Source of the DNA: Gammaproteobacteria bacterium
GTDB taxonomy: Bacteria > Pseudomonadota > Gammaproteobacteria > SZUA-229
Reading direction: 5' to 3'
DNA: 64,000 nt
Assembly: GCA_029882215.1 (NCBI GenBank)
Contig: JAOULC010000012.1
Coordinates: 1 to 64,000 of the forward strand
Below the pieces are notes generated by a model. It had not been told where the DNA came from, ran no database searches, and saw only the letters and a program-made list of their open reading frames with translations. Numbering within the stretch: position 1 is the first letter of the stretch; the number at the start of each line of letters is the position of its first letter. Shown one piece after another: positions 1 to 64,000 of the stretch. A program made the translations under genes and the position numbers.

Positions 1-1166
1 GAGACACGATTCAGCTTAGAAAAGCACGCATTAAACGCATTCTGGGTATTGAGCTAGCAGACTCAGAAGTTGAAGAAATTCTGACGCGTCTGGGTATGAC
101 AATAGAGACGGTTGAGGCTGGCTGGAACGTTGTTGCCCCTAGCTTTCGTTTTGATATAGCCATTGAATCGGATTTGATCGAAGAATTAATTCGTATCCAT
201 GGTTATAACAATATCCCGCGTGTGATGCCGGTTTATCAATCCGGTTTACGTGAGAAGACAGAAAAACAAATAGCGATGCAAAACCTGCGGCAAAATCTGC
301 TGGATCACGGCTACTTCGAAGCTATCACCTATAGCTTTGTTGATCCTGAATGGTGCAAGCTGCTGGCACCGAATGACCAGGCTATCGCACTGGCTAACCC
401 CATGTCATCAGAAATGTCGGTGATGCGCACAACACTATGGGCTGGCATGCTAAAAGTGCTGCAATATAACCTGAACCGCCAGCAGAGCCGGGTGCGTTTA
501 TTTGAAACAGGCTTGCGCTTTATTGAGCAGGCTAGCGGTACATTGCAACAACCCATGCTGGCAGGTGTAGCCACCGGTGCTTTATTACCTGAACAATGGG
601 CTTCTGAATCCCGCGAGATTGATTTCTTTGACGTTAAAGGTGAGGTTGAGTCGCTCCTGAAATTAGGCGGTGGCAACGTTGAATTCGTTTCTGAAACACA
701 CCCGGCTCTACATCCCGGGCAGTCGGCTCGTATCATAAAAAATGGTGCCCCGATTGGCTGGATGGGGGCTGTTCATCCGGAGCTGCAAAAGAGCCTGGAT
801 TTAAGCCAGAAAGTGTATGTATTTGAGCTGGAATTGGGCAGTGTTTGCGACAAAAATGTTCCAAAATTCAAGGTTTTATCGAAATTTCCTGAAGTAAGAC
901 GTGATATTTCACTGCTAGTTGATGAAAAGCTATCAGTTTCTGCTATAAAGGAATGTATTGTCAGAGCGGCCTCTGAGGTACTAAAAGACGTTATGGTCTT
1001 CGATGTATACGCAGGTAAAGGCGTAAGTTCTGGTTTAAAAAGTGTCGCTTTGGGCTTGATTTTACAGGACTTTTCGCGCACTCTTGTAGATGTTGACGTA
1101 GATCAGGAGATGCAAAAAATTGTGTCTTCACTAAAAAAAGAACTGAATGCTACACTTCGGGAGTAA
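1..1166 (+). CDS. pheT: Phenylalanyl-tRNA synthetase beta subunit, C-terminal part (truncated by window edge)
   Basis: This is the carboxy-terminal portion of the beta subunit of the cytoplasmic alpha2-beta2 enzyme that charges tRNA-Phe. The open frame enters from the left edge (first full codon at base 3), so the true start lies outside the window; the internal ATG at 96 is not the start. The visible part covers the B5 domain, the catalytic-like core of the beta subunit (motifs around [11 protein letters not shown] and the MSSEMSVMR segment) and the C-terminal ferredoxin-fold anticodon-binding domain ([13 protein letters not shown]). It ends 2 bases before ihfA, the usual pheS-pheT-ihfA order of gammaproteobacteria, so the two genes are probably co-transcribed. 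Confidence 0.97.
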
Positions 1167-1168
1167 GG

Positions 1169-1468
1169 ATGGCATTAACCAAAGCAGAAATGGCTGAATG
1201 CCTGTTTGATGAACTGGGTTTAAACAAACGGGAAGCGAAAGAGCTCGTTGAACTATTCTTTGAAGAGGTTCGCGATGCTCTGATCAAAGGTAATCACGTA
1301 AAATTGTCAGGTTTTGGCAATTTTGCGCTGCGTGATAAAAGCCCGCGACCTGGCCGTAACCCTAAAACAGGCAAAGAAATTCCCATTTGTGCACGACGAG
1401 TTGTCACGTTCCGTCCCGGACAAAAATTAAAACAAAGAGTTGAGGACTATGCTGGAAGCCAGCAATAA
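1169..1468 (+). CDS. ihfA: Integration host factor alpha subunit
   Basis: A 99-residue DNA-bending protein of the HU/IHF family. It forms a heterodimer with IhfB, binds a sequence-specific site in the nucleoid and bends DNA sharply, assisting sigma-54 promoters, recombination and replication. The start [10 protein letters not shown], the [12 protein letters not shown] region and the proline-tipped DNA-contacting arm (RPGRNPKTG) are typical, and the length is normal for IhfA. It starts 2 bases after pheT and its last 20 bases overlap the MerR-type gene that follows. IHF is relevant to the sigma-54 promoter found further along this window. Confidence 0.97.
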
Positions 1469-1802
1469 TAACGAATTACCTGTGATCCCGGGCAAACGCT
1501 ACTTTACTATCGGTGAAGTCAGTGAATTGTGTCTGGTCAAGCCCCATGTATTACGCTACTGGGAGCAGGAGTTCGAGCAACTTAAGCCGGTAAAACGTCG
1601 TGGAAACCGTCGTTACTATCAGCGTCATGACGTAATACTTATCCGTCAAATCAGAAGCCTGTTATACGAGCAAGGCTTCACTATTGGTGGCGCCCGCCAG
1701 CAATTAATGGGTGATGACTCTAAAGAAGATACTGGCCAAAGCCAGCAAATCATCCGCCAGCTACGGACAGAGCTTGAAGACCTGTTAGAGCTTCTAAAAT
1801 AA
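1449..1802 (+). CDS. MerR-family transcriptional regulator
   Basis: A 117-residue regulator with an N-terminal MerR winged helix ([25 protein letters not shown], residues about 18-45, second wing RRGNRRYY) followed by a short coiled dimerisation helix. I chose the ATG at 1449; a TTG at 1440 in the same frame is possible but lacks a good ribosome-binding site. It has no effector-binding domain and no metal-binding cysteines of the CueR/ZntR kind. The order ihfA - MerR protein - tRNA-Pro is widespread in gammaproteobacteria; the role of this regulator is not established. It overlaps ihfA and is probably translated from the same mRNA. Confidence 0.9.
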
Positions 1803-1852
1803 TCTAAATTGCGATGCATACTTGAAGAAAATCATGTATGCTTCGACTCCTT

Positions 1853-1929
1853 CGGAGCGTAGCGCAGCCTGGTAGCGCACTTGTCTGGGGGACAAGGGGT
1901 CGTGGGTTCGAATCCCGCCGTTCCGACCA
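1853..1929 (+). tRNA. tRNA-Pro (anticodon GGG)
   Basis: A 77-base cloverleaf with an encoded CCA end (1927-1929). The acceptor arm pairs 1853-1859 with 1919-1925 (one G-U pair). The anticodon stem CTTGT/ACAAG encloses the loop CTGGGGG, giving anticodon GGG. The T arm carries GGTTCGAATCC. It follows the MerR gene by 50 bases. This tRNA is a frequent integration site in other genomes, but no integrase or duplicated 3' end is seen next to it here. Confidence 0.97.
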
Positions 1930-2093
1930 AATAACTGTTTGATCCTCAAGGTAATTTTCTTACCGCTCTAATTATCATCAATGTGTTGCGTGCTTAATAT
2001 GCGCAATTCGTATGAGGATTTCTCATGTCAGCAATCTAAAAAATCATCTGAAAAAATGGAACCGCATTTCGTCTGAGAGATAGGTAATAGCTG

Positions 2094-3026
2094 TTACTGT
2101 TCACTGTTGGTCAAATCCTCCATATAGGCCTGGAGGATTAAATGATTTGATGCCCCTTTGCGCGTAATGGCACTGTAGTGAGTAAACAGTCGGCGAGTAT
2201 TTTCTCCAATTGGGCGCATCTTGTCTTTATCGCACCAGCGCTTGGCCAGATGTGTTGGTAAAAAACCAATAAAGCGACCCGTAAGAATAAGAAAAGCAAT
2301 ACCTTCCCGGTCGGTACTGGTAGCGGTGGCATTGAGCATGCGCTGTTGTTTTTTGATATGAGCGGCTTGCGAATAGCTGGGTAGCACCGCGTCGTATTGA
2401 CTTAAAGCCTGATCACTTATGGCGTTTAAATCCTGACTAAATAACGGATGAGTGTCGCTGCAATACAGTAAAGATTTTTCTTTGTACAACGGGAAGTAAT
2501 CTAACGCAGGTAATGTGCGTAAATCGGGTACTACCCCGACATGTAGCTGGCCATTTAAGACAGCGCTCTCAATGTCATTAGGAGGCATCATACGGATATT
2601 GATGACAACGGCTGGTGCTCTTTGCTTTAACGCGCTTAAGGCTTGAGTGATACGCATGTGTGGAATGGTAACCAGATTATCGGTAATGCCAATATTGAGT
2701 TCGCCGACCAGTTCGGTATTGATCGCATTTATTTGAGTACGAAATGTTTCAAGGCTGGACAGCAGCTGTAAAGCCGCTTTGTACACCTGCTGGCCATATT
2801 CAGTGACAGAAAATCCTGCCCGACCACGCTGACATATTCGCATATTAAGCAATGATTCCAGCTCGTTAATGGCAAGACTGATGGCCGGTTTGCTGATGTT
2901 GAGTATGACCTCGGCCCCGGCAAAGCCGCCAGCTTCTACCACGGTTTTAAAAATCCGCAGCAAACGTATGTGGGTGTCCCCAATATGGCGAGGTAATAAG
3001 GTTTTTGCTTGTTCCATGGTCTTCAT
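2094..3026 (-). CDS. LysR-family transcriptional regulator
   Basis: A 310-residue LysR-type regulator. The N-terminal winged helix (LLRIFKTVVEAGGFAGAEVIL, ISKPAISLAINELE) occupies about residues 20-80, followed by a two-lobed periplasmic-binding-protein-like effector domain. It is divergent from the transaminase at 3200, with a 173-base shared regulatory gap, so by the usual LysR arrangement it probably controls the transaminase-dehydrogenase genes in response to a pathway metabolite. Two starts are possible (ATG at 3026 or 3017), neither with a strong ribosome-binding site; I keep the longer one. The effector is unknown. Confidence 0.9.
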   Translation of the reverse strand: MKTMEQAKTLLPRHIGDTHIRLLRIFKTVVEAGGFAGAEVILNISKPAISLAINELESLLNMRICQRGRAGFSVTEYGQQVYKAALQLLSSLETFRTQINAINTELVGELNIGITDNLVTIPHMRITQALSALKQRAPAVVINIRMMPPNDIESAVLNGQLHVGVVPDLRTLPALDYFPLYKEKSLLYCSDTHPLFSQDLNAISDQALSQYDAVLPSYSQAAHIKKQQRMLNATATSTDREGIAFLILTGRFIGFLPTHLAKRWCDKDKMRPIGENTRRLFTHYSAITRKGASNHLILQAYMEDLTNSEQ

Positions 3027-3199
3027 GTACTCATAACGTCATAACTTACTCATAGAGGCTAGCATGGCCCGTTATCATAGTTAAGTAAATGATTAACTTA
3101 TGTTTAAAATATTTGTATTTATTAAATATTTCATGTGATCAATAATATCCTCAACATCAGAGGCGCAGTGCGCTGATACCTATATATACAGAGGCTATT

Positions 3200-4540
3200 A
3201 TGGGACAGGATAACGATAAATTTGCAGGGCTCAGCAAAGAGCAATTGGATGCTCATTGGATGGCATTCACCGGTAATCGCCAGTTTAAACAGGACCCTCG
3301 TCTCATCGTGGCGGCGGATGGTCGCTATTACACGGATGCTCGTGGGCGACGAATTTTTGATGGTCTTAGTGGCCTATGGACCTGTGGCATTGGCCATGGC
3401 CGTGCAGAAATTACCGAAGCAATTAGTAAGCAAGCAAGCCAGCTCGATTACTCACCATCGTTTCAATTTGGCCACCCCAAAGCCTTTGAACTGGCTCATC
3501 GTATAACGCAATGGATGCCTGAAGGGCTGAACCGGGTGTTTTTCACAGGCTCAGGATCTGAATCGGTGGAAACAGCACTAAAAATTGCGAGAGGTTACTG
3601 GCGTAAGAAAGGCATGGCCTCTAAAACCCGTTTTATCGGTCGCGAAAAAGGCTATCATGGTGTGAACTTTGGTGGCATTAGTGTGGGTGGTATTGGAGCT
3701 AACCGCGCTATTTACGGTCAGGGTATTGAAGCCGGGCATCTTCCGCATACTATGATAGCGGACAATCAATTCTCCAAAGGTATACCTCTGAATGGGGCAT
3801 ATCTGGCGAATGAATTAGAAGATATGATCGCACTGTACGATGCGTCAAATATCGCCGCGGTTATTGTTGAGCCGCTGGCCGGTTCTGCCGGTGTTATTCC
3901 TCCTCCGGCAGGTTACTTACAACAGCTACGCGATATTTGCACAAAGCACAATATTTTGCTGATTTTTGATGAAGTCATTACCGCCTTTGGCCGTATGGGA
4001 GATAAAACCGGAGCGGCTGCATTTGATGTTGTACCTGATATTATGACCACGGCTAAGCAATTAACCAATGGCGTGATACCAATGGGGGCCGTGATTAGCA
4101 AGCAGGAAATTTATGACTGCTTTATGCAGCAGGGTGGTCCGGAATACATGCTTGAATTACCTCATGGTTATACGTATTCTGCTCACCCTGTCGCTTGTGC
4201 AGCGGGGCTGGCTTCACTGGATATTTTGGAAAATGAACAATTACCACAACGCGTAAAAGCTATGGCACCAAAGTTTGAAGAAATGCTGCATAGCTTAAAA
4301 GGCAGTCCTCATGTGACTGACATTCGCAATTATGGTTTTGCCGGAGCCCTGAGTCTTGCCGCTAAAGATGGCCAGCCTGCGCTGCGGCCTTATTTAGTCG
4401 CGATGGCGATGTGGGAGAAAGGATTTTATGTGCGCTATGGCGGTGACACGATTCAAATCGGTTTGCCATTTACAGTAGAAGTATCTGAGATAGACAGTTT
4501 GATTAATGCATTAGCTGAATGTTTGCAGGAAGTTGCATAA
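3200..4540 (+). CDS. Class III omega-amino acid:pyruvate transaminase (beta-alanine type)
   Basis: A 446-residue PLP-dependent aminotransferase of the subgroup that transfers the amino group from beta-alanine and other omega-amino compounds to pyruvate. The length is close to the well-studied pseudomonad beta-alanine:pyruvate enzyme. Visible features are the PLP phosphate-binding GSGSESVETALK segment, the DEVITAFGRMG motif whose aspartate binds the pyridine nitrogen, and the Schiff-base lysine K286 in TTAKQLTNG. It lies 46 bases upstream of the semialdehyde dehydrogenase: beta-alanine would give malonate semialdehyde, the substrate of that enzyme. Taurine or other omega-amines are alternative substrates. 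Confidence 0.9.
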   Translation: MGQDNDKFAGLSKEQLDAHWMAFTGNRQFKQDPRLIVAADGRYYTDARGRRIFDGLSGLWTCGIGHGRAEITEAISKQASQLDYSPSFQFGHPKAFELAHRITQWMPEGLNRVFFTGSGSESVETALKIARGYWRKKGMASKTRFIGREKGYHGVNFGGISVGGIGANRAIYGQGIEAGHLPHTMIADNQFSKGIPLNGAYLANELEDMIALYDASNIAAVIVEPLAGSAGVIPPPAGYLQQLRDICTKHNILLIFDEVITAFGRMGDKTGAAAFDVVPDIMTTAKQLTNGVIPMGAVISKQEIYDCFMQQGGPEYMLELPHGYTYSAHPVACAAGLASLDILENEQLPQRVKAMAPKFEEMLHSLKGSPHVTDIRNYGFAGALSLAAKDGQPALRPYLVAMAMWEKGFYVRYGGDTIQIGLPFTVEVSEIDSLINALAECLQEVA

Positions 4541-4586
4541 ACCGGCTGTATTTTTTTATATTTAGATTTTTAATTAGGAGCAAACT

Positions 4587-6077
4587 ATGAGTATTGTAGG
4601 CCATTTTATTAACGGCGAGCTGGTACAAGATCAGCATAAAGTGCAAGACGTATACAATCCTGCTACAGGTAAAGTCAGTAAGCAGGTTGCTCTGGCATCT
4701 AAACAGACCACCGAACAAGCCATTGCTGCTGCACAGGCTGCCTACCCACAATGGCGTGATACACCACCGTTAAAGCGCGCACGCATTATGTTTCGTTTTA
4801 AAGAGTTACTGGAACAAAACAGCGATAAGATTTGTGCTTTAATTGGTGAGGAGCATGGAAAAATTTCTCATGATGCCGCCGGTGAATTACAGCGTGGTAT
4901 TGAAAATGTAGAGTTTGCATGCGGTGCTCCCGAATTATTAAAAGGTGAGCACAGTAAAAATGCAGGCCCCCATATTGATTCATGGAGTGAGATGCAACCT
5001 TTAGGTGTTGTGGCAGGTATCACGCCGTTTAATTTTCCTGCCATGGTACCGATGTGGATGTTTCCGTTAGCTATTGTCTGTGGTAATACTTTTGTATTAA
5101 AGCCATCGGAACGTGTTCCTTCTTCTACACTATATATCGCGCAATTATTAAAAGAAGCCGGCTTACCAGACGGTGTTATGAACGTTGTTAACGGCGATAA
5201 AGAAGCGGTTGATACTTTATTACTGGATCAGCGAGTGAAGGCCGTAAGCTTTGTTGGTTCAACGCCGATCGCAGAATACATTTACACAACCGCGAGTGCA
5301 AATGGTAAGCGTTGTCAGGCTTTAGGTGGTGCAAAAAATCACGCGATTGTCATGCCTGATGCAGATATTGATAATGCGGTAAATCAGTTATTAGGCGCCG
5401 CATTTGGTTCTTCCGGTGAACGTTGTATGGCTCTTTCTGTGGTTCTGGCCGTGGGCGATAAAACCGCAGATGCACTGGTAGAAAAATTACAGAAAGCCAT
5501 GGCCGGATTGACTGTCGGTGCCTGCGATAAAACCAGCAATGACTTTGGTCCGGTGATCACTGCGGAACACAAACAAAAAGTACAGGGATTTATTAGCAGC
5601 GCAGAAGCAGACGGCGCTAGTATTGTGGTAGATGGACGTGACCCTGTGGTATCAGGTTACCAAGACGGCTTCTTTGTGGGAGCTACCTTAATTGACCATG
5701 TAAAAACAACGATGGATAGTTATAAAAATGAAATATTTGGCCCCGTGTTACAGGTGCTTCGGGTCAAAACCATGGAAGAAGGTATGCAACTCATCAATGA
5801 CCATGAATATGGCAATGGTACTTGTCTGTTTACCCGTGACGGGGAAGCGGCGCGTTATTTCTCTGATAATATTGAAGTTGGTATGGTTGGTATTAACGTG
5901 CCGTTACCGGTCCCCGTTGCCTACCACAGTTTTGGTGGATGGAAGCGCTCGTTATTTGGAGACTTACATGCTTATGGCCCGGATGGTGTGCGTTTTTATA
6001 CTAAACGTAAAACCATTACACAGCGCTGGCCATCCTCGGGTGTGCGTGAAGGTGTGAGCTTCTCTTTCCCTAGTTAA
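4587..6077 (+). CDS. mmsA: CoA-acylating methylmalonate/malonate-semialdehyde dehydrogenase
   Basis: A 496-residue aldehyde dehydrogenase of the MmsA/IolA family, which converts methylmalonate semialdehyde or malonate semialdehyde with NAD and CoA to propionyl-CoA or acetyl-CoA plus CO2. Family signatures are ITPFNFPAMVPMWM, LGGAKNHAIVMPDAD and the catalytic cysteine C280 in GERCMALS. The arginine before the cysteine is characteristic of this CoA-dependent subgroup. A ribosome-binding site (AGGAG) precedes the ATG. Placed directly after the transaminase, it completes a route from beta-alanine to acetyl-CoA, although the same pair also serves valine or inositol breakdown in other bacteria. Confidence 0.93.
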   Translation: MSIVGHFINGELVQDQHKVQDVYNPATGKVSKQVALASKQTTEQAIAAAQAAYPQWRDTPPLKRARIMFRFKELLEQNSDKICALIGEEHGKISHDAAGELQRGIENVEFACGAPELLKGEHSKNAGPHIDSWSEMQPLGVVAGITPFNFPAMVPMWMFPLAIVCGNTFVLKPSERVPSSTLYIAQLLKEAGLPDGVMNVVNGDKEAVDTLLLDQRVKAVSFVGSTPIAEYIYTTASANGKRCQALGGAKNHAIVMPDADIDNAVNQLLGAAFGSSGERCMALSVVLAVGDKTADALVEKLQKAMAGLTVGACDKTSNDFGPVITAEHKQKVQGFISSAEADGASIVVDGRDPVVSGYQDGFFVGATLIDHVKTTMDSYKNEIFGPVLQVLRVKTMEEGMQLINDHEYGNGTCLFTRDGEAARYFSDNIEVGMVGINVPLPVPVAYHSFGGWKRSLFGDLHAYGPDGVRFYTKRKTITQRWPSSGVREGVSFSFPS

Positions 6078-6091
6078 TACAGCTACAAGAT

Positions 6092-6150
6092 GAAGGGCAG
6101 GTCACACATTAACTGAATGATCCGGTTCGTTAGTATGTGATGCTGCCTTC
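6092..6150 (+). other. Imperfect inverted repeat between dehydrogenase and ureohydrolase genes
   Basis: The arm starting GAAGGGCAGGTCACA at 6092 is an imperfect complement of the arm ending GTGATGCTGCCTTC at 6150. It could fold as a stem-loop in the mRNA ahead of the ureohydrolase. No T-run follows, so it is not a standard intrinsic terminator; it may be a processing or attenuating structure. Confidence 0.4.
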
Positions 6151-6174
6151 TCAGCTAACCCTGAAGAGTTCCGA

Positions 6175-7143
6175 ATGTCAGATGATACTAAAAAATTTTC
6201 TCCTATAGACGCGAGTGTTATGCCACGTTTCGGTGGTATGCCGACATTCATGCGTCTTCCTCATGTGACGGATCCTGCGCTAGTCGATATCGCGCTGATT
6301 GGTGTGCCCTGGGATGCGGGGACAACCAATCGAGCCGGTGCACGTCATGGCCCGCGTGAAATTCGTAACCAGTCGAGTTTTATGCGTGCCGTGCATCATG
6401 TTAGCCGTATAGCTCCTTATGAGCTGTGTAATGTTGCCGACCTCGGTGATGTTGAGGTCAATCCTTTCGATATACCTGATGCCATGGATAAGATCACGGC
6501 GTTCTTCCGCGATGTGATTGATGCGGGTGCTGTACCGCTGGCTGTGGGTGGTGATCATTTGTGCACCTTGCCGATATTACGTGCAGTGGCTAAAGACGGG
6601 CCGGTTGGTTTGATTCACTTTGATGCTCATTCAGACACCAATGACAGCTATTTTGGAGGTAATAAATACACTCACGGTACACCGTTTCGACGCGCGGTCG
6701 AGGAGGGTCTAATTGATCCTCTTCGGGTGATCCAGATCGGTATTCGTGGTTCTATTTACGGTGCCGATGATATGGCGTTCGCCGAAGAAACGGGTATGCG
6801 AGTAATCTATATCGAAGAGTTTTTTGAGATCGGTAGCGAAAATGTCATCAAGGAGATCCACCGTGTCATCGGTGATGCACCGGCTTATGTGACCTTTGAT
6901 GTCGATGGTATTGATCCGGCCTTTACACCCGGTACCGGAACACCGGAAATTGGCGGTTACAATACCTATGATGCGCAGATGATGTTGCGTGGCTTGCAGG
7001 GCTTAAATCTGGTTGGTGGTGATGTTGTTGAAGTCGCTCCGCCGTTTGATCCCTCCGGGACCACGGCGTTAGTCGGCGCGACGCTGATGTTTGAAATTCT
7101 TTGTGTGCTCGCTGATGCTCATGCCAGAGCAGCTAAGCGTTAA
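6175..7143 (+). CDS. Ureohydrolase family protein (agmatinase/guanidino-acid hydrolase type)
   Basis: A 322-residue member of the arginase/agmatinase family, which hydrolyses a guanidino group to urea and an amine using a two-manganese (or nickel) centre. All metal-site motifs are intact: GGDH at 125-128, DAHSD at 150-154 and the FDVDGIDP segment at 241-248, followed by GTGTPEIGG. Specificity cannot be read from sequence: agmatine, 4-guanidinobutyrate, 3-guanidinopropionate or free guanidine are all possible. The two genes upstream favour 3-guanidinopropionate, because its product beta-alanine is the transaminase substrate. No urease genes are in the window to use the urea. Confidence 0.88.
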   Translation: MSDDTKKFSPIDASVMPRFGGMPTFMRLPHVTDPALVDIALIGVPWDAGTTNRAGARHGPREIRNQSSFMRAVHHVSRIAPYELCNVADLGDVEVNPFDIPDAMDKITAFFRDVIDAGAVPLAVGGDHLCTLPILRAVAKDGPVGLIHFDAHSDTNDSYFGGNKYTHGTPFRRAVEEGLIDPLRVIQIGIRGSIYGADDMAFAEETGMRVIYIEEFFEIGSENVIKEIHRVIGDAPAYVTFDVDGIDPAFTPGTGTPEIGGYNTYDAQMMLRGLQGLNLVGGDVVEVAPPFDPSGTTALVGATLMFEILCVLADAHARAAKR

Positions 7144-7147
7144 GACC

Positions 7148-7774
7148 TTATGCTTCGTCGGTGAAGTCTAACGATTTCATGACGAATGCCAGGTCACGCT
7201 GGGTCAGGATGTCGCGCTGACTTTCTGTGCGAGTACGGTCGATGATGTATTCCAGAAAGCGGGCGTTATGTACATTGTAAAGGACATCGGCCGCTGCTTT
7301 GCAGTCACAGCAGGTCGACAGGATTGCATTATTTTTGAGGTTTTCCAGAAAACGAAATAAAAGGCCGATCAGGTTCGCATCCAGCGCTTTGTATGCGCGA
7401 CCGAATTCAGAATTACCTTCGATAATCGAAGTGGCAATGACATGCCGCCAGATTTCGCGGTTCAGGTAGGAAAACGCATGTTTGTTGATGGTGCTGGAAA
7501 AGGCAAAAACGGCCTCTAAAGGTGTGCCGCTGGGTGTGGCAATCAGTGCTTCGATTTTCTCAATCAGCAAAGCATCACTTTCTGTTACCAGAGCCAGCAG
7601 AACCCCTCCCTTCGTACGATAATGGTTGTAAACGGTAACCGCAGAGACCTCTGCTGCTTCCGCAATATTTTCGATGGAGGTAGCATCATAGCCGCGTTCG
7701 CGGAAATGTTCACGTGCACTCATTAGAATATTATTACGTCGTTTTTCTTTTTGCTGTTCACGCAAACTGCTCAT
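7148..7774 (-). CDS. TetR-family transcriptional regulator
   Basis: A 208-residue repressor. The N-terminal TetR helix-turn-helix spans about residues 12-57 (ILMSAREHFRERGYDATSI, VSAVTVYNHYRTKGGVL); the helical C-terminal ligand-binding domain is not assignable to a known ligand. The ATG has a strong ribosome-binding site (GGAGAGG). The gene converges on the ureohydrolase with 4 bases between them and diverges from the ABC importer operon. Two matching palindromes lie in the divergent gap, so it probably represses the importer operon and itself until a pathway ligand is present. Confidence 0.92.
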   Translation of the reverse strand: MSSLREQQKEKRRNNILMSAREHFRERGYDATSIENIAEAAEVSAVTVYNHYRTKGGVLLALVTESDALLIEKIEALIATPSGTPLEAVFAFSSTINKHAFSYLNREIWRHVIATSIIEGNSEFGRAYKALDANLIGLLFRFLENLKNNAILSTCCDCKAAADVLYNVHNARFLEYIIDRTRTESQRDILTQRDLAFVMKSLDFTDEA

Positions 7775-7820
7775 TGGTACCTCTCCAATTCTGTTCGGTA
7801 AGCGAGTGAAATAAAATAAC

Positions 7821-7851
7821 TTTAGTTGACTAAAATTTTAGTGGACTAAAA
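7821..7851. promoter_or_regulatory. Twin palindromic operator (probable TetR-family binding sites)
   Basis: Two closely similar palindromes stand head to tail: TTTAGTTGACTAAA (7821-7834) and TTTTAGTGGACTAAAA (7836-7851), each TTTAGT-N2-ACTAAA. Their centres are 16 bp apart. A TTGACT at 7826-7831 inside the first copy resembles a -35 hexamer facing the importer operon. Placement between a TetR gene and the divergent operon makes this the best candidate operator; binding is inferred. Confidence 0.8.
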
Positions 7852-7945
7852 GTTTTTATTCTGGCAAGCTTATTACGAATTGACCACTTACGCACTAGTT
7901 TCTGCATTTTTGTGGTGTATTGGCTTATCTTACGGAGACAACAGT

Positions 7946-9013
7946 ATGAAATTTAAACGTTTAATCGCCGGCTTGCTGGCTCTATCGGGTCTTGTTATGG
8001 GGACGGTCGTGCAAGCTGCCGATAAGGAAAGAGTGCGCATCGGCGTTGCCGTGTCATGGCCCGGTTATGGCTTTTATGAGTTGGCGAGGGTTAAAAATCT
8101 GGTACCGGACTACGATCTTGAAATCACTATCTTTGAAGATCCGGTTGCAGGTCATAATCAGCTGGCTGCTGGTAATATCGATATTTACGTTTCAACTCTG
8201 GATTACATTCCAGTGGCAATTGAAAACAAACTGCCTATCGTTAACGTTGCATTTACCAATCCATCCTTTGGTGTGGATCAGGTCGTTCTGCGTCCAGGCA
8301 TGACCCCTGCAAGCGTTAAGGGCAAGAAAGTGGCGGCACCAGAAGCCTATATTGGCCAGGTACTGGTTGGCGTTTGGATGGAGCAAAACGGCCTTGCTCC
8401 TGAGGATGTTACATGGGTTAACCTGAATGCTGATGAAGGTGTTGGCCCGATGATTTCGGGTGATATTGCTGCCGCTTATATGTATGAACCATACACTTCA
8501 AAACTGGTAGGTGCTGTTAAAGGTACTCAAGTTGTTGCCGATACGTCACAGCAACCATACCGACGCATGGGCATGTTTGGTGATTCAATTTTCATGAACG
8601 CTAACTTTATCAAGCAAAAGCGCAAGACGGCACTGGCGATGCTGAAAGCCCGTTGGGATGCTGTGCAGTACTGGCATGACAACACAGCCGAAGTGAACAA
8701 ACTGTGGGCTGACTATTTGAAATGGCCGGTTGAAGACATTGAGTTTGTAACAGGTACTAATGGAAAGTATTTTGAAGGCGGTAATTACATGTTCGACTTT
8801 AATGAGTCGGCTCAATTTTGTGGACTGATTGCAGGCGAGCCACCGTTTGGTGTCAATGGTGGTTTTGCTAAAGCAGTTAAAACTACCAATGAATGGTGGG
8901 TTAAGTTGGGTGTACTCAAAGGCATGCATAATCCGGCCAGTGGCTTTGATTGCTCTTTAATGGGTGATCTGATTAAGGCAGGGTATAGTCAGTCCATTAA
9001 GGCGAATAAATAA
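7946..9013 (+). CDS. NitT/TauT-type ABC transporter substrate-binding protein
   Basis: A 355-residue periplasmic binding protein with a signal peptide (MKFKRLIAGLLALSGLV to about VVQAADKE). The ATG at 7946 has GGAG upstream and gives a clean signal peptide; a longer in-frame start at 7880 would bury it. The mature protein has the two-lobe fold of the nitrate/sulfonate/taurine/thiamine-precursor group (VRIGVAVSWPGYGFYEL, AGNIDIYVSTLDYIP, AAYMYEPYTSKL). It delivers ligand to the permease and ATPase encoded next. Ligand specificity is not visible; the downstream creatininase-like enzyme suggests a creatinine-like or other guanidino/amide compound. Confidence 0.88.
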   Translation: MKFKRLIAGLLALSGLVMGTVVQAADKERVRIGVAVSWPGYGFYELARVKNLVPDYDLEITIFEDPVAGHNQLAAGNIDIYVSTLDYIPVAIENKLPIVNVAFTNPSFGVDQVVLRPGMTPASVKGKKVAAPEAYIGQVLVGVWMEQNGLAPEDVTWVNLNADEGVGPMISGDIAAAYMYEPYTSKLVGAVKGTQVVADTSQQPYRRMGMFGDSIFMNANFIKQKRKTALAMLKARWDAVQYWHDNTAEVNKLWADYLKWPVEDIEFVTGTNGKYFEGGNYMFDFNESAQFCGLIAGEPPFGVNGGFAKAVKTTNEWWVKLGVLKGMHNPASGFDCSLMGDLIKAGYSQSIKANK

Positions 9014-9036
9014 GCAGCAGTAGGCTCCTGCTTATT
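9009..9036 (+). other. Stem-loop between binding-protein and permease genes
   Basis: A 9-bp perfect stem, AATAAGCAG (9009-9017) with CTGCTTATT (9028-9036), starts at the stop codon of the binding-protein gene. It has no adequate T-run. Such hairpins often protect the 3' end of binding-protein mRNA and lower expression of the permease genes downstream; that role is inferred here. Confidence 0.55.
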
Positions 9037-9062
9037 CCATTGTAAATCGTTAGGATATATTG

Positions 9063-9896
9063 ATGTCTGAAGCTGAAAGTAAAATGAAACGCAGGACACG
9101 GCACAAGCGTTGGTTTGAGTTTAAAAAACCGATTTCAACGCCGGCTGTGTTTACTCTGGGCATTAGTGTATGGGTGATTTTCTTTGGATTGTGGGAACTG
9201 TCTGTGCCAATGGGATGGGTAACAGAGCTCCTGGTGCCCGGGCCTAGCAAGGTTGCCAGTGCACTTTATGAGTTGTTTACAGAGAAGGCTTTTCTGAATG
9301 ATGTTGGCATTTCTGTTTATCGCATTATTGTCAGCTTCATAGGCGCTGCTCTGGTTGCAGTGCCTATGGGCATTTTGATGGGTTCATTCAGGACTGTCGA
9401 GGCCTTCCTCAATCCTTTCGTATCGGCCTGGCGTTACTTGCCTGCACCCTCATTTATACCAATTTTGCTGATGTGGTTTGGCACAGGCGATGCGCCAAAA
9501 CTGGCCTTGCTATTTATTGGCGTAGTCTGGTTTATGGCAACCATTATCATGGATCATACAAAAAATGTGCGGACCGAATTGATCGAAACTGCGCAGACTC
9601 TGGGTGCTAACCGCTGGCAGATACTGAAGTCGATTGTCATTCCGGCGGTATTACCCGATGTCATGATCGCATTGCGTCAGATGCTGGCGGTCAGCTGGAC
9701 TTATCTGGTGATTGCAGAAATTGTGGCATCCACCAATGGCATTGGCGCAATGATGATGCGTGCCAAGCGGTTTATTCATACCGATGAAATAATCGCAGGC
9801 ATCATCGTGATCGGTGTGCTGGGTTTGCTGTTTGATTATTTATTCCGTGTGATTCATCGCCTGATGTTCCCTTATCTTGAGGATCATGGCCGATGA
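9063..9896 (+). CDS. ABC transporter permease, NitT/TauT type
   Basis: A 277-residue inner-membrane permease of the SsuC/TauC group with about six transmembrane helices. The cytoplasmic EAA loop that docks on the ATPase is visible as LIETAQTLGANRWQILKSIVIP. A highly charged N-terminal extension precedes the first helix. I chose the ATG at 9063, spaced correctly from AGGA, over the TTG at 9060. The last 4 bases overlap the ATPase start (ATGA), indicating coupled translation within the importer operon. Confidence 0.9.
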   Translation: MSEAESKMKRRTRHKRWFEFKKPISTPAVFTLGISVWVIFFGLWELSVPMGWVTELLVPGPSKVASALYELFTEKAFLNDVGISVYRIIVSFIGAALVAVPMGILMGSFRTVEAFLNPFVSAWRYLPAPSFIPILLMWFGTGDAPKLALLFIGVVWFMATIIMDHTKNVRTELIETAQTLGANRWQILKSIVIPAVLPDVMIALRQMLAVSWTYLVIAEIVASTNGIGAMMMRAKRFIHTDEIIAGIIVIGVLGLLFDYLFRVIHRLMFPYLEDHGR

Positions 9897-10708
9897 ATCC
9901 TGCCGACAAAATTAAACTTTCTGTTCATCAGGTAGGCAAGAGCTTTCGTCTCAGAGATGGTTCGATGATCGATGCAGTGAGCGATACGTCTTTCTCTGTT
10001 CTTGAAAATGAATTCTGTGTTTTGCTGGGCCCGAGTGGCTGCGGTAAGTCAACCGTGCTTCGTATGATTGCAGGCCTTGAAGAGCCGGATAGCGGAATAC
10101 TGAGTCTGGATGGCCATGAGATTTTTGCTGCTGATCGTGAGCGCGGTATGGTGTTTCAGAACTACACCTCGTTTGACTGGCTTACGGTTAAGCAAAATGT
10201 CGAATATGGCATGAAGCTTAACGGCGTGCCAGGCAGGGAACGCAGTGAGCGGGCCGATGAATTTATCGATCTGGTGAAGCTGAGCAAATTTAAGGACGCT
10301 TATCCGAAACAACTTTCAGGTGGTATGAAGCAGCGCGTGGCAATCGCACGTACCCTGGCTAATGAACCCGCCTTACTATTGATGGATGAACCGTTCGGTG
10401 CGCTCGATGCCGAAACACGCTGGAATATGCAGGAGCTGATGATTTCGATCGTTGAGACGACCCAAACCACAGTAGTGATGGTTACCCATGACATCGAAGA
10501 AGCCCTCTATCTGGGGGACCACATTGTGTTCTTCTCCAGTCACCCCGGCACGGTTTTTGAAGACAGTCGTCCTGCTTTTAAGGCAGGTAAACGCTTCTTG
10601 CTAAAAGAAGATGCAGTCTCGCTGGATGGCTATGCAGATGCTGAACGACATATTATGCGTCTGATGCGTGAGCAGGGTGCTGACTATTTAACTAAGGATG
10701 ACAATTAA
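9893..10708 (+). CDS. ABC transporter ATP-binding protein, NitT/TauT type
   Basis: A 271-residue ATPase that powers the importer. Walker A is GPSGCGKST, the Q-loop lies in VFQNYTSFDWLTV, the ABC signature is LSGGMKQR, Walker B is LLLMDEPFGALD and the H-loop histidine is in VTHDIEEAL. The C-terminal 50 residues are the short extension usual for the SsuB/TauB group. It overlaps the permease gene by 4 bases, and its stop codon overlaps the start of the creatininase-like gene (TAATG), which ties the enzyme to the transporter. Confidence 0.93.
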   Translation: MNPADKIKLSVHQVGKSFRLRDGSMIDAVSDTSFSVLENEFCVLLGPSGCGKSTVLRMIAGLEEPDSGILSLDGHEIFAADRERGMVFQNYTSFDWLTVKQNVEYGMKLNGVPGRERSERADEFIDLVKLSKFKDAYPKQLSGGMKQRVAIARTLANEPALLLMDEPFGALDAETRWNMQELMISIVETTQTTVVMVTHDIEEALYLGDHIVFFSSHPGTVFEDSRPAFKAGKRFLLKEDAVSLDGYADAERHIMRLMREQGADYLTKDDN

Positions 10709-11472
10709 TGAATAAAAATTTTTTGATGGCAGAAATGACCTCCCCTGAGTTCGCTGAGCGAGTAGCCGCCGGTGCGACAGTCATTCTTCCGACAGGTACT
10801 ACCGAGCAGCACGGTCCGCATTTACCATTAGGGGTTGACTTTCAAATTCCACAAGCGGTCGCGCTGGATGTCGCTCGCCAGACCGGAAGCATCGTAGCAC
10901 CTCCGGTAACCTTCGGTTACAAGTCTATGCCGCGTTCGGGCGGTGGTCCTTTCTTTGCCGGCACCATAGGTCTGGATGGGGCGACACTAAGCCATATGAT
11001 TCGGGATGTAATTCGTGAGTTGGCGCGTCATGGTGTGCGAAAAATATGTGTGCTTGATGGTAATTACGAAAACCTGTGGTTTCTGAATGAAGGTGTGGAC
11101 CTTGCGTATCGTGAGCTGAAAGAATGTGGTATCAAGATCATGGTATTGCAGCACTGGGACTTTATTACGGATGCAACCTTCGACACCGTTTTTCCAGATG
11201 GATTTCCCGGGATTGAGCTGGAGCATGCCGCGGTATTAGAAACATCACTCATGATGCACTACTATCCCCATCTGGTGCGTGAAGGTCAAATCCCCGACAA
11301 TGGGCCTGCCAGAAGCGGGCCTTATGATGTATGGCCACCGCATAAAGACTGGGTACCAGACAGTGGAGCATTGATCTCAGCCAAAGGTTCTTCTGCGGAG
11401 AAGGGACGCATGATTGCTGAGCAGGTGGGTGCTGATATTATTAGCGCCCTGAAACGAGAATTTGAAATATGA
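10708..11472 (+). CDS. Creatininase-family amidohydrolase with altered metal ligand
   Basis: A 254-residue protein close in length and motif order to authentic creatinine amidohydrolase, which opens the creatinine ring using two metal ions. Shared blocks include TTEQHGPH (ligand-equivalent E33 and H35), D44, GYKS, SGGG, GLDGATL, RELARHG, YEN (E121), ETSLM and PYDVWP. The ligand expected as histidine in the (N/H)GHYEN block is asparagine here: the codon at 11062-11064 reads AAT, residue 119. The substrate may therefore differ from creatinine, or metal use may be changed. Translation is coupled to the ABC ATPase gene. Other family members act on FAPy or inosose derivatives, so the reaction is not certain. 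Confidence 0.85.
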   Translation: MNKNFLMAEMTSPEFAERVAAGATVILPTGTTEQHGPHLPLGVDFQIPQAVALDVARQTGSIVAPPVTFGYKSMPRSGGGPFFAGTIGLDGATLSHMIRDVIRELARHGVRKICVLDGNYENLWFLNEGVDLAYRELKECGIKIMVLQHWDFITDATFDTVFPDGFPGIELEHAAVLETSLMMHYYPHLVREGQIPDNGPARSGPYDVWPPHKDWVPDSGALISAKGSSAEKGRMIAEQVGADIISALKREFEI

Positions 11473-11479
11473 GTCGATA

Positions 11480-12262
11480 ATGACAAACGTCAGGTACGAT
11501 TTTTCCGCTAAGACGGTGCTGGTTACAGGGGCATCGCGTGGCATCGGTCTGGGCGTCGCCCGAGGTTTCGCCCGTGCAGGCGCTGACCTGCATATTTTAG
11601 CGACGACTGATGCAGTATTTGAGACGGCAAGAGTGCTGACTGAAGAGACCGGTAACCAGGTTACCGGCCATGTCTGTGATATCTCTGACCGCGAACGGGT
11701 ACGTGAAGTCATCGGCGCATTATCAAAGATAGATGTGCTGATCAATAATGCGGGGTTTGAACGCCCGACTCCGATCATGACTCCCGGAGCGGAAGTTGAA
11801 GATACTTTTCGTCGTATCATCGATATCAATGTGATGGGCACCTATTATGTCACGCGTGAAGCAGTTACAAAAATGGCGGCTGGCTCGAAGATAGTTATTA
11901 CATCCAGTATATGGGGTCAGACTGCGGTAGCAGAAATGTCCGCGTATTGCGCTTCAAAGCATGCCAATATTGGTTTTATGCGCAGTATGGCACAGGAGCT
12001 GGGGCCACTTGGCATCAACGTCAATGCAGTATGCCCGGGCTGGGTAAAAACGGATGCGGCGATGAATTCTTTGCAGCATATGGCGATCGAAAAAGGCAGA
12101 AACGAAACAGAGCTGTTAGATGAAATAATAAGTGCTCAGGCCATTAGTGGACTGATGGAGCCCGATGACATGATCGGTGTATATCTGTTTTTGTCATCAG
12201 AAGCTGCAGCAAACATTACCGGTCAGAGCCTGAACGCTGACCGCGGGGAGTTAATGGGATGA
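11480..12262 (+). CDS. Short-chain dehydrogenase/reductase (first of two)
   Basis: A 260-residue classical SDR oxidoreductase. The Rossmann glycine motif is TGASRGIG, the structural motif INNAG follows, and the catalytic Ser-Tyr-Lys lie in TSSIWGQ and YCASK. The ATG at 11480 is 7 bases past the creatininase-like stop; the longer TTG start at 11462 is less likely. The gene overlaps the next SDR by 4 bases (ATGA). Coupling to the importer and creatininase-like genes suggests that it oxidises or reduces an intermediate of the same pathway; the substrate is unknown. Confidence 0.9.
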   Translation: MTNVRYDFSAKTVLVTGASRGIGLGVARGFARAGADLHILATTDAVFETARVLTEETGNQVTGHVCDISDRERVREVIGALSKIDVLINNAGFERPTPIMTPGAEVEDTFRRIIDINVMGTYYVTREAVTKMAAGSKIVITSSIWGQTAVAEMSAYCASKHANIGFMRSMAQELGPLGINVNAVCPGWVKTDAAMNSLQHMAIEKGRNETELLDEIISAQAISGLMEPDDMIGVYLFLSSEAAANITGQSLNADRGELMG

Positions 12263-13008
12263 GTCAACAGCTTGCCGGCAAGCTGGCTTTAGTCACCGGT
12301 GGTTCACGCGGTATTGGACGGGCCATCGTAGAGTCGTTTGTTGCTGAGGGCGCGGAGGTCGTGTTTACCTATCGCTCCGGTAAGGATGAAGCCGCTGCTA
12401 TTGTTAGCAGTATTCAGGCTGCCGGCGGTAAATGCCATGCGATCAAAGCTGATGTGTCGAATGAGACCGATATCTTGCACTTATTTTCACAACTGGATGA
12501 AATTGGCTCACTGGATATACAGGTGAATAATGCGGGTGTCATCATTGAAAAATCGATGCTGGATACCAGCGCAGAAGATTTTGACTGGCTGATGAACGTC
12601 AACTTACGCGGTCTGTTTTTATGCGGACGTGAAGGGCTTCGCCGTATGGCCGGGCGTTCAGGCAGAATGATCAATATAACCTCCGATTTAAGCTTCACTG
12701 GACGTGAACGGTTTTCATTGTATTGCGCTTCCAAAGGGGCAATCAATGCGTTAACCCGATCATGGGCGCGTGAGTTTGCACCGCATGTACTGGTCAATGG
12801 CATTGCACCGGGACCAATCGAAACCGACATGCTGGATCTGGAACACATGTCGGCAGAATGGCGCATGATGGAAGAAGAACTAACAGTGTTGAAACGGATT
12901 GGGAAACCAGAAGAGGTATCATCGGTGGCCGTGTTCCTTGCAGGACCGGGTGCTGGTTACCTGACAGGACAGATTATCGGGCCAAATGGTGGCTCGGTTA
13001 TGCCTTAA
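12259..13008 (+). CDS. Short-chain dehydrogenase/reductase (second of two)
   Basis: A 249-residue classical SDR with TGGSRGIG, VNNAG, the catalytic serine in NITSDLSF and YCASK, ending with the usual GQIIGPNGG segment. The glycine-motif region (TYRSGKDEAAA) resembles NADP-preferring FabG-like enzymes. It is the last gene of the importer-creatininase-SDR-SDR unit, overlapping its neighbour by 4 bases. The two SDRs are clearly different in sequence rather than a recent duplication, so they probably catalyse separate steps. Confidence 0.9.
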   Translation: MSQQLAGKLALVTGGSRGIGRAIVESFVAEGAEVVFTYRSGKDEAAAIVSSIQAAGGKCHAIKADVSNETDILHLFSQLDEIGSLDIQVNNAGVIIEKSMLDTSAEDFDWLMNVNLRGLFLCGREGLRRMAGRSGRMINITSDLSFTGRERFSLYCASKGAINALTRSWAREFAPHVLVNGIAPGPIETDMLDLEHMSAEWRMMEEELTVLKRIGKPEEVSSVAVFLAGPGAGYLTGQIIGPNGGSVMP

Positions 13009-13275
13009 GCTTGTCGGTAAAAATGACTGTATTGCTCCGTATGATCGGAGTGCGCAGCGAGTTCAACTCCCCATGCTGATAAGCGTGTTAGGTCTGCAAG
13101 CTGACTTTCACGCTGTTGAATAAGTTTTAGTTGTATTCCTTCCCTAGTGAAAAATATTCAAGCTTTATGCCTTAATTCCTATTATTATATTCACCACCGC
13201 TCAGATAGCGGCTGATTGAACTATGCTTAATTTTGGCCTGAAAAATAATTAATTTAACACTCATTAGAGGTGAGA

Positions 13276-14181
13276 ATGACTACCCGTTTATTGAAAAATA
13301 TACTGTTAAGCACAATGCTGGCTATAGTGTCTTTAAATGCTGTTGCAGCTGAGGTTAAGCAGAAATTTAATGACTTAACTTTAAATGCGAACCTGGAGCT
13401 GGCTAATGGCAAGGTGCCGGGTGATAGCATTATTTTAATGACTCATGGCACTTTAGCGCATGGGAAAATGGAAATTACAAACACACTACAGAATCTGTTT
13501 AAAGAAAATGGTATTGATTCGCTGGCGATCACGCTGGGCCTTGGTGTGAATGACCGTAAGGGTATGTATGACTGTGCCACAACACACACTCATAAACACA
13601 CCGATGCAGTCGATGAGATTGCTTTCTGGGTTAACTGGCTGCAGCAGCAGGGTGTGAAAAATATTATTTTATTGGGTCACTCCAGAGGCGGAAACCAGAC
13701 AGCCTGGTATGCAGCAGAGAGAGCCGATGAGAGTATTCGTAAAGTGGTTCTGATAGCACCGGCTACATGGAATGAGAAGTATGCAGCTGAGGCCTATAAA
13801 GAGCGTTATAAAGAAGACCTGATGGAAGTTTTGGCTAAGGCAGAGTCTCTGGTTAAGAACGGTAAAGGTCAGGAGGTAATGAAAAATACCGGCCATATCT
13901 ATTGTGAAAATACAGCCGTGACGGCAGAGTCTTTTGTTTCTTATAACAAACCGGATATGCGTTTTGATACGCCGTACTTGCTCAACAAAATCAAACAGCC
14001 GGTGCTGGTTTTTGCAGGCAGTAAAGACGACACGGTTAAAGACCTGGATAAAAAAGTCGGGCCACAGGTTAAAGCCGGAAAAATTGAATTATCGGTAATC
14101 GATGGTGCAGGCCATATGTTCAGGGATCTTTATACTGATGAGATTGTGGAACAGGTCGTTGAATTTTTAGAGAAGAATTAA
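13276..14181 (+). CDS. Secreted alpha/beta hydrolase
   Basis: A 301-residue alpha/beta-hydrolase-fold protein with a signal peptide (MTTRLLKNILLSTMLAIV to about VAAEV), so probably periplasmic. The nucleophile S136 is in GHSRGGN, the acid is in AGSKDDTV and the catalytic histidine in GAGHMF. I chose the ATG at 13276, preceded by AGAGGTGAG, over the GTG at 13270. The substrate cannot be told. The gene stands alone: 267 bases separate it from the SDR operon, and it converges on tRNA-Gly with 2 bases between. Confidence 0.88.
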   Translation: MTTRLLKNILLSTMLAIVSLNAVAAEVKQKFNDLTLNANLELANGKVPGDSIILMTHGTLAHGKMEITNTLQNLFKENGIDSLAITLGLGVNDRKGMYDCATTHTHKHTDAVDEIAFWVNWLQQQGVKNIILLGHSRGGNQTAWYAAERADESIRKVVLIAPATWNEKYAAEAYKERYKEDLMEVLAKAESLVKNGKGQEVMKNTGHIYCENTAVTAESFVSYNKPDMRFDTPYLLNKIKQPVLVFAGSKDDTVKDLDKKVGPQVKAGKIELSVIDGAGHMFRDLYTDEIVEQVVEFLEKN

Positions 14182-14183
14182 AA

Positions 14184-14258
14184 TGGAGCGGGAAAAGAGG
14201 TTCGAACTCTCGACCCCAACCTTGGCAAGGTTGTGCTCTACCACTGAGCTATTCCCGC
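14184..14258 (-). tRNA. tRNA-Gly (anticodon GCC)
   Basis: A 75-base cloverleaf on the minus strand. The 5' end is at 14258 (GCGGGAA) pairing with TTCCCGC at 14188-14194, discriminator at 14187, encoded CCA at 14184-14186. The anticodon stem encloses TTGCCAA, giving GCC. A T-rich stretch follows directly and overlaps the 3' end of the convergent hydrolase gene, possibly serving as the terminator. Confidence 0.97.
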
Positions 14259-14435
14259 AACAGACATGTATTATATGGATACTAATGGCTCTGTCCAGAA
14301 AAAAATTTAAAAAAATGTCAGAGATATGTATTGCTGTTTGTTTTTTAACCGACAGCATGCTTCTTGCTTAATTTTTATACTGTCTTTGAGTGATATAAAT
14401 GTCACAGGTAGGTTTTTTATACTTGATTGCACAGA

Positions 14436-16517
14436 TTAATGTTTCAAGTATGATTTTTTTTCAATAAACCGAATGAATTCATTTTGTGCTAAAGGTTTAC
14501 TGAAATAATAACCCTGTACTTCATTGCAATGTAGTTTTTTAAGAAGTTTGTAATGGTGAGCTTCTTCAACTCCTTCAGCAATCAGATGCATATTAAGGCT
14601 TTTTCCCATTGCAATAATGGCCCGTGCAATCTCGCTGTTCTCGTAGTTTTCCCCAATAGGACGAATAAAAGACTGATCGACTTTTAAGGTATCGAGAGGT
14701 AGTTTTTGCAGATAACTCAGCGAAGAGTAGCCTGTTCCAAAATCATCCATTGATGTTTTAATACCCATGCTTCTGATGTTTTTCAGAGTATTGATGGCAT
14801 GTGAAATATCCGTCATTGCAATGCTTTCGGTTATTTCAATTTCAAGCTGCGACGGATCAAGCCCGCTGTCTGCAAGCATGTTATCGATAGTAGTGAGTAA
14901 GTTTTTATCACTGAACTGTAAAGAAGAGAGGTTGACGCCGACGCGTATGGTTCCATGCCCGCTATCTTGTAACTGCTTTGCAAAGTGACAAGACTGTTTC
15001 ATTATTTCAATACCCAGTTCAATAATAAGCCCGGTTTCTTCTGCAATGGGGATAAATTTATCAGGTGGGATGATTTCTCCGTCAGATGTTATCCACCTGG
15101 TCAGCGCTTCCATACCGGTGACCTGTTCATTGGATGTGTTTATCTGTGGCTGAAAATAGGCGTGGAATTCGTTGTTTTCTAAACCACGCCTGATAGCCGA
15201 TTCGAGTGAAATTTGTTTTTTAGTGTCTAACTCCATATCAAACGAATAGAAAAGAAAACGACTACCGCCTTGTGAGAAGCAAACCTTTTGAGCGATGATG
15301 GCGTTTTGTATGAGGCTGGTTGAATCATCTATCGGGTAAACAGTTATACCGATACTTAAAGTAGTGTGATATTCGTGGTTATTAATGCTAAGAGGTTCAA
15401 TGAAATAATTGATGATTAAATTGCAGATGAGTTCAATTTGTTCAATAGTGTGCATATTGCTAAGCAAAAAGCCGCAGGTAGTTGTGCTGATTCTGGATAT
15501 GCTACGAATTTCAGGTATTCTTCTTAATAATCGTTCACAGGACTGCCTGAGGAACTGATTAATAAAATCTTCTCCAATTGTACCTCCTATGCTCCGTAAT
15601 TTATCAAATGAAAGACTGATAACGGCGGTTAAAAACTCCCCCTGATCTTGCCTGATCAGATCGTCAAGCTGTAACTGAAGAAACTCTTTATTGGGTAGTG
15701 AGGTCGCGGGATCATGATAACGGTGGAAGTAAATAAGCTCTTCAGCCTGTTTGCGTTCTGTAATGTCCTGTATCGTTCCGGTTATTAATTTTCTGTCATG
15801 CTGATCTGATAGCTCTCCCTGCTGATTGATTATTAGCGCTACGCCATCATGATTAATAAACGAATGATCAATAGTGTAGGGGGTGCCTGTTTCGATAGTA
15901 GTCTGAATACAATGACGGATTCTGTCTGCATCTATATCACTCATATGTGAAAGCAATTCATTCATAGGATAGGCATCACTGGTCAGTCCTAGTAAGTATT
16001 TGGTTTTATCGAACAGACTAATAATGTTGGTTTCGCAGTCTAATTCCCAGTAACCTATACGAACAAGGTTTTGTGCCCTGGTTAACTTTTGCTGACTTTT
16101 TATAAGTTCGTGAAATAATTCTTTGGTTCGCAGGGCATAACGAACGCGTTGCGTTAATAATGACCAGTTAATTGGTTTGGTGACAAAGTCTGTACTGCCC
16201 GATTCAAATGCTTTGTCAATGGATTCTATATCGTCAAGCCCTGTGAGTATAATAATGGGGAGCTGGTTGTAATCTGCCACCTGACGTAATGCTTTGCAGG
16301 TATCGTAGCCGTCGATTCCCGGCATCATGAGATCGAGTAATACCAGATCGGGTAGTTCGTTGATACATAAACTGATGGCTTTATCACCTCTGTCTGTGTC
16401 AGTCACCTGGTAACCTGCTTTTTGCAAAATCTTTTTTATGGTCATACGGGTAAGCTGGTCATCATCGACAACCAGAATGCGGGTGTTGTTTATATGTTTT
16501 TTGTCGAGTTGAATCAC
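14436..16517 (-). CDS. REC-PAS-GGDEF-EAL protein, probable c-di-GMP phosphodiesterase
   Basis: A 693-residue cytoplasmic output protein. A receiver domain at the N-terminus has phospho-acceptor D62 (VLLDLMMPG). A PAS domain follows (about 140-270), then a GGDEF-like domain (about 280-430) and an EAL domain (about 435-690). The GGDEF signature is replaced by TTCGF, so cyclase activity is unlikely. The EAL domain keeps EALTRW, the NLSSLQF block, EITES, DDFGTGYSS and the EGVE motif, so it should hydrolyse c-di-GMP. It overlaps the Hpt gene by 1 base and is the likely terminal receiver of the phosphorelay encoded with it. Confidence 0.92.
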   Translation of the reverse strand: MIQLDKKHINNTRILVVDDDQLTRMTIKKILQKAGYQVTDTDRGDKAISLCINELPDLVLLDLMMPGIDGYDTCKALRQVADYNQLPIIILTGLDDIESIDKAFESGSTDFVTKPINWSLLTQRVRYALRTKELFHELIKSQQKLTRAQNLVRIGYWELDCETNIISLFDKTKYLLGLTSDAYPMNELLSHMSDIDADRIRHCIQTTIETGTPYTIDHSFINHDGVALIINQQGELSDQHDRKLITGTIQDITERKQAEELIYFHRYHDPATSLPNKEFLQLQLDDLIRQDQGEFLTAVISLSFDKLRSIGGTIGEDFINQFLRQSCERLLRRIPEIRSISRISTTTCGFLLSNMHTIEQIELICNLIINYFIEPLSINNHEYHTTLSIGITVYPIDDSTSLIQNAIIAQKVCFSQGGSRFLFYSFDMELDTKKQISLESAIRRGLENNEFHAYFQPQINTSNEQVTGMEALTRWITSDGEIIPPDKFIPIAEETGLIIELGIEIMKQSCHFAKQLQDSGHGTIRVGVNLSSLQFSDKNLLTTIDNMLADSGLDPSQLEIEITESIAMTDISHAINTLKNIRSMGIKTSMDDFGTGYSSLSYLQKLPLDTLKVDQSFIRPIGENYENSEIARAIIAMGKSLNMHLIAEGVEEAHHYKLLKKLHCNEVQGYYFSKPLAQNEFIRFIEKKSYLKH

Positions 16518-16870
16518 TATGGCAAAAGTCCCTCTGCTTTCAGAGCTGCTAGTGTGGCGGTATATGCAGATTCTGTTTCCTGAATAAGTCTGGCAATATC
16601 CGGGTTGGTATTTTCCCGCAGACCATTTTCAATTTGCCGAGTGATTTCAAAAATTCTCTGTAAACCTATATTTGAGCAGGAGCCTTTAATAGTGTGTGAT
16701 AAATGAAGAACTGCATTGCTATCACCGGCTTCATGTGCTTTTTTTAAATCCTGAAGCATTTTCTTAGTACTTGTCTGAAATTCGTCATATATAGCGAATA
16801 TGTCATCTTCAAGAATTTCTTTAAGTTCATTAATTGTAGATAGGTTTAAAATATTATATTTATCATTCAT
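16517..16870 (-). CDS. Hpt-domain histidine phosphotransfer protein
   Basis: A 117-residue four-helix phosphotransfer protein. The phosphorylated histidine is H59 in LSHTIKGSCSNIG. It shuttles phosphate between receiver domains and lacks other domains. It sits 16 bases downstream of the hybrid kinase and overlaps the REC-EAL gene, so it most likely carries phosphate from the kinase receivers to the receiver of the phosphodiesterase. The hybrid kinase itself has no Hpt domain, which this gene supplies. Confidence 0.92.
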   Translation of the reverse strand: MNDKYNILNLSTINELKEILEDDIFAIYDEFQTSTKKMLQDLKKAHEAGDSNAVLHLSHTIKGSCSNIGLQRIFEITRQIENGLRENTNPDIARLIQETESAYTATLAALKAEGLLP

Positions 16871-16886
16871 TGGAATTAGCCTGTCT

Positions 16887-19800
16887 TTATTTTTTCGGTG
16901 GCAACCATTTTTTTAGGGTTTTTGAAAATGCACTTATATTAATTGGTTTGCTGATATAGTCATCCATGCCGGCAGCAAGGCATTTTTCACGGTCGCCTTC
17001 CATTGCGTTGGCTGTCATGGCAATAATTATGGCTTCACTGGTATCGGTATTGTTCCGTATCTTATGTGTGGCTAAGAAGCCATCCATAACCGGCATCTGG
17101 CAATCCATCAGAATTAGTGAGTATTTTTTATTTTTTGAAAAATCATAGGCTTCCTGCCCGTTGCTTGCTATTTCATACGCATAGCCAAGTTTTTTTAACA
17201 TGCTACTGATAACTTTTTGATTTATTGTATTGTCTTCAGCAACAAGAATTAAAATATCGTTGTTTAGTATTTTCGGTGCTTTATTTTCTGAGATATTGCT
17301 ATAAATATCGGTATTAATATCAATATGCATTGTCGCCATAATGGTATCGAGTAATAACGATTTTTTAATCGGTTTGTGAATGCAGGCTGCAATACCTGCT
17401 TTTTTAGATTCCTCCTGAATATTTGCATGAGTCATTGATGTCAGCATGATGATTTGTGATTTATTATTTTCAGTCTGAATAGTTTTTGCAACATCAAGCC
17501 CGCTCATACCCGGCATCATCATATCAAGCAGGATTAGATCGTACGGCTGATTAACTAATTCCTGTTGCTTGATCATTTCAAGGCTGGCGGCCCCGTCGTC
17601 GATACTGGAGTGGCGAATATTCCATGAATCAAGAATTGCCTCAAGAATTCTTCGGTTAGTTTCATTGTCGTCAACAATTAAGATGCTAATATTCTTTATA
17701 TAACCATAATCACGCTCATCTGCATGTTTGAGAACTGATTTATTAGCCTTCATTGTAAAATAGAAAGTACTACCTTTTGCCGGTGTGGATCTGACAGACA
17801 GGTCTCCACCTAAAAATTGAGACAGTTTTTTTGAGATAGAGAGGCCGAGGCCTGTGCCACCAAATTTTCGAGTAGTAGAGCCGTCTTCCTGTTTAAAGGC
17901 TTCAAATATCTTTCTCTGCGCAGGTTCTGGTATGCCGATGCCAGTGTCAGATACTTCAAATAAAATGGTAAAGCTGTCTGTATCTTGTTCCTGTACTTTT
18001 ACGCTGATTAAAATTTCACCTTCATCTGTGAATTTAATGGCGTTGTTAGTAAGGTTGAAAAGAATTTGCCGTAACCTTGTAGGATCGCCTTTAATCATGA
18101 CAGGTACATCGCTTGAGACCCGCGTTAACAACTCAAGGTTTTTCTTGTGTGCTGATTCGGCCAGCAGGGCGGCTACGTCTTCAATCGCTTCCAGTAAATT
18201 AAAATCGATAGATTCCAGTTCTATGGCACCGGCTTCAATTTTAGAAAAATCGAGAATATCATTTAACAGGGCTAGTAAGGTTTCAGCAGATGTATATGCG
18301 GTTTTAACAAAATCCCTTTGATCCCGGTTCATTGTAGTATCGGCTAACAGTTGTAGCATGCCAAGTACACCATTCATTGGGGTGCGGATTTCGTGACTCA
18401 TGTTGGCTAAAAATTCCCCTTTAGCTCGTGCCGCATCCTCCGCAATGACCAGTGCCTGGCTAACTTCCATTGTGCGTTCGCTAACAATATTCTCCAGGTT
18501 GTTAGTCAGTTGCCGTAATTCAGTTTCTGTTTTGTTATGATTCTCAATTTCTTTTTGCAGCGATTTTATAATAGGTGAGTTAATGCTGATGGTGATAAAT
18601 GCCGCTACCAGAATGACAAAAAATGCAATAAAAGCAGTATAGGTTAATGCATTGATGAAAGGTTTGCGAATATCAATGATATTGATGGTATTCATGATGC
18701 CCGCATTAATTTCAGGAACAAAACTATAAGCAGCCAGTATTTGTTCATCTGTAACAGGGTGTTTCATTTTTACAATACCACTGTTACCGGTGAGTACTGT
18801 GTGAAATGTTTTAGCCTTGGGTGAGGAGGCCGGAATGTAATCGGGAAACGCATCCATGTAAGGAGATTCTTTAACTAAAAAGTGGATTGATTTTTCTTTA
18901 CTGTATTCAAAAAGTAAATACTCCTCTTTATGCGTGTGTTCAATATTGCGGTGTGCATTGTTTATCTGACTAATGGTTGCCTCACGTGCGCCACCTTTGT
19001 GAGTATCTTTACTGTGTATGGCATCGAATTCGGCGACAGCTCTTATGAAGTCCTTGTTATTTTCAATGCTCCTAATCAGATCCTCTCTTTTTGATTCAAA
19101 AGCAGTGTTGTAAAGTATATCGACACTGACACCTACGCTGATCGTAACGGCTGTAGTAATAGTCAGTACTAATAAAATAGTGTCATTAATGTGAGTGTCT
19201 GTTCGGTTTTTACTGGCAAATATACTGGATGTAATAATGAGTATTGTTATTAAAGCAATGGTGCCGGTCAGAATGGTACTATCAAAATCATCTATCGCAA
19301 TACTCATATCATTTGTAGGGGTGTATATGGCGGCAGCCATACCAACATAGTGCATGCCACTGATAGCAATGCCCATTATGAAAGTTGCTATGAGTATCAG
19401 TAACTGATGGTGCCTTTTTCTTTTTGTTGCGAGGCTATGAGTAATCCAGAGTGCAGCAACTGAAGCGCCAATGGCGATCAGTACGGAGGTTGTAAATAAT
19501 AAAGGGTCATAACTAAGACTGGCCGGCATTATCATCGCTTCCATGCCGATATAGTGCATGGACGCGATGCCAAAACCCATGGTAATACCACCTAGGGTAA
19601 TTCGCTTGACTGTTAATTGCTGCCAGCCAATTAAATACATAGCAAGCGCTGAAGCTGAAAGTGCGATGATACCGGATAAAATGGTAAGCCCTAGTTGGTA
19701 TGTCATCGGCATGTTCATATCATAGGCCAGCATGCCAATAAAATGCATGGACCATACGCCACTGCCTAATGTAGCAGAGCCACCTAGCAACCATTTTACT

Positions 19801-19910
19801 TTTGAGTGAGAGTTAATGAGCCTCTCGGTTATGTTTAGTGTGGCATATGATGCATAAGCGGCGATAAAACATGATAACGCTACCAAGTATAAGTTATAAG
19901 AAGCCTGCAT
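16887..19910 (-). CDS. MHYT-domain hybrid sensor histidine kinase with two receivers
   Basis: A 1007-residue inner-membrane kinase. The N-terminal MHYT sensor (about 1-240) repeats the Met-His-aromatic motif in MHFIGM, MHYIGM and MHYVGM; the family is proposed to bind copper and sense O2, CO or NO. A further transmembrane pair encloses an extracytoplasmic region (about 255-430). Then come a coiled linker, HisKA with H506 ([12 protein letters not shown]), HATPase ([14 protein letters not shown]) and two receivers, [13 protein letters not shown] and [13 protein letters not shown]. It heads the operon with Hpt and REC-EAL genes, forming a His-Asp-His-Asp relay that would tune c-di-GMP breakdown. 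Confidence 0.93.
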
Positions 19911-20231
19911 CCATTGTCATCCTTACTGCTAGTCGTTATCTATGGGGGGTGATTTGAGTATAGAAGACAATTAAATGTTAGCAATATCAGAAGTTTAAAG
20001 TTTTACAAATAGTAACAAACCGCTACTTTAGTAGTTTAATGAGCAGAGTCAGTGACACTTATATTTCATTTTTTGCAAGCGCAGATAAAACTTCAGTAGT
20101 GACGTGGAATGTTTCGCTGTCTTATTGGGGCCCCGGTTGGCGAGCGTACGATGTTTTTAAAAAGCCTATTAGCGATATGATTGAGCCCATATATCGGGTC
20201 TGAAATATTCTTTTTTATTTATCTTTTATAT
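19911..20231. other. Divergent intergenic region with a doubtful 54-codon frame
   Basis: This gap holds the start regions of the kinase operon (minus) and the LexA-like operon (plus). A plus-strand frame from ATG 20039 to TGA 20201-20203 could encode 54 residues containing a WNVSLSYWGPGW segment, but it has no ribosome-binding site. I regard it as a weak candidate only. No other gene is evident. Confidence 0.3.
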
Positions 20232-20276
20232 GTTCTCCAAATGTTCTATAATTTTCAATAAGAACATTTGGAGAAC
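20232..20276 (+). promoter_or_regulatory. Symmetrical operator around a -10 box, LexA-like gene promoter
   Basis: A perfect 16-bp inverted repeat, GTTCTCCAAATGTTCT (20232-20247) and its complement (20261-20276), contains four GTTCT/AGAAC half-sites placed symmetrically. The 13-base spacer begins inside a consensus -10 hexamer TATAAT (20247-20252). The right arm contains the GGAG ribosome-binding site of the LexA-like gene. The geometry suits autorepression by the encoded LexA-like protein. The half-site GTTCT differs from the E. coli CTGT-N8-ACAG box, so it is probably a private operator. Confidence 0.75.
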
Positions 20277-20282
20277 CTTTAT

Positions 20283-20879
20283 ATGTTGACATCAGGACAG
20301 TACAAAACACTGGATTACATTCGCCAATACATTGCCAGAGAGGGCTTCGCTCCAACCTTAACGGAGATTGCTAACGGCCTTGGAACCCGTTCAAAAGGCT
20401 CGGTACATAAGCAGGTGCAGGCGCTGGCAGAAGCCGGTTACATTGATTTATTAGCCGGACGCAAGCGTGGTATCCAGCTAACAGAAGAACTGCAGGAGTC
20501 AATAATCAGTATTCCGTTAATTGGCAGTATCGCGGCGGGTCAGCCAATTGAAGCAATTAGCGGCAAAGACAAACTCGATCTTTCTCCGATTATGGGAACA
20601 GATCGTTATGCGTTGGTGGTAAAAGGCGATTCGATGATGGATATGGGTATTCTGGATGGTGATACCGTGATCATCAAACCCTGTGACACGGCTCGTGAAG
20701 GCGAAGTTGTTGTGGCGTTGATTGATGAGAGTGAAGCGACGCTGAAGCGTTTGCATTACCTTGATACAGAAACCCTGGAATTAATTCCGGAAAACAAAAG
20801 CATGCAGCCCATGCGCTATCAGGCAGGACGTGTTCGTATACAAGGAGTGTTAGCCGGGCAATTACGTTTCTATATGTAA
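20283..20879 (+). CDS. LexA-like self-cleaving repressor (S24 peptidase)
   Basis: A 198-residue protein with a full LexA-type winged helix (GFAPTLTEIANGLG, SVHKQVQALAEAGYI, GRKRGIQL) and a C-terminal S24 self-cleavage domain. The cleavage site is A85-G86 in GSIAAGQP, the catalytic serine S117 in KGDSMMDMG and the lysine K155 in ATLKRLHY. ATG 20283 follows GGAG; a TTG at 20268 is in the same frame but would place the start in the operator. It precedes a Y-family polymerase by 8 bases, so it acts as both UmuD-like partner candidate and operon repressor. It is probably a second LexA, distinct from the chromosomal SOS regulator. Confidence 0.9.
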   Translation: MLTSGQYKTLDYIRQYIAREGFAPTLTEIANGLGTRSKGSVHKQVQALAEAGYIDLLAGRKRGIQLTEELQESIISIPLIGSIAAGQPIEAISGKDKLDLSPIMGTDRYALVVKGDSMMDMGILDGDTVIIKPCDTAREGEVVVALIDESEATLKRLHYLDTETLELIPENKSMQPMRYQAGRVRIQGVLAGQLRFYM

Positions 20880-20887
20880 GGTCATTT

Positions 20888-22162
20888 ATGTCAAAACATC
20901 CGGCCATTGAGCCGTGGTCAAGGGCTATTATTCTGGTCGACATGAATGCGTTCTTTGCTTCGGTAGAGCAGCTGGATCATCCTGAGTGGCGTTGCCGGCC
21001 AGTTGCGATCACCAATGGTTTGACCGGCACCTGCATCATCACCAGTTCATACGAAGCGCGTGCTTATGGCGTAAAAACGGGTATGCGCCTGCATCAGGCC
21101 CGAACAATTTGCCCGGGGCTTATTCAATGTCCGGCAAACCCGGTGCGTTATGCCGAAGTGTCAACGCGTATTATGAAAGCGCTGGAGGACATTACCCCGG
21201 AGATAGAAATATTTTCGGTTGATGAAGCCTTTCTTGATGTCACCCGCAGCCAGACATTATTCGGCTCTCCGGAGCGCATCGGCCAGTTAATCAAAGACAA
21301 AGTTTTTGAGGCATCCGGTTTATTGTGCTCCGTCGGTGTGAGTGGTGACAAAACAACCGCCAAGTATGCGGCCAAGCTGAACAAGCCGGACGGTCTCACC
21401 GTGATTCCTCCGTCTGAAGCAAGGCAGCGATTAAGTAAAGTCAGGGTGACAGAGTTGTGCGGAATCAGTCATGGTATTGGTGGCTTTTTGGCAGCGCGTG
21501 GCGTGTATCTTTGTGGCGATATGAAGAAGCTGCCAATCGGTGAGCTGGCAAGGCGTTTTGGTAATCCTGGCCGGCGTATCTGGTATATGTGTCAGGGAGA
21601 AGATCCGGATGAATTGCAGCAGGAAATAGCCGTGCCAAAAACGCTTGGTCATGGAAAAGTAATGCCACCGAACACCAGAGACAGAAGCATATTGCTCACG
21701 TATTTATTGCACATGAGTGAAAAAGTCGTGGCCCGTTTACGACGACATGAGATGGTTGCGCAGATATTCTATATCGGTTTACGCGCTAATGAAGGCTGGT
21801 TAGGGCGAAAAATGAAAACCGAGCTGGAAACAAATGATGGCCATCTGTTAATGAACTTATGTCGTGCTGTACTGGATGTGTACTGGCAGGGGCAGGGAAT
21901 CCATCAGGTGCAGGTCACGGCACTGGACCCGCGGCCATTACAAAGTCAAATGGATATGTTTGCGCAGGATACTGCTAAGAAAGATGCTAAAAATACCGCA
22001 ATGGATCATGTTAATAACCGTTACGGTGAATTCACTCTGGCACCGGCGAGATTGTTAAACCGTTCGACTATGCCAAACGTCATAGCGCCAGCATGGAAGC
22101 CTTTCGGACACCGGCAGACCATTCAGGATGAAGCGCTTGTTAAAAACAAAGAGAAGAGATAA
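20888..22162 (+). CDS. Y-family DNA polymerase (UmuC/DinB-like)
   Basis: A 424-residue translesion polymerase. Palm-domain metal ligands are visible at D18 in VDMNAFFASVE and at D112-E113 in SVDEAF; D-x-N spacing resembles UmuC more than DinB. It continues through thumb and little-finger regions. Near the C-terminus QSQMDMF (352-358) matches the beta-clamp-binding peptide. It lies between the LexA-like repressor and a small SRAP-like gene with 8-9 base gaps. This suggests a damage-inducible mutagenesis operon in which the LexA-like protein may replace UmuD. Confidence 0.92.
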   Translation: MSKHPAIEPWSRAIILVDMNAFFASVEQLDHPEWRCRPVAITNGLTGTCIITSSYEARAYGVKTGMRLHQARTICPGLIQCPANPVRYAEVSTRIMKALEDITPEIEIFSVDEAFLDVTRSQTLFGSPERIGQLIKDKVFEASGLLCSVGVSGDKTTAKYAAKLNKPDGLTVIPPSEARQRLSKVRVTELCGISHGIGGFLAARGVYLCGDMKKLPIGELARRFGNPGRRIWYMCQGEDPDELQQEIAVPKTLGHGKVMPPNTRDRSILLTYLLHMSEKVVARLRRHEMVAQIFYIGLRANEGWLGRKMKTELETNDGHLLMNLCRAVLDVYWQGQGIHQVQVTALDPRPLQSQMDMFAQDTAKKDAKNTAMDHVNNRYGEFTLAPARLLNRSTMPNVIAPAWKPFGHRQTIQDEALVKNKEKR

Positions 22163-22171
22163 TAGTCAGTC

Positions 22172-22582
22172 ATGTGTGGTGGTGTTATTTATTTTAATGG
22201 TGAATATGAAAAGCGGGTATTTTTTGCCGAGATAGCGGCCTGCCTGCCGGCTAAATCCAAACAAGGCGGGCAGGTGATGTTACCCTGGGGGCGTCGTCGT
22301 CAACAGAGCGGACAGCTACCACTGGGTGGCTGGGCCAGACTGGACTCTATTTATGCCGGTAAATGGGATCGCTGGTTTCCGGTTCCTGTTAAACTACCTA
22401 TATTGCAGTTTATGGAAAAAGATATAGAAGGCAACAGCCACTGGCATACATTGACTAAAGGACAATGGGTGCAGGGGTTGATTGCAAAAGAGCGTTATGA
22501 ACAGCGACTTTACGTGGTCACTGTAGAGCCAGAACAAAGCGACGCAATCTATCATCGCTGGCCAAGAATACTGTCCGGTTAA
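22172..22582 (+). CDS. Small SRAP/HMCES-like protein
   Basis: A 136-residue protein that begins MCGG, exposing a cysteine at position 2 after Met removal as in SRAP (YedK/HMCES) proteins, which crosslink to abasic sites in single-stranded DNA. Further similar blocks are LPWGRRR, GGWARLDSI and a PVKLPILQF strand. It is much shorter than YedK (about 220 residues), and I cannot place the glutamate and histidine of the YedK active site with certainty. It is the third gene of the LexA-like/polymerase operon, a context that supports a DNA-damage role. SRAP membership is inferred from these motifs. Confidence 0.65.
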   Translation: MCGGVIYFNGEYEKRVFFAEIAACLPAKSKQGGQVMLPWGRRRQQSGQLPLGGWARLDSIYAGKWDRWFPVPVKLPILQFMEKDIEGNSHWHTLTKGQWVQGLIAKERYEQRLYVVTVEPEQSDAIYHRWPRILSG

Positions 22583-22765
22583 GCTGATAAAACAGAATGT
22601 AAAAATAATGTGATTATTATTGTTATAGATTGAAATAAAGACTTTGTACTCCTATAGTCCACTTATTAAAAGAATATCGCAGAAGAGACTCGCTTAACTT
22701 TGCTTTTTAGGTTTTAGACGAGTTGTTGCGGGGGGATATTATCAGAGAGAGAAAACTATACGACT

Positions 22766-25114
22766 ATGTTAGCCCTCGTTAAAAAAGAGAATAACATTCA
22801 AGCCGAGAATGGAGTGAATCAGGAAACAGTATTTAAACAAAGAGCGCTAATCATTGTATTGATTATCCTTTTTGTCTGTACAGGGCTTGGCCTGTTCGGT
22901 TTTTCTCTGGCGAACCATGTTATTGATATCGATAAACAATGGACTGAATATGATAAAGAAATAATGGTGTCTACCCAGTCACTGGCATTGCTAGAAAGTC
23001 ACCTTATCTATGATGGTGTCATAGCTGATTTCAAAAAATACATATCAGAAAAAGACAAGAAATTTATCATTCGTATAGAAAATGATTTGCGTGAAATCTA
23101 TCAGGCAATTAATGATTATCCCTTGAACAAAGATCACCCCAGATTGATAGAGGCTCACAGTAGGATAAAAAATGCTGCAGATCGCTATGCTGAAAAATTT
23201 GAGCTTGCACAAAAACTGATTGCTGAAGACCAGCCTCTGGTTTACTCAGAATTTCAGATGTCTGTTGAGGAACACTCAGCTATAGAGTCATTTCGATTTC
23301 TCAAGTCACATATGTCGCATCATAGTCATGAGCAGCAGCTGAAAACAAATAAGGCAGTTGAAAGTACCCTGCAATTTCTTAGCTGGGGTACAGTTCTGTT
23401 TCCTGTCATTATTCTAGCAGGCGGAATTATCATTGTATTTATTCGCTATAACCTGCGTATAAATCAAAAGCTCGAAATAAACAGCCAATATAGAAATGAT
23501 ATTTTTAATGCAGCACCCGATGCGATGATCATTGTTGATGAAGGCGGTGCTATTAAGGAGGCTAATTCAAAAGCTGTTGAATTATTTGGATATAGTCAGA
23601 AACAGCTGTATGCGATGACAGTGGAAAGCCTTATGCCTGAACGTTTTCGAAGAGGGCATCCGAGTAAACTTAATAGTTCATTTAAAAAAACCGAGCAACG
23701 AGCATTAAATAACCAGGATGCATTTTGTGGATTGAGACAAGATGGTACAGAATTGCCTATTGAGATTAGTCTCAGTTATACAAAGAAAGGAAATAAGAAG
23801 CTGGCAATCACTATTATTCGTGATGTTTCTGAACGTAAAGAACTGGAAAAAATATTACAGCGTAGTGAAGATAGGCTGAAGAAAGCACAGCGCATTGCCA
23901 ATATGGGAAGCTGGGAGTGGAATATATCAGAGAATAAACTCACCTGGTCAGAAGAAATCTATAAAATATTTGGTGCTAATTTTAATGATTATGGTGTGGT
24001 ATACGATGATTTTGTTAATGCTGTACACCCGGATGACAGGGATGTCGTTATTGATGCAATGAACGAGGCAGTGTTATACGACAGGCCTTATAACATTGAA
24101 CACAGAATTGTCAGGCCGGATGGTGAAGAGCGTTTTGTGCATGAGAGAGGAGACGTTTTCAGGGGCGAAGAAGGGGAGGCGCAATCTATGGTTGGTACGG
24201 TGCTCGATATTACGGAGCAAAAAAAGGCAGAAAGAGAACTCAGGCTTGCCGATAATGTATTCGATCATGCAGCGGAAGCAATTGTCATAACAGATACAAA
24301 CAGCCGGGTGCTGAGAGTGAATTCCTCATTTACCAGACTGACGGGATATAGTGCAGAAGAAGCTATGGGTGAACAAATTCATCAGCTGATTAAATCAGAG
24401 AAGCATGAAAAATCATTTTTTCAGGAAATGTGGAAAGAAATCGATGACCATGGATGCTGGGAGGGGGAAATCTGGGATAAGCGTAAAGACGGCACCTTGT
24501 TTCTGAGTTCACAAAATATCAGCGAAGTAAAAGATGACAAAGGTGTCGTGATTCAATATACCAGTATTTTTAGTGATATTACTGATAAAAAGATTGCAGA
24601 AGAGCGCATTAAACACCTGGCAGAGTTTGATCAGTTAACAGGATTACCAAACCGGGAACTGTTTAAAGACCGGCTTGATCAGGCGGTACACAGAACAAAA
24701 CGTAACAAAAAAGAGATTGCTTTATTGTTTATTGACCTCGATGCATTTAAGTCTGTGAATGATACATATGGTCATCAGACAGGAGATGAGCTGTTACAGG
24801 AAGTGGCACAAAGGCTTCTGGCATGTGTGCGTGAGCAAGATACGGTGGCACGTCTGGGTGGTGATGAATTTATGATAATACTTGAGAGCCTGGTTGATAA
24901 AGAAGATGCCGCTCTGGTAGCAGAAAAAGTGATTAAGTCTCTGTCTAATAAAATACAGCTTGGTAAACACGAGGCCAGTATTGGTGCCAGTATCGGCATT
25001 AGTGTTTATCCGGATGACGGAGTGGATCAAGAAGCCCTGATTAAATATGCCGATATGGCCATGTATCAGGCTAAGAGTAAGGGTAAAAATCAGTATCAGT
25101 ATTATTCGCTTTAA
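22766..25114 (+). CDS. Membrane diguanylate cyclase with three PAS domains
   Basis: A 782-residue sensor cyclase. Two transmembrane helices (about 29-50 and 208-228) bracket an extracytoplasmic helical region. Three PAS domains follow (about 240-355, 370-480, 490-605), then a GGDEF domain ending the protein. The active site is intact (RLGGDEF, residues 698-702), and RxxD (REQD) five residues upstream forms an inhibitory I-site. No EAL domain is present. It should make c-di-GMP from GTP. It is monocistronic and converges on the sigma-54 regulator gene. With the EAL protein and a PilZ protein it indicates active c-di-GMP signalling. Confidence 0.93.
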   Translation: MLALVKKENNIQAENGVNQETVFKQRALIIVLIILFVCTGLGLFGFSLANHVIDIDKQWTEYDKEIMVSTQSLALLESHLIYDGVIADFKKYISEKDKKFIIRIENDLREIYQAINDYPLNKDHPRLIEAHSRIKNAADRYAEKFELAQKLIAEDQPLVYSEFQMSVEEHSAIESFRFLKSHMSHHSHEQQLKTNKAVESTLQFLSWGTVLFPVIILAGGIIIVFIRYNLRINQKLEINSQYRNDIFNAAPDAMIIVDEGGAIKEANSKAVELFGYSQKQLYAMTVESLMPERFRRGHPSKLNSSFKKTEQRALNNQDAFCGLRQDGTELPIEISLSYTKKGNKKLAITIIRDVSERKELEKILQRSEDRLKKAQRIANMGSWEWNISENKLTWSEEIYKIFGANFNDYGVVYDDFVNAVHPDDRDVVIDAMNEAVLYDRPYNIEHRIVRPDGEERFVHERGDVFRGEEGEAQSMVGTVLDITEQKKAERELRLADNVFDHAAEAIVITDTNSRVLRVNSSFTRLTGYSAEEAMGEQIHQLIKSEKHEKSFFQEMWKEIDDHGCWEGEIWDKRKDGTLFLSSQNISEVKDDKGVVIQYTSIFSDITDKKIAEERIKHLAEFDQLTGLPNRELFKDRLDQAVHRTKRNKKEIALLFIDLDAFKSVNDTYGHQTGDELLQEVAQRLLACVREQDTVARLGGDEFMIILESLVDKEDAALVAEKVIKSLSNKIQLGKHEASIGASIGISVYPDDGVDQEALIKYADMAMYQAKSKGKNQYQYYSL

Positions 25115-25244
25115 TGAAGAAAGCGAATAAAGGCAGCGATATTAGCTGACTATTTTTAAAGAAAAGGTAAGTAATCAGGCGTTAGTTTGTCAGCTGATGT
25201 GATTGATATCGGGTCCTGTCCTCTGCCGGGGAGGGAAAACATGA

Positions 25245-26597
25245 TTATGTTGAATGGATGTTAAATTTTTGCATACGCCGCCATAAGGTAGTACGGTCGA
25301 TGCCAAGCGTCTGCGCAGTTTTTGATTTATTTCCGTCACATTGCTGCAATACGGCTTCTATCGTTTGTTTTAATTTTTCTTCCTCGATACTATCGTCATC
25401 TGGAGTGCAGTTGCTGTGAATATCAGCCTGATTATATTCACGTATATCCTGAGGTAAGCTGGCGGAATTTACCTTGTTTCCTTGAGCACAAATAATGCCG
25501 TGTTCAACGGCATTTTCAAGCTCTCTTACATTACCCGGCCAGGGATAATCCATCATTAGACGCATTGCATCATGGCTGCATTCAAGGTTTTCGGTATCGT
25601 AGCCACGCAGGGCTAAACGCTGACAAAAGTGATTAATTAATACGGGTATATCACCGGGCCGGTGCTTTAGTGATGGAATGGTTAGCGGAATCACAGCAAG
25701 CCGGTAAAATAAATCGGAGCGGAATTCATCGTTGTTTACCATGTCTTTTAAATTTCTATTTGATGCAGAAATAATCCGGACATCCACTTTAATCGTTTCA
25801 TTAGAACCGACCATTTCAAATTCCTTATCTTGTACAGCTCTTAATAATTTCGCCTGCAAGTGCAGTGGCATTTCGGTGATTTCATCAAGAAACAGAGTAC
25901 CACTGTTTGCAGCCTGAAACCGTCCAATACGGTCTTGACTGGCCCCGGTAAAAGCGCCTTTAACGTGGCCAAATAATTCTGATTCAATTAGTGACTCAGG
26001 GATCGCAGCACAATTTACTTCTATAAACGGCATTTCAGAGCGATGACTGGACCGGTGGATGATTCTGGCTAACTGGGTTTTGCCGGTTCCGGATTCACCT
26101 TGTAGCAATATTGAGGCGTTTGTTGGACCGATTTGATTTATACGATTGAGAATTTCAAGCATCCGCGGATCATTGGTAGACATATCCTGAAGAGAAGGAT
26201 CAAACACAGCTTCAAGTCTGCGCTGCTCAGTTTTATCTCTTATTAAAATTAAACGTAATTTTTCATTGTTGCTGGTGTTTATTAATCCGCAGTGAAACTG
26301 TAAGTAATGATTGTTGTTATCAATTTCAACTTTGTGTTCAAAGCGAACGAACTGGCCTGTTGGTCTGCCAGCGGCATCTATTTCACCGGCATCGATGGCT
26401 GCACGCAACATTGATTTTTGCAAATTAAAATCACCAACGTCTCTGAGTCGGGTGACTGTCTTATTCTCCATTCCAAATAATTTCATTACGGAAGGGTTGT
26501 GGTAAATAATGTTGCCAGCAGGATCTGCAATAATGACGCCTTCATCAATATATGAAACGATCGCTTCAAGCACTGGCGTTAGATTATTTTTTTTCAT
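25245..26597 (-). CDS. Sigma-54-dependent transcriptional activator (PAS-AAA-Fis)
   Basis: A 450-residue enhancer-binding protein. An N-terminal PAS domain (about 10-125) is followed by the AAA+ domain with Walker A GESGTGKT (167-174) and the sigma-54 contact loop GAFTGA (214-219). A Fis-type helix-turn-helix closes the protein (NKSKTAQTLGIDRTTLWRRM). It has no receiver domain, so the PAS domain probably senses a ligand or redox state. It diverges from the long operon starting at 27083, where a sigma-54 promoter and TGTTGC-type upstream repeats are visible, making that operon its probable target. Confidence 0.93.
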   Translation of the reverse strand: MKKNNLTPVLEAIVSYIDEGVIIADPAGNIIYHNPSVMKLFGMENKTVTRLRDVGDFNLQKSMLRAAIDAGEIDAAGRPTGQFVRFEHKVEIDNNNHYLQFHCGLINTSNNEKLRLILIRDKTEQRRLEAVFDPSLQDMSTNDPRMLEILNRINQIGPTNASILLQGESGTGKTQLARIIHRSSHRSEMPFIEVNCAAIPESLIESELFGHVKGAFTGASQDRIGRFQAANSGTLFLDEITEMPLHLQAKLLRAVQDKEFEMVGSNETIKVDVRIISASNRNLKDMVNNDEFRSDLFYRLAVIPLTIPSLKHRPGDIPVLINHFCQRLALRGYDTENLECSHDAMRLMMDYPWPGNVRELENAVEHGIICAQGNKVNSASLPQDIREYNQADIHSNCTPDDDSIEEEKLKQTIEAVLQQCDGNKSKTAQTLGIDRTTLWRRMQKFNIHST

Positions 26598-26627
26598 CGT
26601 TATGTTCCATTAACTCAATTCAGCAAG

Positions 26628-26665
26628 TGTTGCAATTTTTTAAATGTTGCGCAACACGTTGCGCC
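26628..26665. promoter_or_regulatory. Probable upstream activating sequence for the sigma-54 activator
   Basis: A perfect 12-bp palindrome TGTTGCGCAACA (26645-26656) is flanked by TGTTGCAA (26628-26635) and a partial copy CGTTGCG (26657-26663). Another copy, TGCAACA, lies at 26739-26745. The array sits 118-155 bases upstream of the -24/-12 promoter, the usual distance for enhancer sites of Fis-type activators. Confidence 0.75.
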
Positions 26666-26782
26666 TGATTTTTTATTGAAAGGTGATTCAAATCAATAAG
26701 ATAGTTCTCGATGTCATCACTTTATGTTTTATGAAACATGCAACACAAAAAAAATAAATCAACAAAATCAATGACTTATATT

Positions 26783-26799
26783 TTGGCATGCAATTTGCT
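26783..26799 (+). promoter_or_regulatory. Sigma-54 (-24/-12) promoter
   Basis: TTGGCATGCAATTTGCT matches the sigma-54 consensus TTGGCACG-N4-TTGCT at all but one specified base and keeps the obligatory GG-N10-GC spacing (GG 26785-26786, GC 26797-26798). It points to the operon that begins at 27083 and is divergent from a sigma-54 activator gene. Confidence 0.85.
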
Positions 26800-27082
26800 C
26801 CCTGGTTCAGTAAATAAATAAAAAAATTCGTAAAAAGTGGCTTAAATGTTTACGCGGAAATGGCTAAAAAATTTCAATAGGAACGGGATGCTGAGTCCGT
26901 AGTAGTTAATGAACTTGCTAGTATTAAATTTAATGCTGCAATTGCTTATGTCACAAGAAAACTAGAGTTTAATAAAGGTGAATACACTGCATTGATAAAA
27001 AATCCACGCAGAACCGGATCTTTGCTACAAGTTTGTCAGTAATGGTTCGGGTATAAATAAACAGGGTAGGAAAAATAATAAT

Positions 27083-28354
27083 ATGAACCAGGCAGTTAAA
27101 AAAATAGTATTTTGTTGTGTCTTTATTTTTGCCGTTCCATTTTCCTGGGCAGCTCAATATCCGTCTTCATCTTCCCGTTTTAGTAATTCATATAATCAGG
27201 TACCACAACAAAACAATTCAGCTCAAACGACGACATCATCATATCAGATGATGACAGCGCAACCTCACATTATTACCGTAGTCGACACTCAAACAGGTAC
27301 CAGCATTGTTCTGGGAGGTACGGTTGTTCCTCTGCGGGAAGTGACTTTGTCAGCACAGGTTTCAGGACGAATCGAATATCTTGCCGGCATTGAAGGTGAC
27401 TGGTTTCATGCTGGACAAGTCATCGCAGCAGTAGATGATGATGATTTGCAGGCAAAACGTCAGCAGGCACTTGCTAATATTAACAGTCAAATGTCTGCTG
27501 TGCAGAATGCTCAGGTGCAATATTCACGTGAGTTCTGGTCACCACAATCACGCAACATCGGCAAAATGCCGGGCATGGCATTACCTTCGATGTTCGATCA
27601 GTTCTTTACCCGGCCATTTGGTAGTGCGATGGGGTTGGGTAACCCGCTACTGGATCGTCAGGCTGATCTGTACTCACAAAATAGTCAGCTGGGCATGGCA
27701 CGCAGTCAGCATATTGGTGCTATTTCACAGTTACAGGGTATTGATGCCTTGCTAAGAGACACAAAGTCTATTGCTCCATTTAGCGGGGTCGTTGTAAAAA
27801 AACTGGTTGAAGTGGGTGATACCGTTCAGCCGGGACAAGCATTATTTAAGTTTGCCGATGCACAATATTTACAAATTCAGGTTGAGATTCCTTCACGACT
27901 TATGTCTGGCATACAACAGGACATGACTGTACCGGCGGTACTGGATGTCGGTAATACCCGTGTCATGGCACGGGTTTCGCAAATCTATCCGATGGCAGAT
28001 ACCAAACGCCATACCGTAACCGTTAAGTTTGATATTCCGGAAGGTGTTCCTGGCGGGCCGGGTATGTACGCAGAAGTGATGATTCCGGATGTGAATGCTC
28101 CGGTTAATGTACTGCCGTTGATTCCTAATACAGCAGTGGTATGGCGTGGAAGTTTGCCGGCTGTTTTTGTGCAGAATGCAAAAAATGAATCTGAACTGCG
28201 TTTATTACGACTGGGTGAAACAGTCGACAATATGAATATTTCAGTACTATCAGGTTTGCGCAGTGGCGAAAGAATTTATGCACAACCAACACCGGGAATG
28301 GCATCGGGGTGGAAGTCAGGCGTAACACTGAATATGCAAGAAAAAAACCAATAA
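27083..28354 (+). CDS. RND efflux periplasmic adaptor (membrane fusion protein)
   Basis: A 423-residue HlyD/AcrA-type adaptor with a signal peptide (ending near FSWAAQ) and a short Ser/Gln-rich linker. A split lipoyl/barrel-sandwich domain is visible (TLSAQVSGRIEYL and IAPFSGVVVKKLVEVGD), with a helical hairpin between that contains an unusual Met/Phe-rich stretch around FDQFFTRPFGSAMG, then beta-barrel and membrane-proximal domains. It bridges the inner-membrane pump encoded 39 bases downstream to an outer-membrane channel. No TolC-like gene is in the window. It is the first gene after the sigma-54 promoter. Confidence 0.92.
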   Translation: MNQAVKKIVFCCVFIFAVPFSWAAQYPSSSSRFSNSYNQVPQQNNSAQTTTSSYQMMTAQPHIITVVDTQTGTSIVLGGTVVPLREVTLSAQVSGRIEYLAGIEGDWFHAGQVIAAVDDDDLQAKRQQALANINSQMSAVQNAQVQYSREFWSPQSRNIGKMPGMALPSMFDQFFTRPFGSAMGLGNPLLDRQADLYSQNSQLGMARSQHIGAISQLQGIDALLRDTKSIAPFSGVVVKKLVEVGDTVQPGQALFKFADAQYLQIQVEIPSRLMSGIQQDMTVPAVLDVGNTRVMARVSQIYPMADTKRHTVTVKFDIPEGVPGGPGMYAEVMIPDVNAPVNVLPLIPNTAVVWRGSLPAVFVQNAKNESELRLLRLGETVDNMNISVLSGLRSGERIYAQPTPGMASGWKSGVTLNMQEKNQ

Positions 28355-28393
28355 GTATTAACAATACGTGTTAATTGGGAAAATAAAATAAGC

Positions 28394-31300
28394 ATGAATG
28401 AACAGAATAATAAAAAAGATTCTGATGAATTACTAAATCCGGAACTGGGTATTGCTGGTCGTATTACCAGGCAGTTTATTAATTCACCTGTTACTCCGCT
28501 GTTAATGGTTGCATTTCTGGCTATTGGTATATTAGGCCTGGTATTTACTCCACGTCAGGAAGATCCAAAAATTTCAGTACCGATGGTAGATGTATTTGTA
28601 CAGTACACAGGTGCAGCTTCAAAACAGGTAGCCAGTCTGGTGACTGAGCCTCTGGGCCGGATCATGAGTGAAATTCCCGGCGTAAGACATGTTTATTCAT
28701 CTACACAGCGTGGCGGTGCAGTGGTGACTGTGCGATTCGAAGTGGGTGAAGACATGGGTGAATCGATTGTTAAAGTTCATGACAAAATTCAGTCCAATAT
28801 TGATTTAATGCCGCCTGGTGTTTCAATGCCACTGGTTAAACCTGTGAGTATTGATGACGTACCGACTGTTACTGTTACGCTCTGGTCGCATGATGTTGAT
28901 GACGGCAATTTACGTACACTGGCATTTGATGTTTTACAGCGACTTGGAGAGGTGCCAAATACCGGTAAAGGTTTTGTTGTTGGCGGGCGCTCCGAGCAAA
29001 TCCGAATAGAAGTCATGCCGGAACGTTTAACCGGTTATGACATCACTCTCACTCAAATTGCACAAACCATCCGTACCGCCAATGCTGAAGTATCTGCAGG
29101 AAATATTGAGGGTGCTGATCATACTTACACGGTTTACAGCGGTTCGTTTCTGACCAATGCGCAGGAGATTTCACGGCTTGTTGTCGGTGTCAGAAACGGT
29201 GTGCCGGTTTATCTGCGTGATGTGGCTTATGTCTATGACGGTCCGGAAGAAACTAAACGTTATGTCACTTTTGACAGTGGTATATCATATCCTGATAAAC
29301 AGGTTTCGGCGAATAATGAAGCGGCTGTTACCATTGCCATTGCGAAAAAAATTGGCTCTAACGGTGTCACTGTTTCCAAAGCTATTTTAAAACGGCTTGA
29401 TGATTTAAAAGGTAATTTGATTCCTGATAACGTTAATGTTGATATCACACGGGATTATGGAAAAAGTGCTGACTCAAAAGTTAACGAATTATTAATGGCG
29501 TTATTTGAAGCGGCTGTTGCCGTCAGTATTCTTTGTCTGATTGGACTGGGTTTACGTGCAGCATCTGTTGTTATCATTATTATACCAATTGTCGTATTAA
29601 TTACGATTTGGTCAGCCTGGATTATCGATTATACAATTGACCGTGTGAGTTTATTTGCGCTGGTTTTTTCAATCGGTATTCTGGTTGACGATGCGACTGT
29701 CGTGGTCGAGAATATTTTCAGGCGCTGGCTGGAAGCCGGTAAAACGTCAATGAATATCGCAATTGATGCGGTACGAGAAGTGGGTAACCCGACAATACTG
29801 GCAACACTGACTATCATTGCCGCAATGCTGCCGATGGGTTTTGTCAGTGGGTTGATGGGCCCCTATATGAGACCGATTCCGGTGCTGGGTGCATCGGCAA
29901 TGTTCTTCTCACTAATCGCAGCCTTTGTCTTTGCACCATGGCTTGCAATGCGTGTCAGGCCGCAGTTATCGGCACTTCGAAAAGCAGAATTGCGAGAAGA
30001 AAAGATACGTAAGAAGATCGGTAAATTTTATCGTCCTTGTATGATGCCACTTTGTAATGTCAGGCGATATGGGTTGTTGCTACTTTATGGATTAATCGTG
30101 GCAACATTACTTGCCTGTACACTTTTCTACTTCAATATTGTGGCAGTAAAGATGCTGCCATTTGATAACAAGCCTGAATTTAATGTTGTTATTAATATGC
30201 CTGAAGGTACAGCTTTACCGGTTACCGCCAATGTAACCAGCAGACTGGTCAGCGAACTGAAAAAAATTCCGGAAGTGACATCGCTTCAGTCTTATACCGG
30301 TACGGCTTCGCCGTTTAATTTTAACGGAATGGTAAGACACTATTTTTTACGAAAGCAGGCATGGAATTCAGATATTCAGGTAATGTTACTTGATAAAGCT
30401 GAACGTGAAAGAAGTAGTCATCAAATCGCTGAAGATACACGTCATCTTTTAACACCTATTGCGAAAGAACTGGGCGCAAAAATTCAGATTGTTGAAATGC
30501 CGCCGGGACCTCCTGTACTGCAAACTGTTGTGGCAGAAATATATGGACCGACTGAAAATGTACGCCGCCAGTTAGCTGCTGATATGACATCAATGTTTGA
30601 AGAGGCGGCGGGGGTAGTTGATGTCGACAATTATTTAAGTGAGTCATATGAGTACTGGGTCTTTATTGTTAATACAGAAAAAGCAGTTCGTCTCGGTGTT
30701 TCTGTAGATCTCATAAACAGTAATCTTGCAATGGCAATGGGTGGCTTCAGGCTGGGTGATATTAAACGGAAAGTTGTTCATGAGCCTACCTATATCGTGC
30801 TGCAACTGCCTCTGGCAATTCGTTCGCAGATACAACGTCTAAAAAATCTTCCGGTCATGAGCTCAAACGGTACTTCTATCCCGTTAACGGAGCTCGGTCG
30901 TTTTGAAAAACAACTTGAAGATCCGGTTATCTATCATATAGATTTGCGGCCGGTTGAATATGTAACCGGTGAAATGGAAGGCAGGCTGGGTGCGCCTATT
31001 TACGGTATGTATGCGGTTGAGGACATGCTGAAAAACTACATTGCACCGGATGGTGTGAAAGTGACAGGTATGCCATGGGGACTGATCGGACCACCTGAAA
31101 GTGATAAGCAATCCGGTTTTGAATGGACCGGCGAATGGACAGTAACCTACGAAACATTTCGTGACATGGGCGCGGCATTTATGGTGGCGCTGGTTCTTAT
31201 TTATGGGCTGATAGTTTGGGAGTTTAAGAACTTTTCCATTGCCGGCATCATCATGGCACCGATTCCATTAACATTGATAGGTATTATTCCCGGGCACTGG

Positions 31301-32203
31301 ATATTGGGTGCTGAATTTACAGCCACATCAATGATCGGTTTTATTGCACTCGCAGGAATCATTGTTCGAAATTCAATTCTACTGGTTGAATTTGTTAAAC
31401 ATGAAGTGAATGATGGAAAAGAACTGCAAGAGGCGGTGATGGCTGCGGGTCAGGTAAGAATGCGGCCAATTTTTATAACGGCATTAACCTTAATGGCTGG
31501 TTCGGCAGCCATCATCAGTGATCCTATTTTCCAGGGTATGGCTGCCAGTCTTCTGTTTGGAACCGGTATTGCTACCGTGCTAACTCTGATTGTTATTCCG
31601 CTGGGCTGTATCAGTGTTGGTAAACAGTTCTATGTCATAAATGATCAGCCATTTAAGGACAAAATACCACCTCAGATTGTAGACGATCATAAACAGAAAA
31701 CAGGATCTGTTTGGCTGAGTGTCCGGATTAAACTAACCAGGATTGTCAAAAAGACATTTTATATTATAAGAGTGGCTTATACCATTGCTCAGAAGGCATT
31801 TCAAAGTCTGATAAAGCGGTTAAAAAATAAAAATACTATCACTTCAGATAATGAAAGGCAGAGTGTTGCTGAAGTCGTTGTTGAAGACAAACCGGAGCCA
31901 ACAGCTGCCAAAAATAAGAATTCCAAAGCAAAGAATAAAACGACTACAGAACATAGTACTGATAAAAAAACTACTGAAGAAAAAGATAGTGTTAAAAAGT
32001 CAGTCACTAAATCTGTTACCACTAAGAAAGTGACAAAAAAGAAAGTAAGTAATAAAAACCAGCAAGATACCGGTCAAAGTTCTGACAATATAACAACAGA
32101 GTCTGGTGCTGTTAAGAAATCTGTGGCTAGGGCTAAACGCCGTGGTATTAAATTAAAAAATATTGATAAAACACAAGAGAGTCAAGATGAAGAAAACAAT
32201 TAA
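28394..32203 (+). CDS. RND-family transporter with long Lys-rich C-terminal tail
   Basis: A 1269-residue inner-membrane pump of the HAE1/AcrB-like RND superfamily. It has twelve predicted transmembrane helices, two large periplasmic loops and the proton-relay aspartate pair D432-D433 in GILVDDATVVVENI. Normal family members end near 1020-1060 residues. Here an additional cytoplasmic tail of about 190 residues follows the last helix; its final 130 residues are rich in Lys, Thr, Ser and Glu (KKSVTKSVTTKKVTKKK). The tail is of low complexity, could bind nucleic acid or an acidic partner, and its role is unknown. The next gene overlaps its 3' end by 17 bases. Confidence 0.92.
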   Translation: MNEQNNKKDSDELLNPELGIAGRITRQFINSPVTPLLMVAFLAIGILGLVFTPRQEDPKISVPMVDVFVQYTGAASKQVASLVTEPLGRIMSEIPGVRHVYSSTQRGGAVVTVRFEVGEDMGESIVKVHDKIQSNIDLMPPGVSMPLVKPVSIDDVPTVTVTLWSHDVDDGNLRTLAFDVLQRLGEVPNTGKGFVVGGRSEQIRIEVMPERLTGYDITLTQIAQTIRTANAEVSAGNIEGADHTYTVYSGSFLTNAQEISRLVVGVRNGVPVYLRDVAYVYDGPEETKRYVTFDSGISYPDKQVSANNEAAVTIAIAKKIGSNGVTVSKAILKRLDDLKGNLIPDNVNVDITRDYGKSADSKVNELLMALFEAAVAVSILCLIGLGLRAASVVIIIIPIVVLITIWSAWIIDYTIDRVSLFALVFSIGILVDDATVVVENIFRRWLEAGKTSMNIAIDAVREVGNPTILATLTIIAAMLPMGFVSGLMGPYMRPIPVLGASAMFFSLIAAFVFAPWLAMRVRPQLSALRKAELREEKIRKKIGKFYRPCMMPLCNVRRYGLLLLYGLIVATLLACTLFYFNIVAVKMLPFDNKPEFNVVINMPEGTALPVTANVTSRLVSELKKIPEVTSLQSYTGTASPFNFNGMVRHYFLRKQAWNSDIQVMLLDKAERERSSHQIAEDTRHLLTPIAKELGAKIQIVEMPPGPPVLQTVVAEIYGPTENVRRQLAADMTSMFEEAAGVVDVDNYLSESYEYWVFIVNTEKAVRLGVSVDLINSNLAMAMGGFRLGDIKRKVVHEPTYIVLQLPLAIRSQIQRLKNLPVMSSNGTSIPLTELGRFEKQLEDPVIYHIDLRPVEYVTGEMEGRLGAPIYGMYAVEDMLKNYIAPDGVKVTGMPWGLIGPPESDKQSGFEWTGEWTVTYETFRDMGAAFMVALVLIYGLIVWEFKNFSIAGIIMAPIPLTLIGIIPGHWILGAEFTATSMIGFIALAGIIVRNSILLVEFVKHEVNDGKELQEAVMAAGQVRMRPIFITALTLMAGSAAIISDPIFQGMAASLLFGTGIATVLTLIVIPLGCISVGKQFYVINDQPFKDKIPPQIVDDHKQKTGSVWLSVRIKLTRIVKKTFYIIRVAYTIAQKAFQSLIKRLKNKNTITSDNERQSVAEVVVEDKPEPTAAKNKNSKAKNKTTTEHSTDKKTTEEKDSVKKSVTKSVTTKKVTKKKVSNKNQQDTGQSSDNITTESGAVKKSVARAKRRGIKLKNIDKTQESQDEENN

Positions 32204-33083
32204 TCGTGGCTATATAAAGTTATTGATTCTATTTTCACTGAGTAGTTCATCACTGGTGCTTGCCAATGATGCTGAGTTAACAACCGAAAAGAAGACGGTA
32301 ATGTCGCCTGCACCTGCAGGACCGTATCGTTCTCAATCGGCAGATATGAATGAACTGAAAAAAATGAGTGCTGAGAAAGAGCAACTATTGATACAGCAAT
32401 CTGAGCAGCACAAAACAATGCGTGCAAAAAATAATAAATCGACACAATCTACAGCGCAACAGAATCAAATACACCCAATGCAAACTCCATTGTGGGAAAA
32501 CAGCGTAGCCGCTCAGCCACAGCAAGATCTGCGGCCATTACAACAACATGCTCCGGCGTGGGCAACCAATCCACCACCTCAGTGGGTAACCAATACACCT
32601 GCTCATCCGCGACAGTGGGTACAGCGTCCACCGCAAGCGATGCAGCAACACGTCCCCGAATGGGTTAACCATCATCCCGCAGCACCGCCGTGGACGAAGA
32701 GTATACCTGCCCATCCGCAACAGTGGGCACAGCGACCACCGCAACTGATGCATAAAGTACCAGAGTGGGTAAAGAATCCGCCAGTGCTGCCGCCGTGGTC
32801 GAACAATACCATGACTCATCCACAGTGGGCACAGCGACCACCGAACCCGATTCATCAAGTGCCAGCATGGGTAAATAGTCAGCCAGTGCCTCCACCGTCA
32901 GCAAATAATGCACCGGTGCAGCCACAATGGGGACAACGGCCACCGCAATCGCAGCAACAAGTGCCGGAGTGGGTTAATAATCAGGCTTATAGATTGAACC
33001 CGCCTCCCTGGTTTAATTATTCACATCCGACACCGGGTTTTCAGCAGCAGTTTAATGGCTACGGCAATCCGGAACAGAGATAA
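32187..33083 (+). CDS. Secreted Pro/Gln/Trp-rich repeat protein
   Basis: A 298-residue protein of unrecognised family. A signal peptide is likely (residues about 8-25, ending near LVLAND). After a charged helical region (about 35-80) the rest consists of degenerate 20-35 residue repeats around the core QWxQRPPQ...VPxWVN, rich in Pro, Gln, Trp and Asn. Such sequence suggests an extended or matrix-forming extracytoplasmic protein. I chose ATG 32187 rather than TTG 32163; it overlaps the pump gene by 17 bases, so translation is probably coupled. Confidence 0.75.
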   Translation: MKKTINRGYIKLLILFSLSSSSLVLANDAELTTEKKTVMSPAPAGPYRSQSADMNELKKMSAEKEQLLIQQSEQHKTMRAKNNKSTQSTAQQNQIHPMQTPLWENSVAAQPQQDLRPLQQHAPAWATNPPPQWVTNTPAHPRQWVQRPPQAMQQHVPEWVNHHPAAPPWTKSIPAHPQQWAQRPPQLMHKVPEWVKNPPVLPPWSNNTMTHPQWAQRPPNPIHQVPAWVNSQPVPPPSANNAPVQPQWGQRPPQSQQQVPEWVNNQAYRLNPPPWFNYSHPTPGFQQQFNGYGNPEQR

Positions 33084-33133
33084 AAAGTGGGCTTGATTAC
33101 GCATATTCCGGATATCAGTAAAGGGTTTCAAAA

Positions 33134-33730
33134 ATGAAATTAATTATTTTTATCATCAACACGAAACTTGATCTTATAGCTTTTCATATGATTGTTGCTG
33201 TTTCACTTTTTATAAATATCAATCTTGTAAAGGCAGATTCGTTATCCTATTCACCGGATCAGTGGCCAGGACACTGGAATGAAGCAATGGATGATAGAAA
33301 TTATCAGACAAGCATCAGTGACTATGACAGATGTAATAATAACTGTGAGCGTCAAAATAACTATTATTCAAAACAACGTCCTGCGAAAAGTCCTATATGG
33401 GGAATGGCGCCTGTTTCTAAAGACAAGCCACGTCGTACTGTGAGGCCTGAATATAATTCAAATTCACACATGATGAGATATGAAAAAATGAAGAATAACT
33501 ATTCTCCTTATTATTCAGCTCAGATGATTCCGGCTATGGGAGGGCTAGTTAATCCGTATGCAGGTTCCGTGTTAAACCCATATGCTGTTCCGGTTATGGT
33601 TCCAGGATTAGCAGCACCCGGGATTCCTTTTTCGGTGAATTCATACGGGATGAACCCGTATGCAAATTATTCATATGCACCAATGGTTCCCGGAATGGGT
33701 TATGCACCGGGAGTAAATTACCTATGGTAA
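33134..33730 (+). CDS. Secreted Tyr/Pro/Asn-rich protein, possible structural protein
   Basis: A 198-residue protein of unrecognised family. The hydrophobic N-terminus (about residues 15-35, ending near VKADS) looks like a signal peptide, though with a long n-region. The mature part has a CNNNC motif near residue 70 and a C-terminal half of Pro-Tyr-Ala-Gly-Met repeats (VNPYAGSVLNPYAVPV, MNPYANYSYAPM). The composition resembles structural coat proteins such as sulfur globule proteins. It lies between the Pro/Trp-rich gene and the sulfur-globule-like gene. Confidence 0.65.
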   Translation: MKLIIFIINTKLDLIAFHMIVAVSLFININLVKADSLSYSPDQWPGHWNEAMDDRNYQTSISDYDRCNNNCERQNNYYSKQRPAKSPIWGMAPVSKDKPRRTVRPEYNSNSHMMRYEKMKNNYSPYYSAQMIPAMGGLVNPYAGSVLNPYAVPVMVPGLAAPGIPFSVNSYGMNPYANYSYAPMVPGMGYAPGVNYLW

Positions 33731-33920
33731 TAAACAGTTAATTCTGTCAGTAAGAAGTTATCGTAGTCAAAAATTAAAAGATAAAAAATATTTTATTTAT
33801 AAATGTTTAGTAAACAGGAAAAACAAGAACTGAAAGTTAATAAGTCTTGTTGATCTGTACAGGATAATAAATGTAACACTCGCCATTTGTTATTCATTGA
33901 AATACCCAGAGTGATGGCGG

Positions 33921-33962
33921 CATGGAAAACCATGTCAATCTGTGACCTTCAATTGTGAAGGT
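33921..33962 (+). other. Leader hairpins ahead of the sulfur-globule-like gene
   Basis: Two small stem-loops precede the gene: CATGG-AAAA-CCATG (33921-33934) and ACCTTC-AATTGT-GAAGGT (33945-33962). The second ends just before the AAGGAG ribosome-binding site. They may stabilise the leader or tune translation of a highly expressed structural gene. The 245-base gap before this gene could also hold a separate promoter, but I cannot pick convincing -35/-10 boxes. Confidence 0.4.
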
Positions 33963-33975
33963 GAAGGAGAAAGAA

Positions 33976-34476
33976 ATGAAAAATGTTCGTAAAATTATAG
34001 GTATTGTGGCTTTGATCGGTTCAGCTGCCATTCCATTTTCAACAGCACAAGCCTGGTGGGGACCATTTAATGGCGGACCATTTAATAATGGTAATAGCTG
34101 GGGTAATAATAATGGCTGGGGTAATAATGGCAACGGCTATGGTAATGGCTATGGCAATGGCAACGGCGGTGGCTGGGGTAATGGCAACGGCTGGGGGGAT
34201 GGCAATATGTCATTTGGTATGAGCGGTGGCGGTCGTGGTAACAGTAATGTTAATGGTTATGGTAATGGTTACGGCAACGGTAGTGGTAATGGCTATGGTA
34301 ACGGTTACGGAAACGGCTACGGTAATGGCTACGGTAATGGCTACGGTAATGGTAATGGTTATAACCAGTACTATGGTGCTCCTGGTTATTATGCGCCACC
34401 ACCACCTCCTGGTTACTATGGCAATCCTTACGCTCAGCAGGCGCCAGTACAGGCACCTGCAGCACCCGCTAAGTAA
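33976..34476 (+). CDS. Sulfur-globule-protein-like Gly/Asn/Tyr-rich secreted protein
   Basis: A 166-residue protein with a signal peptide cleaved near STAQA-WWGPF. The mature protein is dominated by Gly, Asn and Tyr in (YGNG)n repeats and ends with a Pro/Ala-rich tail (APAAPAK). The WWGPxN start, a GDGNMSFGMSGGGRG block and the Gly-Asn-Tyr composition match the sulfur globule proteins of purple sulfur bacteria, which coat periplasmic sulfur globules. The assignment rests on composition and short motifs, so other Gly-rich envelope proteins are possible. ATG 33976 has AAGGAG upstream; the earlier GTG at 33955 is unlikely. Confidence 0.72.
   Translation: MKNVRKIIGIVALIGSAAIPFSTAQAWWGPFNGGPFNNGNSWGNNNGWGNNGNGYGNGYGNGNGGGWGNGNGWGDGNMSFGMSGGGRGNSNVNGYGNGYGNGSGNGYGNGYGNGYGNGYGNGYGNGNGYNQYYGAPGYYAPPPPPGYYGNPYAQQAPVQAPAAPAK
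34225..34365 (+). repeat. In-gene 12-base minisatellite encoding YGNG repeats
   Basis: Within the sulfur-globule-like gene, near-identical GGTAATGGCTAC units run in tandem with silent changes (GGTAAC, GGAAAC, GGTTAC). The unit keeps the reading frame, so copy number can change without frameshift. Confidence 0.8.
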
Positions 34477-34483
34477 GCGAAAG

Positions 34484-34527
34484 TTCGGGTTTGGTAAAAT
34501 ACATAAAATGTATTCACTAAACCCGAA
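34484..34527 (+). terminator. Strong stem-loop after the sulfur-globule-like gene
   Basis: TTCGGGTTTGGT (34484-34495) pairs with ACTAAACCCGAA (34516-34527), 12 bp with one G-U, and an inner ATACAT/ATGTAT stem extends the structure. There is no T-run after it. It may be a partial terminator or an RNA-stability element raising the level of the upstream message over the genes downstream. Confidence 0.55.
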
Positions 34528-34566
34528 GCTTCCTGTGTAGAGAATAATTTTATTGGAGAGTTTGTG

Positions 34567-35337
34567 ATGGCAGCTATTTTTAGGACAGTTTTGTTGCTCT
34601 TTGTTGGCTTTATTTCTATTTCTGTAAGAGCTTATGAAGCAAACGTGGAGTTTTCTGCTGAAGCAGTACAAAGCATGCCTGATCGTCCACCAATGATTGC
34701 TAAAATGTTTGTGAGTAAAAATGCTGTTCGTACAGAGTCAACTATGAATGGTATCACTATGGTTGAAATTGTTTACCCTAACGAAAATAGACGGGTTTTT
34801 TTGAATAAAATAAGAAAAACTTATTTTGAACAAAGCACACCAGTTAAGCAGCCTAAAAATAAACAGAGCAGCACTGGTTCCCCGTGTAATCAGCGGAATA
34901 ATTCAGTGTGTAAAAAACTGGCTACTGAAAAGATTAATGGACGAAGTGTAATAAAATGGGAAATGACAACAAATGTTAATGGCCGGAGTTTGAAGAGTTT
35001 ACACTGGCTGGATAAAAAATATCAAATGCCTCTGCGAGAGCAATTTAGCGATGGCACAATTTCTACTATGACTTTATTGGGTAAGGATGAGATTTATGGT
35101 CGGGTCGCTGAAAAATGGGAGCTGCTTGCTACTCGTCCCGATGGTGGTTTTATTAAATCACAGCAATGGTATGACCCTAATTTGAAAATAGTGATTCGTG
35201 AGGTGCTACGTGGAGATTATGTTCGTGAACTGCGGAATATTAAAATTGCAAGGCAAAGCAAGCAGTTATTCAAAATACCAGATGATTTTAAAAAAGAAAC
35301 GATAACTAATATGAATATACAGAGAAATAACCGGTGA
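34567..35337 (+). CDS. Periplasmic LolA/DUF4412-like protein
   Basis: A 256-residue protein with a signal peptide (ending near SVRAYEA). The mature part resembles the incomplete beta-barrel of outer-membrane lipoprotein-sorting proteins (MFVSKNAVRTEST, RVFLNKIRKTYFEQ, WEMTTNVNGRSLKSLHWLDKK). Two cysteines near residues 98 and 106 could form a disulfide. It may carry a hydrophobic ligand or assist surface delivery of the neighbouring structural proteins. ATG 34567 is better spaced from GGAG than GTG 34564. Its stop overlaps the ParA-like start (GTGA). Confidence 0.7.
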   Translation: MAAIFRTVLLLFVGFISISVRAYEANVEFSAEAVQSMPDRPPMIAKMFVSKNAVRTESTMNGITMVEIVYPNENRRVFLNKIRKTYFEQSTPVKQPKNKQSSTGSPCNQRNNSVCKKLATEKINGRSVIKWEMTTNVNGRSLKSLHWLDKKYQMPLREQFSDGTISTMTLLGKDEIYGRVAEKWELLATRPDGGFIKSQQWYDPNLKIVIREVLRGDYVRELRNIKIARQSKQLFKIPDDFKKETITNMNIQRNNR

Positions 35338-35969
35338 TTACTGTCATTGCTAATTTAAAAGGCGGCTCGGGTAAAAGTACTGTTACTTTTAATTTGGGAC
35401 TGTGGTTGCAGATGAAAGGACAGCCTGTCGTGGCATATGATCTTGATCCGCAACAAACGCTGTCTGATGTTGCTGAAGTAAGAAGAGAAGAAGGTTATGC
35501 ACCTCCGTTACAGGTAAATCAACCACGGGAAAGTTTACAGGATGATATGAAATATCATCCTGTACAAACGCAAGTTCTGGTTGATGTAGGAGCATCAAAT
35601 ATGCAGGCTATGAAAATAGCTCTTACTATTGCGGATAGAATTGTTATTCCAGTACCGCCTAGCCAGCCAGATGTCTGGGCGACACAACGATTTTTAAATA
35701 TCGTAAATAATCTGGAGATTAATAACAGGCCTGAAATGCGAGTATTTGTAAATAGGGCTGATACGCACCGGGCGGTAAGAGAGTCTGATGAAACTGAGGA
35801 TGTGTTACGTCAGCTACAAGGTGTTGAGTTAATCAATCAGCGGTTGCATCAACGAACTGTATACCGGCGCTCACTGAGTGAAGGACTGTCTATATTTGAG
35901 CTATCCAGACGCTCTAAAGCTGCTGATGAGTTTAATAGACTCGCAGCTATTTTGTACCCTGAACTGTAA
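35334..35969 (+). CDS. ParA/MinD-type ATPase
   Basis: A 211-residue cytosolic P-loop ATPase with the deviant Walker A motif KGGSGKST (signature lysine K9, catalytic K14) and a switch I-type DLDPQQT segment. It is short, like ParA-type proteins that position cellular cargo (McdA, ParC, MipZ-like), rather than plasmid ParA with a DNA-binding N-terminal domain. No parB or parS-like gene is adjacent. It starts with GTG overlapping the stop of the LolA-like gene by 4 bases. Three membrane proteins follow, one of them Gln-rich, which suggests it spaces a membrane-linked structure in the cell. Confidence 0.88.
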   Translation: MITVIANLKGGSGKSTVTFNLGLWLQMKGQPVVAYDLDPQQTLSDVAEVRREEGYAPPLQVNQPRESLQDDMKYHPVQTQVLVDVGASNMQAMKIALTIADRIVIPVPPSQPDVWATQRFLNIVNNLEINNRPEMRVFVNRADTHRAVRESDETEDVLRQLQGVELINQRLHQRTVYRRSLSEGLSIFELSRRSKAADEFNRLAAILYPEL

Positions 35970-36001
35970 GAAATTGAAGATAATTTAACTGGGATATGAA
36001 C

Positions 36002-36910
36002 ATGAAATTTTTTCGGCATATATTAAGTCATATTTTTTTGATATCAGTATTCTTGATAATAATTTCTGTTTTTTATTACCGCACTTTTTTGTTGCCACAA
36101 AATCTGGTTGATAGGATTGAAGTATATGTGAATGAGGTCTATCCACCTGTGCTGTTGTTCTCATCAAACAGAGATTATTTATGGAGTAGGAAAGATCGCT
36201 CACCAGTCACTTTTAATGACTTATTCGTCAAGGATGAGGTGGTCAGTGAAATTTCGGGTGAACAGATGCTTGAAAAAAATGTAACCATATCTGGTGCTGA
36301 TAAAAATAACCTTGAAAAGGGAGTTCCTAATGTAGACAGTGAAATAAATATTTTAGACAATGTCGAGGTTAAATTAAAAAAATCAGAGGATGCAGTTGTT
36401 ACTGCTGTAGTCACGCAGGAAACTCACAGCCAAGAAAAAGATAAAAAGCAGGTTATGGGTGATAATGTCCTGCGCGATGAATATATTCAGAGTGATGAAG
36501 GTTTTCCGGTTGGTAGTCGTACGGATGGCATGGTGCAAAAAAATGAGACCCAGGCAGATTCTGAGAAATCTTCCGGTAACGAAAATATAGTCGCTGTTAT
36601 ATCTGCTTATGAAGTTCTGCTGGCGGCGAGAAATTCATTTAATCATGGTGATATGGAAAATGCTGAGAAAAACTATATTCGATTAACAGAGCTTGATAAA
36701 AGTAACCCTGATGTTTACGGGGAGCTCGGCAATGTATATTACTCTCAGGGTAAATGGGAAAAGGCTGGTGAGTCTTATTATGAAGCAGCAGTTATTTTGA
36801 TTTCAAATGGAAATAAAAATCAGGTTACATATTTGCACCGTGTTATAGAAGGATTGAATGTTGAGTATGCAGATAAGCTTGCTCAGCTGATGGTGTCAAA
36901 AATAAATTGA
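36002..36910 (+). CDS. Membrane-anchored TPR-containing protein
   Basis: A 302-residue protein with one N-terminal transmembrane helix (about residues 7-27), a long acidic and variable linker and C-terminal tetratricopeptide-like repeats (about 205-270; AARNSFNHGDMENAEKNY and YGELGNVYYSQGKWEKAGESYYEAA). Topology is probably N-in with the repeats outside, but this is not certain. The repeats should bind a protein partner of the same operon. I prefer ATG 36002, 7 bases after GGGA, to ATG 35996. The specific family is not recognised. Confidence 0.75.
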   Translation: MKFFRHILSHIFLISVFLIIISVFYYRTFLLPQNLVDRIEVYVNEVYPPVLLFSSNRDYLWSRKDRSPVTFNDLFVKDEVVSEISGEQMLEKNVTISGADKNNLEKGVPNVDSEINILDNVEVKLKKSEDAVVTAVVTQETHSQEKDKKQVMGDNVLRDEYIQSDEGFPVGSRTDGMVQKNETQADSEKSSGNENIVAVISAYEVLLAARNSFNHGDMENAEKNYIRLTELDKSNPDVYGELGNVYYSQGKWEKAGESYYEAAVILISNGNKNQVTYLHRVIEGLNVEYADKLAQLMVSKIN

Positions 36911-36937
36911 TTCACTGAATCAATCTGAGGAAATAAA

Positions 36938-37453
36938 ATGAGTGACAATGAAATAAATCAGACTGACAAAAGCATAAAACACTCTGATGAAGCTTTTCAA
37001 GAAAATACAAAATATGATGAAAATAGAATAAACAGAATTGAAAGCATGGAAGAGTGCATGGGTAAAAGTCTGGATCAATTAGCCCAGGCGTTTATGGCCA
37101 GTGCGCGACGATGGGAAATGATTGTGTATCCTACAATGTTCGCCTTTATTCTTCTGGCGGGTTATGGTTTTTACCTGATCTATAGTCTGACGAATGACGT
37201 TTCGTTAGTTGTTCAGGATATGCATAAAATAACAGAAAACATGGAAAGAGTTGCAGTAAATATGGAGGCTGTTTCAAAAAATATGGTTGTAATGACACAG
37301 ACTGTTGATAGTCAGTCAACCAGTATGAAAGATATGGTTTATCACATGCGGGGAATGAATATGTCTATGAATCAGATGCGTTACGATATGTCTGTGTTGA
37401 ATAATAGTGTTAGTAGACCTATGAGTTTCATGAATGATTTCATGCCGTGGTAA
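36938..37453 (+). CDS. Single-pass membrane protein with Met-rich coiled coil
   Basis: A 171-residue protein of unrecognised family. A polar N-terminal region (1-55) precedes one transmembrane helix (about 65-87, YPTMFAFILLAGYGFYLIYSL) and a heptad-like helix rich in Met, Asn and Val (about 90-165). It probably oligomerises beyond the membrane through the coiled coil. A GAGG ribosome-binding site precedes the ATG. It follows the TPR gene by 27 bases, so it is in the same operon. Confidence 0.75.
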   Translation: MSDNEINQTDKSIKHSDEAFQENTKYDENRINRIESMEECMGKSLDQLAQAFMASARRWEMIVYPTMFAFILLAGYGFYLIYSLTNDVSLVVQDMHKITENMERVAVNMEAVSKNMVVMTQTVDSQSTSMKDMVYHMRGMNMSMNQMRYDMSVLNNSVSRPMSFMNDFMPW

Positions 37454-37492
37454 TACGGATGGTTATAAAATGATGTTGTAAGGGAGTTTGTT

Positions 37493-38314
37493 ATGAGTGA
37501 TGAATCAAAGGCGCCTGACGCTGATGAAAATATAAATGAAAATAAAAAAGCCAAACAGAAAAAAGTAACTGAGAAGCTGCAGGCAATGGGTATGATGTCA
37601 GGTGGACACAAGGAAGAATTAAAAAGTGATAACAACAAATTGTCATCAAAATTACCAAAACTATCTACAGTTATTATTGTTGTACTGATTATAGGCGGGG
37701 TTGGTTTATGGGTGGTAACTGATCGGGATAATGATCAGCTTGATTCTATATCAACTAATACTCAGTCTCATAATGCTGAAACGGGGCGTAAATTTTCATC
37801 TGAAGGGGATTATGCCTATCCGTATAGTTCCTATAACAGTCCGGCTGGTTTCAAGAAAAATAGTGATCGTGACGCAGAAAATAGCAAGCAACTGAGTCAC
37901 AGTAATAACCGGAACTATATGCAAGAGCAGTATACAAATCCTTATTATAGCGGCTACCCTCAGAATAGAAATAATACGTACCTGATAAATGAGATGAATC
38001 AAATGCCTGTGACATCACAACAGCAATACATGACGATGATACAACAGTGGCAGACAGAGCAAATACTGGCTCAGCAAAAACAGGAGAAGATGATGCAGGA
38101 GCAGTGGCTTCAGACTCAGAAAAAACGTGAGATGTTAATGCAGGAGCAGCAAAAACAAGCCCAGCATTACAGAGATCAGCAAAGACAGGCGCAAACACAG
38201 AAACAACCTTATTATGAAATGCCGCAATATTCTAATAACTGGACACAATATCCACCACCATCATATTACGTCCCTCAACAATATCCACAGCCATTGCAAT
38301 ACTATGGTCGTTAA
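37493..38314 (+). CDS. Single-pass membrane protein with Gln/Tyr/Pro-rich extracytoplasmic domain
   Basis: A 273-residue protein of unrecognised family. A charged N-terminal region (1-60, Lys and Glu rich) is followed by one transmembrane helix (about 62-80, STVIIVVLIIGGVGLWVV). The remainder is low complexity: Ser/Asn/Tyr-rich, then a Gln-rich helix (MQEQWLQTQKKREMLMQEQ) and a Tyr/Pro-rich tail. Gln-rich partners of ParA-type positioning ATPases (McdB) are known to phase separate; similarity here is compositional only. It could link the cytosolic ATPase to the secreted matrix proteins. Confidence 0.72.
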   Translation: MSDESKAPDADENINENKKAKQKKVTEKLQAMGMMSGGHKEELKSDNNKLSSKLPKLSTVIIVVLIIGGVGLWVVTDRDNDQLDSISTNTQSHNAETGRKFSSEGDYAYPYSSYNSPAGFKKNSDRDAENSKQLSHSNNRNYMQEQYTNPYYSGYPQNRNNTYLINEMNQMPVTSQQQYMTMIQQWQTEQILAQQKQEKMMQEQWLQTQKKREMLMQEQQKQAQHYRDQQRQAQTQKQPYYEMPQYSNNWTQYPPPSYYVPQQYPQPLQYYGR

Positions 38315-38348
38315 TGTTTTTCAAAACGTAATTTGTTAAGAGGGTTAT

Positions 38349-38936
38349 ATGACTATAATAAAAAACGGCCTTATTTTCCTTGGTATTCTGTTTATAATGA
38401 TTCTGTTATGGATTGTATGCGTTATAGAGCCTTCATATCATCGATTTAGTGATTTCGATGAAGCAGCAACTGAGACGTACTTTTCGTTGTTTAAAAATAT
38501 TATGGCTACTGGTAATGCCGCTGAAGCATCTGTCTGGAAACTACCGGTTGCCGAAGGTCTAAAAGCAGGTGAAGTTGAAGAGGTAATGGAGTTCGTTGCT
38601 AACGAACATAATATCAAAAATGTAGGAGTGCTGCCGCTTAGTACACAGATCGAAGCAATGACGGGAAAACCTTTTCGTTATATGAAAATATTTATGTTTT
38701 GTAATGCCTTAACAGCCGCTAAAATGGTGACCTTTAGTGATGCATATTCAGCCTATTTACCGTGCAGGGTTACATTAATCGAAGATAAGACGGGAAAGTT
38801 GTGGCTCTATTCACTTAATATGGATTTGATGATTTTTGGCGGAGAGGCTTTACCTGAGGAATTAAAAACGGAAGCTTTACAAGTAAAAGAAACAATCCTT
38901 GATATAATGAAACGCGGTGCCAGTGGTGAATTTTAA
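38349..38936 (+). CDS. DUF302-domain protein, membrane anchored
   Basis: A 195-residue protein with one N-terminal transmembrane helix (about 7-27) and a DUF302-type domain (about 80-190) including LPLSTQIEAMTGKPFRYMKIF, FCNALTAAKMV, AYLPCRVTLIEDK and WLYSLNMDLMIFGG. Two cysteines (in FCN and PCR) are conserved-looking. DUF302 proteins have no proven reaction and are often found in sulfur-oxidising proteobacteria. It is separated from the preceding gene by 34 bases and follows a standard ribosome-binding site. Confidence 0.82.
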   Translation: MTIIKNGLIFLGILFIMILLWIVCVIEPSYHRFSDFDEAATETYFSLFKNIMATGNAAEASVWKLPVAEGLKAGEVEEVMEFVANEHNIKNVGVLPLSTQIEAMTGKPFRYMKIFMFCNALTAAKMVTFSDAYSAYLPCRVTLIEDKTGKLWLYSLNMDLMIFGGEALPEELKTEALQVKETILDIMKRGASGEF

Positions 38937-38950
38937 ATAAGGTGAATGTT

Positions 38951-39667
38951 ATGTCTGCTGAAAATGATAAAAATTTAATGACAATCGCACAAATAAAAAA
39001 GCGTTTGAAATCTGTTAAAACAGAAAATACAGAAATTAAGGGCTTTCTGCTTGAAGCGGTTAATAAATTTCAGTGTCTTGATGATGTTGCAAAGGCGATT
39101 GGTATAGTGAATAAGGATTTTTCATTTTCAAATAATGTTACCTGGGATTCTGTCATATCAAAACTAGAATCTGTAAGCGATGTTGAAAATAAAGCAGATG
39201 TAATAAGCATCGATCATATACTCGAAACACTTGATGATTCTTCAAAACAAGTTAATGAAATTGCAATTCCTAAACTGCAACAATGGCGAAATAAGTGGAT
39301 GTATCAGGTGGTTTTACTTGAAGTCATTTTTTTTATATTGCTAAGCTCGACTGTTGCAGGCATAGCATATACTCAGGGTTTATGGTCAGCTGAAAATTTC
39401 TCATTTCCATTCCAGTATTTTTTTTATGAAAGACCGGTTTTTATAGCACTGGTCGGTTCACTGTCTTTTCTGAGTTTTTTAATACTACATTTCAATATCA
39501 GGCGTTATGTTGCATCTAAGCTTGCAATGAAACTGTCAGCTGAGTCATCTGAATTTGATTATTCTCGAGCATTTCTTAAAAATACCTATATGCTGCACAG
39601 TATCTTCAGGCCGGATATTGTTGGCTTAGGCTGGTTAAATAACAAATGTCGCTTTAAAAACATATAA
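38951..39667 (+). CDS. Two-TM membrane protein of unknown function
   Basis: A 238-residue protein not assignable to a family. The N-terminal 115 residues are soluble and helical. Two transmembrane helices follow (about 125-145 and 165-185) and a basic C-terminal region. ATG 38951 is correctly spaced after AGGTG; GTG 38942 is the alternative. It is the last gene of the long sigma-54-linked run. No clear intrinsic terminator is visible after it. Confidence 0.7.
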   Translation: MSAENDKNLMTIAQIKKRLKSVKTENTEIKGFLLEAVNKFQCLDDVAKAIGIVNKDFSFSNNVTWDSVISKLESVSDVENKADVISIDHILETLDDSSKQVNEIAIPKLQQWRNKWMYQVVLLEVIFFILLSSTVAGIAYTQGLWSAENFSFPFQYFFYERPVFIALVGSLSFLSFLILHFNIRRYVASKLAMKLSAESSEFDYSRAFLKNTYMLHSIFRPDIVGLGWLNNKCRFKNI

Positions 39668-39803
39668 CTTTTCAATGATAGGGTATCCTCTTTATTTTCA
39701 AAAAGCTGTCTCCAAACTCAAATACAGGTCCTATGCATAATAGTTGGACTTATGCTGATTTGGTGTTTATCCTTTGCGACTATTGCAGCTCATGGGGAAC
39801 GCC

Positions 39804-40157
39804 ATGCCCGGTTCAGACATAAAACAACTACAACAGCGCATCAGTCACTTTGCCGAAGAACGTGACTGGGATCAGTTTCATTCACCCAAAAACCTGTCTA
39901 TGGCTTTAATAGCTGAGGCGGCTGAACTGGTTGAGCATTTTCAATGGCTAACGGAAGATCAGAGTCACTCCTTGCCGGAAAATAAATTGACTGAAGTCGA
40001 GCACGAGCTTGCCGATATCTTCACCTACCTGTTGCGCATTTCAGACAAGCTAAATGTTGATCTGCTAGCAGTAACTGAACGTAAAATCCTGCTCAATGAA
40101 GAAAAATACCCTGCCGATAAGGTCCGTGGCAGTGCTAAAAAATACACCGAATATTAA
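39804..40157 (+). CDS. MazG-like nucleotide pyrophosphohydrolase
   Basis: A 117-residue all-helical NTP pyrophosphohydrolase of the MazG/RS21-C6 kind, which hydrolyses non-canonical nucleoside triphosphates (often dCTP analogues) to monophosphates. The metal-binding EExxE-ExxD pattern is visible in AEAAELVEHFQW and EVEHELADIFTYLL, and KYPADKVRG is characteristic of the subgroup. ATG 39804 has GGGGA five bases upstream; longer in-frame starts at 39774 and 39792 are less convincing. It precedes rlmJ by 11 bases and may be co-transcribed with it. Confidence 0.88.
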   Translation: MPGSDIKQLQQRISHFAEERDWDQFHSPKNLSMALIAEAAELVEHFQWLTEDQSHSLPENKLTEVEHELADIFTYLLRISDKLNVDLLAVTERKILLNEEKYPADKVRGSAKKYTEY

Positions 40158-40168
40158 GACAATTATCT

Positions 40169-41011
40169 ATGCTGAGTTACCGTCACGCCTTTCATGCTGG
40201 CAATCATGCCGATGTGTTAAAACATGTTGTATTGATGCAGATACTTGCTTATATGCAGCAAAAAGAAAAGCCTTTCCTCTATGTTGATACGCATGCCGGG
40301 GCCGGTCTGTATGATTTACGCGGTGATTGGGCGTGCAAAACACATGAATATGAAAGCGGAATAGCCCGTCTATGGTGCAATACTGAGTTACCGGAAATAT
40401 TACAAAATTATCTTCAGGCTGTACAAAATCTGAACGCTCCGGGTAGTTTGGATATTTACCCTGGTTCTCCGTGGCTGGCACATGAAATGTTAAGGCCGCA
40501 GGATAAAGCCCGCTTGTTTGAACTGCATTCAAATGAATTTAATATACTGAGTGATAACTTTTCCTCTACTAAAAATATTAAATGCGAGCAGGGCGATGGC
40601 TTTAAGGCACTGACGGCAATCCTGCCACCTGAATCGCGCCGCGCCGTTGTGCTGATTGATCCGCCTTATGAAATTAAGACGGATTATCAGACTGTCGTGC
40701 AGGCTGTTAAAGCTGCGTATAAACGCTTTGCAACAGGTATATATATGATCTGGTATCCGGTTATTAATCGTCGCGTCATCGATCAGCTTGAGCAGGAGCT
40801 GGCAGACAGTGGTATGCGAAATATTGTGCAGTTTGAACTGTCGGTGACGGCGGATGCGACAGCATCAGGGATGACCGGCAGCGGCATGATCGTGCTCAAT
40901 CCGCCCTGGCAGCTTGAGCAATCAATGAAAGCGTGTTTGCCCTGGTTACAAAAACAACTGGCGCTGGATGAAACAGCTGCTTATCGTGTATCGACAATAG
41001 TAGAAGAGTAG
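40169..41011 (+). CDS. rlmJ: 23S rRNA (adenine2030-N6)-methyltransferase
   Basis: A 280-residue SAM-dependent methyltransferase that modifies A2030 of 23S rRNA. The N-terminal MLSYRHAFHAGNHADVLKH and VDTHAGAGLYDL segments are diagnostic of RlmJ, and the catalytic N6-adenine motif is DPPY (164-167). Its length matches the family. It acts on rRNA in the cytoplasm and is not essential in E. coli. It lies 11 bases after the MazG-like gene. Confidence 0.95.
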   Translation: MLSYRHAFHAGNHADVLKHVVLMQILAYMQQKEKPFLYVDTHAGAGLYDLRGDWACKTHEYESGIARLWCNTELPEILQNYLQAVQNLNAPGSLDIYPGSPWLAHEMLRPQDKARLFELHSNEFNILSDNFSSTKNIKCEQGDGFKALTAILPPESRRAVVLIDPPYEIKTDYQTVVQAVKAAYKRFATGIYMIWYPVINRRVIDQLEQELADSGMRNIVQFELSVTADATASGMTGSGMIVLNPPWQLEQSMKACLPWLQKQLALDETAAYRVSTIVEE

Positions 41012-41174
41012 TGTCTTGTTTTATTTAAAAAATATCTGGGATGCTTTCATCCGAAGTGTGTTTGGCGCGTTAGGGCATTGATCTTTGAGTCAGCAGACTC
41101 GTTTGAAAGAGAGTTTGAGTTATTTCGTAAGTATTGATTTACGTGCCGGCTTCACACGTCTAAAAGATAGATAG

Positions 41175-41188
41175 TATCCTTTCGGATA
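41175..41188 (-). terminator. Small hairpin downstream of tRNA-Leu
   Basis: On the minus strand TATCC-GAAA-GGATA forms a 5-bp stem with a GNRA loop, 33 bases beyond the tRNA-Leu 3' end. A T-rich tract (TATCTATCTTTT) follows a few bases later. This could terminate or help process the tRNA transcript. Confidence 0.35.
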
Positions 41189-41220
41189 ACGGATTTACAA
41201 GTCACACTAGCTTGCAGTAG

Positions 41221-41307
41221 TGGTACCAGAGGCCGGACTCGAACCGGCACGCTTTTAAGGGCGGGGGATTTTGAATCCCCTGTGTATACCAATTTCACCA
41301 CTCTGGC
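41221..41307 (-). tRNA. tRNA-Leu (anticodon CAA)
   Basis: An 87-base type II tRNA on the minus strand with the long variable arm expected for leucine. The acceptor GCCAGAG (41307-41301) pairs with CTCTGGT (41231-41225, first pair G-U), and CCA is encoded at 41223-41221. The anticodon stem GGGGA/TCCCC encloses TTCAAAA, giving anticodon CAA. The region immediately 5' of it carries tandem copies related to its own 5' end. Confidence 0.96.
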
Positions 41308-41316
41308 ATTACTAAA

Positions 41317-41525
41317 TTTTAGAACGTCATCATCAGTATCTTTGCTCTTATCGCGCTGGATACCACAACACCGCTCTTGGCGTTACTATGTTTTAGAACG
41401 TCATCATCAGTATCTTTGCTCTTATCGCGCTGGATACCACAACACCGCTCTTGGCGTTACTATGTTTTAGAACGTCATCATCAGTATCTTTGCTTTTATC
41501 GCGCTGGATACCACAACACCGCTCT
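41317..41525 (-). repeat. Tandem 74-bp repeat with tRNA-Leu-like 5' fragments
   Basis: Two full 74-bp units (41317-41390 and 41391-41464) and a 61-base third unit (41465-41525, one base change) run in tandem just upstream of tRNA-Leu. Read on the minus strand each unit boundary contains a sequence close to the first 28 bases of tRNA-Leu (GCC-AGAGCGGTG-TGGTAT against GCCAGAGTGGTG-TTGGTAT). The array looks like serial duplication of the tRNA 5' end plus its leader. Frames across it are not genes. Confidence 0.85.
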
Positions 41526-41669
41526 GCCATTACTGATTTTAAGTTTCAATTTTTGGCAAAGGCCAAATTTTTACAACGATATTGTTGAAAATGAAACTCG
41601 CTTGTCAGGCTGCTCGAGAGACCTGGCAAGCGGCGTATTCTACAGGAATAGCTTTTACTTCGGCAAGCC
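41526..41669. other. Gap between tRNA-Leu repeat and yciI
   Basis: Beyond the repeat lies about 140 bases without a gene. The minus-strand promoter of the tRNA-Leu and the 3' untranslated region of yciI should fall here; no individual element can be picked with confidence. Confidence 0.3.
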
Positions 41670-41972
41670 TTACTGAGGAAATACTTTTTTAAACGGTTTG
41701 ACGGTGACGCTGTCATAAACACCGGCGGCTTTGTAAGGATCGGCTTCTGCCCAGCTTTGTGCTGCTTGCAGCGATTCAAACTCGGCAACAATCAGGCTGC
41801 CGCTGAAACCCGCTTCGCCCGGGTCTTCGCTATCGATAGCAGGGTGAGGGCCGGCGATGATCAGGCGGCCTTCTCTTTGCATTTGTTGCAGACGTTCCAG
41901 GTGTGCAGGGCGTGCAGCCAGTCGGTTCTCAAGACTGTTACTAACATCGGTTGCGATAATGGCGTATAGCAT
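41670..41972 (-). CDS. yciI: YciI-family protein
   Basis: A 100-residue ferredoxin-like-fold protein of the YciI family. The pattern [27 protein letters not shown] and the conserved histidine and aspartate ([25 protein letters not shown]) are typical. Members resemble the dimeric alpha/beta domain of muconolactone isomerase, but their reaction is mostly unknown. It overlaps the preceding yciB by 1 base and is in the usual yciB-yciI order. Confidence 0.92.
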
Positions 41973-42613
41973 TAAGGTTTATCCTCTGTGGTTTGTTCTG
42001 GTTTCATATAACGGGCTAAGTACACGGCCTGTGCAATCACAAAGATGAAGGTGAGACCCAACAACCCAAACAGCTTGAAGTTCACCCAGGTATCCATACG
42101 CGTTTTTTCATCCAGCTCGATGGCATAATAAAAAGCAACATAAAGGTTGGCCAGACCGCTGACAATGAAAAAAGCGACCCATGAAAAATTGAGCTTTTTC
42201 CATACCGCTTCCGGTAATTCAATTTGTCCGCCCATCATGCGATGCACCAGACTTCTTTTACCAACGTACTGGCTGATTAAAAATGCAGCGGCAAAGACCC
42301 AGTTTAGTACGGTAGGTTTCCACTGAATAAATGCAGGGTCGCCAAATGCAATGGTAATACCACCTAATACGGTGATCAGTACCAGTGAAAAAATATGCAT
42401 TTTTTCCACTGCACGTGTTTTTAACCAGTAACCGCCAACCTGGATGAAACTGGCTATGATTGCGATACCGGTTGCCAGCATAGTGGCAACAATGATTTCT
42501 GGCTGTGACGGATCAAATAAATCACCAAGCGGGGTGTTGGCTGTAATCGCGCCGGCCTGATGGTAGGTGATAAAAAACAGGATAATAGGAAAAAAATCAA
42601 TTAATAGTTTCAT
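41972..42613 (-). CDS. yciB: Inner-membrane protein YciB (septation protein A family)
   Basis: A 213-residue inner-membrane protein with five to six transmembrane helices. [14 protein letters not shown] at the start, the [14 protein letters not shown] block and [14 protein letters not shown] are typical of YciB/IspZ, which influences cell-envelope synthesis and division in enterobacteria. It overlaps yciI by 1 base and diverges from yciO with a 152-base shared promoter region. Confidence 0.93.
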
Positions 42614-42765
42614 AGGATAAACAGTGTAGCGATAGTCACATATAAGGCCGATAAATCTATCATAAGTTCAGTCGATTCGATAGCCGCAGCAGGCGTTAAT
42701 TTTGATAGGATCCATCCGCTATTGAATGATAGAATAAGGCTCCTCTTAGATAAAAAATATAATAA

Positions 42766-43392
42766 ATGAGTCAGTTTTTTGAAATTCACCCCGATAATCC
42801 ACAGGGGCGCCTGATTCATCAGGCAGTTGATATTCTGGATAAAGGGGGGGTCATCGCCTATCCCACAGATTCCAGTTACGCGTTCGGTTGCCACATTGGT
42901 GACAAGAAGGCGATGGAAGTTATTCGTCGTATTCGCAAGGTGGATGATAAACATCACTTCACACTGGTCTGTAAGGATCTCGCAGAAATCTCGACTTATG
43001 CAAAAGTCAGTAATTCGGACTACCGGCTGTTAAAGTCATTAGCGCCCGGTCCTTATACTTTTCTATTGCCGGCAACGCATGAAGTTCCCCGCCGTTTAAT
43101 GCACCCCAAGCGTCGCACGATTGGTATTCGTGTCGTTGATCACCCGATTGTCACGGAATTACTGTCGACATTAGGTCAGCCGATACTGAGTTCTACCGCT
43201 ATTTTACCGGGTGAAGACTTACCGATGACAGATGCTTGGGATATCCGTGAAACGCTGGAACACTCGCTGGATTTAATCATCGATGGCGGTCATTGTGGAT
43301 TCGAGCCAACCACGGTTATAGACTTAACCGGTGACGTGCCGCTGGTCAGAAGGCAGGGAAAAGGCACCGAGCACGGCATCGAACTGGCCTGA
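42766..43392 (+). CDS. yciO: YciO-type Sua5/YrdC family protein
   Basis: A 208-residue protein of the Sua5/YrdC/YciO fold related to L-threonylcarbamoyladenylate synthase. GGVIAYPTDSSYAFGC, the nucleotide-binding KVDDKHHFTLVCKDL and RTIGIRVVDHP are characteristic of the YciO branch, whose exact role is less clear than that of TsaC. It starts a run of plus-strand genes leading to the site-2 protease and trpS. Confidence 0.93.
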   Translation: MSQFFEIHPDNPQGRLIHQAVDILDKGGVIAYPTDSSYAFGCHIGDKKAMEVIRRIRKVDDKHHFTLVCKDLAEISTYAKVSNSDYRLLKSLAPGPYTFLLPATHEVPRRLMHPKRRTIGIRVVDHPIVTELLSTLGQPILSSTAILPGEDLPMTDAWDIRETLEHSLDLIIDGGHCGFEPTTVIDLTGDVPLVRRQGKGTEHGIELA

Positions 43393-43430
43393 GCTGTCTT
43401 TTAAAATGCAACGAATGAGTAAGCAATAGC

Positions 43431-44084
43431 ATGGATTTTAATCAAATACTGGAAGTCGTTACGATCTGGGCTTTGCCGGTTATTTTTGCCATTACCCTGC
43501 ATGAAGCCGCACATGGCTGGGTGGCCAATAAGTTAGGTGATCCGACAGCCAGAGTGCTCGGGCGTATCACGATGAATCCGCTCAAACATATCGACTTAAT
43601 AGGTACGGTTATTGTGCCACTGGTACTGGTTGTGCTGGGCGGCTTTGTGTTCGGCTGGGCCAAGCCCGTACCGGTTGATATGCGAAATTTCAAACAACCA
43701 TTTAAAGATATGGCACTGGTCGCCGCTGCCGGGCCAATATCAAATCTGTTAATGGCCTGTTTCTGGACACTGATAATGGCTATCGCCATTAACTGGCTGA
43801 CGCCCGACCAGTGGATTAAAAGGCCGCTGGCAATGATGTCGCAAGCCGGCGTGGTGATTAATTTAATACTGATGGTGCTGAATCTGTTGCCACTGCTGCC
43901 GCTCGATGGTGGCCGCGTGGTGACGGGTTTGCTATCACCGCGGGCGGCCATGACATTTATGAAAATCGAGCCGTATGGCATGATTATTCTATTATTGCTG
44001 TTGTTTAGCGGCATATTAGGTAAAATTCTGGGTCCTGTTGTCGGGCAGTTGCAGTCGATTGTTTATACCATTGTTGGAATATAA
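43431..44084 (+). CDS. Site-2 protease family integral membrane metallopeptidase (M50)
   Basis: A 217-residue intramembrane protease-like protein with about five or six transmembrane helices. The zinc motif is HEAAH (24-28) and the third ligand aspartate is in LPLDGGRVV. The family cleaves membrane-embedded substrates; this short bacterial group lacks PDZ domains and its substrates are unknown. It is commonly found between yciO-type and trpS genes in gammaproteobacteria, as here. Confidence 0.92.
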   Translation: MDFNQILEVVTIWALPVIFAITLHEAAHGWVANKLGDPTARVLGRITMNPLKHIDLIGTVIVPLVLVVLGGFVFGWAKPVPVDMRNFKQPFKDMALVAAAGPISNLLMACFWTLIMAIAINWLTPDQWIKRPLAMMSQAGVVINLILMVLNLLPLLPLDGGRVVTGLLSPRAAMTFMKIEPYGMIILLLLLFSGILGKILGPVVGQLQSIVYTIVGI

Positions 44085-44130
44085 GCGACACAGCGCCATT
44101 ACAGGCTTTTTTGGTCATTAGAGGGTAACA

Positions 44131-45342
44131 ATGAATACCGTTTCTGTTCAACATCAACGCGTATTATCAGGTATGCGTCCTACCGGTTTATTGCATTTAG
44201 GACACTACCACGGGGTTTTGAAAAACTGGGTTAATTTGCAGCATGAATTCGAGTGCTTTTTCTTTGTCGCAGACTGGCATGCCTTAACCACAGAGTATGA
44301 AAACCCTGGCATCATTTCTGAAAGTACGAACGATATGGTGATTGACTGGTTAGCGGCGGGTGTTAGCCCTGGCTCTTCAAAGATTTTTGTCCAATCACGA
44401 GTCCCTGAACACGCCGAACTGCATTTATTATTATCCATGATCACGCCACTGGGCTGGCTTGAGCGCGTACCGACATTCAAAGATCAGCAGCTGAAATTAA
44501 AAGAGAAAGACTTAGCAACCTATGGCTTTCTTGGTTACCCGTTACTGCAAAGTGCCGACATCCTGGTATACAAAGCCGGTCAGGTGCCGGTTGGTGAAGA
44601 TCAGGTGGCCCACGTTGAATTAACGCGTGAAGTGGCAAGGCGTTTTAATCACCTGTATGGCCGTGAAATTGGTTTTGAAGAAAAAGCTGAAGCGGCTGTC
44701 TCCAAGATGGGTAAGAAAAATGCCAAAATGTACCGTGAATATCGTAAAAGCTATCAGGAACAAGGTGATGCACATGCGCTTGAAGTAGCCCGCGCCTTGC
44801 TGGAGTCACAACAGAATATTTCAATTGGCGATAAAGAGCGGCTGTTCGGTTATCTTGAAGGTTCCGGTAAAATCATATTGCCTGAACCACAGGCGTTGTT
44901 AACCAAGTCATCTAAAATGCCGGGACTTGACGGTCAGAAAATGTCGAAGTCTTATCGCAATACCATTGCGCTGCGTGATTCTGCCGATGACATCATGAAA
45001 AAAATGCGCACTATGCCAACAGATACCGCACGTGTCCGGCGGACGGATCCGGGTGATCCGCAAAATTGTCCTGTCTGGCAATTCCATGTGGTGTATTCGG
45101 ATGAAGCAACCTGCGAGTGGGTGCAGGAAGGTTGCAAGAGTGCTGACATCGGTTGTGTTGAATGTAAACAACCGGTGATTGATGCGGTGATTGCAGAACT
45201 AAAGCCCATTCAGGAACGGGCCAAAGAATACATTGAAGATCCAAACGCGGTAAAAGCCATTATAGATGAGGGCTGCGAAGCGGCACGTGATGTCGCTAAA
45301 GATACGATGGAAGAAGTTCGTAAGGCGATGGGGCTGGGATAA
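44131..45342 (+). CDS. trpS: Tryptophanyl-tRNA synthetase
   Basis: A 403-residue class I aminoacyl-tRNA synthetase that charges tRNA-Trp. The HIGH-equivalent is HLGHYHG in the N-terminal Rossmann region (SGMRPTGLLHLGH) and the KMSKS loop is GQKMSKSYRN. It is longer than the roughly 330-residue E. coli enzyme: an insertion of about 60 residues (around 190-250, KMYREYRKSYQEQGDAHALEVARALLE) precedes the KMSKS loop, as in the longer proteobacterial TrpS type. It is followed after 1 base by scpA. Confidence 0.95.
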   Translation: MNTVSVQHQRVLSGMRPTGLLHLGHYHGVLKNWVNLQHEFECFFFVADWHALTTEYENPGIISESTNDMVIDWLAAGVSPGSSKIFVQSRVPEHAELHLLLSMITPLGWLERVPTFKDQQLKLKEKDLATYGFLGYPLLQSADILVYKAGQVPVGEDQVAHVELTREVARRFNHLYGREIGFEEKAEAAVSKMGKKNAKMYREYRKSYQEQGDAHALEVARALLESQQNISIGDKERLFGYLEGSGKIILPEPQALLTKSSKMPGLDGQKMSKSYRNTIALRDSADDIMKKMRTMPTDTARVRRTDPGDPQNCPVWQFHVVYSDEATCEWVQEGCKSADIGCVECKQPVIDAVIAELKPIQERAKEYIEDPNAVKAIIDEGCEAARDVAKDTMEEVRKAMGLG

Positions 45343-45343
45343 C

Positions 45344-46267
45344 TTGAGCACTAACGAGAAAAAACTGCAGGCAGGCTTGCAGCCTAGTCAGGATGAAATG
45401 CCGTTTGCTCTGGTTCAGGGGGAGCCGTTAACGGTTCTGCCCAAAGACTTATATATTCCACCTGACGCACTGGAAATCTTTCTCGAAGCATTTGAAGGCC
45501 CGCTGGATTTATTGTTGTACCTGATTAAGCGTCAGAACATGGATGTGTTAACCGTGTCGATTGCTGACATTACAGAACAGTACATGCAGTATATTCATTT
45601 AATGTCAGCGATCAGGCTGGAATTAGCGGCAGAATACCTTGTGATGGCCGCCATGCTGGCGGAAATTAAATCACGTATGCTGCTGCCGCGGGTTGATGAA
45701 GAGGAAGATGAAGAAGATCCAAGGGCTGAGCTGGTTCGTCGTTTACAGGAATATGAACGCTTCCGTCAGGCCGCTGAAGATATCGATCAGCTACCGCGCA
45801 TGAACCGTGATACCTATGAAATAAAGGTGGAACTACCGGATTTAAAACAGGATAAACCGCTGCCTGAGATTGATTTACGGGAACTGTTACTGGCCTTTCA
45901 GGATGTCCTTAAACGTGCCGAAATGAGTTCTCATCATCATATATCACGTGAGCCAATCTCTGTGCGTGAACGTATGAGCATCGTGTTATCTAAGTTATCC
46001 AGCAGTGAATTTACTGAATACACTTCGCTGTTTAATGTGCAGGAAGGTCGCCGGGGGCTGGTTGTTACCTTCCTTGCCATACTTGAACTGGTGAAAGAGC
46101 AGCTAATCGATATGATTCAGGCTGAACCCTATGCACCAATTCATGTTAAAGCCATTTCGACGGCCAGTAGTGATGAACATATTCTTGAAGAAGAGAGTGA
46201 TAGCGATGCGGATGCAACCGATGACTCTTATGAAACAGACAGTGATCCTGACACTTCTTCTCAATAG
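45344..46267 (+). CDS. scpA: Segregation and condensation protein A
   Basis: A 307-residue kleisin that joins Smc and ScpB in the chromosome condensation complex. The N-terminal LEAFEGPLDLLLYLIKRQNMDVLTV block is diagnostic. I place the start at TTG 45344, one base after the trpS stop and preceded by GGGG; the open frame extends upstream inside trpS. The C-terminal 25 residues form an acidic tail (EEESDSDADATDD) beyond the winged helix that binds the Smc head. scpB follows after 8 bases. Confidence 0.92.
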   Translation: MSTNEKKLQAGLQPSQDEMPFALVQGEPLTVLPKDLYIPPDALEIFLEAFEGPLDLLLYLIKRQNMDVLTVSIADITEQYMQYIHLMSAIRLELAAEYLVMAAMLAEIKSRMLLPRVDEEEDEEDPRAELVRRLQEYERFRQAAEDIDQLPRMNRDTYEIKVELPDLKQDKPLPEIDLRELLLAFQDVLKRAEMSSHHHISREPISVRERMSIVLSKLSSSEFTEYTSLFNVQEGRRGLVVTFLAILELVKEQLIDMIQAEPYAPIHVKAISTASSDEHILEEESDSDADATDDSYETDSDPDTSSQ

Positions 46268-46275
46268 GTAAGGTA

Positions 46276-47370
46276 ATGGATAAAATTAAATTAAAAAATA
46301 TTATTGAGGCTATTTTATTGGCTTCCGACCGGATACTGAGTCTGAGTCAGATTGAAAAAATGCTGACGGAAAAAAAGCCACCGGCTCATAATAAATCATC
46401 AGCAGACGAGCTGGCTGACGAGTCAGCAGTAGAGGTCGCGCTGGCGGCGAATGATGAAGCGGCTGTCGACGCAGAAGCAGAGACAGAAACAGAAGCACTT
46501 AGTGAAGAGCATAACGAAGCCGAAGTTATCGATGAGCCAGAGTCAGTCAACCTGAAAAACTCGATAAAAGAAATTATTGAGAATCTGCAGCAGGATTACA
46601 CAGGCCGTGCGATGGAGCTGAAAGAAGTGGCTTCGGGCTATCGTTTTCAGGTACGGCAGGAATATGCCGATAATGTCTCAAAGCTATGGGAAGAGCGACC
46701 GGCAAAATACTCACGCGCGTTACTCGAAACATTGGTGTTAATCGCCTATCGCCAGCCGATTACCCGCGGTGAGATAGAAGCGATACGCGGCGTCAGTGTC
46801 AGCAGCCATATCATCAAGACCCTTGTAGAGCGGGAATGGGTACGTGTCATCGGTCATCGTGATGTACCGGGGAAACCTTCTATTTACGGCTCAACAAAAG
46901 AATTTCTGGATTACTTTAATCTGAAATCGCTGGATGAACTGCCATCGCTGGCAGAGATCAGTGATCTGGATAAAATTGCACCTGAATTAGCCCTGAATGA
47001 AAAAGCCGATGAACTGCAAGCAGCTTTAAAAGAAGCGGCTACGACAGCGGAAATGGTTGCTGAAACAGCGCAAAGCAGACGAAAGATTCAGGTTAGAAGA
47101 ATGCGACGTGTGCGACGACTGAATCTGACGAATGTTGAGAACGTGGAAAGCGATCAAATGTCAGCCTTGAATGAAAAGGCAGGAGAACCCGATGCTGCTT
47201 TAAAAGAGCCGGAAACAGCCGAAATCAGCGGTAAAATTCAGGTCAGAAGAATGAGGCGTATGCGACGCAATAACCTGATGAGTGCTGCAAACGCACAAAG
47301 CGATCAAAGCGAAAGTAATGATACCACCACTAGTCAGGTAAACGAGCAGGACGAAGTAGAACTGAGTTAA
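46276..47370 (+). CDS. scpB: Segregation and condensation protein B, with acidic insert and basic repeat tail
   Basis: A 364-residue ScpB, much longer than the usual 180-220 residues. The two winged-helix domains are recognisable (IIEAILLASDRILSLSQIEKML; LLETLVLIAYRQPITRGEIEAIRGV; VREWVR-like and GKPSIYGSTKEFLDYF). An acidic Ala/Glu-rich insert splits the first domain (about residues 33-92). The C-terminal 130 residues contain a 58-residue tandem duplication in which each copy carries KIQVRRMRR-x-RR. The additional parts are likely disordered; a charged DNA- or partner-binding role is conceivable. Confidence 0.92.
   Translation: MDKIKLKNIIEAILLASDRILSLSQIEKMLTEKKPPAHNKSSADELADESAVEVALAANDEAAVDAEAETETEALSEEHNEAEVIDEPESVNLKNSIKEIIENLQQDYTGRAMELKEVASGYRFQVRQEYADNVSKLWEERPAKYSRALLETLVLIAYRQPITRGEIEAIRGVSVSSHIIKTLVEREWVRVIGHRDVPGKPSIYGSTKEFLDYFNLKSLDELPSLAEISDLDKIAPELALNEKADELQAALKEAATTAEMVAETAQSRRKIQVRRMRRVRRLNLTNVENVESDQMSALNEKAGEPDAALKEPETAEISGKIQVRRMRRMRRNNLMSAANAQSDQSESNDTTTSQVNEQDEVELS
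46990..47285 (+). repeat. Tandem duplication within scpB
   Basis: Two copies start at 46990 and 47164, 174 bases apart (58 codons). Both encode ALNEKA-E-x-AALKE at the beginning and an arginine cluster, IQVRRMRR, near the end. The frame is preserved. Confidence 0.75.
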
Positions 47371-47447
47371 AATATCATCTGACTGGTTGTTTTTTGATCA
47401 GTTTGTGACTATAAATTAACTAATGTATCTCTCTTCTGGAGCATGCT

Positions 47448-47687
47448 ATGGGTATATTGGCAGTACAAAACAGCGCTGTGATGGGTATTCAACAAGGCCT
47501 GACTAATTTACGTCGAAATGCGGCTGAAATAGCGAGCGCCGACCAGCTGAATAAAGCCGGTAGTGAAACCGATCTGGCGGGTTCCGTGGTGGGCTTAAAA
47601 CAAGCTGAAGTGCAGGTTCAGGCCAATGCTAAAGTTGTTTCAGCGGTTGATGATGTATTGGGGACATTGCTCGATACTCAGGCATAA
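47448..47687 (+). CDS. Small flagellar rod/hook C-terminal-like protein
   Basis: A 79-residue protein without a signal peptide. Its C-terminus (LKQAEVQVQANAKVVSAVDDVLGTLLDTQA) resembles the C-terminal coiled helix of flagellar rod and hook proteins, but no basal-body N-terminal domain or flagellar gene is nearby. It is well spaced from the ribosome-binding site (TCTGGAG) and precedes a SprA-related gene. Its function is unknown. Confidence 0.75.
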   Translation: MGILAVQNSAVMGIQQGLTNLRRNAAEIASADQLNKAGSETDLAGSVVGLKQAEVQVQANAKVVSAVDDVLGTLLDTQA

Positions 47688-47722
47688 ACTCTCTAAATTT
47701 TTTATTTTAACAATGGTTGTGA

Positions 47723-48388
47723 ATGGTGGAAATTATATCGCAACAATACCTGAACACCTCTCGCGGGGTTGAAACCTCAAGCCCTGCTTCGGTTAATGTA
47801 AACCTAAGCAAACCTCAATCTACAGCTGACAACTTTAACTCAGAAGAAGCAACACCTGAGCAAAAAAGAGAACAGCGTCAATACGAGCAATCAGTCGCTC
47901 AACAATTGCAGAAATTACAAAGCCGGGACCGCGAAGTACGTGCGCATGAGGCCGCTCACGTGGCAGCCGGTGGACGATATGTTTCGGCCGGACCAAGCTA
48001 TACGTATCAGCGTGGCCCCAACGGGCGCTTTTATGCAATTGGCGGAGAAGTGCAAATTGATGTGTCAGCAATTCCCTCTAATCCTGAAGCAACTCTAACA
48101 AAAGCAGAGGTGGTGCAAAGGGCGGCTTTAGCACCGGCACAGCCGTCTCCTCAGGATCTGCGGGTGGCATCGAATGCCGCCAGCTTAGCCTCAAGAGCCA
48201 GAGTTGAAATTGCGATTCAGCAAAGAGAGTTACAACAGGCGCAAGCGCAACAGAGAGAAAAGAGCGGGGCCGATAACAGCGATAATGGAGCCGATATAAC
48301 GAGTACAAATACTTCGTCTGTCACATCGGGCTATAGTACAGCGAGTCTGGCAGCACCGGCAGATGAAGTGTTTGATATAGTGGCGTAA
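47723..48388 (+). CDS. SprA-related putative metalloprotease
   Basis: A 221-residue protein with the SprA-related core: VRAHEAAHVAAGGRYVSAGPSYTYQRGPNGRFYAIGGEVQID, containing an HEAAH zinc-type motif (reported as putative metallopeptidase signature), and a helical Gln-rich C-terminus. No signal peptide is evident. Family members occur in many proteobacteria without known substrates. The gene lies 35 bases after the small rod-like protein and may be co-transcribed with it. Confidence 0.85.
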   Translation: MVEIISQQYLNTSRGVETSSPASVNVNLSKPQSTADNFNSEEATPEQKREQRQYEQSVAQQLQKLQSRDREVRAHEAAHVAAGGRYVSAGPSYTYQRGPNGRFYAIGGEVQIDVSAIPSNPEATLTKAEVVQRAALAPAQPSPQDLRVASNAASLASRARVEIAIQQRELQQAQAQQREKSGADNSDNGADITSTNTSSVTSGYSTASLAAPADEVFDIVA

Positions 48389-48394
48389 AGCGCT

Positions 48395-48685
48395 CTAGTT
48401 TTTCATTGTTGCAGCGACTTCATAGCTTTCATCGTCAGTTAAATGACACCTGATCACTTCAATGGTTGCGTGTAACGGAGGTGTTAAATTGCTGCCGGCT
48501 TTTACGATGATATTGACTTCAGTACCCATAGCAATCGCGTGATCGGTATGGAAAAGAATGCCATCACCACTGATGTTTTTCACATGACCAGTGCGTGTTT
48601 CTGCATGACCACTTTCCGTGTATTCAAGCTGGCACTCTACTGGCATCCGGTAAAAGCTGCGTTTTTCTGCGAAATCATGCTTCAT
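48395..48685 (-). CDS. PilZ-domain c-di-GMP-binding protein
   Basis: A 96-residue single-domain PilZ protein. The c-di-GMP-binding RxxxR is in EKRSFYRMPVE and the second motif (D/N)xSxxG in VKNISGDGILF. It should act as a small c-di-GMP effector, complementing the cyclase and phosphodiesterase genes found earlier in the window. It converges on the SprA-related gene with 6 bases between. Confidence 0.9.
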   Translation of the reverse strand: MKHDFAEKRSFYRMPVECQLEYTESGHAETRTGHVKNISGDGILFHTDHAIAMGTEVNIIVKAGSNLTPPLHATIEVIRCHLTDDESYEVAATMKN

Positions 48686-48773
48686 GGATTGATCCTATCA
48701 ATATACGTATACTGATTTATATAGGTTATGCATGACAATAACTCAATAGAACCACAATGGATAGATTAAGGTG

Positions 48774-49295
48774 TTATTTTTCCAGCAGCCGCGGGATTAA
48801 CATCGCCAGGTTACAGGGTGATGTGCGGTGATCCAGCTGTTCTTTGATAATGGAATCCCAGCCTGTTCTACAGGCACCTGATGAACCGGGCAGACAGAAA
48901 ATATAAGTTCCGTTTGCGACCCCGGCAATGGCACGGGATTGTAATGCCGAGGTTTTGATTTCGTTATAGGAGATCATGCGAAACATTTCGCCAAAACCTT
49001 CAATTTCTTTATCCAGTAATGGCTGAACCGCTTCCGGGGTACCATCCCGGCCGGTTACACCAGTACCGCCTGTGGTGACGACAGCATGGATCTCGGGATC
49101 TGCAATCCAGCCTGAGATAGCAGCTCTTATCTGATAGATATCATCGGTTACAATTTTTTTACTCAAAACCTTATGTTCGGCGGCAATGGCGCGTTCCACC
49201 AGTGCTTTTCCAGATGTGTCATCGTCTTCTGTGCGGCTGTCAGAAATGGTTAAAACAGCTAAATTCAAAGAAATAAACTCACGATTGTTAGACAT
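48774..49295 (-). CDS. moaB: Molybdenum cofactor biosynthesis protein B
   Basis: A 173-residue protein of the MoaB/MogA family that acts on molybdopterin adenylylation in molybdenum cofactor synthesis. TISDSRTEDDDTSGKAL, VTTGGTGVTGRDGTPEAV and FCLPGSSGACRTGWD are characteristic. It stands alone on the minus strand between the PilZ gene and rluB. No other moa gene is in the window. Confidence 0.94.
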   Translation of the reverse strand: MSNNREFISLNLAVLTISDSRTEDDDTSGKALVERAIAAEHKVLSKKIVTDDIYQIRAAISGWIADPEIHAVVTTGGTGVTGRDGTPEAVQPLLDKEIEGFGEMFRMISYNEIKTSALQSRAIAGVANGTYIFCLPGSSGACRTGWDSIIKEQLDHRTSPCNLAMLIPRLLEK

Positions 49296-49418
49296 ATCTG
49301 ATACCTGTTAATAAATCAGTTAAAATAAGGGAGGTACATATTAAACCAGGTTCGGATGAGTACCAATATTTTGTCTTATTATATCGTGTCGCTGACACGT
49401 TCAGGTGTTTAGGTTTTT

Positions 49419-50255
49419 ATGGAAACAGAAAGAATTCAAAAAGCTCTTGCCCGTATGGGTCTGGGATCACGAAGAGAAGTTGAGCGATGGATTGAAGAAG
49501 GGCTTATTCGTGTTAATGGTAATGTGGCGACACTGGGTCAGTCGGTAAAAGAGGGTGACAAGGTCAGCTACAAAACCAAGAAGATAGAAATAAAATCCGC
49601 TGATAAACTGCGAACCAGAGTACTGGCGTATCATAAACCGGAAGGTGAGGTGACTTCGCGCAAAGACGAAGAGGGCAGAAAAACCGTATTTGATTCTCTG
49701 CCGCGTCTGCAAGCGGCCCGCTGGGTGGCTATTGGCCGTCTTGATATGAATACCACCGGTTTATTATTATTTACCAATGACGGTGAACTGGCTAATCGTC
49801 TGATGCACCCTTCACATGAAATAGAGCGAGAATATGCGGTCAGAATTCTGGGTGAAGTGAGTAATGAAATACTGCATGAACTGCATACCGGTGTCTTACT
49901 GGAAGATGGCATGGCACACTTTGATACCATTGTTGATGCGGGCGGGCAAGGTGCCAATCACTGGTATCACGTTACCCTGAAAGAAGGCCGCACCCGTGAA
50001 GTGCGTCGTTTATGGGAGCATTTTGGTTTTAAAGTTAGCCGGCTGATTCGGGTTCGTTACGGAGACATAGAATTATCCCGCGCCATTCGTCAGGGTAATT
50101 TTAAAGAGCTGACGGATACCGAGGTGACGAAACTGTCTGCCAGTGTGGGTTTAACCAGAGTTAATAAAGACAAGATTGATGAACAAAGGCGGCAGAAATA
50201 CACTTCTGCCACACCCAAGAAGAATCTCGGTAAATTCGGTAACAAGAAACGCTAA
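49419..50255 (+). CDS. rluB: 23S rRNA pseudouridine(2605) synthase
   Basis: A 278-residue RsuA/RluB/RluE-family pseudouridine synthase with an N-terminal S4 RNA-binding domain (RIQKALARMGLGSRREVERWIEEG). The catalytic aspartate is in GRLDMNTTGLLLFTNDG. RluB acts on U2605 of 23S rRNA; the sequence fits RluB better than RluE or RluF, helped by the nearby scpA-scpB genes, which commonly precede rluB. A basic C-terminal tail ends the protein. Confidence 0.93.
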   Translation: METERIQKALARMGLGSRREVERWIEEGLIRVNGNVATLGQSVKEGDKVSYKTKKIEIKSADKLRTRVLAYHKPEGEVTSRKDEEGRKTVFDSLPRLQAARWVAIGRLDMNTTGLLLFTNDGELANRLMHPSHEIEREYAVRILGEVSNEILHELHTGVLLEDGMAHFDTIVDAGGQGANHWYHVTLKEGRTREVRRLWEHFGFKVSRLIRVRYGDIELSRAIRQGNFKELTDTEVTKLSASVGLTRVNKDKIDEQRRQKYTSATPKKNLGKFGNKKR

Positions 50256-50280
50256 AAATAAATACTGGAGTATTAGAGCA

Positions 50281-51312
50281 ATGAAAACACTATATTTCCT
50301 CGTCATCTGTTTTTTACTGGCAGCCTCAGCGGTTTCTGCAAAAGAAGAAGGAGAGCTTGGCGAGGGTATGGTTAACCCCGGTTATCATGAAAAGCCGGAA
50401 TGGTTTAAAAACTCCTTTCTTGATCTGAACGAAGACATTGCCGAAGCCTCTGAGGCTGGGAAAAAATTAATCGTATTTTTCTATCAGGACGGCTGTCCGT
50501 ACTGTAAAAAGCTACTGGATGATAATTTCTCACAGAAAGCGATTGCTGATAAAACCAGAAAATACTTTGATCTGGTTGCTGTCAATATGTGGGGCGATAA
50601 AGAATTGACACTGGGTGATAAAACCTATACAGAAAAAACCTTTGCCGAAACGGCCAGTGTTATGTATACCCCGACCATTTTATTTTTTGATGACAAAGGC
50701 CGCGTGATACTGAGAATGAATGGTTATTACCATCCTACAAAATTTAATGCTGCACTAGACTATGTCGGTTTAAATAAGTACAAAACAGAAAAGTTCAGCG
50801 AGTATATGGCAGGTGTTTCCACACCCGCATCAAGTGGCAAACTACACGGTGCTATAACGACCCTGAGCCGGCCATATAATTTAAAGAAAGCCTTAAGCGG
50901 CAGTAAGCCTGTTGTTATCATGTTTGAACAGAAGCAATGTCCGGACTGTGATGAGCTGCATCTTGATGTTCTGCAAAAGCAAGAAAGTATCGACCTGCTT
51001 AAATCATACGAAGTAGCCGTATTTGATATGTGGAGTGATGAGGTCATCATTACCCCTGCTGGTCAAAAAACAACGATCTCGTTATGGGCAAAGCAGCTGA
51101 ATATTCAGTATGCGCCCAGCCTGGTTTTTTTTGATAAAAAAGACAAGGATGTATTTCGTATAGAAGGCTACCTGAAATCCTTTCATGTACAGTCAGTGCT
51201 TGATTATGTTGCACAGTCAGCCTACAAAAAAGAAAAAAACTTTCAGCGCTGGATAGACAAGCGCGCGCATAAATTGCGTGAACAGGGTATTGAAGTAGAC
51301 CTGATGAAATAA
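50281..51312 (+). CDS. Secreted double thioredoxin-fold protein (SoxW-like)
   Basis: A 343-residue protein with a signal peptide (ending near AVSAKEE) and two thioredoxin-like domains. The first has CPYC (C72/C75) in FFYQDGCPYCKKLL, the second CPDC (C220/C223) in FEQKQCPDCDELH. Both domains share the SoxW/YyaL-like pattern of a fixed proline (YTPTILFF, YAPSLVFF). The duplication suggests a periplasmic disulfide reductase or transfer protein; SoxW-type proteins serve sulfur oxidation. ATG 50281 has GGAG upstream; the frame extends back into rluB but the start is clear. It is 25 bases after rluB. Confidence 0.85.
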   Translation: MKTLYFLVICFLLAASAVSAKEEGELGEGMVNPGYHEKPEWFKNSFLDLNEDIAEASEAGKKLIVFFYQDGCPYCKKLLDDNFSQKAIADKTRKYFDLVAVNMWGDKELTLGDKTYTEKTFAETASVMYTPTILFFDDKGRVILRMNGYYHPTKFNAALDYVGLNKYKTEKFSEYMAGVSTPASSGKLHGAITTLSRPYNLKKALSGSKPVVIMFEQKQCPDCDELHLDVLQKQESIDLLKSYEVAVFDMWSDEVIITPAGQKTTISLWAKQLNIQYAPSLVFFDKKDKDVFRIEGYLKSFHVQSVLDYVAQSAYKKEKNFQRWIDKRAHKLREQGIEVDLMK

Positions 51313-51435
51313 ATACGTCTGCCGGCAGCGTATTCTTAATTATTTACCACTTGCTCTGAAGATGAATCGTTGCAGTGTCAGCGACTGAGCTTTCATGTAA
51401 ATTATTAGCGTTATAAAACTTTCCCGTCACAGACC

Positions 51436-51450
51436 GCGACAATTAGTCGC
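51436..51450 (+). promoter_or_regulatory. RegA/RegR-type box upstream of the TonB receptor operon
   Basis: GCGAC-AATTA-GTCGC is a perfect inverted repeat matching the GNG(A/G)C-N5-GNCGC pattern described for RegA/PrrA/RegR regulators. It lies 94 bases upstream of the receptor start. A similar box precedes the RegB-like kinase gene in this window. Confidence 0.65.
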
Positions 51451-51543
51451 GCGTCAATCTGTCACTTCTGCCTTTGTCTGGTTTCACCTAGAATCGTCTG
51501 ATATTCCCATTTTGAGAATGTAAAAATATAGGCGGGTCTTCCA

Positions 51544-53841
51544 TTGATCAATAAGAATTCTGTTTTTCGTAAATCATTAACGATTGCTGTACTACTGGCA
51601 CTGTCTATGTCGACGACTGTTTGCGTTGCTGCCGGGACTGATACGGATATTCCGTCGCCAGAAATGGATGAGCTGGTTGTCTGGGGCGAACAAAAAGAAA
51701 GTGAGCAGGCCGGTTACACAAGCCCGGTCAGTAGCTTGAATCAGGATGATTTAAAAAGTATCAATATGGCTACAACGGAAGATGCGGTGAAATATGAACC
51801 CAGTATTGTTATTCGTCGCCGCTTTATTGGTGATTCTAACGGCACGCTGGGCCTGCGTGGTTCAAATATGTTTCAGACCTCACGCTCAATGGTTTTTGCC
51901 GATGGCGTACCGTTACATTATTTACTGCAGTCACGCTGGAACGGAGCACCACGCTGGACCATGGTGTCGTCCAGTGAAATTGCGAAAGTGGATGTCGTAT
52001 ACGGCCCATTCTCTGCAGAGTATGGCGGCAACGCCATGGGTGGTGTTGTCTTGATTGAAACCAAAATTCCACAGAAACAGGAATTTCATTTTGATGGCAT
52101 GATGTTCTCACAAAGTTTTGCTGACTACGGTTTTGATGACACAGTGAATGGTTATAAAGGCTTTATGTCTTATGGCGACAAGATCGGTGATCTGAGTCTG
52201 TATATGTCGTTTAATCATCTCGATAATGAATCGCAACCGCAGATATTCAGAGACAGTGGCTTCGGTGGTGCACCAATAACAACGGTCACTGGTGGTATTT
52301 TAGGCAATAACTCAGTTGGCACTAACCGAATGTTTTATGGCGACACGGGTGTGGTCGATACCGTAACGGATAATTACAAAGTGAAATTGGGTTATGACTT
52401 TGCTAACTGGTCTGCATTACTGAATCTGGCGTTTGAAGATCGTAACTCTAACAATATTGGAAACTCCTATGTACAAGACGGTTCAGGTAATACTGTCTGG
52501 AGCGGCACGGTTGATCAGGCTGGTGATATCTTTACGATTAAGGGCAGCAATATTGGTGAGACTGTACAAGAGCGTAACAGCTTGAATGCAGGATTGCGAC
52601 TTAGAGGCGACCTGAGCGACTCAACCCAAATGGAAGTGAATCTGAGTTCCTTTGATGTGGCAAAGGATGAAACACGCTCGTCTTTACTCAACCCAAATGA
52701 TCCCTTATATACGGCTGCCGGAAAAATCACCGACTTCGGTGATACCGGCTGGCAAACGGCTGAAGCTAAATGGACGATAGACGATGCGGGCGTGGACGGT
52801 TTGACAGTGATTGCCGGTGTGCGCCATGAGGCTTATAAACTCAGTCTTAATGTTTATGATTCGTCTGATTATGCTGCAGGTAGTAAGGGTGCATTACTTG
52901 ATAGCAGTGGTGGCGAAACCAGTCTTACCGCGGCTTTTACCCAGCTTAACTGGGCACTTAATGAACGTTGGGATACCTCGTTTGGCCTGCGTTATGAATC
53001 ATGGGAAAGTAGTAATGGTTACTACGATCAGGATGGTAGTGCGGTAACAGATCTGGTCTATACACCATCGCGTTCGGAAGAGCAGGTCTCGCCAAAATTC
53101 TCGCTCGGTCATAAACCGGCAGATGACTGGATTGTACGCTACTCTCTGGCAAAGGCTTATCGATTCCCGATTGTTGAAGAGCTTTATAGTCAGTACGAAG
53201 CCTACTCTGCAAAGAGTCTGGCCAATCCTGATCTTAATCCGGAAAATGGTTTACACCACAACCTCATGCTTGAGCATGGTCTGGATAATGGTTACCTGCG
53301 CGTCAATCTGTACAGTGAAAACATCAAAGATGTCATTGAGTCACAGACCGATACCAGTGGCCCTGTTGATGTCAGAACGTTTGTCCCGGTGGATGAAGTG
53401 AGAACAACAGGGCTTGAGTTTATTGCCAATGTCAGAAAAGTACTGATTGATGATCTGGATATTCGTTTCAATGTGGCTTACACCGATTCTGAAATTATCA
53501 GTAATGCAGCAGACCCGACAATTATCGGCAACCGTTTTCCTCGCATGCCGGAGTGGCGCAGTAACCTGCTGGCTACCTATCATATTTCAGCGCTATGGAA
53601 TCTGAGTGGTAGTTTGCAATATGCCAGTAACAGTTTTGGCCGGCTGGATAATACCGACACGGAAGAGAATGTTTATGGTGCACAGGATAGTTACACTCGT
53701 CTGGGTATGAAAACAAGCTATCGTATCAATAAGCAGTCCAGTATTGCCTTTGGTATCGATAACATCACAGATGAAGTGGCTTACGTGGCACACCCGTGGC
53801 CGGGCCGTACGGTTTATGTAACCGCCTCGTTTGATATGTAA
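51544..53841 (+). CDS. TonB-dependent outer-membrane receptor
   Basis: A 765-residue outer-membrane active transporter. A signal peptide (ending near VCVAAGT) is followed by a TonB box-like DELVVWGEQ, the plug domain (TTEDAVKYEPSIVIRRR, VYGPFSAEYGGNAMGGVV) and a 22-strand barrel ending in an aromatic strand (TVYVTASFDM). The start is TTG 51544, the only candidate that preserves the signal peptide. It heads the cluster with TonB, ExbB and ExbD genes. Several short receptors of this size import copper, B12 or siderophores; the ligand is inferred as a metal from context. Confidence 0.88.
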   Translation: MINKNSVFRKSLTIAVLLALSMSTTVCVAAGTDTDIPSPEMDELVVWGEQKESEQAGYTSPVSSLNQDDLKSINMATTEDAVKYEPSIVIRRRFIGDSNGTLGLRGSNMFQTSRSMVFADGVPLHYLLQSRWNGAPRWTMVSSSEIAKVDVVYGPFSAEYGGNAMGGVVLIETKIPQKQEFHFDGMMFSQSFADYGFDDTVNGYKGFMSYGDKIGDLSLYMSFNHLDNESQPQIFRDSGFGGAPITTVTGGILGNNSVGTNRMFYGDTGVVDTVTDNYKVKLGYDFANWSALLNLAFEDRNSNNIGNSYVQDGSGNTVWSGTVDQAGDIFTIKGSNIGETVQERNSLNAGLRLRGDLSDSTQMEVNLSSFDVAKDETRSSLLNPNDPLYTAAGKITDFGDTGWQTAEAKWTIDDAGVDGLTVIAGVRHEAYKLSLNVYDSSDYAAGSKGALLDSSGGETSLTAAFTQLNWALNERWDTSFGLRYESWESSNGYYDQDGSAVTDLVYTPSRSEEQVSPKFSLGHKPADDWIVRYSLAKAYRFPIVEELYSQYEAYSAKSLANPDLNPENGLHHNLMLEHGLDNGYLRVNLYSENIKDVIESQTDTSGPVDVRTFVPVDEVRTTGLEFIANVRKVLIDDLDIRFNVAYTDSEIISNAADPTIIGNRFPRMPEWRSNLLATYHISALWNLSGSLQYASNSFGRLDNTDTEENVYGAQDSYTRLGMKTSYRINKQSSIAFGIDNITDEVAYVAHPWPGRTVYVTASFDM

Positions 53842-53945
53842 AAAACTGAACGAAAGGTCAGTACTTATCATAGCGATCAGGCAGAAATGAGACTGCTCAA
53901 ATATGCATAAGTACTGGTGTATTCAGCCAATGGTTTAAGCCGACA

Positions 53946-54692
53946 ATGATGATGCGAAGCAGTGCCAGCAACAGAGGTCTAAATAACAGCCCGGACTCAC
54001 AGCACGCAGAGCATGATGCTCAGATAAAAGTGATGACGTTAAAGCCTGATAGCAGACAGGCACAGGTGCAGGCTTTAAGCGTAGCACCGGTGATCATCGT
54101 GCTGGCAATCGTGACGGCTCTGCATGCAGGTTTATTGGTTTTAATATTGCCTTCATCCTCTGTACAGCAAGCCACAGTCAGTCTTCCTGTTATTGCCGGT
54201 GTTTTAATTCAGGCACCGTCAAGCGAGATTGTGAAAACGCCAAAGAAAAAAGCAGCTCCAGCACACATACCTAAAGCAAAGCGCATACCTGCGGCGAAAA
54301 AAACGATAACACGCCCGCCGCCTGCTAAGAAGCCAGCAGTATCTGAGGTTCAGCAAACGACCAATGTGGCTGAAGAGGCTGTCGAAGCCGAACAGCAACC
54401 GGCAGCGCTTGTTGCACCACGCATAGATGCAACGCGACAGAGTAATCCGGCTCCGGTTTATCCGCGTGCATCACTGCGTCGGCATGAGCAGGGAAAGGTT
54501 ATCTTGCAAGTGCTGATTCTGAGCGATGGCTCTGTTGGCAAAGTTCAGATAAAACAAAGCAGTGGTTTCAAGCGACTGGACCGTTCTGCCATCAAAGCGG
54601 TAAAGCGCTGGCGCTATGTACCGGCACAACAGGGCGAGCAAGCAGTGGAATACTGGTATCAGCAGCCAATAGTGTTTTCATTGCGGCAATGA
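53946..54692 (+). CDS. TonB-family energy transducer
   Basis: A 248-residue inner-membrane-anchored TonB protein. One transmembrane helix (about 48-70, VIIVLAIVTALHAGLLVLIL) is preceded by an additional cytoplasmic region. A Pro/Lys/Ala-rich periplasmic linker follows, and the C-terminal TonB fold (YPRASLRRHEQGKVILQVLILSDG, SGFKRLDRSAIKAVKRWRY) contacts receptor plugs. It supplies the receptor just upstream with proton-motive force through ExbB and ExbD encoded next. Confidence 0.92.
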   Translation: MMMRSSASNRGLNNSPDSQHAEHDAQIKVMTLKPDSRQAQVQALSVAPVIIVLAIVTALHAGLLVLILPSSSVQQATVSLPVIAGVLIQAPSSEIVKTPKKKAAPAHIPKAKRIPAAKKTITRPPPAKKPAVSEVQQTTNVAEEAVEAEQQPAALVAPRIDATRQSNPAPVYPRASLRRHEQGKVILQVLILSDGSVGKVQIKQSSGFKRLDRSAIKAVKRWRYVPAQQGEQAVEYWYQQPIVFSLRQ

Positions 54693-54740
54693 AAAAATTA
54701 TTTAAACCCGGAAAAATTACTTAACCAAAGGACTCAAACT

Positions 54741-55481
54741 ATGCAGGATAACCCTTATGGCATTGATGCACTGTGGCTACAGGGAGATGTGGTCATTAAG
54801 AGTGTCGCCATTATTTTGCTGATTATGTCGCTGGCCTCATGGTCAGTGATTCTGCTGCGCGGCTGGCGTTTGTGGTGTTTGCGCAAGTCGCCGCAAAAAC
54901 TGAGTGCATTCTGGCAGACACAGAATTTTATGCAGGCATTACAACAGCTTTCTCCCGCCGATAGCGCTGATCCGTTTCGCCGGCTGGCGGCCGAAGGCAA
55001 GTCTGCAATAGAACATCACCGGCAACACAAAGATAAGTTACAGGCTGATTTTCCACCGGCAGAGTGGTTAAGTTCAGGTCTGCGTGATGCGATTGAAATC
55101 AGTACCGCTGAGCTGCAACGTGGTTTATCAATTCTGGCATCGGTAGGAGCAACGGCTCCGTTCATCGGTCTTTTTGGTACGGTATGGGGGATCTATCATG
55201 CACTGGTGAGCATCGGTGTTTCCGGTCAGGCCAGTATTGATAAAGTAGCCGGACCGGTGGGTGAGGCACTGATCATGACGGCACTGGGTCTGGCGGTCGC
55301 GATTCCTGCTGTGCTGGGTTACAACGCACTGGTTCGGGGTAACAAACGCGTGCTGGCACAGCTCAGCCATTTTGCCCGGCAGTTGCATGTTTATTTTCTT
55401 ACCGGCGCACCGCCGGCTCAGCATGTAGCGGCTAAAATTCATACTATCAGTGAAAACAAGAGAGCAGAAAATGTCGTTTGA
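54741..55481 (+). CDS. exbB: MotA/TolQ/ExbB proton-channel protein
   Basis: A 246-residue inner-membrane protein with three transmembrane helices. The conserved core (LASVGATAPFIGLFGTVWGIYHAL and VAGPVGEALIMTALGLAVAIPAVLGYNAL) identifies the ExbB/TolQ proton channel. It partners with ExbD and TonB to energise the receptor. It lacks the N-terminal periplasmic extension of some ExbBs. Its 3' end overlaps exbD by 11 bases. Confidence 0.93.
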   Translation: MQDNPYGIDALWLQGDVVIKSVAIILLIMSLASWSVILLRGWRLWCLRKSPQKLSAFWQTQNFMQALQQLSPADSADPFRRLAAEGKSAIEHHRQHKDKLQADFPPAEWLSSGLRDAIEISTAELQRGLSILASVGATAPFIGLFGTVWGIYHALVSIGVSGQASIDKVAGPVGEALIMTALGLAVAIPAVLGYNALVRGNKRVLAQLSHFARQLHVYFLTGAPPAQHVAAKIHTISENKRAENVV

Positions 55482-55893
55482 TAATGCTTATGAAAATAAC
55501 GATGAGGTGATGAGTGAAATCAATATGACACCACTGGTTGATGTGATGCTGGTGCTGTTAATTATTTTTATTATCGCCATGCCATTGTTAAATGATGCCA
55601 TCAAAATTGATTTACCCAAAGCCGATAATCAGGCCAGTAAGATTAGCCCTGAAACCATCAGCCTGAGTGTCAATCAGAGCGGCCAGGTTTTCTGGAACAA
55701 ACAACTAATGACACAGGACGCACTGCAACAGCGACTAAAGATAGCTGCGCAGCAGCAACCACAGCCAGAAGTTCACTTACGCGGCGATCGTCATGTTGAA
55801 TATGAATACGTGATCAGCGTGATGACGGCCGTGCGTCATGCAGGTATACAGAAACTGGGTTTTGTGACAGAACCCGCAGGCAGTAATAAATAA
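55471..55893 (+). CDS. exbD: ExbD/TolR biopolymer transport protein
   Basis: A 140-residue single-pass inner-membrane protein. The transmembrane helix carries the protonatable aspartate in PLVDVMLVLLIIFII. The periplasmic domain ends in the ExbD fold (VHLRGDRHVEYEYVISVMTAVRHAGIQKLGFVTEP). ATG 55471 lies inside the last codons of exbB (11-base overlap) and gives a normal length, so I prefer it to GTG 55450. It completes the TonB motor. Confidence 0.92.
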   Translation: MSFDNAYENNDEVMSEINMTPLVDVMLVLLIIFIIAMPLLNDAIKIDLPKADNQASKISPETISLSVNQSGQVFWNKQLMTQDALQQRLKIAAQQQPQPEVHLRGDRHVEYEYVISVMTAVRHAGIQKLGFVTEPAGSNK

Positions 55894-55910
55894 TGTACAG
55901 GCAGGTTTTT

Positions 55911-57167
55911 ATGAGAAAACAAAAATCATTCCGTCAGCTGATCGGGTTATTGTTTAGCGCCATTGCACTCGTCATGCCAGTACAGGTTCAAAGTGCTGAG
56001 CACAAGCATGCTACGCATGGCGTGCCAATCCCCGGCGCCTGTGCCAAAGCAGATACTCCGGCCTCATTGCAATGCGCCCGCGGCGTCAGCTCAGTGTTTG
56101 ATAGTAAAGGCCGGCTATGGCTGGCCTGGGCTTTTGGCGGGCATGTTTACGTTAATTTTTCAGATGACAAGGGTAAAACCTATAGTTCACCGGTGGCTAT
56201 CAATAGAACACCAGAAGCCGTTGCTGCCAAGGCTGAAAGCCCTATAAAAATTCTTGTCGACCGGCAGGGCCGTATATTTATTAGCTGGACGATGAAGCTG
56301 GCCAAACGTTTCAGCGGGCATATTCGTTTTAGCCGCTCAGTGGATGGAGGTGAAAACTTTTCTGCACCGCTGACGGTTAATGATCATCTTGAGGTAACCA
56401 GTCACCGATTTCAGTCGATGGCAATTAATGAGGCAGGTGATATTTTTATCGCCTGGCTGGATAAACGTGATCTGCTAGCGGCCATAAGAAGCGATAAGCC
56501 TTACACCGGTGCGGCGGTTTATTATGCGTATTCCGATAATCATGGTCAGTCATTTCACCCCAATATCAAGGTCATTGACAGTAGTTGCGAATGTTGTCGC
56601 ACAGCAATGGCAATGGATAAAGATGGTTTACCGGTGATTTTATGGCGACATGTTTTTGATAAAAATACGCGTGATCACGCACTGGCAAAACTGCTGGCTA
56701 ATGATCGTGTCGGTAAAGTCAGACGCGCAAGCTTTGATAACTGGCAGGTGGATGGTTGTCCGCATCATGGGCCGAGTATTTCCAGTAGTGATGAGGGTTA
56801 CTACCACTTAACATGGTTTAATAATGCACCCGAGCGTCATGGGTTGTTTTACGCATACAGCAAAGATCAGGGAAAAACATTTTCAAGTGCAATCAGCGTG
56901 GGTAATTACAAGGCTGCGGCAAGTCACCCGCAGGTAATTACGGCCGGTGAAACGGTTTATTTATTATGGAAAGAGTTTGATGGTAAACAATCGAGCCTGA
57001 TCACCATGCAGTCTGTTGATAAAGGTAAAAACTGGTCGGAAGCAGAACAACTGTTGCAAACAACAGCGACAAATGAACACCCGTTATTGCTCCGTGATGA
57101 GCAGCGGGTTTATGCTGCCTGGCAGCGTACTGGTGAAGACTATCATTTAATTCCGCTGAGGAAATAA
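55911..57167 (+). CDS. Secreted sialidase-fold (BNR repeat) protein with Cys motif
   Basis: A 418-residue protein with a signal peptide (ending near VQVQSAEH). Asp-box motifs (FSDDKGKTYSSP, SVDGGENFSAP, SDNHGQSFHP, YSKDQGKTFSS, SVDKGKNWS) show a six-bladed propeller like sialidases. A catalytic sialidase arginine triad is not obvious, so it is probably not an active sialidase. It has a cysteine cluster, SSCECCR, and CPHHG, which may bind metal. ATG 55911 gives the better leader; an ATG at 55893 overlapping the exbD stop is also possible. Position between exbD and a thioredoxin-like gene suggests a part in the same uptake system. Confidence 0.75.
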   Translation: MRKQKSFRQLIGLLFSAIALVMPVQVQSAEHKHATHGVPIPGACAKADTPASLQCARGVSSVFDSKGRLWLAWAFGGHVYVNFSDDKGKTYSSPVAINRTPEAVAAKAESPIKILVDRQGRIFISWTMKLAKRFSGHIRFSRSVDGGENFSAPLTVNDHLEVTSHRFQSMAINEAGDIFIAWLDKRDLLAAIRSDKPYTGAAVYYAYSDNHGQSFHPNIKVIDSSCECCRTAMAMDKDGLPVILWRHVFDKNTRDHALAKLLANDRVGKVRRASFDNWQVDGCPHHGPSISSSDEGYYHLTWFNNAPERHGLFYAYSKDQGKTFSSAISVGNYKAAASHPQVITAGETVYLLWKEFDGKQSSLITMQSVDKGKNWSEAEQLLQTTATNEHPLLLRDEQRVYAAWQRTGEDYHLIPLRK

Positions 57168-57169
57168 GC

Positions 57170-57640
57170 ATGAAAATCTTAGCCTTGACGACTGTGCTAT
57201 GGCTGTTATCCGTCAGTGCGTTTGCAGGACCACAGATCAGAAGCTTCAGCAGTGGCAGCTACCAGCAGATTGTTAGTCACCAGCAACAGGTATTTGTGAT
57301 GGTGTTCTGGTCGCTTGATTGTCCGCCTTGTTATAAAGAGCTTGAAATGCTGGGACGCTTTAGTAAGCAGTATCCGGCAATTAAACTGGTGCTTGTATCG
57401 ACAGATATATCAGTATCTAAAAACGAGATACTGGCTGTTTTAACAAAGTATCAGCTGGAAAACACAGAGTCATGGGTGTTCACTGGCAACTCAGAAGAAC
57501 GTCTGCGTTTTGAAATTGATGTGACCTGGTATGGAGAATTGCCACGTAGTTACCTTATTAAGCACTCAGAGCAAATACAGGTTGTCAGCGGGGTACTTGA
57601 GGAAGCAAAATTAATAAAAATGCTGAGTGATTATCAGTAG
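57170..57640 (+). CDS. TlpA-like thioredoxin-fold protein
   Basis: A 156-residue protein with a signal peptide (ending near AFAGP) and a TlpA/ResA-type thioredoxin fold. The active-site CPPC (C51/C54) is in FWSLDCPPCYKELE. It is periplasmic and could reduce a disulfide or deliver metal, as TlpA and ScoI do for copper sites. It starts 2 bases after the sialidase-fold gene and ends the TonB-linked operon. Confidence 0.85.
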   Translation: MKILALTTVLWLLSVSAFAGPQIRSFSSGSYQQIVSHQQQVFVMVFWSLDCPPCYKELEMLGRFSKQYPAIKLVLVSTDISVSKNEILAVLTKYQLENTESWVFTGNSEERLRFEIDVTWYGELPRSYLIKHSEQIQVVSGVLEEAKLIKMLSDYQ

Positions 57641-57689
57641 TTTATAAACAACTATCGTGGCTGCACTATAATCTTTGTTTTAAAAAAAA

Positions 57690-57734
57690 GTGGAGATAAG
57701 AAAGTTATCCAGATGAGGGCTTACTTATCTCCAC
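57690..57734. terminator. Long hairpin after the TonB-linked operon
   Basis: GTGGAGATAAG (57690-57700) pairs perfectly with CTTATCTCCAC (57724-57734), an 11-bp stem with a 23-base loop. An A8 run on its left provides a T-run for minus-strand transcription, but on the plus strand no T-run follows. It may stop or process plus-strand transcripts of the uptake operon, or be a bidirectional terminator. Confidence 0.5.
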
Positions 57735-57807
57735 GAATGAACGCATGTCAGTACGTGTTTAAAGAATAATACGTTTGTCATAGCAGGGGAATGTGGCACA
57801 GTGTCGC

Positions 57808-57822
57808 GTGACAAATTGTCGC
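57808..57822 (+). promoter_or_regulatory. RegA/RegR-type box upstream of the RegB-like kinase gene
   Basis: GTGAC-AAATT-GTCGC repeats the pattern found at 51436-51450 (GCGAC-AATTA-GTCGC), differing at one base in the arms. It begins 50 bases upstream of the kinase start and is overlapped on its left by another half-site pair (TGTCGCGTGACA). Autoregulation by the RegA-like protein is inferred. Confidence 0.65.
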
Positions 57823-57857
57823 AGCAGAGGGCGCTGTTGATATGCTAAACTTAGACG

Positions 57858-59168
57858 ATGTCAGAATCCGTTAACTACTTTCATTTAAACCGTCTGTTCG
57901 TATTACGCAATATTGCGATTGCCGGTCAGTTCATTGCTATATTGATCGCGCAATACCTGCTTGATATTTCACTGCCATTGATTGCAATCAGCCTGATTAT
58001 TTTACAAATAACGTTATTTAATATTTTTGTCTGGGTACGTCTGCAGCAGTCAAAACCGGTTTCTGAAAATGAAATCTTCATCCACCTTACGATTGATGTA
58101 CTTGCGCTTGCGCTGCTGTTGTACTTTACCGGCGGTGCAACCAATCCCTTTGTGTTGCTGTTCCTGTTTCCATTAACCATTTCAGTGACGATACTGTCGA
58201 TAAGGCTGGCCTGGCTGTTAGCGATATTAACCGTCATCAGCTACAGCGTTTTGATGTTTAATTATCAGGCCCTGCCTGTCGGCCATAATATGACTCATGA
58301 TATGAGCAGTATGGCTAACAACATGGATCACAGTATGCACGGTCAGGCGGCAGACACAGAGTACAACCTGCACCTGATGGGGATGTGGCTGGCTTTTATT
58401 CTCAATGCCGGACTGATTACTTATTATGTTTACGGTATGGGCAGTACATTACGACGCCAGCAAAAACAGTTGTCGTTAGCACGAGAGCAGTCTATTCGTG
58501 ATGAACAATTAGTGGTGCTTGGTACATTAGCAGCCAGTACAGCGCATGAACTTGGAACACCACTGGGTACCATGTCTTTGCTGGTGAGTGAACTGGAAGC
58601 TGAAATTGTCGATAAGAATGCGCAAATAAATAAAGATTTAGGCAATCTGAAAGAGCAAATCAGCCGTTGTAAATTATCATTATCGGATCTGTCCGCATCA
58701 GTCGGTGCCACATCAGACTTATACGGTGGTGTTATCGAAAATGCCGGCAGTTATTTGTGCCGGTTGTATGATGAAATTACTCTAATCAGGCCGGAATCGG
58801 TCATACATTATGACTGCCATGAGTTAGCTCAAAACAGTCAGTTATACACAGACCGGACTTTAAGTTTGTCACTGATTAACGTGCTCGAAAATGCCATTGA
58901 TGTGTCACCGGATTTTATACAGTGGACAGTAAAGTCCGATAATAACTTTATTACTTTAGAAATCCTGGACCAGGGGCCGGGATTATCAGACACTGCACTG
59001 GAAATGATCGGACAGCAGCCCTATAGTGAAAAAGAACTGGGTCTTGGACTGGGTTTATATCTGGCTTATGCCGCGATCAGGCGCAGAGGCGGAACAATCA
59101 ATCAAAGCAACAGAAGTACTAAGGGTAGCCGGACAGTGGTGACATTGCCACTCTATGATGCTGGTTAA
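57858..59168 (+). CDS. RegB/PrrB-like redox sensor histidine kinase with Met/His-rich loop
   Basis: A 436-residue kinase with six transmembrane helices. The quinone-site motif GGATNPF (92-98), the H-box GTLAASTAHELGTPL (H230) and a conserved cysteine, C271 in EQISRCKLSLS, mark it as RegB/PrrB/ActS type, which senses redox state. Between the fifth and sixth helices lies an additional extracytoplasmic loop (about 142-163) rich in Met and His (NMTHDMSSMANNMDHSMHG), a pattern of copper binding. The catalytic domain has GPGLS and the GLGLGLYLA motifs. It is followed 3 bases later by its regulator. Confidence 0.9.
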   Translation: MSESVNYFHLNRLFVLRNIAIAGQFIAILIAQYLLDISLPLIAISLIILQITLFNIFVWVRLQQSKPVSENEIFIHLTIDVLALALLLYFTGGATNPFVLLFLFPLTISVTILSIRLAWLLAILTVISYSVLMFNYQALPVGHNMTHDMSSMANNMDHSMHGQAADTEYNLHLMGMWLAFILNAGLITYYVYGMGSTLRRQQKQLSLAREQSIRDEQLVVLGTLAASTAHELGTPLGTMSLLVSELEAEIVDKNAQINKDLGNLKEQISRCKLSLSDLSASVGATSDLYGGVIENAGSYLCRLYDEITLIRPESVIHYDCHELAQNSQLYTDRTLSLSLINVLENAIDVSPDFIQWTVKSDNNFITLEILDQGPGLSDTALEMIGQQPYSEKELGLGLGLYLAYAAIRRRGGTINQSNRSTKGSRTVVTLPLYDAG

Positions 59169-59171
59169 GCA

Positions 59172-59711
59172 ATGATGAATGAGATAAATAAATTATTATT
59201 AATTGACGATGATGCGGCTTTTTGTGAGGTGTTGTCACGCGCTTTACAAAGACATGATTACACCGTCACCGTGTCGCAATCGGTTACTGATGCCAGTGAA
59301 AAAATTAAAGATGCTTTATTTGACTATGCGGTGGTTGATTTACGTATTGGCCAGGAGTCTGGTCTGAGCATGGTTAAACAGCTGATAGCAGTACAGCCGG
59401 ATATTAAGATTGTCGTGCTGACAGGTTATGCCAGTATTGCAACAGCGGTTGAGGCTATTAAACTTGGTGCAAAACAATATCTAACCAAACCTGCAGATGT
59501 AGGAGAAATCATAGAGGGTTTTGGAAAAGCAGAAGGTGATGTGTGTGTGGAACCTGCAGTAAATCCGATGTCAGTGAAACGTCTTGAATGGGAACACCTG
59601 CAAAAGGTTTTGCAGGAACATCATGGTAATATATCAGCCGCTGCCAGAGCAATGGATATGCACCGCCGGACCTTACAAAGAAAGCTGCAAAAAAAACCGG
59701 TTAAACATTAG
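59172..59711 (+). CDS. RegA/PrrA-like response regulator
   Basis: A 179-residue two-domain response regulator. The receiver has acidic pair D12-D13 region, phospho-acceptor D56 in VVDLRIGQESG, and KPA. A proline-containing linker leads to a Fis-type helix-turn-helix (HHGNISAAARAMDMHRRTLQRKLQ). It matches RegA/PrrA/ActR proteins, which control redox-responsive genes. It is encoded with its kinase. Its last 11 bases overlap the convergent carbonic anhydrase gene. Confidence 0.93.
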   Translation: MMNEINKLLLIDDDAAFCEVLSRALQRHDYTVTVSQSVTDASEKIKDALFDYAVVDLRIGQESGLSMVKQLIAVQPDIKIVVLTGYASIATAVEAIKLGAKQYLTKPADVGEIIEGFGKAEGDVCVEPAVNPMSVKRLEWEHLQKVLQEHHGNISAAARAMDMHRRTLQRKLQKKPVKH

Positions 59712-60354
59712 TCGCTGAAAAACAATCGTATAACTCCGGCAGACCGTCAAAAAATTCGACCTTTCCCGTTTCCAGTGAATATTCTGCACCGACGATTAAT
59801 AAGTCTTCTTTCGCACTCAGGTTTTCCAGAATAGCTGAACCATGGCGCAGCTGATTCGCCGATGCCCGCACATTGGCTCGCATAGACTGCTCAACGAGAG
59901 CCACATCATCGTTCCATAATTCAGTGGGTTTAAATGCTTCAACCGAGGGCCGGATCCGCTCAACAATGGATTTAATATTTAACGACTGCTCGCTGTCAGG
60001 GCGTTTTAATTCTTCAACGGTGGCGGATACTGCACCGCATTGTGAGTGTCCTAATACCACAACCAGACGCGTTTTAAATTTTGCTGCAGCAAACTCAACA
60101 CTGCCAATTTGTGACGGCGCAACAATATTCCCGGCGACTCGTATGACAAATAAATCTCCCAGCCCCTGATCAAAAACAATTTCTGCCGGTACACGAGAAT
60201 CGGAACAGCCTAATATGATTGCAAAAGGTTCCTGGCCTTCAGTGAGTGTTGCACGCTTTGCATGTGTCATCATTGTTTCTACTGAACGCAGGCCATTTAC
60301 AAAACGTGAATTACCTTCCTGTAAGCGCTTTAATGCACTGACTGCATCAATCAT
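59701..60354 (-). CDS. Beta-class carbonic anhydrase
   Basis: A 217-residue zinc enzyme interconverting CO2 and bicarbonate. Zinc ligands and dyad are visible: C50, D52 and R54 in GCSDSRVPAE, H103 and C106 in LGHSQCGAVS. No signal peptide, so cytoplasmic. The gene converges with the RegA-like gene, overlapping by 11 bases. Carbonic anhydrase would suit an autotroph but occurs in most bacteria. Confidence 0.93.
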   Translation of the reverse strand: MIDAVSALKRLQEGNSRFVNGLRSVETMMTHAKRATLTEGQEPFAIILGCSDSRVPAEIVFDQGLGDLFVIRVAGNIVAPSQIGSVEFAAAKFKTRLVVVLGHSQCGAVSATVEELKRPDSEQSLNIKSIVERIRPSVEAFKPTELWNDDVALVEQSMRANVRASANQLRHGSAILENLSAKEDLLIVGAEYSLETGKVEFFDGLPELYDCFSATNV

Positions 60355-60372
60355 ATATATAGACCGGGTGCT

Positions 60373-60436
60373 GGGGTTAAAGTACCCCGTTTTAAGTGAG
60401 CGGCCCGCAATAGCGCTTACGGGCCGGCTGTTTTAT
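60373..60436. terminator. Two GC-rich hairpins between small ORF and carbonic anhydrase
   Basis: GGGGT-TAAAGT-ACCCC (60373-60388) is followed by GTTTTA, and CGGCCCG-CAATAGCGCTTA-CGGGCCG (60400-60428) by a GCTGTTTTAT stretch. Both have T-tracts on the plus strand; they may stop read-through from the regulator side or act as structured leader/terminator elements for the minus-strand genes. Confidence 0.4.
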
Positions 60437-60579
60437 ATTGTATAGCTGGTGATAATGACTGCAACAGACAGCATAACGACTGCCGTTGTGAAAAAAATCA
60501 TATATCGTTTATTGGCAGGCGTTATATGATCAATCTGTTTTACACAAATCTGTGGTGCAGATTTTTTATCTTCAGACAT
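60433..60579 (-). CDS. Small single-pass membrane protein, 48 residues
   Basis: A small frame running from ATG (60579) to TAA (60433) with a perfect GGAGG ribosome-binding site 8-9 bases upstream. The polar N-terminal half (MSEDKKSAPQICVKQIDHIT) is followed by one transmembrane helix (MIFFTTAVVMLSVAVIITSY). It lies between the carbonic anhydrase and YccA-like genes on the same strand. No family recognised. The strong start signal and clean topology make it a likely real gene. Confidence 0.72.
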   Translation of the reverse strand: MSEDKKSAPQICVKQIDHITPANKRYMIFFTTAVVMLSVAVIITSYTI

Positions 60580-60610
60580 GGGTTAATCCTCCGGGTTGTT
60601 TTTTACAATT

Positions 60611-61282
60611 TTAGTCTTCGCTATTCATAACACCCAGCAGATGTAATAAGCTGGTCAGCAGATTGAAAATAGAAACATACAGGGTCACCGTTGCCATGAT
60701 GTAATTGGTTTCACCGCCATGAATGATATCGCTGGTCTGGTACAGAATAAGTCCGGACATAAGCAGCACAAACATCGAAGACACGACTAACGATAATGCC
60801 GCTACTTCAAAAAGCATCGCGCCGAGTCCGGCAACAAACGCTACCAGAATACCTGCCATTAAAAAGCCGCCCATAAAGCTGAAGTCCTTGCGGCTAACCA
60901 GTGCATAGGCCGATAACGACAGAAAGATAAGAGCGGTAGTGCCCATGGCGGTCATAACTGTTTCAGCGCCATTAGACATACTCAGATAGCTGTTGAGGAT
61001 AGGACCCAGTGTGTATCCCATAAAGCCCGTCAGGGCAAATACAAAGGCAATACCCAGACCACTATCACGAAACTTTGAGGTGGCGAACAGTAAACCGAAA
61101 TATCCTCCCAGCGTTAGCAGTATGCCAGGGTGTGGTAAGTTTAAGCTCATTGAAACTCCGGCTACCAGTGCACTGAACAGTAGCGTCATGGAGAGTAATG
61201 AATAAGTGTTTCTGAGTACTTTGTGGCTAGCCAGAACACTGGGTTGCGTTTCGCTGGCTATATTATTCAATGATGTGTTCAT
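60611..61282 (-). CDS. Bax inhibitor-1/YccA family membrane protein
   Basis: A 223-residue inner-membrane protein with seven transmembrane helices, of the BI-1/YccA/YbhL family. The terminal ALSLVVSSMFVLLMSGLILYQTSDIIHGGETNYIMATVTLYVSIFNLLTSLL block with the paired-aspartate region is characteristic. YccA interacts with FtsH and modulates membrane quality control; related proteins leak calcium. It is on the same strand as the small membrane protein downstream and the HPF-type gene upstream. Confidence 0.93.
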   Translation of the reverse strand: MNTSLNNIASETQPSVLASHKVLRNTYSLLSMTLLFSALVAGVSMSLNLPHPGILLTLGGYFGLLFATSKFRDSGLGIAFVFALTGFMGYTLGPILNSYLSMSNGAETVMTAMGTTALIFLSLSAYALVSRKDFSFMGGFLMAGILVAFVAGLGAMLFEVAALSLVVSSMFVLLMSGLILYQTSDIIHGGETNYIMATVTLYVSIFNLLTSLLHLLGVMNSED

Positions 61283-61306
61283 TTTGTCTTATCTCTAGTT
61301 AATTTA

Positions 61307-61687
61307 TTAATGAATTTTAGTTACTGTTGTTTCATACTCATCAGTGAGTAATGAAAAATCAGGCATGGCTGCTGAGCGGTGATTATCTCGCTGCCGGGAT
61401 AGCCGGCGTGCAACGGCATAACCTGCACGATCAAATGCGCGGTCGATGGCGACATACATATTTTTCTCGGTGTCTTCGATGACAACGTCACCGAGCTGCG
61501 GCAGCACAACCTGAACATGGCAATGCTTATCCTCACCACCGCGTGGCCCATTGATATCTGACAAGCGAACTATTACGCGGCGAATCTGTTCATCTCTGGA
61601 GCCAAGAGAAAAGCGTAAACGCTTTTCAATGTGCTTGTGTAAGGCTTTAGTGAGTGAAAAATGACGAGCTTGAATATCGACTTGCAT
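61307..61687 (-). CDS. HPF/RaiA-family ribosome-associated protein
   Basis: A 126-residue protein with the HPF/RaiA fold (MQVDIQARHFSLTKALHKHIEKRL; VIEDTEKNMYVAIDRAFDRAGYAVARRL). The family binds the ribosomal decoding centre and inactivates ribosomes in stationary phase or stress. It is larger than the 95-residue short HPF and has no long C-terminal dimerisation domain. It sits 24 bases upstream of the YccA-like gene in the same direction, not in the usual rpoN-hpf context. Confidence 0.85.
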   Translation of the reverse strand: MQVDIQARHFSLTKALHKHIEKRLRFSLGSRDEQIRRVIVRLSDINGPRGGEDKHCHVQVVLPQLGDVVIEDTEKNMYVAIDRAFDRAGYAVARRLSRQRDNHRSAAMPDFSLLTDEYETTVTKIH

Positions 61688-61801
61688 CTTTAATCTCCGC
61701 TATTTTTAACTGAAATGACATGGCTAAGATAAGGCCGATTAAGAGTAAGTAAAAGTCGAATATATTTACGATATAGATCGTATTATTCGATGTTATTGGT
61801 G

Positions 61802-62632
61802 TCACTCAGAAGCCTCTGATTTGGCCAGTAACAGTTGCTTGAGTTCTTTAATTTCATCACGTAAAGACAGCACTTCTGCGTGCAGGGTCGTTTCAATATT
61901 GTCCTGTGTTTTTTGCAGGTCTTTAACGGTTTCCTTGTGCTCAGCTGCACTGTAGCTTTGCATCGCATTCACAATGATGGCGATAAACAGATTCAGCATG
62001 GTGAAAGTGGCGATGAGAATAAAGGGTACAAAAAATGCCCAGGCATAAGGAAAGCTATCCATTACCGGGCGTGCAATGCCCATTGACCAGCTCTCCAGTG
62101 TCATGATCTGGAACAGTGTATAGAAGGAATGACCAAGTGTGCCGAACCATTCAGGGTGAGTGTCTGCAAAAAGATTGGTAGCAATAACCGCAAATACGTA
62201 ATAAAAAACCATTAGCATCAGACCAATTGAACCCAGTCCGGGAATAGCGGCCAACAGTGCGCCGACTACGCGCCGCATCGACGGCACTATTGTCAGCAGG
62301 CGTAAGACACGTAGTACCCGTAAAGCTCGTAATACCGCAAACGGGCCAGAGGCCGGAATCAGGGCGATAGTCACCACGGTGAAGTCAAATAAACTCCATG
62401 GGTCTCGCCAGAAAGCAAGCCGGTGTACATAAATTCTCAGGGCGATTTCTAACACAAACAGAACGAGTATCAGTTGATCGAGAGCGAGTATGAATGATCC
62501 CGCTTCGTTCATCACGGTGGTTGATGTTTCCAGCCCCAATAGAACGGCATTGATCAGGATTAGCGTAATGATCAGATTCTGAACATAGCTGTGCTCTATT
62601 ATCGACTGCAGACGATTACGTATCATTGCCAT
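61802..62632 (-). CDS. Bacterial voltage-gated sodium channel (NaChBac family)
   Basis: A 276-residue single-domain ion channel. S1-S4 occupy about residues 18-120; S4 has arginines at every third position (R102, R105, R108, R111). The pore loop carries TLESWSM (178-184), the TLESW selectivity filter of NaChBac-type Na+ channels. S6 follows, then a cytoplasmic coiled coil (about 232-270, ETTLHAEVLSLRDEIKELKQLL) that tetramerises the channel. The gene overlaps the VC0807-like gene by 1 base. Confidence 0.93.
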   Translation of the reverse strand: MAMIRNRLQSIIEHSYVQNLIITLILINAVLLGLETSTTVMNEAGSFILALDQLILVLFVLEIALRIYVHRLAFWRDPWSLFDFTVVTIALIPASGPFAVLRALRVLRVLRLLTIVPSMRRVVGALLAAIPGLGSIGLMLMVFYYVFAVIATNLFADTHPEWFGTLGHSFYTLFQIMTLESWSMGIARPVMDSFPYAWAFFVPFILIATFTMLNLFIAIIVNAMQSYSAAEHKETVKDLQKTQDNIETTLHAEVLSLRDEIKELKQLLLAKSEASE

Positions 62633-63351
62633 CAGTTGCGTGAAACCAGTATCTTTTCAAATGACAGTCCAGTCATCTCATGAATAGTGCGCCACAGGTA
62701 ATAGATGATGCCCATCATCATCAGCATAGAAGGGATAACGATAACGGGATAACTTAATAGTGTCATCCATGCCAGCTCTTCGTTAAAAGCAGTACTGCCT
62801 GTTGGGCTTGTTACAATCCATTTAGCAAGAATGAAATTCATCAATGATGAAAAGAAAAAGGTGCCACTTAGAAGATAAGTAAGTTTTAACAAACGAGCAT
62901 CAAAGGCAGCGCTATGTCCAAGCTCTTCAAGCCGCTGTTTTATTAACTCGACATTCATAATCGCCGGGTTATAGATCATGGTTCTGATCAGGGGGAAACG
63001 GCTAAATGAGGATGCCAATACCGCCATGCCAATCAATCCGGGGATAGTTGCCTCCTTAATTGCCAGCCACTGAGTATCGAGTTGAAGCAGGCCTATGCCA
63101 CCGGTCAAGATCACGCTAACCATGCCAAGTAGAGCAATAAAATTAAATTTTCTATATTTAATCAGTTCAAAGATGCCCCAGGTTAAAGGAAAAGCCAGGG
63201 CAGTGACGAGTGCTCCGCTTGGCCCAAGAGCCTCATCGCCACTGAGTTTCATTAGAACGACAGAAGGAGCAATGATGCTGACCAGTAGATCGATCATAGG
63301 TCTGGGTTTGTGGCTAGAAGACTTTATTGCAGATGGGTTTGATGTATTCAT
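62632..63351 (-). CDS. VC0807-like integral membrane protein
   Basis: A 239-residue inner-membrane protein with about six transmembrane helices. It resembles the VC0807 family related to intracellular septation-like proteins (LALIAFPLTWGIFELIKYRKFNFIALLGMVSV-like block, SGTFFFSSLMNFILAKWIV). Function is unknown. Its stop codon overlaps the sodium-channel start by 1 base, so they are translationally coupled, hinting that it assists the channel or its ion regime. Confidence 0.75.
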   Translation of the reverse strand: MNTSNPSAIKSSSHKPRPMIDLLVSIIAPSVVLMKLSGDEALGPSGALVTALAFPLTWGIFELIKYRKFNFIALLGMVSVILTGGIGLLQLDTQWLAIKEATIPGLIGMAVLASSFSRFPLIRTMIYNPAIMNVELIKQRLEELGHSAAFDARLLKLTYLLSGTFFFSSLMNFILAKWIVTSPTGSTAFNEELAWMTLLSYPVIVIPSMLMMMGIIYYLWRTIHEMTGLSFEKILVSRN

Positions 63352-63377
63352 TATGATTTACAATGCTTATAGTAAGT

Positions 63378-63422
63378 GATACCAGCCTATTAATTTTTTG
63401 GAGAGCATAACAGGCTGGTATC
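63378..63422. repeat. Perfect 11-bp inverted repeat between divergent genes
   Basis: GATACCAGCCT (63378-63388) and AGGCTGGTATC (63412-63422) are separated by 23 bases including a TTAATTTTTTG tract. It lies in the divergent gap between the VC0807-like gene and nhaR. It could be an operator or a stem-loop in the leader of the minus-strand transcript. Confidence 0.6.
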
Positions 63423-63627
63423 GGGGCTAGCACGGTTATAGTATGTAAATATGATAAACAATAAAACTCGATTATATTTGTTATATGCATCGGAAATTAC
63501 GATGTAACGGTATGCTGCTAATTTTTTATCTGTGTATTTTATGAAAATGGGTTTGTTCGGTTTAAAATTAAGAAAAATACGACTATTATTAGGTAATAGA
63601 TCGTATTTAACGAAGAGATTGTAAGGC

Positions 63628-64000
63628 ATGATTAACTATAAGCACCTTCACTATTTCTGGGTGGTGGCTAATGAAGGCAGTATTGCCCGTGCCAGTGAAA
63701 GCCTGCACCTGACGCCTCAGACAATCAGCGGCCAGCTCAGTTTACTGGAAGATAATTTAGGAGAGGCTTTGTTTAATCGTGTAGGGCGTAATCTGGAGCT
63801 GACCGAAACAGGCCGGTTAGCGCTGAGTTATGCCAACGAAATTTTCTCACTCGGTGGTGAGCTTGAAGAGGTGTTACATAATGTGCCTGATAACAGGCCA
63901 TTAGTCTTTAAGGTGGGTGTGGCCGATGTGGTTCCCAAATCCATAGCTTATCGTTTGCTGGCGCCGTCATTGCAGTTAAATGATGCGATACGGATAGTTT
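63628..64000 (+). CDS. nhaR: LysR-family regulator NhaR, N-terminal part (truncated by window edge)
   Basis: The first 124 residues of a LysR regulator are present. MINYKHLHYFWVVANEGSIARASESLHLTPQTISGQLSLLE is the signature of NhaR, the sodium-responsive activator of the nhaA antiporter. The frame stays open to the end of the window. AAGG precedes the ATG at 63628. Divergence from the voltage-gated sodium-channel pair suggests a shared sodium-related theme. Confidence 0.92.
   Translation, partial: MINYKHLHYFWVVANEGSIARASESLHLTPQTISGQLSLLEDNLGEALFNRVGRNLELTETGRLALSYANEIFSLGGELEEVLHNVPDNRPLVFKVGVADVVPKSIAYRLLAPSLQLNDAIRIV

Follow-up and report, generated by a model that had tools for sequence, protein, structure and literature searches.

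The window, the whole 64-kb stretch of gammaproteobacterial DNA that was analysed, holds an operon of twelve co-directional, tightly packed genes downstream of a divergent activator gene. The genes and control elements are as follows.

25245-26597, minus strand: divergent activator with PAS, sigma-54-interaction AAA+ and Fis HTH domains (Pfam Sigma54_activat 235.7 bits, HTH_8, PAS_8).
26628-26656, no strand: TGTTGC half-site at 26628 and palindrome TGTTGCGCAACA at 26645-26656, likely enhancer sites; half-sites are kept in orthologous operons.
26784-26799, plus strand: sigma-54 -24/-12 promoter TGGCATGCAATTTGCT, a perfect consensus match.
26857-27053, plus strand: decayed gene for a small SCP2-fold protein, disrupted by a stop, an internal deletion and a frameshift at the 3' end, located by tblastn with the intact gene of relatives.
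27083-28354, plus strand: RND periplasmic adaptor (TIGR01730 154.7 bits, cut-off 94.9).
28394-32203, plus strand: RND pump of the HAE-1 type with a long charged C-terminal tail (ACR_tran 464 bits).
32187-33083, plus strand: secreted Pro/Gln/Trp-rich repeat protein with a GPYRS motif; the motif and the position directly 3' of the pump are conserved.
33134-33730, plus strand: secreted protein with a YSxDQWPxxW motif, found in relatives by tblastn in conserved order.
33979-34476, plus strand: secreted Gly/Asn/Tyr/Trp protein assigned to the sulfur globule protein family (PF17228, E 0.015 in the window).
34564-35337, plus strand: periplasmic LolA/RseB-fold protein (DUF4412-like), whose AlphaFold model matches the LolA superfamily.
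35334-35969, plus strand: type Ib ParA ATPase (CbiA/AAA_31; ParF nearest in the PDB).
35996-36910, plus strand: N-anchored periplasmic TPR protein (TPR_11 33.9 bits).
36938-37453, plus strand: TMcc, a single-pass protein with a short cytoplasmic N-terminus (F-SAKRWE-IVYP), a TM helix and a Met-rich periplasmic coiled coil; candidate ParA adaptor.
37493-38314, plus strand: single-pass protein with a Gln/Tyr-rich periplasmic tail and a cytoplasmic KLxxMGVM motif; second candidate adaptor.
38349-38936, plus strand: membrane-anchored DUF302 protein (PF03625 44.8 bits).
38942-39667, plus strand: dynamin-like protein that retains two TM helices but no GTPase domain and aligns with full-length relatives.

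Intergenic gaps range from -17 to +87 bp, the sole exception being 248 bp 5' of the Gly-rich gene, and the reading frames and their order are those of a preliminary description of this DNA, which reported about twelve co-directional genes with short gaps. Pfam and NCBIfam likewise bear out its divergent Fis-type activator, RND adaptor and pump, TPR protein and DUF302 protein. The palindrome TGTTGCGCAACA occurs once in the window (0.02 expected), and the promoter, first described as near-consensus, is in fact the sole perfect match to TGGCAYRN4TTGCW in the 64 kb (0.20 expected). In relatives, an activator orthologue occupies the same place, and a sigma-54 site, counted by strict promoter matches, recurs together with TGTTGC/GCAACA half-sites ahead of orthologous operons in at least 10. 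Sigma-70 promoter-like sites within the operon are not commoner than in shuffles. One more exact copy of TGTTGCGCAACA exists in the genome, but within an adaptor coding gene, which ruled out a further operon controlled by this activator. Just 5' of the activator gene is a PAS-GGDEF diguanylate cyclase (window 22766-25114), which is not conserved with the cluster.

The gene set is conserved beyond close relatives, a point on which the preliminary description had staked its proposal. One public genome collection yielded ParA orthologues of 47-86% identity at 25 named loci, among them those of Thiomicrorhabdus sp. Milos-T2 and a Sulfurivirga MAG, and orthologues of 37-67% identity occur in 49 further genomes from a 274-genome gammaproteobacterial sample, in which 50 genomes carry the gene. 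Gene order is conserved in sulfur-oxidising Gammaproteobacteria of many families. Across 88 loci the neighbouring genes include TMcc (at least 54), TPR (at least 53), the pump and the LolA-like gene (at least 47 each), the adaptor (at least 44), the dynamin-like gene (at least 42), DUF302 (at least 32) and the SCP2-like gene (at least 19), these counts being lower bounds, with many contigs ending within the cluster. Unrelated flanking genes that recur across these loci are few, at 5 or 6 loci each, and pairwise distances of the cluster genes correlate (Spearman 0.30-0.83). With order and promoter both kept in relatives, the set forms one conserved, sigma-54-linked module, as had been proposed. 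None of the three congeners sampled (G001-G003) has the ParA orthologue, which makes the island patchily distributed even inside one genus. Another class of the phylum, probably Magnetococcia, has a shorter version of the cluster, and several of its carriers have two dsrA copies; two copies have reportedly been seen in a magnetotactic coccus.

The association with sulfur oxidisers suggested at the outset is borne out, the gene set being almost wholly confined to them. In the 274-genome sample, dsrA or soxB is present in 49 of the 50 ParA-positive genomes (44 with dsrA, 46 with soxB), the single exception being 55% complete, and in 76 of the 224 ParA-negative genomes, counts that are uncorrected for phylogeny. 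Outside Gammaproteobacteria, 35 of 37 ParA-positive genomes encode dsrA. Some carriers do without dsrA, including three in the window's own family, within which the presence of ParA does not track dsrA; a strict tie to Dsr is therefore ruled out, and the gene set is not bound to Dsr-type globule use. Neither ParA nor TMcc is present in 42 dsr-positive genomes.

Among the three secreted proteins, the Gly/Asn/Tyr protein had been described as sulfur-globule-like. The window copy scores 16.6 bits against PF17228, under the Pfam gathering cut-off of 26.7, which is passed by 10 of 21 orthologues (best 64.9 bits); none of seven composition-preserving shuffles matched. These profile matches place the orthologues of this gene in the sulfur globule protein family of Pfam. 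In Allochromatium vinosum, the gene of the globule-bound protein SgpD, which is up 28-fold on sulfide, adjoins a hydrophobic/amphiphilic exporter gene (PMC10386293), and by position the Pro/Gln/Trp-rich gene 3' of the pump can be likened to sgpD beside that exporter (PMC10386293).

The link of the gene set to globules is well supported by inference, and the module most likely serves sulfur-globule assembly. In its full form, the reading that the operon is an envelope-spanning module making and coating periplasmic sulfur globules, with ParA spacing added on through a membrane adaptor, is given about an even chance. The three secreted low-complexity proteins would form the coat, and an SCP2-fold carrier, the RND pump and the LolA-fold protein would move a hydrophobic substance, which may be lipid or sulfur/polysulfane, to the globule surface from the inner membrane, and the membrane round the globule would be shaped by the dynamin-like protein.

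The SCP2-like gene was overlooked in the preliminary description. Its remnant was found in the 310-bp leader stretch with tblastn E-values down to 3e-12, where relatives have, between promoter and adaptor, a gene some 130 codons long, intact in 19 loci. The protein of these relatives is predicted with high confidence (pLDDT 91.7), and the model has the SCP2 fold (2cx7, Z 16.5, rmsd 2.4 over 122 residues); no match to the Pfam SCP2 sequence model was obtained at E 0.1. The LolA-like call made at first proved correct at the level of fold: the predicted model matches LolA3 (Foldseek E 3.7e-7) and, in VIA comparisons, RseB and its relatives at Z 10-11 and LolA at about 9, and an orthologue scores 38.2 bits against DUF4412.

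These two carrier folds beside an RND pump are also what would be expected if hydrophobic matter such as elemental sulfur or lipid were exported to the outer membrane or the cell surface, with the secreted proteins forming a surface matrix and ParA setting only the place of the exporter. This agrees with the occurrence of the set in Sox-only genomes without Dsr and in Thiomicrorhabdus and Sulfurivirga, and with the smallest genomes (G133 and G249), which keep adaptor and pump only. However, while an ACR_tran pump and an RND_mfp adaptor are both present, no outer-membrane channel gene was found among the cluster genes of the window and the orthologous loci, and the sulfur globule family protein and the inner-membrane anchors indicate the periplasm, so that export to the surface is considered rather unlikely. 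Pump orthologues in sulfur oxidisers are 50-76% identical. In genomes of 1.4-1.6 Mb, adaptor and pump stand alone adjoining lipB/lipA (L183:7348-12022 and L184:7413-12012). The window's genome also has, on another contig (L182:4207-8420), a member of a second RND subfamily of adaptor and pump, with about 43% identity to the cluster pump; in several sulfur oxidisers (L182, L188 and L189) this subfamily is encoded at a distance of 7-17 kb from soxB.

The last gene of the operon was described at first as a two-TM protein, and the two helices stand; its dynamin-like ancestry had been missed. The product of 38942-39667 aligns at both ends with dynamin-like GTPases of 480-530 amino acids in relatives, which have the Dynamin_N GTPase domain that is absent here, and no full-length copy was found elsewhere in the window's genome. 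With the SCP2 gene and the GTPase domain lost, the window's copy of the operon is, to judge by comparison with relatives, partly eroded. One locus holds both a full dynamin-like GTPase (L045:12531-14081) and a short GTPase-less copy (L045:15827-16423), and the short form may thus have arisen as a paralogue and not by truncation in place. Together, the dynamin-like ancestry and the SCP2-like gene give more weight to the handling of membranes and lipids. A broader role in membrane remodelling, in which the dynamin-like protein and ParA would form invaginations or vesicles with sulfur globules as one content among several, draws on the full GTPase in 33 of the 42 loci with the gene, on its co-occurrence with ParA in 40 of 50 genomes and on EHD-like PDB matches. 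It is nevertheless improbable, given that the window's clade lacks the GTPase domain with the remainder intact and that in 24 genomes the GTPase is encoded but ParA is not. An ordinary operon for the efflux of drugs or toxic sulfur compounds, in which the other genes were unrelated passengers, would fit the multidrug RND pumps that are the closest solved structures to the pump, but gene order is kept across many families while flanking genes vary, which makes passenger genes unlikely and this explanation very improbable.

In the globule-assembly reading, spacing would fall to the ParA-type ATPase, an identification made in the preliminary description and upheld by Pfam and NCBIfam family matches and by a deviant Walker A motif, KGGxGK[ST], with signature lysine in 81 of 82 orthologues. 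In the window protein the motif occupies residues 9-16 of 211, and there is no N-terminal HTH. The NCBIfam ParA_partition equivalog was not reached (142.1 bits against a cut-off of 180 bits), which makes the protein a relative only. As no ParB-type protein was found among the cluster genes of the window or the orthologous loci, partition of DNA by a ParABS system was ruled out.

Two single-pass membrane proteins, one of them Gln/Tyr-rich, had been reported beside ParA, and both have conserved motifs. The TMcc alignment has 15 invariant columns, including a membrane-proximal stretch (RWE, YP) predicted to lie on the cytoplasmic side, and the periplasmic coiled coil ends in a conserved FMPW; PDB comparison of TMcc returned generic coiled coils only. 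In the Gln/Tyr-rich protein, the conserved KLxxMGVM motif is N-terminal to the TM helix. Either protein could, by its sequence features, act as a ParA adaptor. TMcc is the likeliest, because it is present in 47 of 50 ParA-positive genomes (Fisher p 1e-40, phylogeny ignored), and the ParA-TMcc pair remains adjacent where other cluster genes are scattered. In three genomes, a TMcc paralogue is encoded some 6 kb from dsrA (L173:10717-11271, L174:6716-7252 and near L172:11034-11390).

A nucleoid-bound ParA dimer would bind the cytoplasmic N-terminus of TMcc, or of the Gln/Tyr-rich protein, so that assembly sites would be spaced on the nucleoid and shared at division. Such positioning of globule sites is plausible from the gene content. 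The more specific proposal that nucleoid-bound ParA positions a periplasmic organelle through a membrane-spanning coiled coil, at sites built by the pump, lipid carriers, coat proteins and a dynamin-like GTPase, is tentative and has, in our estimate, appreciably less than an even chance. ParA would be an add-on, absent from some lineages: similar clusters lack it in a closed genome (G104) and in a further genome (G201), so positioning cannot be the core function, and the core consists of the pump, LolA-like, TPR and TMcc genes with ParA as an accessory.

To our knowledge, little is known of how sulfur globules are built, coated and shared out in bacteria beyond a few coat proteins, although these globules matter in the sulfur cycle, vent symbioses and bioreactors. 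The gene set is a real, conserved and apparently undescribed module of sulfur oxidisers; no description of the cluster was found in the literature searched, most subscription journals being outside its reach, which agrees with the preliminary description, where no known system of this composition could be named. By joining coat proteins, a pump, lipid carriers, ParA and, mostly, a dynamin-like GTPase, the set suggests a dedicated machine that builds and places envelope sulfur stores. A widely conserved, concrete gene set and a likely ParA adaptor are now named. If the proposal is true, this would be, as far as we know, the first dedicated machine for sulfur-globule biogenesis and the first ParA cargo beyond the inner membrane, giving an assembly pathway for a storage organelle and widening the range of ParA cargos to the periplasm.

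Among known systems, the cluster shares with McdAB carboxysome positioning and other ParA/MinD cargo systems a small type Ib ParA whose gene neighbours those of a candidate adaptor and the likely cargo (PMC10241942). The known protein cargos of those systems are cytoplasmic or on the cytoplasmic side of the membrane (PMC10241942), whereas here the presumed cargo is periplasmic and the adaptor would span the membrane. With SgpA-D of A. vinosum it shares secreted, repetitive, Gly- or Pro-rich coat proteins (PMC10386293); sgpD differs in that it is reportedly its own transcription unit, with ParA unmentioned in that report, and SgpD is said to be almost confined to Chromatiaceae, with no large operon described there (PMC10386293). 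Tripartite RND efflux systems of the TriABC/MexAB type share the adaptor and HAE-1 pump, but the cluster has no outer-membrane channel gene, its pump has a long charged C-terminal tail and it is linked to carriers of the SCP2 and LolA folds. Bacterial dynamin-like proteins (IniA, BDLP) and EHD proteins have in common with the cluster Dynamin_N, in the relatives, and two C-terminal TM helices; unlike them, the window copy is without the GTPase domain, and its gene context is new.
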